The position numbers were made by a program, and so were the translations under genes. Of a stretch of 34,396 nt of DNA, positions 1-34,396 are shown piece after piece. Positions within the stretch are counted from its first letter, which is position 1; each line of letters starts with the position of its first letter. The notes below the pieces were generated by a model that saw only the letters and a list, made by a program, of their open reading frames with translations, ran no database searches and was not told the DNA's origin. Source of the DNA: Bacteroidaceae bacterium (lineage in GTDB: Bacteria > Bacteroidota > Bacteroidia > Bacteroidales > Bacteroidaceae); contig JAFUYT010000007.1 of assembly GCA_017470425.1 (NCBI GenBank), positions 1-34,396 on the forward strand, in the 5' to 3' direction.

Positions 1-1
1 G

Positions 2-121
2 GTCCGCGAAATCGCAGAGTGCTTCAATATCGAGGATGAGGATATCTTCGATGCTCTCTTGAATCGGTCGGACAAACTCAGTCATTTCGTTGAACTTTAT
101 CAATTAAAACTGGCAAGTTAG
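2..121 (+). CDS. C-terminal end of an unidentified protein (partial)
   Basis: An open frame enters from the window edge and runs 39 codons to TAG at 119-121. The fragment is rich in acidic and hydrophobic residues (IEDEDIFDALL, then HFVELYQLKL) and looks like the helical tail of a soluble protein. There is too little to assign a family. Frame 2 is the only frame that stays open here. A perfect 7-bp inverted repeat overlaps its stop codon. Its relation to the reductase downstream is unclear because a roughly 200-bp gap with its own promoter-like box separates them. Confidence 0.5.
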   Translation, partial: VREIAECFNIEDEDIFDALLNRSDKLSHFVELYQLKLAS

Positions 122-129
122 GAACTTGC
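113..129 (+). terminator. Weak hairpin overlapping the stop codon
   Basis: GCAAGTT-AGG-AACTTGC forms a 7-bp stem with a 3-base loop right at the end of the upstream frame. No T-run follows directly; a short one appears about 25 bases later (cgttttt). It could aid termination or mRNA stability, but it is not a classic intrinsic terminator. Confidence 0.25.
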
Positions 130-244
130 GAAACTTGAATAATTAACACGTTTTTCTGTACAACGAATCCCAAAAATAAGTATCTTTCCTCTAAAGAAAA
201 CTTAAATTCTTTATCGGACTGGCTTATATTTCGCTACATTTATC

Positions 245-252
245 TATATTTG
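245..252 (+). promoter_or_regulatory. Bacteroidota -7 box for the reductase gene
   Basis: TATATTTG matches the Bacteroidota -7 consensus TAnnTTTG, about 70 bases before the start codon at 323. No convincing -33 TTTG is seen at the expected 19-20 base distance. The rest of the 122-322 gap is AT-rich and holds nothing else I recognise. Confidence 0.5.
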
Positions 253-322
253 CAGGCAGAAACGTAATCTTCAAAGAAAGATCATCAACAAGTCATACAA
301 CATACATTATCCACTAACCACA

Positions 323-1126
323 ATGAATCCCTATCTGAATTTCTCGCTTGAGGGTAAGGTAGCCCTCGTGACAGGTGCCAGCTACGGCATCGGTTTCGCT
401 ATCGCCAGCGCTTTCGCTGAGCAGGGTGCAACGATTTGCTTCAACGACATCAACCAGGAACTGGTCGATAAAGGTCTGAAGTCCTACGAAGAGAAGGGCA
501 TCAAGGCTCACGGCTACGTCTGCGACGTCACCGACGAGCCCGCCGTGCAGGCTCTCGTGAAGAAAATCAAGGAAGAGGTCGGCACGATCGACATCCTCGT
601 GAACAACGCCGGCATCATCCGCCGCATCCCGATGCACGAGATGGAGGCCGCCGACTTCCGTCGCGTCATCGACATCGACCTGAACGCTCCCTTCATCGTC
701 TCGAAGGCAGTCCTGCCCGACATGATGGCCAAGGGTCACGGCAAGATTATCAACATCTGCTCGATGATGTCTGAGCTCGGTCGCGAGACCGTCAGCGCCT
801 ACGCTGCTGCCAAGGGCGGTCTGAAGATGCTCACCCGCAACATCTGCTCCGAGTACGGCGAGTACAACATCCAGTGCAACGGCATCGGCCCGGGCTACAT
901 CGCCACCCCGCAGACGGCTCCTCTGCGCGAGCGTCAGCCGGACGGCAGCCGCCATCCCTTCGACAGCTTCATCTGCGCCAAGACCCCCGCTGGTCGCTGG
1001 CTCGACCCGCAGGAGCTGACCGGTCCCGCCGTGTTCCTCGCTTCCGAGGCTTCCAACGCCGTGAACGGCCACATCCTCTACGTCGATGGCGGTATTCTCG
1101 CCTACATCGGCAAGCAGCCTAAGTAA
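323..1126 (+). CDS. Gluconate 5-dehydrogenase / KduD-like short-chain reductase
   Basis: Predicted cytosolic NAD(P)-dependent sugar-acid oxidoreductase of the short-chain dehydrogenase family, 267 aa, within the usual 250-270. The cofactor motif TGASYGIG is at residues 18-25 and the structural motif NNAG about residue 93. The catalytic set is Ser (CSMMSELG, about 146) and YxxxK (YAAAK, about 159). The C-terminal DGGILAYIG tail is typical of the Bacteroidota proteins usually named gluconate 5-dehydrogenase. Such enzymes act on 5-ketogluconate or on 2-keto-3-deoxygluconate-type intermediates of uronate breakdown; substrate choice cannot be read from sequence. Strong preference for C-ending codons suggests high expression. 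It stands alone, with its own promoter-like box and terminator. Confidence 0.88.
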   Translation: MNPYLNFSLEGKVALVTGASYGIGFAIASAFAEQGATICFNDINQELVDKGLKSYEEKGIKAHGYVCDVTDEPAVQALVKKIKEEVGTIDILVNNAGIIRRIPMHEMEAADFRRVIDIDLNAPFIVSKAVLPDMMAKGHGKIINICSMMSELGRETVSAYAAAKGGLKMLTRNICSEYGEYNIQCNGIGPGYIATPQTAPLRERQPDGSRHPFDSFICAKTPAGRWLDPQELTGPAVFLASEASNAVNGHILYVDGGILAYIGKQPK

Positions 1127-1160
1127 GCGATAGCAGCAGAAAAACGAACAAAAAGTTTTC

Positions 1161-1206
1161 GCGCGGGCAGAAAGACAAAGAAAAGTTTTCCTGCCCGCGC
1201 TTTTTT
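1161..1206 (+). terminator. Rho-independent terminator after the reductase
   Basis: GCGCGGGCAG at 1161-1170 pairs perfectly with CTGCCCGCGC at 1191-1200, a 10-bp GC-rich stem with a 20-base A-rich loop, followed at once by six T residues (1201-1206). The decamer aaaagttttc occurs just before the stem and again inside the loop, 30 bases apart. This cleanly separates the reductase from the leuS group. Confidence 0.88.
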
Positions 1207-1209
1207 GTA

Positions 1210-1217
1210 TATCTTTG
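1210..1217 (+). promoter_or_regulatory. leuS promoter -7 box
   Basis: TATCTTTG is a full match to TAnnTTTG and sits immediately after the terminator. A weak T-rich -33 candidate (GTTTTC, 1185-1190) lies 19 bases upstream. The predicted transcript starts near 1224, which rules out the longer reading frame beginning at 1215 and supports ATG 1251 as the leuS start. Confidence 0.72.
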
Positions 1218-1250
1218 CGCCGCAAAATCAAAGAACATCAAGCAATCACA

Positions 1251-4166
1251 ATGGAATACAACTTCAGAGACATTGAGAAGAAATGGCACCAGCGTTGGGT
1301 GGCCATGCAGACGTACCAAGTCACTGAGGACGAGACGCGCAAGAAGTTCTACGTCCTCAATATGTTCCCCTATCCCAGCGGCGCAGGCCTCCACGTGGGG
1401 CACCCGCTCGGCTATATCGCCAGCGACATCTACGCCCGCTACAAGCGCCTGCAGGGTTTCAACGTGCTAAACCCGATGGGCTACGATGCCTACGGCCTGC
1501 CCGCCGAGCAATATGCCATCCAGACAGGACAGCACCCTGAGAAAACCACCTTCGACAACATCAACCGCTACCGCGAGCAGCTGGACAAGATCGGGTTCTC
1601 ATTTGACTGGAGTCGTGAAGTGCGCACCTGCGAGCCCGGCTACTACCGCTGGACGCAGTGGGCATTCCAGAAGATGTTCAACTCTTACTTCGACGAAGAA
1701 CTGCAGAAAGCACAGCCCATCGAGAAGCTGATCGAGAAGTTCAAGGCCGAAGGTCAATGGCCTGCCGACGAAAAGGAGCAGAGCGACCTGCTGATGCAGC
1801 ACCGCATTGCCTATCTTGGCGAGACGATGGTGAACTGGTGCCCGGCACTGGGCACGGTGCTGGCCAACGACGAGGTCGTCAACGGCGTGAGCGAGCGCGG
1901 CGGCTATCCCGTGGAGCAGAAGAAGATGCGCCAATGGTGTCTCCGCGTCAGCGCCTACAGCCAGCGACTGCTCGACGGTCTGGAGACCATCGACTGGAGC
2001 GAGAGCATCAAGGAGACGCAGAAGAACTGGATCGGTCGCTCCGAGGGTGCCGAAATAGAGATTCCCTATCTCTCCGCTTCAGGAGAGGAAGAGGGAGGCC
2101 GCTTCACCATCTTCACCACCCGTGCCGACACGATGTTCGGCGTCACCTTCTTCGTGTTGGCTCCCGAAAGCGAGCTGGTGGATCAGGTGACGACACCGGA
2201 GCAGCGCGTTGCCGTCGATGAATACATTAAATATGTGAAAGGGCGCACCGAGCGCGAGCGTATGATTGACCACACCGTGACGGGTGTCTTCACCGGTGCC
2301 TACGGCATCAACCCCATCACGGGCGACAAGTGTCCCATCTATGTGGCCGAGTATGTGCTGGCCGGCTACGGCACCGGTGCCATCATGGCCGTGCCCGCCC
2401 ATGACAGCCGCGACTACGCCTTCGCCAAGCACTTCGACCTCCCCATCATCCCGCTCGTGGAAGGTGCTGATGTCAGCCAGGAGAGCTACGATGCCAAGGA
2501 AGGCATCGTCATGAACTCACCCGTAAGCGAGGAGAAGAGCGTCCTCTACGATGGCGAACGCCTCATCCTCAACGGCAAGACCATCAAGGAAGCCATCGCC
2601 GAGACGAAGCGCTTCGTGAAGGAACACAAGCTGGGCCGTGTGAAGGTGAACTACCGCCTTCGCGATGCCATCTTCTCGCGCCAGCGCTACTGGGGCGAGC
2701 CCTTCCCCGTCTATTACAAGCATGGCATCCCGCAGATGATCCCCGAGGAATGTCTGCCGCTGCAGCTGCCCGAGGTGGATAAGTTCCTGCCCACAGCCAC
2801 CGGTGAGCCCCCCTTGGGCAACGCCACGAAGTGGGCTTGGGACACGGTGTCGCGTTCAGTGGTCGATTGCTCTGCTATCGACAACGAAACCATCTTCCCC
2901 CTCGAACTGAACACGATGCCCGGCTTCGCAGGCTCCAGCGCCTATTATCTCCGTTATATGGATCCCCACAACGATGAGGCTCTCGTGAGCGAGAAGGCTG
3001 CTGGCTACTGGCAGAACGTGGATCTATACGTCGGCGGCAGTGAGCACGCCACCGGCCACCTCATCTACTCGCGCTTCTGGAACAAGTTCCTCTTCGACCT
3101 GGGCGTGAGCAAGAAGGAGGAGCCCTTCCAGAAGCTTATCAACCAAGGCATGATCCAGGGCTGGTCCAGCTTCGTCTATCGCGTGCGCGGCACCAACAAG
3201 TTCGTCAGCTTCGACCTTCTGGAGGAGCAGTACGACGACGCCAAGAAGAAGAACATCTACTTCTACGAGGGTACCGAGGCCGACCCCGTCTATGCCGACA
3301 TCAGCATGGTCACTGGCAATGTCTTGAACGTCGATAAGATCCGCGAGTGGACGCCCGAGTTCCGCGAGGCAGAGTTCATCCTGAACCAGAACGGCCAGTA
3401 CATCGTCAGCCAAGCCATCGAGAAGATGTCCAAGTCGAAGTACAACGTGGTGAACCCCGACGACATCTGCGAGCACTACGGCGCCGACACCCTGCGTCTC
3501 TACGAGATGTTCCTGGGTCCCATCGAGCAGTCGAAGCCCTGGGACGTCGCCGGCATCGATGGTTGCTTCCGCTTCCTGAAGAAGTTCTGGAATCTGGCAC
3601 AGGGGATTATTGAGCAGAGTAATCTGAGTGATCTGAATAATCTGAATAATCAGAGTAATCTGAATAATCAGAGTAATCTGAATAATCTGAGTACTCCGAA
3701 TAAGGAGGAGCTCAAGGTGCTGCACAAGCTCATCAAGAAGGTGACGGAGGACATCGAGGTGTTCTCCTACAACACCAGCATCCCGGCCTTCATGATTGCC
3801 ACCAACGAACTCTCGCAGCTGAAATGCACGAAGCGTGCCATCCTGGAACCGATGGTGGTGCTCATCGCCCCCTTCGCTCCGCATATCGCTGAAGAGCTGT
3901 GGGAAGCCCTGGGCCATAAGACCAGCGTCTGCGACGCCCAATGGCCTGTATTCGAGGAGAAGTATCTCGTCGAGGACACCGTGAAGATGATGGTCGCCTT
4001 CAACGGCAAGACCCGCTTCGGCATCGACTTCCCCGCCGACGCCGACAACGCCACCATCGAAGCCGCTGCCCGCGGTCATGAGATGACGCCCAAGTACCTC
4101 GAAGGCAAGCAGATTGTGAAAGTCATCATCGTGCCTAAGCGAATGATTAACCTTGTACTGAAATGA
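1251..4166 (+). CDS. leuS: Leucyl-tRNA synthetase
   Basis: Charges tRNA-Leu with leucine; cytosolic class Ia synthetase, 971 aa, longer than the roughly 860 aa of E. coli. The first ATP motif is HVGH at residues 48-51 and the second is KMSKS at about 725-729. The editing (CP1) domain between them shows TTRADTMFG and [12 protein letters not shown]. The [10 protein letters not shown] and [11 protein letters not shown] segments are typical of the family. The longer region before KMSKS ([11 protein letters not shown] and following) fits an enlarged leucine-specific insertion, which I believe is common in this phylum. ATG 1251 is chosen over an upstream in-frame TTG at 1215 because 1215 lies inside the promoter box. 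Residues about 791-817 are an Asn/Leu/Ser-rich stretch encoded by 9-bp tandem repeats between the KMSKS region and the anticodon-binding domain. The stop overlaps the next ATG by 4 bp, implying translational coupling. Confidence 0.98.
3621..3701 (+). repeat. 9-bp imperfect tandem array inside leuS
   Basis: Nine consecutive 9-base units vary around AATCTGAAT or AATCAGAGT and encode three-residue steps such as NLS, DLN, NLN and NQS. The unit length is a multiple of three, so copy-number change would not break the leuS frame. Confidence 0.85.
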
Positions 4167-5131
4167 GTCAGAAAAAGAATCAGATCCAAGGAGCAAAGGA
4201 ACAGTTCACGCAAGCCCGCGAGCAGATCGCACAGGCCAGTGAGCGCGTCATCAAGCACATCCATGTCTGGGATGAAATCAAGGACTATTTCTTCATCAGC
4301 ATGGGATGCGCCATCTACTGCGTAGGCTTCTGCCTGTTCATGCTGCCCTACGAGTTCACGCCTGGCGGCATGACGGGTGTCTCTGCCATCATCTACTACG
4401 CCACAGGCTTCCCCTCGCAGTATAGCTATTTCATCATCAATGCTATCCTGCTGGCAGCCGGACTGAAGATCCTGGGCTTCAAGTTCTTCACGAAGACCAT
4501 CTACGCCACCATCAACATCACCTTCTTCCTGGGATTGTTCCAGAACATCATCCGCCTGCCGGACGGCACACTGCCGCAGGTTGTCGGCGACCAGCCCTTC
4601 ATGGCCGCCGTGCTGGGTGCCTGCATCGAGGGTGCTGCGCTGGCTATGGTGTTCGTCAACAACGGCTCCACGGGCGGCACGGACATCATCGCTGCCATCG
4701 TCAACAAGTACCGCAACTTCTCGATGGGTCGCGTGCTGATGTGGCTGGACTTCATCATCGTGTCGTCGAGTTTCTTTGTCTTCCACGACTGGAATAAAGT
4801 GGTGACGGGTTATGTCATCCTGCTCATCTCCATGATTCTGCTGGACTACACGATGACCTCTGCCACGCAAAGCGTGCAGTTCACCATCATCTCCAACTAC
4901 CCCGAAGAAATCGCCCAAGCCATCAATGATGAGGTGAGCCGCGGTGTCACGATCCTCCACGGACAAGGATGGTACTCGAAGCAGCCTCGTCAGGTGCTCA
5001 TCGTGATGGCCCGCCGCCGCGAGAGCACGCAGATCTTCCGCCTCATCAAGCACATCGACAACCAAGCTTTCGTCACGATGACCAAGGTCGTGGGTGTCTA
5101 TGGAGAGGGATTTGACCATATCAAGACGTAG
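4163..5131 (+). CDS. YitT family integral membrane protein
   Basis: A 322-aa protein of the YitT/DUF2179 family, conserved membrane proteins whose biochemical role is not established. The first 40 residues are charged and helical, likely a cytosolic coiled segment. Several membrane spans follow ([19 protein letters not shown] at about 44-62, a helix near [15 protein letters not shown], and others), with a glycine-rich turn PGGMTG between them. The last 90 residues ([13 protein letters not shown] onward) match the soluble C-terminal DUF2179 domain, with the signature [11 protein letters not shown]. It starts by ATGA overlap with leuS. It does not overlap rdgB, from which a 7-bp repeat array separates it. 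Confidence 0.88.
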
Positions 5132-5134
5132 GTC

Positions 5135-5204
5135 AATTCATAATTCATAATTCACAATTCATAATTAACAATTCACTATTCATAATGCATAATTCATAAT
5201 TCAG
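5135..5204 (+). repeat. Ten-unit 7-bp array ending on the rdgB start codon
   Basis: Ten contiguous heptamers follow the AATTCAT pattern: five exact, two AATTCAC, and variants AATTAAC, TATTCAT, AATGCAT and AATTCAG make up the rest. The final base is the G of the rdgB GTG start. The array fills the whole space between the YitT gene and rdgB, so it forms the entire translation initiation region. No Shine-Dalgarno sequence is present. Confidence 0.85.
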
Positions 5205-5797
5205 TGAAGATAGTTTTTGCCACCAACAATCAGCACAAGCTCTCCGAGGTTCGCCAGATTCTCGGCGAGCGCTTCGAGGTGGTGGGCTTGAAGGATATCG
5301 GCTGCACAGAGGATATCCCCGAGACCGCAGAGACTCTCGAAGGCAATGCCCTGCAGAAAGCACGCTACGTGAAAGAGCACTACGGACTGGATTGCTTTGC
5401 CGACGACACCGGCCTCGAAGTGAGTGCCCTCGGCGGCGCACCCGGCGTGCACACGGCACGCTACGCAGAGCTGGCAGGGCAGGGGAGTACCCACGACAGC
5501 AATGCCAATATGGACTTCCTGCTGCACAATTTAGAAAATATAACAGACCGCAACGCAAGATTTCGCACCGTTATTGCGTTAATATACAAAGGGGAAGAAC
5601 ATCTCTTCGAAGGCATCGTGGAAGGAACCATCCTCCCGGAGCGCCACGGCCACGAAGGGTTCGGCTACGATCCCGTCTTCCAGCCCAAGGGCTATGACCG
5701 CAGCTTCGCAGAGATGTCTGCCGACGAGAAGAACGCCATCAGCCACCGCGGGCGTGCCACGCAGAAACTCGTTGAGTTTCTTAAACTGAAACATTGA
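5204..5797 (+). CDS. rdgB: XTP/dITP pyrophosphatase (house-cleaning nucleotidase)
   Basis: RdgB/HAM1-family enzyme that hydrolyses XTP, dITP and ITP to monophosphates, keeping deaminated purines out of nucleic acids; cytosolic, 197 aa, normal length. Family motifs are visible: [11 protein letters not shown] at the N-terminus (substrate binding), FADDTGLEV about residue 66 (catalytic Asp), GFGYDPVF about 150 and SHRGRA about 181. The start is GTG because the only nearby upstream ATG in any useful position (5184) runs into a stop after three codons. Homologues normally begin with the same KIVFATNN segment. Initiation is therefore probably weak and sits directly against a 7-bp repeat array. Confidence 0.95.
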
Positions 5798-5829
5798 AAG
5801 AATAAAACACTGAAAGATACTTGAAGAAT

Positions 5830-8217
5830 ATGAGTTACCATCACATCATGAAGAATCGCAAGGCAAATGCCATGCGAACGAGCCTCGGCGCTTTCATTAT
5901 TTTAATGTTTCATTTCTTCTATCTTTCAATCCTGCCTGCCTCTGCCCAGATCGGGACGTGGCGCGTCTATCCTGCCTACACGGTCAGCACCTATCACATC
6001 CCCATTGGGAACCGCGTCTATTCCCTGATGGAAGGCAACCTGATGGCCTACGATACCGACGACGGCAGCATCACCACCTTCGACTGGGTAGAACAGCTGA
6101 GCGACGTCACCATCTCCTTCATCCGCTACAGCGCCGAGGCACGCCGCATCATCATCGTCTATGACAACGGAAACATCGACCTCCTCTCTACCGAGGATGA
6201 CTACGATGTCATCAATCTGGCACATCTCAAGAACAGCATGTTGGTCGGCAAGGACGTGAACAATGTGCAGGTCTCCGGGAAGTACGCCTATCTGTGCACC
6301 AATTTCGGACTCGTGGTCGTAGATATGCAGGAGGGTTACATCCGCGACACCTACGAGTTGGGACTGGCCGTGCGCTCCTGTGCCCTGACGGACAAGAACA
6401 TCTTCATCGGCACCACCACGGAAGGAATGTGGCGCGGCAGCCTGAGTACCAACCTCAAGGACAAAGCCAACTGGACGCAGCTGAACAGCTATTTCAATGC
6501 CAACCGCATGGAGACCCTCAACGGGCAGGTGTGGCTGCAAGTGGGCAGCTATCTCTTTGCCATCAACAGTGATGAGAACAGCTGGAAGACCATCCACAAC
6601 GCTACGCTCACACCCTCACCCACCTACATGACCGTCAACGATGGGCGCCTCATCATCGGCAACGCCCAATATACCTATATCTATACCAGCCCCACTGACG
6701 TGCGTCATCTCACAGGTTCCTATTCCTGGAGCTGTCTGACCGCACAGGGATCCACGTACTGGGCGAGCGACAGCAACCAAGGTTTGCAAGCCTACGAACT
6801 GAACAGCGACGGCACCTTCTCCCTCACTCATTCCCACATACAACCGAATAGCCCTCTACACGACTATAGCTTCCACCTGCGCTGGGCAGGTGACCGGTTG
6901 ATGGTGGCAGGCGGCAACAGACATTTCTCAAGCGTCGTCCGCAGCGGCACAGCCATGATTCTGGAGACCGACGGCACCTGGACGAACTTCGACGGAACAT
7001 CCATCGCAAAGAACTTCCCGAAGGAAATATGGCGCGATGTCACCAACATCGTGCAGGATCCCAATGACGAGCATCACTACTACGCAGGCACCACCCGCAG
7101 CGGCATCTTCGAGTTCAGGGATGCACAATGTGTAGGACACATCGGATATGACAACAGTGCACTCATCTCGATGCTGCCCACCAATGCCAATCCACAATGG
7201 TTTACCGTGGCAGACGGCCTTCAGTATGACAACGAAGGAAACCTGTGGACCCTGAACTGTACTTTCAATGCCTGCGACACCACGATCCGCATCATGCGGC
7301 CCGACGGAACATGGACAGGTATTCCCTGCCCGGAAATCAAACCGGCTACGACCGTTGACAATATCTTCTTCGACAGTCGTGGATGGGCTTGGCTGAACAG
7401 CCGTCGCATGGACGCACGCGGTGTCTTCATGCTCGACTACAACGGCACGATCGACGACACAAAGGATGACCGCCGCTGGCTCTGTAGCAAGATTGTGAAC
7501 CAGGACGGCACCACCTACGCCCCCGATGAGTTCTACTATATCAATGAAGACCTCGACGGCAGCATTTGGGTATGTACCAATCTGGGTCCTTTCCGCATCA
7601 CGGAACCCGAGAACTTTGCTTCCAGTGACTTCGTGTTTGAGCAGGTCAAGATGGCACGCAACGACGGCAGCGGACTGGCAGACTATCTGCTGAACGGCCT
7701 CTCCACGCAATGCGTCGCCATTGACGGTGCAGGGCGCAAATGGTTCGGAACAGCAGACAACGGCGTGTATTTCATCAGCGAGGACTGTCAGGAAGAACTC
7801 GCGCACTACACCACAGAGAACTCCCCGCTGCCATCCAACAACATCTACGACATCGCTATCCATCCCGCCACCGGACGCGTCTTCATCGCTACAGACAAAG
7901 GTCTCTGCAGCTATCTCTCCGATGCCTCCGACTCAGCCGACGGCCTGGACAAGGACAACATCTATGCTTTCCCGAATCCCGTGGATCCCGACTACAACGG
8001 ACCCATCGGCATCCGCGGACTTGTCAAGGACAGCGAGGTGAAGATCGTCTCTGCCACCGGCCAGCTCATCTATAGCGGCACCTCTAAAGGCGGCACCTTC
8101 GTATGGAACGGCTGCAACCGCTTCGGCAAGCGCGTGGCATCAGGTGTCTATATCGTCATTGCCAACACCCCCGACGGCAAGAACGCTGCCACCACGAAAA
8201 TCACCGTCATCAGATAA
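5830..8217 (+). CDS. porZ: PorZ-like type IX secretion beta-propeller protein
   Basis: A 795-aa protein resembling PorZ. In Porphyromonas gingivalis PorZ is a surface beta-propeller protein with its own C-terminal sorting domain that works with the PorU sortase and presents anionic LPS to cargo. Here a signal peptide ends at about PASAQ (residues 15-42, hydrophobic FIILMFHFFYLSIL). Propeller-like repeats follow (two-component-regulator type, e.g. WFGTADNGVYFISED and RVFIATDKGLCSYL). The last 85 residues are a sorting-type domain with AFPNPVDPD, a KIVSATGQLIYSG strand, and the terminal ASGVYIVIANTPDGK pattern. ATG 5830 is chosen; the upstream TTG 5821 and downstream ATG 5848 or 5872 are alternatives. 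The next gene starts at a TAATG overlap. Its presence suggests the cell has a type IX secretion system. Confidence 0.82.
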   Translation: MSYHHIMKNRKANAMRTSLGAFIILMFHFFYLSILPASAQIGTWRVYPAYTVSTYHIPIGNRVYSLMEGNLMAYDTDDGSITTFDWVEQLSDVTISFIRYSAEARRIIIVYDNGNIDLLSTEDDYDVINLAHLKNSMLVGKDVNNVQVSGKYAYLCTNFGLVVVDMQEGYIRDTYELGLAVRSCALTDKNIFIGTTTEGMWRGSLSTNLKDKANWTQLNSYFNANRMETLNGQVWLQVGSYLFAINSDENSWKTIHNATLTPSPTYMTVNDGRLIIGNAQYTYIYTSPTDVRHLTGSYSWSCLTAQGSTYWASDSNQGLQAYELNSDGTFSLTHSHIQPNSPLHDYSFHLRWAGDRLMVAGGNRHFSSVVRSGTAMILETDGTWTNFDGTSIAKNFPKEIWRDVTNIVQDPNDEHHYYAGTTRSGIFEFRDAQCVGHIGYDNSALISMLPTNANPQWFTVADGLQYDNEGNLWTLNCTFNACDTTIRIMRPDGTWTGIPCPEIKPATTVDNIFFDSRGWAWLNSRRMDARGVFMLDYNGTIDDTKDDRRWLCSKIVNQDGTTYAPDEFYYINEDLDGSIWVCTNLGPFRITEPENFASSDFVFEQVKMARNDGSGLADYLLNGLSTQCVAIDGAGRKWFGTADNGVYFISEDCQEELAHYTTENSPLPSNNIYDIAIHPATGRVFIATDKGLCSYLSDASDSADGLDKDNIYAFPNPVDPDYNGPIGIRGLVKDSEVKIVSATGQLIYSGTSKGGTFVWNGCNRFGKRVASGVYIVIANTPDGKNAATTKITVIR

Positions 8218-9113
8218 TGACCAACGATTTATTGTCCCGCCAGCAAACCAATGTGCTGCGAGGTATGGCAGCCATCGTGATTGCTGTGTTTCATGTGCTG
8301 ATAGCCTGGCAGTGTCATCGGGTGGTGAACATCATGGGTTCTGTGAGCGTGGCAGTCTTTCTGGTGCTTTCCGGCTTCGGGATTCACGAAAGCTATCAGA
8401 AGAATGGCTTGAAGGACTATTGGCACAAGAAGTTCCGCAGGATTATCGTCCCTTACTGGCTGTTTCTTGCTGTCGTCACGTTGATCAAAGGCTTTCCCGG
8501 CTGGAAACCTTTCTTGCTGGATGCCTGCTTCATCCAGTCAGAGTTTTGGTTCATCCCGTATTTGGTACAGTGTTATCTGGTTTACTGGATCATCCAGCGC
8601 TGGCTGCATCGCTGGATGACACCTGCCTTCATCATCATAGGTCTGATAGCGCTGAACACGATGCCGCAGATTGCAGCAGAACAGTCCTTTTCGTTCTTCG
8701 CAGGCGTGCTGGCATCTCAGCATATCCAACCATTACGGCAAAAGGACAAGCGCTTCTGGTTCACCGTAGGAGCCCTTTCCTTCTTCATTGGCGTTGCCTT
8801 CCTCCTGCTGAAGGAAATCCCCGCTGTTCACGCCTATAAGGGAACATTACCCTACAACTACATTCTCCTGTTCATTAAACTGCCGTTAGCGATTCCCTTC
8901 CTGCTGATTCCCACGTTCGCTTCCTTCGTTGTACGCTCCCGTACACTCTATCTGGCAGGCATCAGCTCATTGGAAATCTACCTGGTACACTTGCCGCTGG
9001 TGCCGTACGTAGAGAAGACTGCACTGCACTTCATCCTCTTCATGGCTGCCACAGCCCTCCTCACCTGGATTTACTATCAGATCAACCACCGCATCATTGC
9101 CCATTACCTATGA
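8217..9113 (+). CDS. Acyltransferase family 3 membrane protein
   Basis: A 298-aa integral membrane protein of the acyltransferase-3 (OafA/YrhL-like) family, which O-acylates sugars of surface polysaccharides or lipids. The typical start is present: RGMAAIVIAVFHVLIAW with the conserved His at about residue 26, then FLVLSGFGIHESYQK and KFRRIIVPYWLF (the conserved RR and P-Y/W pattern). About eight to ten hydrophobic spans follow, ending in EIYLVHLPLVPY. The reading frame is open further upstream inside porZ, but the ATG at 8217 directly overlapping the porZ stop is the natural start. It also overlaps the next gene by 4 bp. Sitting beside porZ, it may modify a surface glycan; that is inference. 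Confidence 0.8.
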   Translation: MTNDLLSRQQTNVLRGMAAIVIAVFHVLIAWQCHRVVNIMGSVSVAVFLVLSGFGIHESYQKNGLKDYWHKKFRRIIVPYWLFLAVVTLIKGFPGWKPFLLDACFIQSEFWFIPYLVQCYLVYWIIQRWLHRWMTPAFIIIGLIALNTMPQIAAEQSFSFFAGVLASQHIQPLRQKDKRFWFTVGALSFFIGVAFLLLKEIPAVHAYKGTLPYNYILLFIKLPLAIPFLLIPTFASFVVRSRTLYLAGISSLEIYLVHLPLVPYVEKTALHFILFMAATALLTWIYYQINHRIIAHYL

Positions 9114-10264
9114 AAACATACCGCACGGCACTCTTTCTGTATCTGTTCATCAACAGCCTGTTTATCCTGAAGTATGGATTACGGTTGCTGCCTTGGTATG
9201 TGGTTGTAGCAGCGTGCCTCGTATATGCCGCCATCGTCGCTGTCAGCTGTAAACATCTTCTTCCAAGACTCTCTGGCCTCACCATCACCCGCAGCGCACA
9301 AATGATTGCAATGATCGTCTGCGTGGGTTTCATCGTCGCCTTCCAGTATATCCCTGACCCGATGAGCATCCAGGTGGACCGCTGGTCAGCCATTCACAAC
9401 TTCCTCTACAACCTCACGCACGGCATCTACCCCTACGCCGCCCAGACCCATCTGAATGGCTACGGCTCTCCTTTCCCCGTGTGGCAGCTCTTTCATCTGC
9501 CTTTCTATTTCATGGGCAACGTAGGACTCTCCTTCATCCTGGGGATTCTGCTCTTCACCCATTCACTGAGTCTGCATCTGAAAGAACCAGGTGAAAGAAT
9601 CGCCTTCGCGCTCCTCGCCTGTTCACCCGCTTTCATCTACGAGATACTGGTGCGCAGCGATCTGATGACCAATTTCATGGTGAGCATGAGCGTCCTGCTC
9701 TATTGCATTCATTATCGCCTCTCGGTGCAGAAGAACCCCGTGCTGCTGGGCGTCATCACAGGTCTGATGATGAGTACCCGGTTGAGTGCCATCATTCCAT
9801 TCTGCATCTACTATTTCTATGAATACTGCCACACAAAGCTACGTCAGCAGATTATCTTCCCGGCAATCGTAGTCTTCACCTTCCTGCTGACCTTCCTGCC
9901 ATTCCTGCTCTGGGACCGGGAGATGCTGTTGTTCTTCGAATACAATCCTTTTGTCCTGCAGACACGTCAGGGTCATCTCTCAGACTTCGCCCTGTTGATT
10001 CCCATAGGCATCTGCCTTTCCTTCTGGCAATCCAAGCAGCCCCATCGCCATCTGATAGCCAGTGCCGCGATGCTTTTCCTGCTGGTGACCATCACCTTCG
10101 TACACTCCATGATGGTTGACAACACATGGGGTGAGATCTTTGAATCGAGGTTCGACATTACCTATTTCGGTATGTCGCTTCCCTTCGTGGGCGCCACGCT
10201 GGCATTATACATTGTCGATAACACCGACAATATCCCTGCACGAAGTCAACATAACTCTCGCTGA
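9110..10264 (+). CDS. Polytopic membrane protein, GT-C glycosyltransferase-like
   Basis: A 384-aa protein with about ten hydrophobic spans and no cleavable signal. The arrangement resembles GT-C fold glycosyltransferases that use lipid-linked sugar donors. A loop after the first spans contains acidic and aromatic residues (DPMSIQVDRWSAIHN, then HGIYPYAAQTHLNGYGSP). Long hydrophobic helices alternate with short loops, as in GLMMSTRLSAIIPFCIYYF. The assignment rests on topology and the general look of the first large loop, not on a firm motif. It overlaps the acyltransferase by ATGA, so the two are surely co-translated and probably act on the same glycan or lipid. It ends the leuS-to-porZ group. 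Confidence 0.5.
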   Translation: MKTYRTALFLYLFINSLFILKYGLRLLPWYVVVAACLVYAAIVAVSCKHLLPRLSGLTITRSAQMIAMIVCVGFIVAFQYIPDPMSIQVDRWSAIHNFLYNLTHGIYPYAAQTHLNGYGSPFPVWQLFHLPFYFMGNVGLSFILGILLFTHSLSLHLKEPGERIAFALLACSPAFIYEILVRSDLMTNFMVSMSVLLYCIHYRLSVQKNPVLLGVITGLMMSTRLSAIIPFCIYYFYEYCHTKLRQQIIFPAIVVFTFLLTFLPFLLWDREMLLFFEYNPFVLQTRQGHLSDFALLIPIGICLSFWQSKQPHRHLIASAAMLFLLVTITFVHSMMVDNTWGEIFESRFDITYFGMSLPFVGATLALYIVDNTDNIPARSQHNSR

Positions 10265-10386
10265 AGCGGTTCATCAAGGGGAATCTGTCAAAGCAAGAAC
10301 AAAAGCAAATTTATTGATAGAAACTTTTCAAGTTCTTTTCAACCACTTTTTTCAAGTTATTGACAAGCTATGTCGCTGAAAATATA

Positions 10387-10394
10387 TACCTTTG
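10387..10394 (+). promoter_or_regulatory. nadA -7 box in the 10265-10480 gap
   Basis: TACCTTTG matches TAnnTTTG and gives a predicted transcript start near 10400, about 80 bases before nadA. Upstream is T-rich sequence with three TTTTCAA-type motifs, and the 10-base string agttattgac occurs twice (near 10356 and 10398), flanking the box. No -33 element at ideal spacing is evident. No intrinsic terminator for the preceding gene is seen in this gap. Confidence 0.6.
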
Positions 10395-10480
10395 CAGAGT
10401 TATTGACAGAATGAACAGCCTATTATCACTATCATAAACGCTTTTTTCGATAAAAAGAAAAGAACACATATTATAATACT

Positions 10481-11443
10481 ATGTCGAAAACTATGGATTT
10501 AAAAGCCGAGATACGCCGGCTGGCAAAAGAAAAGAACGCCGTCATCATGGCTCACTACTATGTCGATGGCGAAGTGCAGGACATTGCGGACTTCATTGGT
10601 GACAGCCTGGCACTGGCCCAGCAGGCAGCAAAGACCGACGCAGACATCATCGTGCTCTGTGGCGTGCATTTCATGGGCGAGACGGCCGCCATCCTCTGTC
10701 CGGACAAGAAGGTGCTCGTGCCCGATGCCGCTGCCACCTGTTCGCTGGCGGAAAGCTGCCCGGCGGATGAGTTTGCACAGTTCGTGAAGGAGCATCCGGG
10801 CTACACGGTCATCAGCTATGTCAATACGACCGCTGCCACGAAGGCCGTCACCGACGTCGTGGTCACCAGCAGCAATGCCCGTCAGATCGTGGAATCCTTC
10901 CCCGAGGACACCCCGATCATCTTCGGTCCCGACCAGAACCTGGGAGGCTACATCAACGCCATCACGGGTCGTCAGATGCTGCTCTGGAATGGTGCCTGTC
11001 ACGTTCACGCCCGCTTCAGCGTGGAGAAGATACTGGCTTTGAAAGCTGAATATCCCGATGCCAAGGTGCTCGTGCACCCGGAGTGCAAAGGACCCGTGGT
11101 GAAGCTGGCCGACAAGGTGGGCAGCACAGCGGCGCTCCTGAAGTATGCAATTGCCGACGAGGCACAGGTGTTCATCGTGGCCACGGAGAGCGGCATCCTC
11201 CACGAGATGCAGAAGAAAGCACCCCAGAAGACGTTCATCCCGGCACCGCCCGACGAGGCAATGGTCGAGACACCGGAAGGAAAGAGCTCATGTGCCTGCA
11301 ACGAATGTGAATACATGAAGATGGTCACGCTCGAGAAGCTCTATCGCTGCCTGCGTGATGAGCAGCCGGTCGTCACCGTGGATCCGGAGATAGCGGCTAA
11401 AGCCATCAAGCCGATTGAACGGATGCTGGAGCTGAGTAAATAG
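10481..11443 (+). CDS. nadA: Quinolinate synthase
   Basis: Condenses iminoaspartate with dihydroxyacetone phosphate to give quinolinate in NAD synthesis; cytosolic 4Fe-4S enzyme, 320 aa. Motifs in order: AHYYVDGEVQDIADFIGDS near residue 24, CGVHFMGETA with a cluster cysteine near 60, TCSLAESC near 86, the HPECKGP motif near 203 (second conserved Cys) and CACNECEYM near 265 (third). The partner nadB is not in this window. The stop is four bases before the start of the RNA methyltransferase gene, so the two form a small operon. Confidence 0.97.
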   Translation: MSKTMDLKAEIRRLAKEKNAVIMAHYYVDGEVQDIADFIGDSLALAQQAAKTDADIIVLCGVHFMGETAAILCPDKKVLVPDAAATCSLAESCPADEFAQFVKEHPGYTVISYVNTTAATKAVTDVVVTSSNARQIVESFPEDTPIIFGPDQNLGGYINAITGRQMLLWNGACHVHARFSVEKILALKAEYPDAKVLVHPECKGPVVKLADKVGSTAALLKYAIADEAQVFIVATESGILHEMQKKAPQKTFIPAPPDEAMVETPEGKSSCACNECEYMKMVTLEKLYRCLRDEQPVVTVDPEIAAKAIKPIERMLELSK

Positions 11444-11447
11444 GAAA

Positions 11448-12017
11448 ATGACAAGCGTTTCTCATAAAACATCATCATCGGAATCTCCTTTTAGGAAGCT
11501 CAAGATTACGGAGATGGGTCGCATCTCCGTAGAGCAGTTCCGCGAGGCTGAGAAGCTGCCGCTGGTGGTCGTGCTTGACGGTGTGCGCTCGCTCTACAAC
11601 GTGGGCAGCGTCTTTCGCTCTGGCGATGCCTTCCGCGTGAGCGAGGTGGTGCTCTGCGGCATCACGGCCACGCCGCCGAACGCCGAGATCCACAAGACGG
11701 CGTTGGGAGCTGAGGACAGCGTGGCATGGCGTCATTTCAGCGACACGATGGAGGCCGTTCGCGTGCTCCGCGAGGAAGGCTACACGTTGCTGGCCGTGGA
11801 GCAGTGTGAAGGTTCCGTGATGTTACAGGATTTCCAGCCGCAACGGTCGAAGAAGTACGCTGTCGTGCTGGGCAACGAGGTGAAAGGCGTGCGACAAGAT
11901 GTAGTGGATGCGTGCAGTGGCTGTCTGGAGATTCCCCAGTTCGGGACAAAACATTCCCTGAATGTCAGTGTCACCGCCGGCATCGTTATCTGGCATTTTG
12001 CCCAAAGACTCATGTAG
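11448..12017 (+). CDS. SpoU/TrmH family RNA 2'-O-methyltransferase
   Basis: A SPOUT-fold, SAM-dependent RNA ribose methyltransferase of 189 aa. The three family motifs are clear: NVGSVFRSGDAF at about residue 51 (catalytic Arg), VVLGNEVKGV near 139, and the knot motif CLEIPQFGTKHSLNVSVTAG near 159. It lacks the extra N-terminal substrate-binding domain of TrmB/RlmB-type relatives; only a short polar N-terminus precedes the catalytic domain. The target could be tRNA or rRNA; the sequence does not decide. It is cotranscribed with nadA and ends 56 bp from the convergent cbiA gene. Confidence 0.88.
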   Translation: MTSVSHKTSSSESPFRKLKITEMGRISVEQFREAEKLPLVVVLDGVRSLYNVGSVFRSGDAFRVSEVVLCGITATPPNAEIHKTALGAEDSVAWRHFSDTMEAVRVLREEGYTLLAVEQCEGSVMLQDFQPQRSKKYAVVLGNEVKGVRQDVVDACSGCLEIPQFGTKHSLNVSVTAGIVIWHFAQRLM

Positions 12018-12073
12018 GGAATGATTTGATGTATGCCCGAATCAACGATTCAAATGTGGTATTCGAGGTACAT

Positions 12074-13354
12074 TCATATATAGTATTCGGGATACAGATG
12101 CGTATAGCTGGCGAGCACGTTGCCGACTCTGAACACGGGGGTCGCTACGGGCTCGCCTTTGGCGTTATAGACTTGCGTGACAGAGGAGGGAACATCGCCC
12201 AGGAACTGCGTGTAGTGAAATTCGTGGCCACGGTATTCGTGACCGTCGAGCTCGAAGCGGCGATAGCCGAGGGAGAGGTGGCGGTCGCCCTTGCGAGCGG
12301 TGATGGAGTAGGGGAGTACGCCGCACATCGGGTACTCGCCGTCGTCGGTGATGATGCGCTCGCAGAGGTACATCATGCCGCCACATTCAGCGAGGATGCG
12401 TCCGCCGTGCTGCGCGTAGTCGCGGATAGCCCGCCTCGTCTTCTCTGCCAGCACCAGTTCCTTCAGGTGCTTCTCCGGGTAGCCGCCAGGGAGATAGAGC
12501 AAGCTTGCGCCTTGCAGCTCGGGCACTTCCGTCTCGGGGTCGAAGAAGATGAGCTCGTGCTCCCGCGCGAACCTGTCCAATGTCTCCTGATAGATGAACG
12601 AGAAGGACTCGCTGTTGCGCGCGACGAAGCAAGGTGCGTTGGTTTTTCTCACAGGTGAGAAAACGTTTTCCCACGCGTGAGAAACTGTTTTATCACGCGT
12701 GATAAACTCCATAAGATTGCGTACTTCTATGTTTCGCTCCAGCAGATTCACCCATTCATCTGCCGTCGTGATCTCGGAGAAGTCCAGTCCGAGGTAGCGT
12801 GAACCCTGCTCCAGTGTCGCCTGCTTAGGGATACATCCGAGACAGGCGATGCCTGCTTCTGCGGCTACCTCGCGGAGCATCGCGGCGTGGCGTTGGCTGC
12901 CTACCTTGTTGAAGATGACACCTGCGAAGCGGGCATCCTCGCGGAAATGCAGGAAGCCCTGCAACAGGGCAGCCATCGAATAGGCTGCGGAGCGGGCATC
13001 CACGACGAGCACGATGGGGATGTCCAGCAACGTGGCAATCTCGTAGCAGGAACCGCGGTCGCGGTCATAGCCGTCGAACAGGCCCATCATCCCTTCCACG
13101 ATGCACACATCCGCATCATCGCCATAGCGATCGAATAGCTCGCGCACGTGCGCAGGCGTAGTCATAAAGGTGTCCAGGTTCACGCTGGGACGCCCGCAGA
13201 CGGCGGTGTGGAACTTCGTGTCGATATAGTCGGGACCGCACTTGAAAGGTTGCACGCGGTAGCCTTGACGCGTGAAAAGCGCCATCAGCCCGCGTGCAAT
13301 CGTGGTTTTCCCTGACCCGCTCGAGGGTGCTGCTATGAGGAAAGCTGCTTTCAT
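12074..13354 (-). CDS. cbiA: Cobyrinate a,c-diamide synthase
   Basis: Amidates the a and c side chains of cobyrinate with glutamine and ATP; cytosolic, 426 aa, near the usual 430-460. The N-terminal dethiobiotin-synthetase-like domain has the P-loop APSSGSGKTT at residues 9-18, FKCGPDYIDTKFH near 37 and VEGMMGLFDG near 86. The C-terminal class I amidotransferase domain has YLPGGYPEKH and LAECGGMMYL with the nucleophile Cys, and a late GHEFHYT His. The linker between the domains (roughly residues 215-240) is encoded by three evenly spaced palindromes and is not family-like. ATG 13354 is chosen over TTG 13363 because a promoter box covers 13361-13368; the predicted mRNA may have almost no leader. 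Confidence 0.95.
   Translation of the reverse strand: MKAAFLIAAPSSGSGKTTIARGLMALFTRQGYRVQPFKCGPDYIDTKFHTAVCGRPSVNLDTFMTTPAHVRELFDRYGDDADVCIVEGMMGLFDGYDRDRGSCYEIATLLDIPIVLVVDARSAAYSMAALLQGFLHFREDARFAGVIFNKVGSQRHAAMLREVAAEAGIACLGCIPKQATLEQGSRYLGLDFSEITTADEWVNLLERNIEVRNLMEFITRDKTVSHAWENVFSPVRKTNAPCFVARNSESFSFIYQETLDRFAREHELIFFDPETEVPELQGASLLYLPGGYPEKHLKELVLAEKTRRAIRDYAQHGGRILAECGGMMYLCERIITDDGEYPMCGVLPYSITARKGDRHLSLGYRRFELDGHEYRGHEFHYTQFLGDVPSSVTQVYNAKGEPVATPVFRVGNVLASYTHLYPEYYI
12646..12705. repeat. Three 16-bp palindromes at exact 22-bp spacing in cbiA
   Basis: TTCTCACAGGTGAGAA (12646-12661), TTCCCACGCGTGAGAA (12668-12683) and TTATCACGCGTGATAA (12690-12705) start exactly 22 bp apart. The third is a perfect palindrome and the first two have one or two mismatched pairs. 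They lie in frame in the cbiA inter-domain linker. Confidence 0.85.
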
Positions 13355-13360
13355 CGGCGG

Positions 13361-13368
13361 CAAAGGTA
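13361..13368 (-). promoter_or_regulatory. -7 box immediately before cbiA
   Basis: On the minus strand this reads TACCTTTG, a full TAnnTTTG match. The predicted start of transcription falls within a few bases of the cbiA ATG at 13354, suggesting a leaderless or nearly leaderless cbiA transcript in addition to read-through from the riboswitch-controlled genes upstream. No -33 box was verified. Confidence 0.5.
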
Positions 13369-13385
13369 CGAATAAATCTGCGAAA

Positions 13386-14087
13386 TCAAGTCGGCAAGAG
13401 GATACAAAGTGCGAAATAAGGAATCTGACGTTGCAGAATCACATCGTGCGAGCAGGAGTGGAAGGCTTCCTGAGTACCCACGTTTTCGAAATAGTGGCAG
13501 ATAGTATCGGGGTACTGACGGAGGTAGTCCTTCAATTCCTGCTCGCATTGTGAAAGCTTCATGATGACCACCACGTGCTGGCTGGTCAGCTGACCTCTTA
13601 GTGCTTCGGTATTCACTTCGCCCGGCACTACGACCAGGCGCTGCCTCTGGCTGATCAGGGAGAGACCGGCGGATGCGGCAGCAGCGATGAACGAAGGGAT
13701 TCCCGGACACTGCTCCACAGGGATAGCGAGCGCTTGCAGACGTTCCAGCACGTAGTGGATGGAGGCATAGATGCTCACGTCGCCTTCTACGGCCACTACG
13801 ACGCGTAGTCCCTCGTGGTACCATTCGGCAGCCTGTCGGCACATCTGGTCGTAGATCAGCCTGACGGCATCGCGGTTCTGCTGCATGGGCAGTGCGACAT
13901 ATCGTATTTTATCCGCCGTACACCATTCGCCGATGATGTCGGCAGCGCGTGAATGGATGGCAGCGTCGCGGCCTGTAGTGGCTGGCACCATGACGATGTC
14001 AGCCTCACGAAGGAGCCTGACGGCCTTGAGCGTCAAGAGCTCAGGGTCGCCAGGTCCCAGCGAGAGGAAGGTGATATTAGTCTTCAA
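13386..14087 (-). CDS. cbiL: Precorrin-2 (cobalt-factor II) C20-methyltransferase
   Basis: Adds the C20 methyl group to the corrin precursor using SAM; cytosolic class III tetrapyrrole methyltransferase, about 233 aa. Visible motifs: the N-terminal FLSLGPGDPELLTLKA (SAM-binding GxGxGD type), VVVAVEGDVSIYASIHYVLE near 100, and CPGIPSFIAAAASAGL near 125, which favours CbiL/CobI over the other ring methylases. The first family-like residues are KTNITFLSLG, so I take TTG 14087, which overlaps the end of the lipoprotein gene by 11 bp. An ATG at 14144 would add a 19-residue tail that reads as antisense-like filler. Tight overlap with the lipoprotein gene places a biosynthetic enzyme in an uptake operon. 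Confidence 0.88.
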   Translation of the reverse strand: MKTNITFLSLGPGDPELLTLKAVRLLREADIVMVPATTGRDAAIHSRAADIIGEWCTADKIRYVALPMQQNRDAVRLIYDQMCRQAAEWYHEGLRVVVAVEGDVSIYASIHYVLERLQALAIPVEQCPGIPSFIAAAASAGLSLISQRQRLVVVPGEVNTEALRGQLTSQHVVVIMKLSQCEQELKDYLRQYPDTICHYFENVGTQEAFHSCSHDVILQRQIPYFALCILLPT

Positions 14088-15360
14088 GGAGGCGGAGTTG
14101 GTCGAAGTAGTAACCTGCGGCGATGGAAATGCCCTTCGTGACATTGCCGGTGGCGATGTCGTAGATGTAGATGCACTGCTCGTCGGCTGTGTTCACACCG
14201 ATGTACGCCTTGTTCTCCTTGGCGTTGACGACGGAGCGCTGTGCGAAGCTACCGCTGCTGAGGGGAATCTCCAGGCCGTCGTAGGCGAGGCGGGTGCTCG
14301 TCTTGGCGCTCAGGTCGATGATGGAGTAGTAGTAAGCCACATCGTTGATGCCTGTACCTTCAGCGGCGTCACCAGAGTAGGCCAGTGCCTTGCCGTTGCC
14401 GAGGTACTGCGCGGTGAGCAGCTTGCCCTTAGCCTCGGGGAATGCATTGTAATCAGCTTCGAAGTTGAATTCTCCCTTCTTGATGCGCAGCAGTTGTCCG
14501 ATGTTGACATTATCCACAGAGCTGAAAGCAGCCAGATAGAGATTGTCGTTCTCATCGAAGAACACGGTCTGCTGCAGCAGTTCACCATAGGCAGAGCCGG
14601 TCATCTGTGAAGCCTCGGTGTTTACAATCTCTTGTTCAGCCTTCATCGTTTCGGGGTTGATGACGGCGATATGGAAGAAAGGCTCATTGGTAGTCTTGTT
14701 GCTGCCGCTCTTCTTCAGTTTGCTGTAGAAGAAGTAGAACAGCTTGTTGTCGCTCTGTCGATAGGCAAGAATACCGCTTGTCGTAAACAGGTTGTAGCCT
14801 TCAGCCACCTTGATGTTATCTATCTCGCCCTCGCCGAGAATCTTCATGTCTTGGGCATTCAACTTTGTCCAGATGACTTTCGTGTTATCACCGTTGGTGG
14901 ACATGATCAGCAGGGTATTAGCGTCCAGCCAGGCATGGGTGTAGTTACGTGCCTTGTAGGTGTTCGTCACAAAAGGCTGTTCCTGCACCACCTGCATCTT
15001 GTTGTCCTTGAACTGGAGCTTCGAGAAACGGTCATTGGAATTGGGAACCTGGTAGTAGTACTTGCCATCGTAGATGCTCTCCATCGTGTAGTCGGTGATC
15101 TCAGCGCCCTGACCTTCGAAGGAGATGGTGGCAGAGGCATCGGTGAGTGAGGCTACGCTCAGCGTGATGTGGGACTTGTCCTTGCTCATGCCACCATGGT
15201 TGCCGGCCACGACGGTGAGGTCGTAGTGGTAGGTGACTTCAGGAACGACGGGTTCTGGTTCGGGAACAACTTCTTCCTCGTCGTCCTTGGAACAGGCAGT
15301 GAAGGCTGTGGACAGCACCAGTGCTGCCATCAGCGAGTGAAAGAAACTTAACTTTTTCAT
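14077..15360 (-). CDS. DUF4374-like surface lipoprotein, predicted corrinoid-uptake partner
   Basis: A 427-aa lipoprotein. The signal peptide ends in a lipobox with Cys at residue 23 (LSTAFTAC), followed by SKDDEEE, an acidic run like the Bacteroidota signal for display on the outside of the outer membrane. The rest shows repeating strand-rich segments (e.g. HAWLDANTLLIMSTNGDN, then TSGILAYRQSDNKLFYFFY) resembling a beta-propeller. I associate this pattern with DUF4374 proteins, which accompany TonB receptors. It is the first gene after a TonB receptor with a cobalamin riboswitch, a position comparable to BtuG lipoproteins beside BtuB in Bacteroides. Cobalamin binding itself is inference. Confidence 0.7.
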   Translation of the reverse strand: MKKLSFFHSLMAALVLSTAFTACSKDDEEEVVPEPEPVVPEVTYHYDLTVVAGNHGGMSKDKSHITLSVASLTDASATISFEGQGAEITDYTMESIYDGKYYYQVPNSNDRFSKLQFKDNKMQVVQEQPFVTNTYKARNYTHAWLDANTLLIMSTNGDNTKVIWTKLNAQDMKILGEGEIDNIKVAEGYNLFTTSGILAYRQSDNKLFYFFYSKLKKSGSNKTTNEPFFHIAVINPETMKAEQEIVNTEASQMTGSAYGELLQQTVFFDENDNLYLAAFSSVDNVNIGQLLRIKKGEFNFEADYNAFPEAKGKLLTAQYLGNGKALAYSGDAAEGTGINDVAYYYSIIDLSAKTSTRLAYDGLEIPLSSGSFAQRSVVNAKENKAYIGVNTADEQCIYIYDIATGNVTKGISIAAGYYFDQLRLLED

Positions 15361-15451
15361 AGTGGTTGAAAATAATAATTTAAAGATGGTTGAATGATGA
15401 TTTAGTTATGTCGATATGTAGAGATTTCGTTATGTCAAGGTTGCTTCAGGC

Positions 15452-17599
15452 TTATTGCAGCAGCAGCCTGAACTTGGCGAATAGCGTGCGGCCGGGCTTC
15501 TGCAGCTTGTAGTTGTCATAGACCGTCTGGTCGAACAGGTTCTGACAGTCGAGCGACACGCTGTAGCGCTCCTTGTGCCACGAATAGGTCACGTTGGCAC
15601 CGAGGATGCTCTTCTCGGGGATGCGCGCCTTGGTGTCCTTGGCGCCATAGGCCTCCCACGACAGGAAGAACCAGTGGACCCATTGGTAGTCTATGCCTAT
15701 CTGTAGGCGGTCGTTCTTTTGCAGGAGATTCGGGAAGGTGTAGTGAGCCTCGGCAGAGGCAAACAGCCACGGGCGGTTAGGCACGCGGTTGTTGAAGGTC
15801 ACCGACTCCTTGCCATCGGCCATATAGCGGTTTCGGTTGCGGGCGTCCTGCCAGCTGATGTTGGCGGTCACCTGCAGGCGGTGGTTCCAGTCGTAGCGCG
15901 CTTCGCCCTCGATGCCCTTGATGTGTACGGCAGGTTCGTTGATGTACTGCATCGTACCTTCTTTTTCCGTGATCTGCGGCTGGATGTAGTTATCCACGAA
16001 GCGCAGGAAGCCGTTCACCTCGTAGAAGAAGGTGTGCAGCCCCGCGTTCACGGTTCCGAAGAGCCCGAGGTTCACGTTGTCGCTCTTCTCGGGCTTCAGC
16101 GCCACGTTGGCATAGATGGTGGTGCCGTTGCCGAGCAGCTCACGGGCCAGGGGCAGGCGCACGCTGTGCTCGTAGCTGGCTTTTACGGCGATGGGGCTGG
16201 CTATCTCGAAGCGTGTGCCTACGCCGCCGCCCAGGCTGTTCTGCGTGTTGGACGTTGCCACCTCGTCGGATTGCGTGATGAACGAGAGGTCGGTTTGCTC
16301 AATGGAGAGATGGTTCACGTAGTCCTTCAGGAAGAACGTGTTGTACATCCGGCCGTCCCAGAGCGACTGGTTGTAGGCCAGCCCGATGATGTGCTTGGCC
16401 AGCACGTCGTTGGCCGGCTCGAAACTGCCGTCTATCTCGTCCCAGCGGTCGTTGCCCGTGCGGTTCAGTGCATAGCTCAGATTGAGCATGTGCTCATCCG
16501 AGAAGCGGTAGTTCATGTCGGCGCGGGCCAGGGTGAGCGGCCGCTTGATGTGGCGCAGTGAGAAGGCGCGGCCGTTGATCTCATTGCGCTCGCTGCGGAT
16601 GTAGTCGCCGTTCCAGTCGTATTGCCGGTGGGCGGTGTCGGTGGTCAGTGCATCGTCCCAGGTGTGCGACAGCGACATCGTGGTGCTGAGGTTGTCCAGC
16701 AGGAAGTGGCGCTTCTGGTAGTGTGCGCCGATGCTCCAGGACTGGCTGGTGCGCTCGGCCATGCCGATGACGCGGCTCTGCACCTGTCCTGTCTGCAGTT
16801 CCTTCGCTGTCTGGTTGTAGGCCAGCGTGACGAAGAACTCATCGGCCCACCACTTGTCGTTCACCCCGGCCTCCACCTGTCCGATGACGGACAGGTAGTC
16901 GTCGTGGAAGCGGCGGCGATCCGTGGGCAGGTACTTGCGAACGTCCTCGTCCCAGACCTCCACGTCTTTCATCATGTAGTCGTTCTTTGAATAGCTGAGG
17001 CTGAAGGAGGGACGGATGGTCAGACCGTTCTTGAAGACATACTGCCCGCTGACATCCGCCTTGTGGGTGTGGAAGGAGCCGAGGCCGTAGGAGGCGTCCA
17101 GGTAGTTCGTCCGCTTGCGGTGGGTCACGATGTTGACGGCTCCGCCCAGCGCATCGCTGCAGAGCCACGTCGGGACTACACCTTTATATATCTCCACGTG
17201 GTCGATCATGCTCACGGGCACGTTGGCCAGCGTGACGCCGGAGCCTTTCGTGTCGAGCGGCACGCCGTCGAGGAAGTAGCGCACGGCGTTGCCGGACATC
17301 CCATTGATGGAGAGGTCAAACTCTGAGCCTACGCCGCCCTCCTCGCGCAGCTTGACGCCCGCCGTGCGATCCACGAGCCCGTTCAAGGAGCTGATGCTGC
17401 TGACGATGGAGCGCACGTCAATGGCGTTCACGGCCAGTGCCCCCTCGCGCAGCCGCTGGGTTTTCGATTTGCCGGTGATGATGACATTGTCCATCATCAC
17501 CTCGTCCTTCATCTGGCTCTCCTGTCGCAGGCTGTCCTGCCCATGCACGGGCAGCAGCATCCACAGACCGACGGCCAGCCAAAGCAGTCTCTTAATCAC
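15452..17599 (-). CDS. TonB-dependent outer membrane receptor, B12-riboswitch controlled
   Basis: A 715-aa outer membrane receptor predicted to import a corrinoid. The signal peptide is LLWLAVGLWMLLPVHGQ. A possible TonB-box-like strand (DNVIITG) lies near residue 38, then a plug domain with GGVGSEFDLSINGMSG, RYFLDGVPLD and the hallmark DALGGAVNIVT near 150. A long beta-barrel follows and the protein ends in an aromatic-rich strand (RTLFAKFRLLLQ). It lacks an N-terminal carboxypeptidase-like domain, so it is not SusC-like. It is the first gene of the minus-strand operon directly below a cobalamin riboswitch, and shares only general similarity with the two plus-strand receptors. Confidence 0.9.
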   Translation of the reverse strand: MIKRLLWLAVGLWMLLPVHGQDSLRQESQMKDEVMMDNVIITGKSKTQRLREGALAVNAIDVRSIVSSISSLNGLVDRTAGVKLREEGGVGSEFDLSINGMSGNAVRYFLDGVPLDTKGSGVTLANVPVSMIDHVEIYKGVVPTWLCSDALGGAVNIVTHRKRTNYLDASYGLGSFHTHKADVSGQYVFKNGLTIRPSFSLSYSKNDYMMKDVEVWDEDVRKYLPTDRRRFHDDYLSVIGQVEAGVNDKWWADEFFVTLAYNQTAKELQTGQVQSRVIGMAERTSQSWSIGAHYQKRHFLLDNLSTTMSLSHTWDDALTTDTAHRQYDWNGDYIRSERNEINGRAFSLRHIKRPLTLARADMNYRFSDEHMLNLSYALNRTGNDRWDEIDGSFEPANDVLAKHIIGLAYNQSLWDGRMYNTFFLKDYVNHLSIEQTDLSFITQSDEVATSNTQNSLGGGVGTRFEIASPIAVKASYEHSVRLPLARELLGNGTTIYANVALKPEKSDNVNLGLFGTVNAGLHTFFYEVNGFLRFVDNYIQPQITEKEGTMQYINEPAVHIKGIEGEARYDWNHRLQVTANISWQDARNRNRYMADGKESVTFNNRVPNRPWLFASAEAHYTFPNLLQKNDRLQIGIDYQWVHWFFLSWEAYGAKDTKARIPEKSILGANVTYSWHKERYSVSLDCQNLFDQTVYDNYKLQKPGRTLFAKFRLLLQ

Positions 17600-17664
17600 T
17601 TCTTAGCAATGATTCTTTTTCCGCTCAGCCCAAATCCCGGAGCTTTCGCTTCATGATATGTCCG

Positions 17665-17856
17665 AATGGCAGGTTTCCTGGCTCTCCCCGGCAACTCTGC
17701 CTTCCCGATAGCGCTAAACGTTTTAGACGTTTAGCCATCTTCAGTGGCGTTATACGAGTCGCTTTCAAACGGGGATAACAGTAGCGGGTACTGCTCAGGA
17801 TTCTCACCTGATTCCCTTTTCTTGCACGGCAGCGAACGCCGTGCATCACCAATTCG
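17665..17856 (-). promoter_or_regulatory. Cobalamin riboswitch (minus strand)
   Basis: Read on the minus strand this has an AAGGGAATCAGGTGAGAATC core and a CAGTACCCGCTACTG stem, then the B12 box AGCCAGGAAACCTGCC (17668-17683 complement). It lies about 70 bases upstream of the TonB receptor start at 17599 and has its own promoter box at 17861-17868. No terminator-like T-run follows, so control is more likely at translation initiation. A peripheral arm of about 55 bases is almost identical to that of the plus-strand riboswitch. Confidence 0.93.
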
Positions 17857-17860
17857 GGCG

Positions 17861-17868
17861 CAAAGGTA
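17861..17868 (-). promoter_or_regulatory. -7 box driving the minus-strand riboswitch
   Basis: Reads TACCTTTG on the minus strand, placing transcription start just before the riboswitch core. It is about 130 bp from the matching box on the plus strand. Confidence 0.7.
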
Positions 17869-17995
17869 CACATTATTAAGAGAAAAGTGAAAAAGAAGGT
17901 GAGAAAAATGATGAATTAACTTATAAAGAAGAGAAAAAGCAGTCCTCTTCTTCATTTTTCCTTCCTTCCCTTCTTCGCTTTCATAGATTTTTACT

Positions 17996-18003
17996 TACCT
18001 TTG
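17996..18003 (+). promoter_or_regulatory. -7 box driving the plus-strand riboswitch
   Basis: TACCTTTG fits TAnnTTTG, followed by the riboswitch about 10 bases later. The 17870-17995 stretch between the two promoters is AT-rich and gene-free, so any regulator binding there could act on both arms. Confidence 0.7.
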
Positions 18004-18009
18004 CCCCCG

Positions 18010-18198
18010 CATTTGGCAATCTGGTGGCAGAAAGCCACGAGATGTAAGGGAATCCGGTGGGAATCCGGAACAGTGCCTGCTGCTGTAATCCCTATCCAAG
18101 GTGCGCCTGTATAACGCCACTGAGATGGCTAAACGATTAAAACGTTTAGCGCTATCGGGAAGGTAAGGCGCACTGGGGAAAGTCAGAAGACCTGCCAA
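18010..18198 (+). promoter_or_regulatory. Cobalamin riboswitch (plus strand)
   Basis: Contains the core AAGGGAATCCGGTGGGAATC (18046-18065), the CAGTGCCTGCTGCTGT stem and the B12 box AGTCAGAAGACCTGCC at 18181-18196. It precedes a TonB receptor gene by about 50 bases. A short complementary gcgcaag segment near the start codon and the absence of a T-run point to translational control. Confidence 0.94.
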
Positions 18199-18245
18199 AT
18201 GGTGCAATAAATCAAAGCGTCCAGGAATAGGCGCAAGCGAGATTG

Positions 18246-20387
18246 ATGAAACAAACGATGTTCACGGGGATGGCACTCCTGTGCCTCTTCCCTTCGGCAA
18301 TGGCTCAGACCATGCTTCCGGCGGACACGCTCCAGGAGGTGGTCGTGACAGGTACTGGCACCCAGCACCTGCTGAAGGACGTACCCGTACAGACAGAAGT
18401 CATCTCGCGGCAGCAGCTGGAGCAGTACGGCGCCCGCAGCATCGAGGAGATCCTGGGCGGTCTGACGGCCAGTTTCGCCTTCAATGAGGATGATATGGGG
18501 TCTCAGTTGCAGATGAACGGGCTGGGCAACAGCTATGTGCTCATCTTAGTGGATGGTAAGCGTCTGCACGGCGACAATGGAGGCCAGAATGATCTCGGAC
18601 TCATCGATCCGGCACGTATCGAGCGCATTGAGATCGTCAAGGGAGCGGCTTCGGCGCTCTACGGCAGCGATGCCATTGCCGGCGTCATCAATATTATCAC
18701 GCGCAAGCCCGCAGAAGGCTATTTTGTAGAGAATGAGACACGTGGTGGCTCCTATGCCGACCTGCGGCAGCACAATGCCGTCGGTGTGACGATCGGGAAG
18801 GTGCAGAGTCTCACTCATTTCCACTATCGCCACTCTGACGGGTGGCAGAATACTGCTACCGAGGATCCTACGCAGATAGGAGGACGCGTCATCACTGATT
18901 CCCAGAACAAGACTGTCAATCGCAACCAGCTCTGGCAGGTGAGCGAGCGGCTGTCGTGGCGTCCGATGGAAGGGATGGAGGCATACGCCGATGGAATGTT
19001 GTACCACAAGCGGATCTACCGGCCCAACGGGAAGTATGCTGTTGCCGACGTACACGGTTATGACCTGAGCTACGACGATGCCGCAGCATCAGCGGGTTGG
19101 TCGTGGGCGCTGCGCAGTGGGCATCGCCTGAGTGCGGATGTCACCTGGAACCGGCATGGCTATTTCTACGACTACACGTCGGAGAAAGGGTGGCTGGTGG
19201 AGAGTGATCATCCTTCGAAGCCCTATATCTACTTCGATGGTGACCGTGTCCTTCAGGCAGATCAGCGTCGTACAATGGTGCAGCTCAAGGGTATTTTTGA
19301 GCTGCCTCACGAGAATCGTTTGAGTGTGGGCTATGATTTCCGCTATGATTGGCTGAAAGCTCCCTTGCGGATTGACAGCAGCCGTGCGACAGACTGGACG
19401 CAAGCCATTTATGCACAGGATGAATGGAATCCGCTCCGCTGGCTGAATGTCACGGCAGGTCTCCGCATGGATCATAACCAGCAGTTCGGATTGCATCTGA
19501 CGCCCAAGCTGTCAGCAATGGCCAGCCTCGGCGATGTGAAGCTGCGTGCTTCCTGGGCACAAGGCTTCAAGTCACCCACTCCCAAGGAGCAGCATTATCG
19601 CTATGTGCGGGATATGGGTGGCATTCGGCTTTATCTCGGCAACACCGACCTGAAGCCGCAGACGAGCAACTACGTCTCGCTGAATGTGGAATATACGATT
19701 TCGAAGGTCAGTGTCAGTGTGACGGGCTATTATAATAAGGTAGATCAGATGATTAACCTCGTCACCATACCTGCCTCGCAGGCGCCCGGAGCGCTCATCT
19801 TACAGTATGACCCCGCCTTCGTGCGGCAGTACCAGAATCTGGAGGATGCCTACACGGCGGGCGTGGATGTGAACGTGAAATGGAATATCACGCGTGAGAT
19901 AGCAGTGGGTGGAAGCTACAGTTTCCTGCAGGCCCACGGCAGTGTCTATGATGAGGAAACAGAACAGTTGCGTGACATCATCATCGATGGAACAGCCTAT
20001 CACAAAGGGAATCTCTTTGCCACATGGCGGCATCTCTTCAAGAAGGGCTACCGACTGGGCATAGGACTCTATGGACGTGCCTCTTCTACACGTTTCTATG
20101 AGAACTATGGCAATGGCAAGGCATTTCACATCTGGCGTCTCTCTACGACCCACGACATCGAGTGCCGGGCCATCACATCGCACGGACTGACACTTCGTGC
20201 CGAGGCGGGCGTTGACAATATCTTCAACTATGTTGACCGCACGCCCCATCTGCGTCATCTCGGCACGACCACGCCCGGTACGACGGTCTATGCTGCTCTC
20301 GTCATCCGCTTCCATCGAGGAACCAAAGTAAAAGATACATCTAAACATTCAACCCTTAAAAAAACGTATAATAATGAAGAAGATTAA
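18246..20387 (+). CDS. TonB-dependent receptor of the B12-regulated uptake arm
   Basis: A 713-aa receptor. The signal peptide is MFTGMALLCLFPSAMAQ; a likely TonB-box strand is EVVVTGTGT, about residue 31. The plug shows QLQMNGLGNSYVLILVDGKR and the hallmark ASALYGSDAIAGVINIIT, and is BtuB-like in layout. A long beta-barrel follows. ATG 18246 is used; the frame also opens at TTG 18243, one codon earlier. It follows the plus-strand cobalamin riboswitch directly, so repression by B12 is expected. Its last 14 bases overlap the start of the chelatase-like lipoprotein gene, linking the two products tightly. Substrate: cobalamin, cobinamide or another tetrapyrrole. Confidence 0.92.
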   Translation: MKQTMFTGMALLCLFPSAMAQTMLPADTLQEVVVTGTGTQHLLKDVPVQTEVISRQQLEQYGARSIEEILGGLTASFAFNEDDMGSQLQMNGLGNSYVLILVDGKRLHGDNGGQNDLGLIDPARIERIEIVKGAASALYGSDAIAGVINIITRKPAEGYFVENETRGGSYADLRQHNAVGVTIGKVQSLTHFHYRHSDGWQNTATEDPTQIGGRVITDSQNKTVNRNQLWQVSERLSWRPMEGMEAYADGMLYHKRIYRPNGKYAVADVHGYDLSYDDAAASAGWSWALRSGHRLSADVTWNRHGYFYDYTSEKGWLVESDHPSKPYIYFDGDRVLQADQRRTMVQLKGIFELPHENRLSVGYDFRYDWLKAPLRIDSSRATDWTQAIYAQDEWNPLRWLNVTAGLRMDHNQQFGLHLTPKLSAMASLGDVKLRASWAQGFKSPTPKEQHYRYVRDMGGIRLYLGNTDLKPQTSNYVSLNVEYTISKVSVSVTGYYNKVDQMINLVTIPASQAPGALILQYDPAFVRQYQNLEDAYTAGVDVNVKWNITREIAVGGSYSFLQAHGSVYDEETEQLRDIIIDGTAYHKGNLFATWRHLFKKGYRLGIGLYGRASSTRFYENYGNGKAFHIWRLSTTHDIECRAITSHGLTLRAEAGVDNIFNYVDRTPHLRHLGTTTPGTTVYAALVIRFHRGTKVKDTSKHSTLKKTYNNEED

Positions 20388-21459
20388 GATGATGGCGATG
20401 GCTCTTGCAGCCCTCGTCATGTCGGCAGGCTTCGTCGCTTGCTCCGACAACGATGAAAGTACCGGCAACGAACAGCAGCAGGAGAACTTCACCAAGTATC
20501 TCTCCGCCGTTGAAAACCAGGTGAAGGCTAAGAAGCAGCAGAGCAACAACAACAAGGCTCTTCTGCTCGTGGCTTTCGGATCGACATGGGAGAATGCCCA
20601 CAACACGTTCAAGAAGGTTGTCGCTGACTATGAGGGCGATGAGAATTTCAAGGACTACGATGTCTATTTCTCTTTCACCAGCGCGATCTGCATCAACAAG
20701 AGCCGTGAGGGTGAGCACTATGCCAGTCAGGACTTCTATGCTCCTAACTTCTGGCTGGAGGCCATCGGTCGCCAGAAGTATGGCGAAGTGCGCGTGCAGT
20801 CTCTCCATATCATCCCCGGTGAGGAGTTCCTGCGTCTGCGTGACACCTACATCAAGGACTTCAAGAACAATGTTTATGGCGATCTTGATGATCAGTACCT
20901 GGAAGAGGGCGTAAAGGTCTTCATCGGCGGCCCGCTGATGGCTGAGGAAGAGGATGTCGCAGATTTGGCTCAGGCTCTGAACACGAACTTCAACCAGTAT
21001 GTTCAGGGAGACAATGTCATGGCATTCCTCGGTCATGGCAACCCTGCAGGCTACAACTATGGTAATGGTAACATTCGTTACAAGCAGCTCGAAACAAAGC
21101 TCCAGGCCATCAATGGCAACTACTATGTGGCTACGGTGGATATGGAAGAGAATCTGCTGGATGACCTTTGGGGTCGCATGGAAGGTCACGTGGCCTCTGG
21201 TACTACCGTCACCCTGCACGCTCTCATGAGCATCGCCGGTGACCACGCTCACAACGATATGTCCGGTATCGAGAACGAAGGTGACAGCTGGCGTGAGTTC
21301 TTCCAGGAGAAGGGCTTCATCTGCAACTACGACGGCAACGATGCCAACACCGCTAACAACTGCATCCTCAATGGTCTTGGCGACTATGAAAACATCCGTG
21401 CTATCTGGAAGCAGCACACCTTGAACGCTGAGGAGATGTTTGTTGAAGAGGAAGAATAA
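20374..21459 (+). CDS. CbiK/IhtB-like chelatase-fold lipoprotein
   Basis: A 361-aa CbiK-type chelatase domain with a lipoprotein signal. The lipobox Cys is at residue 23 (SAGFVAC), followed by SDNDES, an acidic start suggesting surface display. The domain begins LLLVAFGSTWENAHNTFKK. Two metal-binding histidines typical of CbiK are kept: His221 in GHGNPAG and His282 in TLHALMS, 61 residues apart versus 62 in the Salmonella enzyme by my recollection. GDHAHNDMSG follows. Cytosolic CbiK inserts cobalt into sirohydrochlorin, whereas P. gingivalis IhtB is an outer membrane haem-binding relative. Being exported and under a B12 riboswitch, this one more likely handles an extracellular corrinoid or tetrapyrrole, or metal, than de novo synthesis. 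Confidence 0.85.
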   Translation: MKKIKMMAMALAALVMSAGFVACSDNDESTGNEQQQENFTKYLSAVENQVKAKKQQSNNNKALLLVAFGSTWENAHNTFKKVVADYEGDENFKDYDVYFSFTSAICINKSREGEHYASQDFYAPNFWLEAIGRQKYGEVRVQSLHIIPGEEFLRLRDTYIKDFKNNVYGDLDDQYLEEGVKVFIGGPLMAEEEDVADLAQALNTNFNQYVQGDNVMAFLGHGNPAGYNYGNGNIRYKQLETKLQAINGNYYVATVDMEENLLDDLWGRMEGHVASGTTVTLHALMSIAGDHAHNDMSGIENEGDSWREFFQEKGFICNYDGNDANTANNCILNGLGDYENIRAIWKQHTLNAEEMFVEEEE

Positions 21460-21470
21460 TGGAAAAAACG

Positions 21471-21557
21471 TCTCCGTGAGGAGATAACTATCTGCTACAT
21501 AAATAATTTTGAAAGGAAAGGGACCGCCCGCGCACGTGCTGCGCATGGGCGTGTCCC
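21471..21557 (+). other. Two hairpins between the chelatase-like gene and the adenosyltransferase
   Basis: TCTCC-GTGA-GGAGA (21471-21484) and a longer GC-rich hairpin pairing GGGAC..GCCC..GCGCA with TGCGC..GGGC..GTCCC (21520-21557) lie in the 120-bp gap. The second is not followed by a T-run, so it is more likely an mRNA processing or stability element than a terminator. Confidence 0.5.
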
Positions 21558-21579
21558 GTTCCTCATCTAAAGAAACACT

Positions 21580-22137
21580 ATGAAAATCTACACCAAGACC
21601 GGCGACGCCGGACAGACCTCCCTTGTGGGCGGACAGCGCGTCAGCAAGTGCTGCCAGCGCTTAGAGAGCTACGGCACGGTCGATGAGCTGAACTCCCACA
21701 TCGGACTGCTGATGGCGGATGTCACTGACGCACAGGACACCGCCACGCTGCTCGACGTCCAGCGCACGCTCTTCGTGCTCGGGGGGTATCTGGCCACCGA
21801 CACCACGACCCGCGAGGTACGCCCGGGCAACATCATCACCCACGACATGGTAGAGACGCTCGAGCGCGAGATAGACCGCCTGCAAGACAACGTGCCGCCC
21901 CTCCGGCTCTTCATCCTGCCTGGAGGCACGCGCGCTGCGGCTCAGGCTCATGTCTGCCGCACCGTCTGCCGCCGCACGGAGCGCGAGATCCTGCGTCTGG
22001 CCGACGAGGGCATCGACATCGATGTCAACGTGCTGTCTTATGTCAACCGCCTCAGCGACTACCTCTTCGTGCTGGCGCGCAAGCTCAACTGCGATGCCGG
22101 CGTGGAGGACATCGTCTGGAAGCGTGATACGAAATAA
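21580..22137 (+). CDS. PduO-type cob(I)alamin adenosyltransferase
   Basis: Transfers the 5'-deoxyadenosyl group of ATP to cob(I)alamin or a corrinoid precursor; cytosolic trimeric enzyme, 185 aa, full length. Signature motifs: KIYTKTGDAGQTSLVGG at residues 2-18 (ATP binding), YGTVDELNSHIG near 31, ILPGGTRAAAQAHVCRTVCRR near 112 and YVNRLSDYLFVLAR near 152. It is separated from the exported chelatase-like gene by a hairpin region and followed 12 bases later by the third TonB receptor, so adenosylation is coupled to uptake as well as to synthesis. Confidence 0.96.
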   Translation: MKIYTKTGDAGQTSLVGGQRVSKCCQRLESYGTVDELNSHIGLLMADVTDAQDTATLLDVQRTLFVLGGYLATDTTTREVRPGNIITHDMVETLEREIDRLQDNVPPLRLFILPGGTRAAAQAHVCRTVCRRTEREILRLADEGIDIDVNVLSYVNRLSDYLFVLARKLNCDAGVEDIVWKRDTK

Positions 22138-22149
22138 CAATAACCTTAC

Positions 22150-24231
22150 ATGAAATTATCCCTTTTTATGACGGCTGTGGCAATGTCCACCGCCTCTTTT
22201 GCTGCGGACGTCGATTCCATCGACAACCGCCACACCCATGACCTGAATCCCGTCGTCATCACTGGCACCGGCACCTACCACCGCGCCGATAACTCACCAG
22301 TTGCCGTGAAGGTCATCACGGCCAAAGAACTGAAGGATGCACAGGTGACCACCCTCCAGGATGCCCTTGCGCGGCTGACCACCAACGTCACTACTCATAC
22401 CAACGGCATGGGCACCTTCGTGAACTTCAATGGCGTCAGTGATGACTACATCGTCATCCTCGAGAACGGCAAGCGCGTCAGCGGCGACGACCGCTGGAAC
22501 CGCATCAGCATGGAAAATGTCAAGCGTATCGAGGTCTTCAGCGGTGCCGCCTCGGCACTCTACGGCAGCGATGCCATCGCCGGCGTCATCAATATCATCA
22601 CGGATGACAGCCGCGAACTCGTCTCGGCGTCGTCGAACACGCGTTCCCTCAACAACGGCCGCATGGACGAGGACGTCAACGTGGAGGTCAACACGGAGAA
22701 GTTCTCCAGCCGCACCTCCTACACCCATCACCAGGCTGGCAACTGGCAGGTGAACCACTATCAGGAGTTCGAGGAAGGCGACCAGAAGGTGCTGAAGCTC
22801 ACAGGCCGTCCCATGTCGGCTGCCTTCCACAGCAACAACATCAGCGAACGTCTGGAGTGGCGCTTCAATGAGCAGTGGTCGGTCTATCTGCGCGGCTCCT
22901 ACTACGACTACCTCACCGACCGTCCCCAGTCGGCCACCTACTTCACCCAGAAGAAGACAACCGACAAGGCCACGAAGGCAACCACCTACACCTACACCCC
23001 CAAGCAGGCCTACACCTACGACCTCCATCACCGCTCCTATACCTATGGCGGCGGTGCCCGCTGGTCGCCCAACAGCCGTGTGCACGTCTATCTCGATGTC
23101 TATAGTGACAACTATTCCTCCAACTACGACTACTGGCAGACCGGTGAGGCTGAGGCTTACGACGAGACGCGCAAGCGCACTCACTACACCAACGAGACCC
23201 TCCGCGGCATCTTCCGCCTCGCCGACTGGAACAAGCTGTCCGCCGGCGCGGAGTTCGTGCAGGAGAGCCTCAACAGCGAGAGCGACAACATCGACTTCGA
23301 GACCACCAACACCTACAACCTCTTCGCACAGGATGAAATCAAGATTGTGAAGGGCTTGGAGGCCGTCGTGGGCGTTCGCTACACGCAGAACGACAACTTC
23401 GGTGCTGCCTTCACGCCCAATGCCGGCCTCTTCTACCACATCGGAGGCTTCCGCGTGCGTGCCAGCTACGCCGGTGGCTACCGCACCCCCACGCTCTCGC
23501 AGCTCTATGCCACCGACCAGGCCAAGACCACCGCGCGCTACACCCTCAACAACCCCGACCTGAAACCTGAGAAGAATCATTTCTTCAACGTCAATGTCGA
23601 GTACGGAAACAAGTGGATGAGCGTCAGCGTCAGCGGCTTCATGAACAAGATCCGCGACATGATCAACTACCGCACAATGACCAGCGACGAGGTTGCCGCC
23701 GATGCCCACCTCACTGCCTTGCAGGATGAAGGGTGGAAGACCATTCGTCAGCGCGACAACATCGACAAGGCCACGCTCCGCGGCATCAGTGCCTCCGTGA
23801 AGTTCCTCCTGCCATACGGTATCACCATCGGCGGCGGCTACACCTTCACCGACTCCAAGGCCGAGACGCAGACCTTGAACACGAAGACACAGCAGTATGA
23901 GGTCACAGAGTCGCCCGTCGATAAGAGCGTGAAGCACGTCGGCAACGTCCTCGTCGCATGGGACAAGACCTGGCACAAATATCACCTCAACATCACCCTC
24001 AACGGCCATATACAGGGTGAGCGCTACAGCAGCACCTATGGCTTCGCAGACGGCATCCAGCAGTGGGACTTGATGACGCGCCACACCATCACCCTCAGGC
24101 ACTTCACCCTGGAGCCCGGTGTCGGCATCGAGAACATCTTCAACCAGCGCGACACCTCGCCCTGGAACTCTAATTTCTCTACCATCAACCCCGGCCGCTC
24201 ATTTATTGCCAGTTTGAGGATGCAGTATTAA
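22150..24231 (+). CDS. Third TonB-dependent receptor
   Basis: A 693-aa outer membrane receptor with signal peptide LFMTAVAMSTASFA and a TonB-box-like NPVVITGTGT near residue 33. The plug motifs FVNFNGVSDDYIVILENGKR and ASALYGSDAIAGVINII are close to the 18246 receptor, so the two are paralogues of one subfamily with different barrels. The barrel has a Thr/Tyr/Lys-rich stretch near residues 275-300 (TDKATKATTYTYTPKQAYTY), perhaps an extracellular loop. It ends with an aromatic strand (RSFIASLRMQY). It lies 12 bases after the adenosyltransferase. A different corrinoid specificity from the first receptor is plausible. Confidence 0.92.
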   Translation: MKLSLFMTAVAMSTASFAADVDSIDNRHTHDLNPVVITGTGTYHRADNSPVAVKVITAKELKDAQVTTLQDALARLTTNVTTHTNGMGTFVNFNGVSDDYIVILENGKRVSGDDRWNRISMENVKRIEVFSGAASALYGSDAIAGVINIITDDSRELVSASSNTRSLNNGRMDEDVNVEVNTEKFSSRTSYTHHQAGNWQVNHYQEFEEGDQKVLKLTGRPMSAAFHSNNISERLEWRFNEQWSVYLRGSYYDYLTDRPQSATYFTQKKTTDKATKATTYTYTPKQAYTYDLHHRSYTYGGGARWSPNSRVHVYLDVYSDNYSSNYDYWQTGEAEAYDETRKRTHYTNETLRGIFRLADWNKLSAGAEFVQESLNSESDNIDFETTNTYNLFAQDEIKIVKGLEAVVGVRYTQNDNFGAAFTPNAGLFYHIGGFRVRASYAGGYRTPTLSQLYATDQAKTTARYTLNNPDLKPEKNHFFNVNVEYGNKWMSVSVSGFMNKIRDMINYRTMTSDEVAADAHLTALQDEGWKTIRQRDNIDKATLRGISASVKFLLPYGITIGGGYTFTDSKAETQTLNTKTQQYEVTESPVDKSVKHVGNVLVAWDKTWHKYHLNITLNGHIQGERYSSTYGFADGIQQWDLMTRHTITLRHFTLEPGVGIENIFNQRDTSPWNSNFSTINPGRSFIASLRMQY

Positions 24232-24241
24232 ATATTTTTTC

Positions 24242-24263
24242 TACCTTTGCGCCGTCAAAGGAG
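24242..24263 (+). promoter_or_regulatory. -7 box and Shine-Dalgarno for the cobD::cbiP gene
   Basis: TACCTTTG (24242-24249) begins 10 bases after the receptor stop, and AAAGGAG (24257-24263) lies 5 bases before ATG 24269. A Shine-Dalgarno this clear is rare in this phylum. Together they suggest an independent promoter with a very short leader, so the downstream biosynthesis genes may not depend only on the riboswitch. Confidence 0.55.
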
Positions 24264-24268
24264 ATGAT

Positions 24269-27055
24269 ATGCTGAACGGACACGGCGACGATGCCTACCG
24301 CTACGAAGGTATCCGCCATAATTTCAGTAGCAATATCTTCAGCCATGCCGACCTCGGCGGGCTGAAGACTTTTCTTGCTACCCGCCTGGATGCCATTGAC
24401 CACTATCCGGAACCGGAACCGCGCGCACTGGAGCGCCTGATAGCCGAGCGCAGTGGGGTAGGGGAGGACTGCGTGCTCGTCACCAACGGAGCCACAGAAG
24501 CCATCTATTTGATTGCGCAGAGCAGGCTGAGAGCCAACGGACCCACCCCCCTGCCAATTCCTCCAGCCGGAACACTAAATAGTTCCGTATTAGGTTCACC
24601 TTGTAGGGAAGAGAGTGGTCGCCTTTCAAAGACAGTCATCTTCTCCCCGACCTTCTCTGAATATGCCGACGCCTGCCGGATGGCTGGCCTCGAAGTAGCA
24701 ACGGAGAGTGTTGGGTGCTCTGCGGCTGTGCCGCAGAGTTTCCCCCTCGTCTGGCTCTGCAACCCCAATAACCCCACCGGCACCGTCCTCCCCAGAGAAG
24801 ATGTCCTGCGTCTGGCAGCACAAAGCGAGCTGCTCGTCCTCGACCAGTCCTACGAGGACTACACGCTGGAGGCCCTCCTGACACCCGCTGAGGCCGTCGC
24901 CGCAGGCAACATCCTGCAGCTCCATTCCCTCACCAAAAGATATGCCGTTCCCGGCCTCCGCATCGGTTATGTCGTGGGTGCCCCGGCGCTCATCGAACAG
25001 CTGCGCCGCCGCTTGCATCCCTGGTCGGTGAACGCCCTCGCCATCGAGGCGGCCCTTTGGTTGATCAAGCACGATGTGAAGGTCATCCCAGACCTGCCCG
25101 CCTACCTCGCAGAGGCACAAAGGCTGCGCCAGGCGCTGGCGGCGCTGCCCGGCATCACCGTGGAACCCACGCAGACCAACTTCATGCTCTGCCGTCTCGA
25201 CGAGCACGGCGGCTTCACCGCCGCCGAACTGAAGGACTACCTCGCTACGCACCACAGCATCCTCATCCGCGATGCCTCCAACTTCGAGAGCCTCACCCCC
25301 TACCACTTCCGCGTGGCAGCACAGACAAAGGATGAAGATGACTTGCTGATAGATTCAATCAAGAAGGACCCCCTCCCGTCCCCCCCGAGGGGGGGCGACC
25401 ATGTCCTCGGAGACGCAAGCGGAAACGCAAGTCACCCCTCGGGGGGATTTAGAGGGGGTCCCAGGGGGACAGTAGCGGGTCATCCCATAATGCTCTGTGG
25501 CACAGGCAGCGATGTCGGCAAGAGTGTCCTTGCCACCGCCCTCTGCCGCATCTTCCTGCAAGACGGTTACCACCCCGCACCCTTCAAGGCGCAGAACATG
25601 GCGCTGAACTCCTACGCGACCCCCGAGGGGTTGGAGATAGGTCGTGCACAGGCCGTGCAGGCGGAGGCTGCAGGCATCCCCTGCCACACCGACATGAACC
25701 CGCTGCTCCTGAAGCCGCAGAGCGACCACACCAGCCAGGTCGTGCTACATGGCAAACCCATCGGCAACCGCGATGCCTATGATTATTGGAGACGAAGACC
25801 CACCCCCGACCCCTCCCGTGAGGGAGGGGAGAGAAAGCCCCTCTCCGACTTCCCCCATGGGGGGGAGAGAAGAATAGTAGCCGCGGGGAGTAATGAAGAC
25901 ATTAGCCTAGCAGTCCTCCCCCCCACGGGGGGAGATAGAGAGGGGTCCGACTTCCGCGCAGAAGTCTGTGCCGCCTACGACCGCCTTGCTGCCCGCTACA
26001 ATCCCATCGTGATGGAAGGAGCAGGCAGCATCTCGGAACTGAACCTCCGCGACACCGACCTCGTGAACCTGCCCATGGCGCGCTACGCCGATGCCGCCGT
26101 CATCCTCGTGGCCGACATCGACCGCGGCGGCGTCTTCGCCTCCGTCTATGGCAGCATCGCCCTGCAGACACCCGAAGACCGCGCCCGCATCAAGGGCATC
26201 ATCATCAACAAGTTCCGTGGCGACCTCCGCCTCTTCGATGAAGGTCGCAAGATGATTGAGGAGCTGTGCGGCGTTCCCGTCCTCGGCGTCATCCCCTATG
26301 CCAAGGACATCCACATCGAGGAAGAGGACAGCGTGAGCCTGGAACAGAAACAGCGCCACCTCGCCCAGGGAAAGGTGAACATCGCTGTGGTGCTGTTGCG
26401 CCACATCAGCAATTTCACGGACTTCAATGCCCTTGAGCGCGACCCGCGCGTGAACCTATTCTATAGTAATAATGTCGAAGACCTCCAGCGTGCCGACATC
26501 ATCGTCCTGCCCGGCACCAAAGCCACCCTCGACGACCTCATGGAGCTGCGCCGCAATGGCTGCGCCCAGGCCATCCAGCGGGCAGCACGCGATGGTCACA
26601 CCGTGGTAGGCATCTGCGGCGGCTATCAGATGATGGGTCAGAGCGTGCAGGATCCCGATGGCATCGAAGGCTCCATCGCTGCGCTGCCAGGCCTGGGGCT
26701 ACTGCCCATCACCACCACGATGACCCCCGAGAAGACTACACAGCAAGTGAACTTCCTCTTTGAGGGTCAGCCGTGCAAGGGCTATGAGATCCACCAGGGC
26801 ATTAGCACCACCGATCAGGCCATTCTGCGGACCGACCATTGCATCGGCACCTACATCCACGGCTTCCTCGACAACGCCCCCGTCATCGAAGCCCTCCTGG
26901 CACCCTTCGCCGACCGCGCCACCGCTGCTGCCAAGCCCTTCGACTACGCCGCCTTCAAGGAAGAGCAGTACAACCGCTTGGCCGACCACGTCCGCCACCA
27001 TCTCGACATGGACAAGCTCTATGAGATCATGAAAATTGAAACATTGAAATATTGA
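24269..27055 (+). CDS. cobD-cbiP: Fusion of threonine-phosphate decarboxylase and adenosylcobyric acid synthase
   Basis: A single 928-codon frame encodes two enzymes. Residues 1-365 are a PLP fold-type I decarboxylase (CobD): RYEGIRHNFSSN near the start, VWLCNPNNPTGTV near 165, PLP lysine K223 in LHSLTKRYAVPGLRIGY. It makes aminopropanol phosphate from threonine phosphate. Residues 408-928 are cobyric acid synthase (CbiP): P-loop GTGSDVGKS at 411-419, APFKAQNMALNSY, VMEGAGSISELNL, amidotransferase Cys783 (GICGGYQMMG) and His864 (YIHGFLDN). The linker 366-407 and about 50 residues near 508-566 are encoded by GC-rich palindromic repeats; CobD also has foreign-looking inserts near 90-122 and 147-160. 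The two products are the substrates of CbiB encoded next. A separate CbiP could start at ATG 25490. Confidence 0.88.
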   Translation: MLNGHGDDAYRYEGIRHNFSSNIFSHADLGGLKTFLATRLDAIDHYPEPEPRALERLIAERSGVGEDCVLVTNGATEAIYLIAQSRLRANGPTPLPIPPAGTLNSSVLGSPCREESGRLSKTVIFSPTFSEYADACRMAGLEVATESVGCSAAVPQSFPLVWLCNPNNPTGTVLPREDVLRLAAQSELLVLDQSYEDYTLEALLTPAEAVAAGNILQLHSLTKRYAVPGLRIGYVVGAPALIEQLRRRLHPWSVNALAIEAALWLIKHDVKVIPDLPAYLAEAQRLRQALAALPGITVEPTQTNFMLCRLDEHGGFTAAELKDYLATHHSILIRDASNFESLTPYHFRVAAQTKDEDDLLIDSIKKDPLPSPPRGGDHVLGDASGNASHPSGGFRGGPRGTVAGHPIMLCGTGSDVGKSVLATALCRIFLQDGYHPAPFKAQNMALNSYATPEGLEIGRAQAVQAEAAGIPCHTDMNPLLLKPQSDHTSQVVLHGKPIGNRDAYDYWRRRPTPDPSREGGERKPLSDFPHGGERRIVAAGSNEDISLAVLPPTGGDREGSDFRAEVCAAYDRLAARYNPIVMEGAGSISELNLRDTDLVNLPMARYADAAVILVADIDRGGVFASVYGSIALQTPEDRARIKGIIINKFRGDLRLFDEGRKMIEELCGVPVLGVIPYAKDIHIEEEDSVSLEQKQRHLAQGKVNIAVVLLRHISNFTDFNALERDPRVNLFYSNNVEDLQRADIIVLPGTKATLDDLMELRRNGCAQAIQRAARDGHTVVGICGGYQMMGQSVQDPDGIEGSIAALPGLGLLPITTTMTPEKTTQQVNFLFEGQPCKGYEIHQGISTTDQAILRTDHCIGTYIHGFLDNAPVIEALLAPFADRATAAAKPFDYAAFKEEQYNRLADHVRHHLDMDKLYEIMKIETLKY
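24538..24630 (+). repeat. Foreign-looking in-frame insert in the CobD part
   Basis: About 93 bases, rich in C at the start (ggacccaccccc) and containing GGAAC-ACTAAATA-GTTCC (24569-24586), interrupt the CobD domain between RLRANG and TVIFSPTFSEY. The beginning resembles the cccaccccc start of the composite repeat, so this may be a decayed copy. Confidence 0.45.
24718..24738. repeat. Perfect hairpin inside CobD
   Basis: CTCTGCGG-CTGTG-CCGCAGAG, an 8-bp perfect stem with a 5-base loop, encodes residues CSAAVPQS just before the conserved VWLCNPNNPTG segment. It looks like a small palindromic insertion. Confidence 0.5.
25369..25475. repeat. GC-rich palindromic repeats forming the cobD::cbiP junction
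   Basis: Positions 25369-25396 carry a 28-base palindromic unit (ccccctcccgtccc...gaggggggc) found again, identical, in cbiB at 27729-27756. A second palindrome-like part follows (cacccctcgggggg...gagggggtccc, 25435-25461). Together they encode the Pro/Gly/Arg-rich linker that joins the two enzymes in frame. Confidence 0.8.
25794..25945 (+). repeat. 152-bp composite palindromic element in cbiP
   Basis: Three GC-rich palindromes separated by short spacers: cccctcccgtgagggagggg, then ttcccccatgggggggag, then ctcccccccacggggggag. The whole unit aligns, inverted, with 28927-29076 in cbiH::cbiC, including an exact 31-base match and an exact 22-base match. The first 38 bases recur, inverted, at 29412-29449 with one difference. 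It is read through in frame without a stop. Confidence 0.9.
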
Positions 27056-27073
27056 TAATTGAGATGCTTCTTT

Positions 27074-27108
27074 CATTCTTCACTCTTCATTCTTCATTCT
27101 TCATTCTA
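27074..27108 (+). repeat. Five-unit 7-bp array in the cbiB N-terminus
   Basis: Five contiguous heptamers CATTCTT, CACTCTT, CATTCTT, CATTCTT, CATTCTA start eight bases after the cbiB ATG and encode most of the first membrane helix (SFFTLHSSFFIL). Copy changes other than multiples of three would shift the frame. Confidence 0.82.
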
Positions 27109-27300
27109 TTAGCCCTCCTCCTCGGCTGGCTCCTCGACCTCTGCTTCGGCGACCCAGCCCGCCTGCCGCACCCCATCGTGTGGTTCGGTAAGGCCATCGC
27201 CGCCTGCGAGCATCGCTTCAATCGAGGCGCCCACCGCAAGCTGAAAGGCGCCCTCGTCGCCCTCACCCTCATCCTCTCGACTTTTCTCCTTACAGACATA

Positions 27301-27321
27301 ATACATTATACATTATACATT
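27301..27321 (+). repeat. Three perfect ATACATT units at the cbiB frame break
   Basis: Three identical 7-base units in a row, exactly where the N-terminal and C-terminal cbiB frames part. A loss of seven bases changes the frame by the amount needed to rejoin them. Confidence 0.9.
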
Positions 27322-27728
27322 GTTCATCGCTTTCAACGCGCTCACCGTCTTCTACTGTCTCGCCGGCACAACGCTCATCCGCGAGGTGCGTGCCGTCTTC
27401 CTGGCGCTTGACCGTTCTCTGGAGGAGGGCAGGCAGCAGGTAGCCCGCATCGTGGGGCGCGACACCAGCGAGCTGTCAGCTCAGGAGGTGCGGACGGCAG
27501 CGCTGGAGACGCTGGCAGAGAACCTCAGCGACGGCGTCGTGGCACCCCTCTTCTGGTTCGCCTTGCTCGGCGCTCCCGGTATGTGGACCTACAAGATGGT
27601 GAACACCCTCGACTCCATGATAGGCTACCGCACCGAGCGCTACCGCGACTTCGGCTGCTGGGCCGCCCACATTGATGACATCGCCAATTACATCCCTGCC
27701 CGCCTCACCGCCCTACTGATGATTTCAG

Positions 27729-27756
27729 CCCCCTCCCGTCCCCCCCGAGGGGGGGC
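27729..27756. repeat. 28-bp palindromic repeat in cbiB
   Basis: Identical over 28 bases to the unit in the cobD::cbiP linker at 25369-25396, same orientation. It is read in frame in cbiB as part of a Pro/Arg/Gly-rich loop. Confidence 0.85.
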
Positions 27757-28040
27757 TCTCTTCTCCTTCGTCCGCCGCTACGGACGCTGCCACGCCTCTC
27801 CCAACAGCGGCTACCCCGAGGCCGCCCTCGCTGGCATCCTCGACTGTCGCTTCGGCGGACCGCACTATTACTTCGGAGAACTCTTCGACAAACCCTATAT
27901 CGGCGACAACGACCGTCCACTGACCACCGAGGATATGCGCATCGCCGTGCGCGTCAACCGCACCACAGAAGTCATGATGCTCGCCCTCGCCCTCCTCGCC
28001 CTCTACCTCAACCCCCTATCAGCTTAGAATCCTTCCATCT

Positions 28041-28200
28041 CTCATTTTCTCATTTTCTCATTCTCTCATTCTCTCATTTCCCCATTTCCCCATTTCCTCA
28101 TTTTCTCATTTTCTCATTTCCTCATTTCCTCATTTCCTCATTTTCTCATTTCCCCATTTCCTCATTTTCTAATTTCCTCATTTTCTAATTTTCTAAATCC
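28041..28200 (+). repeat. Twenty-unit 8-bp pyrimidine-rich array before cbiH::cbiC
   Basis: Exactly 20 contiguous 8-base units (160 bp) vary around CTCATTTT, with variants CTCATTTC, CTCATTCT, CCCATTTC and CTAATTTC. The array fills the gap between cbiB and cbiH::cbiC and ends 12 bases before the start codon. There are no spacers, so it is not a CRISPR. The 28028-28212 gap holds nothing else. Confidence 0.9.
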
Positions 28201-28212
28201 CCCCCCTCTCTC

Positions 28213-29769
28213 ATGAGCAAGATCATCGTAGCGGGCCTCGGCCCTGGAAGCCCCGAAGACATGACGCCGGCAGTACTCGCTGCCATGCGCGACGCGGACG
28301 CAGTAGTAGGCTACAAGTACTATTTCCGTTTCGTGGAACCCTATCTGAAGCCTGGCTGCGAGTGCATCGACACGGGCATGAAGCGGGAACGCGAGCGCGC
28401 CGAGCAGGCCTTTGCGCTGGCCGAACAAGGCAAGAACGTCGTGGTCATCTCCTCCGGTGATGCCGGCATCTACGGCATGGCACCGCTCCTCTTCGAGATG
28501 CAGCGCGAGCGCGCAGTCAGCGGTTTACCCGCTGACATCACTATCGAAGTCCTCCCCGGCATCTCTGCCTTCCAGAAGGCCGCCTCGCTGTTGGGCGCAC
28601 CCATCGGCCATGACCTGTGCATCATCTCGCTTTCCGACCTGATGACCCCTTGGTCGCTCATCGAGAAGCGCATCCGCGCCGCTGCCATCGGCGACTTCGT
28701 CACTGCCGTCTATAACCCGAAGTCCCACGGCCGCTACTGGCAGCTCTATCGTCTTCGCGAGCTTTTCCTCAATGAAGGTCGCTCTCCCGAGACGCCCGTC
28801 GGCATCGTTCGTCAGGCTGGCCGCCCCGAGCAGGAAGTCACGCTGACCACCCTCGGCGACCTCGACCCCGAGCAGGTCGATATGTTCACCATCCTCATCA
28901 TCGGCAACAGCCAGAGCTATATAAGGCCCCTCTCTAACTCCCCCCGTGGGGGGGAGGACAAAGAGCAGCGGGCTGTGTTCATCACGCCCCGCGGCTACTA
29001 TTCTTCTCTCCCCCCCACGGGGGGAGTCGGAGAGGGACTTTCTCACCCCTCCCTTGGGGAGGGGATGGGGGTGGGCCCCTCCATCATGAACGAATCCTTC
29101 CGCACCATCCTCTCCGAGATGCAGCACCCCGACGTGCCCCGCTGGCGCCTTTGGCCGCTGCTGCACGCCATCCACACCACTGTGGATTTCAGCATGGAGG
29201 AATGTCTGTGGATGGACGAACGAGCCACGGAGATCATTTATAATAAGGTGGCCGACGGCAGCCTCAAGCATATCGTCACCGATGTCAGCATGGCAGCAGC
29301 CGGCATCCGCAAAGGCGCCCTCCAGCGCCTCGGCATCGAAGTCCACTGCTACATCAACGATCCCCGCATCGCCGACATTGTCAAGTCCCCCGACAGCGTC
29401 GGCCGCCACTACTCCCCTCCCTCACGGGAGGGGTTGGGGGTGGGTCTTCTCACCCGCAGCCAAGCCTGTATGCGCCTGGCCGCCACGGAATACCCCGATG
29501 CCCTCTATGTTGTCGGCAATGCCCCTACCGCCCTCTTCGAGATCTGTGACCTCGTGCGCAAGGGCGCGCTGCACCCCGCCGGCATCATCGCCGCTCCCGT
29601 CGGCTTCGTCCATGTCTGTGAGAGCAAGCACGCCGCCAAGACCCTCCGCAACATCCCCAAGATCATCGTGGAAGGTCGCAAGGGCGGCAGCAACCTCGCC
29701 GCCACCCTCGTCAACGCCATCCTCACCTACGACGATGCCGCCACCCTCACTCCTGGCCGCGACCTTTAA
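28213..29769 (+). CDS. cbiH-cbiC: Fusion of precorrin-3B C17-methyltransferase and precorrin-8X methylmutase
   Basis: A 518-aa bifunctional corrin enzyme. Residues 1-263 are CbiH/CobJ (C17 methylation with ring contraction): IIVAGLGPGSPEDMTP at the start, VISSGDAGIYGMAPLLFEM near 76, VLPGISAFQKAASLLGAP near 112, IIGNSQSYI near 232 and a terminal ITPRGYY. Residues 292-518 are CbiC/CobH (methyl shift from C11 to C12): LLHAIHTTVDFSM with the likely catalytic His, HIVTDVSMAAAGI, YVVGNAPTALFEI and APVGFVHVCESK. Three Pro/Gly/Arg-rich segments are encoded by palindromic repeats: about 238-255, 264-291 (the interdomain linker) and 400-414. An independent CbiC could start at ATG 29086. The gene sits behind an octamer array with no visible Shine-Dalgarno. 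Confidence 0.92.
   Translation: MSKIIVAGLGPGSPEDMTPAVLAAMRDADAVVGYKYYFRFVEPYLKPGCECIDTGMKRERERAEQAFALAEQGKNVVVISSGDAGIYGMAPLLFEMQRERAVSGLPADITIEVLPGISAFQKAASLLGAPIGHDLCIISLSDLMTPWSLIEKRIRAAAIGDFVTAVYNPKSHGRYWQLYRLRELFLNEGRSPETPVGIVRQAGRPEQEVTLTTLGDLDPEQVDMFTILIIGNSQSYIRPLSNSPRGGEDKEQRAVFITPRGYYSSLPPTGGVGEGLSHPSLGEGMGVGPSIMNESFRTILSEMQHPDVPRWRLWPLLHAIHTTVDFSMEECLWMDERATEIIYNKVADGSLKHIVTDVSMAAAGIRKGALQRLGIEVHCYINDPRIADIVKSPDSVGRHYSPPSREGLGVGLLTRSQACMRLAATEYPDALYVVGNAPTALFEICDLVRKGALHPAGIIAAPVGFVHVCESKHAAKTLRNIPKIIVEGRKGGSNLAATLVNAILTYDDAATLTPGRDL
28927..29076 (-). repeat. 150-bp composite palindromic element in cbiH::cbiC (inverted copy)
   Basis: The reverse complement aligns end to end with 25794-25945 in cbiP. 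The central part of this copy also carries the codons for the conserved CbiH end TPRGYY, so one side of the element merges with native gene sequence. It is in frame throughout. Confidence 0.9.
29412..29449 (-). repeat. 38-bp short copy of the palindromic element in cbiC
   Basis: The reverse complement matches 25794-25831 of the cbiP copy at 37 of 38 positions. It encodes SPPSREGLGVG in the CbiC domain. Confidence 0.9.
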
Positions 29770-29884
29770 CCCCACTGGCCGCGACCTGTAGCGTAGCTTG
29801 ACATACTCAGCTTCTAACTCTTATCGAAACTGAATCATAGTAGAAATTCTGTTTGCGGAAACTGGATGCAGGAAATCTGTTTTG

Positions 29885-29948
29885 TTACACGTTATTTGTT
29901 TTCGTGGAGTTACACGTCTTTTAGTGACGTGCGATTACACGTCTTTTG
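29885..29948 (+). repeat. Three TTACACGT repeats at exact 25-bp spacing
   Basis: TTACACGTTATTTG, TTACACGTCTTTT and TTACACGTCTTTTG start at 29885, 29910 and 29935. They lie 60-115 bp upstream of a strong promoter, the right place for a transcription factor array. The wider 29770-30000 gap also has a 13-base direct repeat (ctggccgcgacct) straddling the cbiC stop. Confidence 0.7.
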
Positions 29949-29999
29949 TGCAAAGGAACGTATTTTTGTGTCTCTTACCAAATATTTTTCCCTTTTTCT

Positions 30000-30030
30000 T
30001 TTGCTGAATCCCTAAATATCTCTATTTTTG
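30000..30030 (+). promoter_or_regulatory. Near-consensus Bacteroidota promoter
   Basis: TTTG (30000-30003), 19 bases, then TATTTTTG (30023-30030). This is the best promoter in the window, matching both boxes and the preferred spacing. The predicted start is near 30037, leaving about 370 bases before the next gene. Confidence 0.75.
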
Positions 30031-30036
30031 CGGCGT

Positions 30037-30405
30037 GATACCTCCCTCATGCCGCTTTTTGTGCTGGCACAGAAGCCCATAGTGGAGAGGTTTGGCAGAC
30101 AGCGGTCGCCCACATCTTATCGGAATACAATGAAGCGTTATGCTCTTTTCTTGCAAGCTGAAAACGTAGGAAATTTTCAACATTGCAAAATCCCCGGAGG
30201 TCCCTATTAGATAGGAACTCGGAGTAACAGAAGAAGAAGACATGGCAGCTTCACGCTCAGCGTGGAACTGTTTTTAGTTATCTCTGTTACTCAGGTTCAT
30301 CCTACGTACCTCAGCTTGAAGATAGAATACACAGTTCTACGCTTTTGTTGTGTCCTGTCCGTTTTATAGAATCATGGAAATATCAACTTTTAAATATTGC
30401 AAATA
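30037..30405 (+). other. Long structured leader or small RNA upstream of the lipoprotein
   Basis: No convincing gene is present. Positions 30215-30230 (gaac..gagtaacag) pair with 30284-30298 (ctgttactc..gttc), closing a domain that contains the inner hairpin CACGC-TCA-GCGTG (30252-30264). A 53-codon frame from ATG 30049 exists but shows no family features. It could be an unusual 5' leader of the lipoprotein gene or a separate RNA. Confidence 0.4.
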
Positions 30406-32097
30406 ATGAAACACTACATGAGAATCTGTACGCTAATTGCCATGAGCCTGTGTTTTGCAGCTTGTGGTAAGGAGAGCGAGGACACGAATTCGACCGATGA
30501 GTACAATAACCAATCGGGCACGGGAGGGAATGAAGGCCAAGGCCAAAAGCAGACCATCGGTGGCTACGAATATGTGGATCTTGGCCTCAGTGTCAAGTGG
30601 GCGTCCTGCAATGTGGAGGCTCGCACGCCGATAGAGGCTGGCGGCTTTTACCAGTATGGCAATCCAGAATCCTACTCATTTGTAAGTGACTATCAATTGC
30701 CCTCCTATGATATTGGAGGAACGGCTGCCGACCCAGCCTATGTGAATATGGGTGAGAAATGGCGTATGCCGACCCGTGCCGAGATGACGGAGCTGGTGAA
30801 TGGCTGCGAATGGGTTGTGACGATGAGCAGCGATGGTACGCGCTACTATGTCGGCACCAGTCGGAGCAATGGCCAGAAAATCTGTCTGCCAGCAGCTGGC
30901 GCTTACCCGCTCGGCAGTTCCAATAGCAGTATTCTTTATGAAAACGAACAATGCTGGTTGCTTACGAGTTCGCTGGATGGCAGCGGCAATCCTCGTCCTT
31001 ATATCTTGAAAATCCAGTATCTCACAGATTCCAACAACTCCATTGACGTCACCACGAATGAGGTGGGACGCTATAGTGCGATGCCAGTACGCGGCGTGAG
31101 TACTGCTGACGATGACCATGCAGGGAACCATACGGAGCCATCAGAACCGGGCTCTGGACAGATTAAACTTTTCGGAATGTGGAAATATGTCATAGATGCG
31201 GATAAGGACGGAATCATAACCAGTATTCTCTCTTTCAAAGAAGATGGAACAGGATGGGAATATGTGGAATCAGATGGATCGGATAATCGAAGGCCTAATG
31301 AGAAGCCCCATCCTTGGATGTACTGGAATTTCTTCACCTATGCCTACGATGAGGAAACGGGTGACCTGCAGCTTACAAGAGAAGGTGAGGATGTCGAGGA
31401 CTATACGGTATCACTCTCATCAGACTCAGAATCTATTATTATTGATCTTGACGACGATATTGAGATGGAACCCTATACAGGAGCCGTTCCTGATATGATC
31501 TCGACCTCCCTTTCCATGCCAAAGCTATCAAGTGTACAGGGCGAGAAATATGTCGATTTAGGCTTAAGCGTAAACTGGGCATTCGAGGATGTAGGTGGTT
31601 TCTTTCAGTATGGAAACTTAGCGTGGGGGAATGTAGATGGTGGAAGCCACGGATGGACTACAGATGATTATGCGCTTCCGACCTATGATATTGGAGGGTC
31701 TGACTTAGATCCTGCGACTCATTTCATGGGGAGTAAGTGGCGAATGCCGACGCGAGCTGAAGCACAGGAATTAGTGGACAAATGTACGTGGACAACAGGG
31801 ACAACGTTGTTCAACCATATTCGCTATTTTAAAGTCGTCGGCCCTTCAGGGAACGCCATCTTCTTATTCGCTTCAGGAGCTTTTCCGCTGGGACTGAGCA
31901 ATGAGAGTTTGCTATACGAGAATTTCCAGTGCTGGCTGCTTACAAGCACGTTGGATGGCGGTGGTAATCCCCGCCCCTACATTCTGAAAGCCAGTTATGT
32001 CACTTCCAGTTCTCCTCTCCGAATCGTTGTAACCACCGATGAGGCGTATCGCATCAGCGGAATCCCCGTGCGTGGTGTCACGGCTGCACGTTATTAA
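30406..32097 (+). CDS. Lipoprotein with a duplicated VDLGLSVxWA-type domain
   Basis: A 563-aa predicted surface lipoprotein. The signal peptide ends in SLCFAAC with GKESEDTNS after the Cys. Two long copies of one domain flank a different middle part. Copy 1 (about 55-230) and copy 2 (about 378-560) both carry YVDLGLSV, GGFxQYGN, KWRMPTRAE, an AGAYPLG or SGAFPLG motif, LYEN, CWLLTS and GNPRPYILK followed by PVRGV. This resembles the repeated domain often found in Prevotella and Fibrobacter surface proteins, whose function is unknown. The middle (about 255-370) resembles a small beta-barrel type domain (LFGMWKYVIDADKDGIIT). ATG 30406 fits the lipoprotein signal better than TTG 30397. The codons are AT-richer than in the B12 region. 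Confidence 0.78.
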   Translation: MKHYMRICTLIAMSLCFAACGKESEDTNSTDEYNNQSGTGGNEGQGQKQTIGGYEYVDLGLSVKWASCNVEARTPIEAGGFYQYGNPESYSFVSDYQLPSYDIGGTAADPAYVNMGEKWRMPTRAEMTELVNGCEWVVTMSSDGTRYYVGTSRSNGQKICLPAAGAYPLGSSNSSILYENEQCWLLTSSLDGSGNPRPYILKIQYLTDSNNSIDVTTNEVGRYSAMPVRGVSTADDDHAGNHTEPSEPGSGQIKLFGMWKYVIDADKDGIITSILSFKEDGTGWEYVESDGSDNRRPNEKPHPWMYWNFFTYAYDEETGDLQLTREGEDVEDYTVSLSSDSESIIIDLDDDIEMEPYTGAVPDMISTSLSMPKLSSVQGEKYVDLGLSVNWAFEDVGGFFQYGNLAWGNVDGGSHGWTTDDYALPTYDIGGSDLDPATHFMGSKWRMPTRAEAQELVDKCTWTTGTTLFNHIRYFKVVGPSGNAIFLFASGAFPLGLSNESLLYENFQCWLLTSTLDGGGNPRPYILKASYVTSSSPLRIVVTTDEAYRISGIPVRGVTAARY

Positions 32098-32125
32098 AGA
32101 GTATTCACCAATAAACATAGGCTCT

Positions 32126-33265
32126 ATGATTACAAACAATCAATTCTGCGTGAAAAAAGCTTCGACGAGTTCTCACGCTGGCATGAGAAGAATCTTTCTC
32201 GTATGTGGCTTCTTGCTGATGTCTCTTACTGGAATGGCGTATGATGTCAAAATAGGTGGAATCTATTACAATTTGAGCGGTTCTGAAGCTACGGTAACTT
32301 ACCTCAACAACCAAGACAACAGCACCGCCTATTCCGGTTCCGTCGTTATTCCATCAACTATCTCCTATCAAAATGCTGCCTACCGTGTAACTGCTATTGG
32401 CGAAAATGCATTTTCGGATTGTACAGGATTGACCCAAGTATCAATTCCCGATGGTATGAAAAGTATCTCAAGTGGTGCGTTTTACAATTGTACAGGACTG
32501 ACATCCATCACAATTCCCGAAAGTATAACACATATGCCATACGCGAAGGGGGGGGATGTTTTTCAGGGTTGTAGTAATTTGGTCACAGTTACTATTAATA
32601 GTAACGCTATTGCAGATGCTCCTTTCACAAATCTTCTTAATTCTACACTTGTTAACCTATCCTACTTCTTCGGCTACCAAGTAAAACATTACATATTTGG
32701 TGAAAGCGTAACGTCAATCCATCAATGTGCCTGTTATGCTTTAAATGTAAATACTGTGACTATTGGCAGCAATGTTACAAGTATTGGGTGGGCAGCATTT
32801 GCTACCCACCTGTCTTCTATAATAGTTAAGAGGGAGACTCCAATAGAATTAGAATTCAGCCCATTCAAAGAAAGATCTGAAAAAATAACTGCGACCTTGT
32901 ATGTCCCCAAGGGAACTAAGGCTGCATATGAGGCTGCCAAATATTGGAATGAACTTCCAGAAATTGTTGAATATGTAGAAGGAAAAATCCTTTTTGCCGA
33001 TAATGATATAAAGGCTATATGCGTGGCAAACTGGGATACAGATGGTGATGGAGAAATCGATTATGAAGAGGCTGGGGCTGTAACTAGCATCGAAAATAAG
33101 TTCAAAGGACATACAGACATCTCAAAATTCAATGAACTGCAATACTTTACAGGTTTGGAAAGTGTGTGTGACTCTGCGTTTTATGGTTGTAACAATTTAA
33201 CCTCTATCACTCTTCCCAGTAATATTACGGCCATCGGTAATAGTGTATTTCAGGGATGTATTTAG
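32126..33265 (+). CDS. BspA-like leucine-rich-repeat protein, probably truncated
   Basis: A 379-aa exported protein (or 360 aa from ATG 32183, just before the signal MRRIFLVCGFLLMSLTGMA). BspA/LRR_5 repeats of Treponema/Prevotella type are clear: IGENAFSDCTGLTQVSIPDG, ISSGAFYNCTGLTSITIPES, then more irregular ones. A calcium-type loop DTDGDGEIDYEE lies near residue 310, inside a non-LRR insert. The protein stops within a repeat (FQGC then Ile-stop) instead of after a C-terminal sorting domain, so it is likely cut short. Such proteins bind host or microbial surfaces. The gene is AT-rich and contains a run of eight G residues. It starts 28 bases after the lipoprotein gene. Confidence 0.8.
   Translation: MITNNQFCVKKASTSSHAGMRRIFLVCGFLLMSLTGMAYDVKIGGIYYNLSGSEATVTYLNNQDNSTAYSGSVVIPSTISYQNAAYRVTAIGENAFSDCTGLTQVSIPDGMKSISSGAFYNCTGLTSITIPESITHMPYAKGGDVFQGCSNLVTVTINSNAIADAPFTNLLNSTLVNLSYFFGYQVKHYIFGESVTSIHQCACYALNVNTVTIGSNVTSIGWAAFATHLSSIIVKRETPIELEFSPFKERSEKITATLYVPKGTKAAYEAAKYWNELPEIVEYVEGKILFADNDIKAICVANWDTDGDGEIDYEEAGAVTSIENKFKGHTDISKFNELQYFTGLESVCDSAFYGCNNLTSITLPSNITAIGNSVFQGCI
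32548..32555 (+). repeat. G8 tract in the leucine-rich-repeat gene
   Basis: Eight consecutive G residues encode Lys-Gly-Gly-Asp in an otherwise AT-rich gene, at a point where the repeat consensus would not demand glycine. Such tracts are prone to slippage. The gene is in frame in this copy. Confidence 0.8.
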
Positions 33266-33357
33266 AGACCTCTAAACAACCATAAACAATGAAAAACAAA
33301 TAGAGATAAACCGTTGTATATCAACTACTTTTAGATTTTAACACTTTGAACTTGTTT

Positions 33358-33389
33358 TTTGGTGGTTCTCAAAAATCCGCTTACCTTTG
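33358..33389 (+). promoter_or_regulatory. Promoter in the accessory element leader
   Basis: TTTG (33358-33361), 20 bases, then TACCTTTG (33382-33389), with a predicted start near 33396. The TTACCTTTGC string also resembles the GTAnnTTTGC-type core used by CTnDOT-like integrases, so it could be an attachment site instead. Confidence 0.55.
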
Positions 33390-33449
33390 CAACGCATTTC
33401 TACCGCGGAGAATTTTGAGGGCTTTTATTTTGCCATCTCGTGGACTGGG

Positions 33450-33590
33450 TTGACAACGATTGACAAGAGTGGACAACGGTTGACTGATTAACGAGAGGGA
33501 AAAGAGCAAGGAAGTGACCTCATTTTAAGAAAGCAACATCGTGGAATGAGTTGACAAAGGGTGTCAATGATTGACGAAAGTTCACTCCGT
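33450..33590 (+). repeat. 10-bp-phased TTGACAA motifs in two clusters
   Basis: Cluster 1 is ttgacaacga, ttgacaagag, tggacaacgg, ttgactgatt from 33450, each exactly 10 bases after the last. Cluster 2 from 33551 is ttgacaaagg, gtgtcaatga, ttgacgaaag, also at 10-base steps, and includes the inverted pair TTGACA-AAGGG-TGTCAA. They lie in the 33266-33637 gap between a promoter and the HTH gene, so are likely protein-binding sites. Confidence 0.75.
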
Positions 33591-33637
33591 GGCGGTTTGC
33601 ATGAAATTGATTGTAAAACCACATAAAAAGGAGTCAA

Positions 33638-34396
33638 ATGAGAAAGACAAGAAAATGCGCCTTCTGCGGAAGGGAGTTCACATGTAACAGCGGCTCGCAG
33701 AGGTATTGCTCAGAACATTGTGCCGAGGCGGCAAAGGCTCAGCGCAAAAAAAGGCAACAGGACTTTTTAAAGGCAGTCCAGCCTGTTATAGACATCGCCA
33801 GTCAGGAGTATCTTACATTCTCCAAGGCTGCCATCCTTATGGGCTGCTCCCGTCAGTACGTTTACAAACTGGTAAACGAGGGTAAACTTCCTGCATCACG
33901 AATCAGCAACCGAATGGCATTTATCCGTAGGCAGACATTGAGAAGATGCTTGCTGGCAATCCTTATCATAGAGTATTGCCAACATACAAGCCTATGACTC
34001 CTTCTTCCATTTCGTTGAAGAAGGTACACGCTTCAAGTAAGCCAGCGAGAAAAGAGGATTCAGTTCAGAGCATCGAACCACTTGAATACATCTCTGGCGA
34101 GGACGTTATGGCAACCTACAAGGTTAAGAAGTCTTGGCTCTATGTTTCTGCCAAGAGGAACAACATACCCATGTGTAAGATAGCCGGCAAGAACTACTAT
34201 AGCCGAAAGCACATGGATGCACTCTTCGGAGTTTCCGCTGAGATAGAAGCCTTGACAGAATGGCTGACTACGGATGAGGCAGAGGCACTCTATTCCACGA
34301 CCAAGGAATCCTTGCGCACCCAAGCCTACCGCCGCCATATTCCCACCAAGCGAGAATATGGCAAGACCTATTATTCAAAGAAACATCTGGATGAAA
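33638..34396 (+). pseudogene. Excisionase-like multi-HTH protein of an integrative element, frameshifted and running off the window
   Basis: The N-terminal part (33638 to about 33930) begins with a small zinc-type finger (CAFCGREF, then CSEHC) and an HTH_17/excisionase-like unit (FSKAAILMGCSRQYVYKLVNEGKLPA). From 33931 the next frame continues the same protein: ADIEKMLAGNPYHR, then two more HTH-like units, GEDVMATYKVKKSWLYVSAK and TTDEAEALYSTTKESLRTQA. The frame breaks at cgtaggcagac; one extra G (ggg instead of gg) would give the expected FIRRADIEKML. As it stands the first frame ends at 33997 after 119 residues. A strong Shine-Dalgarno (AAAAGGAG, 33626-33633) precedes the ATG. Proteins of this kind sit beside the integrase of Bacteroidota mobilizable or conjugative transposons. 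Confidence 0.75.

Follow-up and report, generated by a model that had tools for sequence, protein, structure and literature searches.

The window analysed here, a 34,396-nucleotide stretch (contig JAFUYT010000007.1, assembly GCA_017470425.1) of a Bacteroidaceae genome, raises the question of how one palindrome-rich segment came to lie, in opposite orientations, inside two different genes, cbiP and cbiHC. The first gene (24269–27055, plus strand, from the ORF list) encodes a CobD-like aminotransferase fused to CbiP, with Pfam matches to Aminotran_1_2, CbiA and GATase_3; the second (28213–29769, plus strand) encodes a CbiH::CbiC fusion, identified by matches to TP_methylase and CbiC and by its orthologues. 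As a sequence-only reading of this DNA had stated, positions 25794–25945 in cbiP and the reverse complement of 28927–29076 in cbiHC align end to end in a global alignment, with perfect matches over 31 and 22 bases, and both copies are open in frame within their ORFs. They are 85% identical (E 1e-39 in a search of the genome with the unit), and a repeat finder detected an ungapped 98-nt core common to both and 86% complementary. Another copy, 100% identical, is found on contig C26, which matches the window at 99.94% over 9,980 bp; because C26 is thus a near-duplicate of the window, that copy was rejected as an independent insertion.

The segment had been taken for one palindromic element that adds 45–50 non-family residues to each enzyme. 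Its GC-rich hairpins were confirmed, but not its unity: the 150-bp unit is a composite of two inverted half-elements of about 33 bp (type B) with native cbiH codons between them and a hairpin of another family (type A) outside. In the linker between the two domains of CbiHC, a B half (28927–28959, plus strand; predicted peptide PLSNSPRGGED) is followed by native codons for V-F-I-T-P-R-G-Y-Y-S-S (28975–29006, plus strand), the inverted partner of the B half (29007–29037, minus strand; LPPTGGVGEG) and an adjoining type-A hairpin (29040–29076, unstranded), at a junction similar to that in cbiP. The cbiP copy comprises a type-A hairpin (GACCCACCCCCGACCCCTCCC..GGGAGGGGAG; 25794–25831, unstranded), a B half (25838–25868, plus strand, from the alignment and tail-pattern sites), the cbiH codons for VFITPRGYYSS in reverse complement (25869–25900, minus strand) and the inverted B partner (25913–25945, minus strand, from the alignment, the repeat finder and tail-pattern sites). 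We therefore rejected a single 150-bp element, its middle being native cbiH sequence, and for cbiHC the number of added residues was in part overstated, as VFITPRGYY is native. The CbiC half contains a further in-frame type-A hairpin (29412–29449, minus strand), found by the genome search and the repeat finder and falling in a gap of the orthologue alignment.

The host genome (G000) is that of a rumen bacterium, 2.42 Mb in 36 contigs from an assembly estimated to be 72% complete. It carries 158 type-A and 109 type-B cores, compared with none for either reversed-pattern control, so that the parts of the unit are abundant; the 150-bp composite is not itself a repeated family. Among the 73 matches to the unit listed, with 40 of 125 candidates scored, the remaining long matches are B–B doublets of 69–74% identity, and all others are short, single-hairpin matches. 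A single local duplication, named beforehand as an outcome that would undo the claim, accounts for the composite and fails for its parts. Type-B halves read roughly (A)RG-CCCCTCTCYNNCTCCCCCCGTGGGGGGGAGRRC, with G at position −1 in 95% and a purine at −2 in 99% of 75 halves, and are found either alone or in inverted pairs that form, with a spacer between them, doublets of about 100–112 bp, a frequent predicted peptide of the doublet being PLSNSPRGGED...LPPTGGAGRGA. The pattern recovered 35 doublets, 33 of them in genes; the in-gene lengths are 1 mod 3 in 22, 0 mod 3 in 11 and 2 mod 3 in none, counts that come from related and partly overlapping copies and do not form an independent test.

The two families differ in where they reside. 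In a sample of 376,610 bp chosen by contig and not by hit (C1, C3, C5 and C8 whole, C4, C6, C7 and C9 in part, C2 skipped), in which our own hexamer caller predicted 273 genes and a coding fraction of 0.904, type-B cores were genic in 32 cases and between genes in none, and type-A cores were genic in 18, between genes in 15 and at edges in two. We also located type B by its tail pattern, using the 69 sites with no more than one mismatch among the 100 of 150 sites listed; weaker sites were ignored because at three mismatches the reversed control gave 55 and 39 matches against 67 and 83. After two sites on C26 were left out, the other 67 made up 56 loci, 54 of them in frame inside called genes and two intergenic (by site, 65 of 67 in called genes). 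A hairpin partner was present at 63 of these 67 sites; of the four without one by pattern, C31:86939 may be a chance match. The truA locus is counted twice, since C22:260 and C31:99884 are one locus on two contigs. Type-A loci were in genes (11), intergenic (9) or mixed (4), and with the mixed loci dropped the families differ significantly (Fisher p 5e-5). The coding preference of type B holds relative to type A only: 54 of 56 is not significantly different from the coding fraction (p 0.085), and type A falls in genes less often than that fraction predicts (11 of 20 unmixed loci, p 4e-5), so that genes present no obstacle to type B. Genic residence is weaker elsewhere, since in the relative G015 20 of 27 B loci lie in called genes (one an ORF of only 61 residues) and seven between genes, in 20 stretches fetched in list order from 81 sites, and 27 of 31 loci from ten genomes, G015 included, are genic (from 30 search loci, four of them within the G015 stretches and some the same place twice).

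The sites listed place type B in 48 gene models, 47 of them distinct and two being the window's own; housekeeping genes make up many of them. Forty-six of these models were scanned against NCBIfam, and 41 had a family match at 1e-10 and five had none. Those above the curated cut-off include ileS, valS, metG, hisS, pheT, argS, cysS, gyrB, purL, clpB and tsaD, as well as truA, truB, prmC, ispD, pyrF, hemW, mazG, feoB, proA and cbiE/cbiT; rlmB and aroE matched below it. The seven aminoacyl-tRNA synthetases with type B exceed the number expected from gene length (p 5e-5, for an assumed 44 kb of synthetase genes). One gene contains four type-B hairpins with a period of 63 bp, or 21 codons, an in-frame tandem amplification (L219, G000:C5:135701-135931).

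Insert-free orthologues, a comparison proposed at the outset, were found for CbiHC, CbiP and other proteins. We compared 13 sites with 54 orthologous stretches, using three to five relatives for each site; at all 13, the homology resumes beyond the insert in the same frame as before it. IleS, ValS, MetG, HisS, PheT, GyrB, PurL and MazG have a short loop in nearly all relatives in place of the element of G000, and the ClpB, TruB, PyrF and ProA sites are occupied by other, variable residues; native residues at the insert sites are often replaced, not merely split. These alignments, together with sequence matches to solved MetG, PheT and GyrB in which the inserts fall at a domain end or in gaps between aligned segments, place the inserts in predicted loops. 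Different elements can use the same loops: a second in-gene palindromic doublet (SPEGDT...EAPSGAVRGA) occupies in ClpB of G041 (L265) and PurL of G040 (L274) the same loops as type B does in G000, and pheT and clpB of G015 have a B doublet at the same site as G000 with a different spacer, which could mean that elements inserted there more than once or that the spacer has been replaced over time. The HemW doublet is common to G000 and G043, and the G003 site looks like a decayed copy of it. No target-site duplication was seen by eye in eight DNA alignments, in which the relatives are too diverged for short duplications. It is highly improbable that the residues are ancient family sequence, given the orthologues that lack them, or that the repeats are an artefact of assembly; the genome is incomplete and has a near-duplicate contig, but similar elements are found in other, separately assembled genomes.

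The strength of the hairpins raises the question of whether the inserts are positively selected regulators, for instance by forming mRNA hairpins that delay the ribosome between domains or shield the transcript. The two inserts fold at −81.9 and −111.1 kcal/mol (z −5.46 and −7.59), and a comparison of six shared sites chosen from the hits gave divergence at 23 of 363 positions in the hairpin halves, 185 of 1001 in coding flanks and 49 of 240 in spacers. The lower divergence of the halves fits upkeep of the hairpins, but the set is biased toward it, the hairpin consensus having been used to find the loci, and it does not include the G003 HemW site. Sites also differ among species, relatives lack the element at most of the 13 sites, and HemW of G003 appears to have decayed, all of which makes a regulatory role improbable. 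Rfam at gathering scores detected no known RNA family in window positions 24000–30000. We infer that the inserts are translated and that their residence in genes is mainly that of tolerated selfish DNA.

The relationship between the two window copies can be read from the CbiHC linker. In insert-free orthologues of the genus and of named rumen assemblies it is approximately GNSQSY-xxxx-FITPRGYY-xxxx-GQxIM, and TPRGY is invariant in all 30 aligned CbiHC proteins. The window linker has a B half, FITPRGYY, the inverted B half and then the type-A hairpin; the cbiHC of G040 has both B halves without type A, and that of L062 the first B half only. This varying hairpin content, compared gene by gene, suggests stepwise accretion. 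The CbiHC linker is a recurrent site: counting identical proteins once and leaving out L059 and L060 as fragments, 39 of 97 distinct CbiHC proteins have an expanded linker and 26 of 97 a GC-rich hairpin in it, against 36 of 1,314 control windows in the same genes.

The native codons within the cbiP insert, in reverse complement, differ from the window's cbiHC at three of 32 positions, all third codon positions. The presence of cbiH codons in this orientation inside cbiP shows that the segment originated in a cbiHC gene and carried host codons along. L062 equals the window's cbiHC over the first 27 bases of the cbiP segment (three mismatches), and among the 14 nearest segments listed the window's own cbiHC alone continues with TATTCTTC as cbiP does, which points to the bacterium's own lineage as the likeliest donor. 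The second copy is best explained by a single copying event from cbiHC to cbiP. In G040, cbiP has no insert and cbiHC has the B pair; the cbiP loop there might be the decayed remnant of an insert. This is the one clear case of host-codon transfer found; cysS has a second B pair around native-looking codons (spacer SVAVGISEADLKELSETIHLFAEDIL).

Copying of this kind need not involve transposition, as a replication fork or gene-conversion tract could have jumped from one template to another at inverted hairpins that both cbiP and cbiHC already had, copying the segment in reverse. The two copies lie in opposite orientation on one contig, separated by about 3 kb, hairpins of both kinds are nearby, and type-A-like peptides occur in the cbiP loop of other species (L159, L160, L161 and L177), so that a hairpin could have been in cbiP first. 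The copied tract, however, stops at the outer hairpin ends on both sides, and related B doublets occur on many different contigs, so that the family must have moved over long distances in any case; template switching seems to us possible and on the unlikely side.

The explanation that we consider probable is that the window elements belong to mobile, hairpin-ended families whose in-frame copies survive in genes, and that the cbiHC unit was copied into cbiP. The elements are short and probably non-autonomous, belong to families spread through the genome, and would arrive in coding DNA by transposition-like movement with the hairpins as ends; selection for frame and loop would follow, copies that keep the frame in loops or linkers surviving and presumably being translated. 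Two half-elements flanking a native segment could then serve as the ends of another unit. In cbiHC the halves bracket VFITPRGYY, and this unit with the adjoining type-A hairpin would have been copied in opposite orientation into a variable cbiP loop. We infer that the movement depends on a putative enzyme acting in trans. The TnpA-REP/RAYT gene that the sequence-only reading proposed to look for did not turn up: PF01797 has no match in the contigs of G000 (72% complete). Across the genus it exceeds the cut-off in 17 of 61 genomes with no visible association with repeat hits, and among the six genomes above 60 bits only G055 has at least ten hits to the unit. This search did not identify RAYT as the mover, and strong matches in the genus track the repeat hits in no visible way. 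More speculatively, the family may live almost wholly in coding sequence, much of it essential, at recurrent loop sites, with the halves and a putative enzyme making any intervening coding segment a movable cassette; we hold this extension to be doubtful. If true, it would give bacteria a way to shuttle coding pieces from gene to gene, and the cbiHC-to-cbiP case already suggests a concrete route by which gene pieces enter another gene.

Elements of this kind are already known, as Rickettsia palindromic elements (RPEs) and intragenic REP dimers, and those described here differ in lineage, in the missing GTAG/CGTC end tag, in their mostly coding location in G000 and in host-codon capture. The likeness to REP/BIME hairpins and to Rickettsia elements tolerated in coding sequence, noted from the sequence at the start, was upheld. 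According to sections of PMC3767692, RPEs are palindromic repeats of 100–150 bp, some lying in ORFs, where they leave the frame intact and fall at solvent-exposed positions; different families may be found near one site in different orthologues, and Rickettsia pheT and ileS carry RPE-7. Type B is likewise a palindromic repeat in frame in its host genes, pheT and ileS among them. It belongs to another phylum, consists of two GC-rich hairpin halves around a spacer with halves also found alone, and lacks the CGTC end that part of PMC3733652 reports for R. conorii RPEs; it is set apart from RPEs by description, and the portions of RPE papers at hand mention no codon capture. Wolbachia elements are grouped with RPEs as close known systems.

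Passages of PMC3733652 describe intragenic GTAG/CGTC REPs as short hairpins, monomers and dimers with spacers, some in ORFs where they encode 20–30 residues, with tRNA synthetase genes and truB (the latter for R. conorii) among the hosts; they report CGTC repeats from Bacteroidetes and define the superfamily by an unpaired GTAG or CGTC at one hairpin end. In contrast, the 75 type-B halves and their profile have RG|CCCCTCTC at the outer end, with no tag by inspection. Most REPs in the same passages are intergenic, whereas type B of G000 is nearly all in called genes and so departs from extragenic REPs in location (54 of 56 loci genic among the sites listed; type A, 11 in, 9 between and 4 mixed). 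Inverted hairpin pairs with a spacer, dispersed copies and the enrichment of type A between genes recall REP/BIME. Excerpts of PMC6006769 assign tnpA-REP subclasses 2.4 and 2.6 to Bacteroidetes, 2.6 with atypical structures copied elsewhere; compared by description, type B differs in not being extragenic and in a genome without a PF01797 match. RepRanger lists Bacteroidota genomes, according to part of PMC12306157. The elements also resemble MITEs in their terminal inverted repeats (the halves of 35 doublets), their length of about 100 bp and the lack of a gene of their own, but no target-site duplication was seen in the eight alignments with diverged relatives and no parent transposon was found. 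The sequence-only reading knew of no in-gene element for this group, and titles and opening lines of abstracts in the open-access literature likewise yielded no recognisable description for Bacteroidales, Prevotella or Bacteroidetes; in-gene REPs are known in other groups (PMC3733652, in part). Protein evolution of the RPE type, considered conceivable in other prokaryotes in the relevant portion of a review (PMC10969869), appears to occur here, in a lineage far from Rickettsia and with overlapping targets (pheT and ileS; truB in R. conorii). Since both insert-bearing and insert-free orthologues are available, the tolerance of proteins for inserts and their retention are directly testable.

Several other features of the window were recorded. 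An inverted pair of hairpins of the kinds described above lies at the CobD::CbiP fusion junction (25369–25461, plus strand, repeat finder), and hairpin-like peptides also occur at the fusion junctions of L178 (G042) and L084, at the peptide level and with a pattern that worked on part of the rows; such elements may thus help to fuse neighbouring genes. The cbiB gene (27064–28027) appears by eye to be split over two frames near a ATACATTATACATT repeat, the Pfam match of its ORF 27320–28027 starts at profile position 80, and a further in-frame hairpin of these kinds lies within it (27729–27766, plus strand, repeat finder). Just upstream of cbiHC, positions 28033–28200 form an array of 8-bp CTCATTTT-like tandem repeats. 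A 41-nt inverted repeat, 95% complementary and with 382 nt between its arms, is located at 17700–18163.
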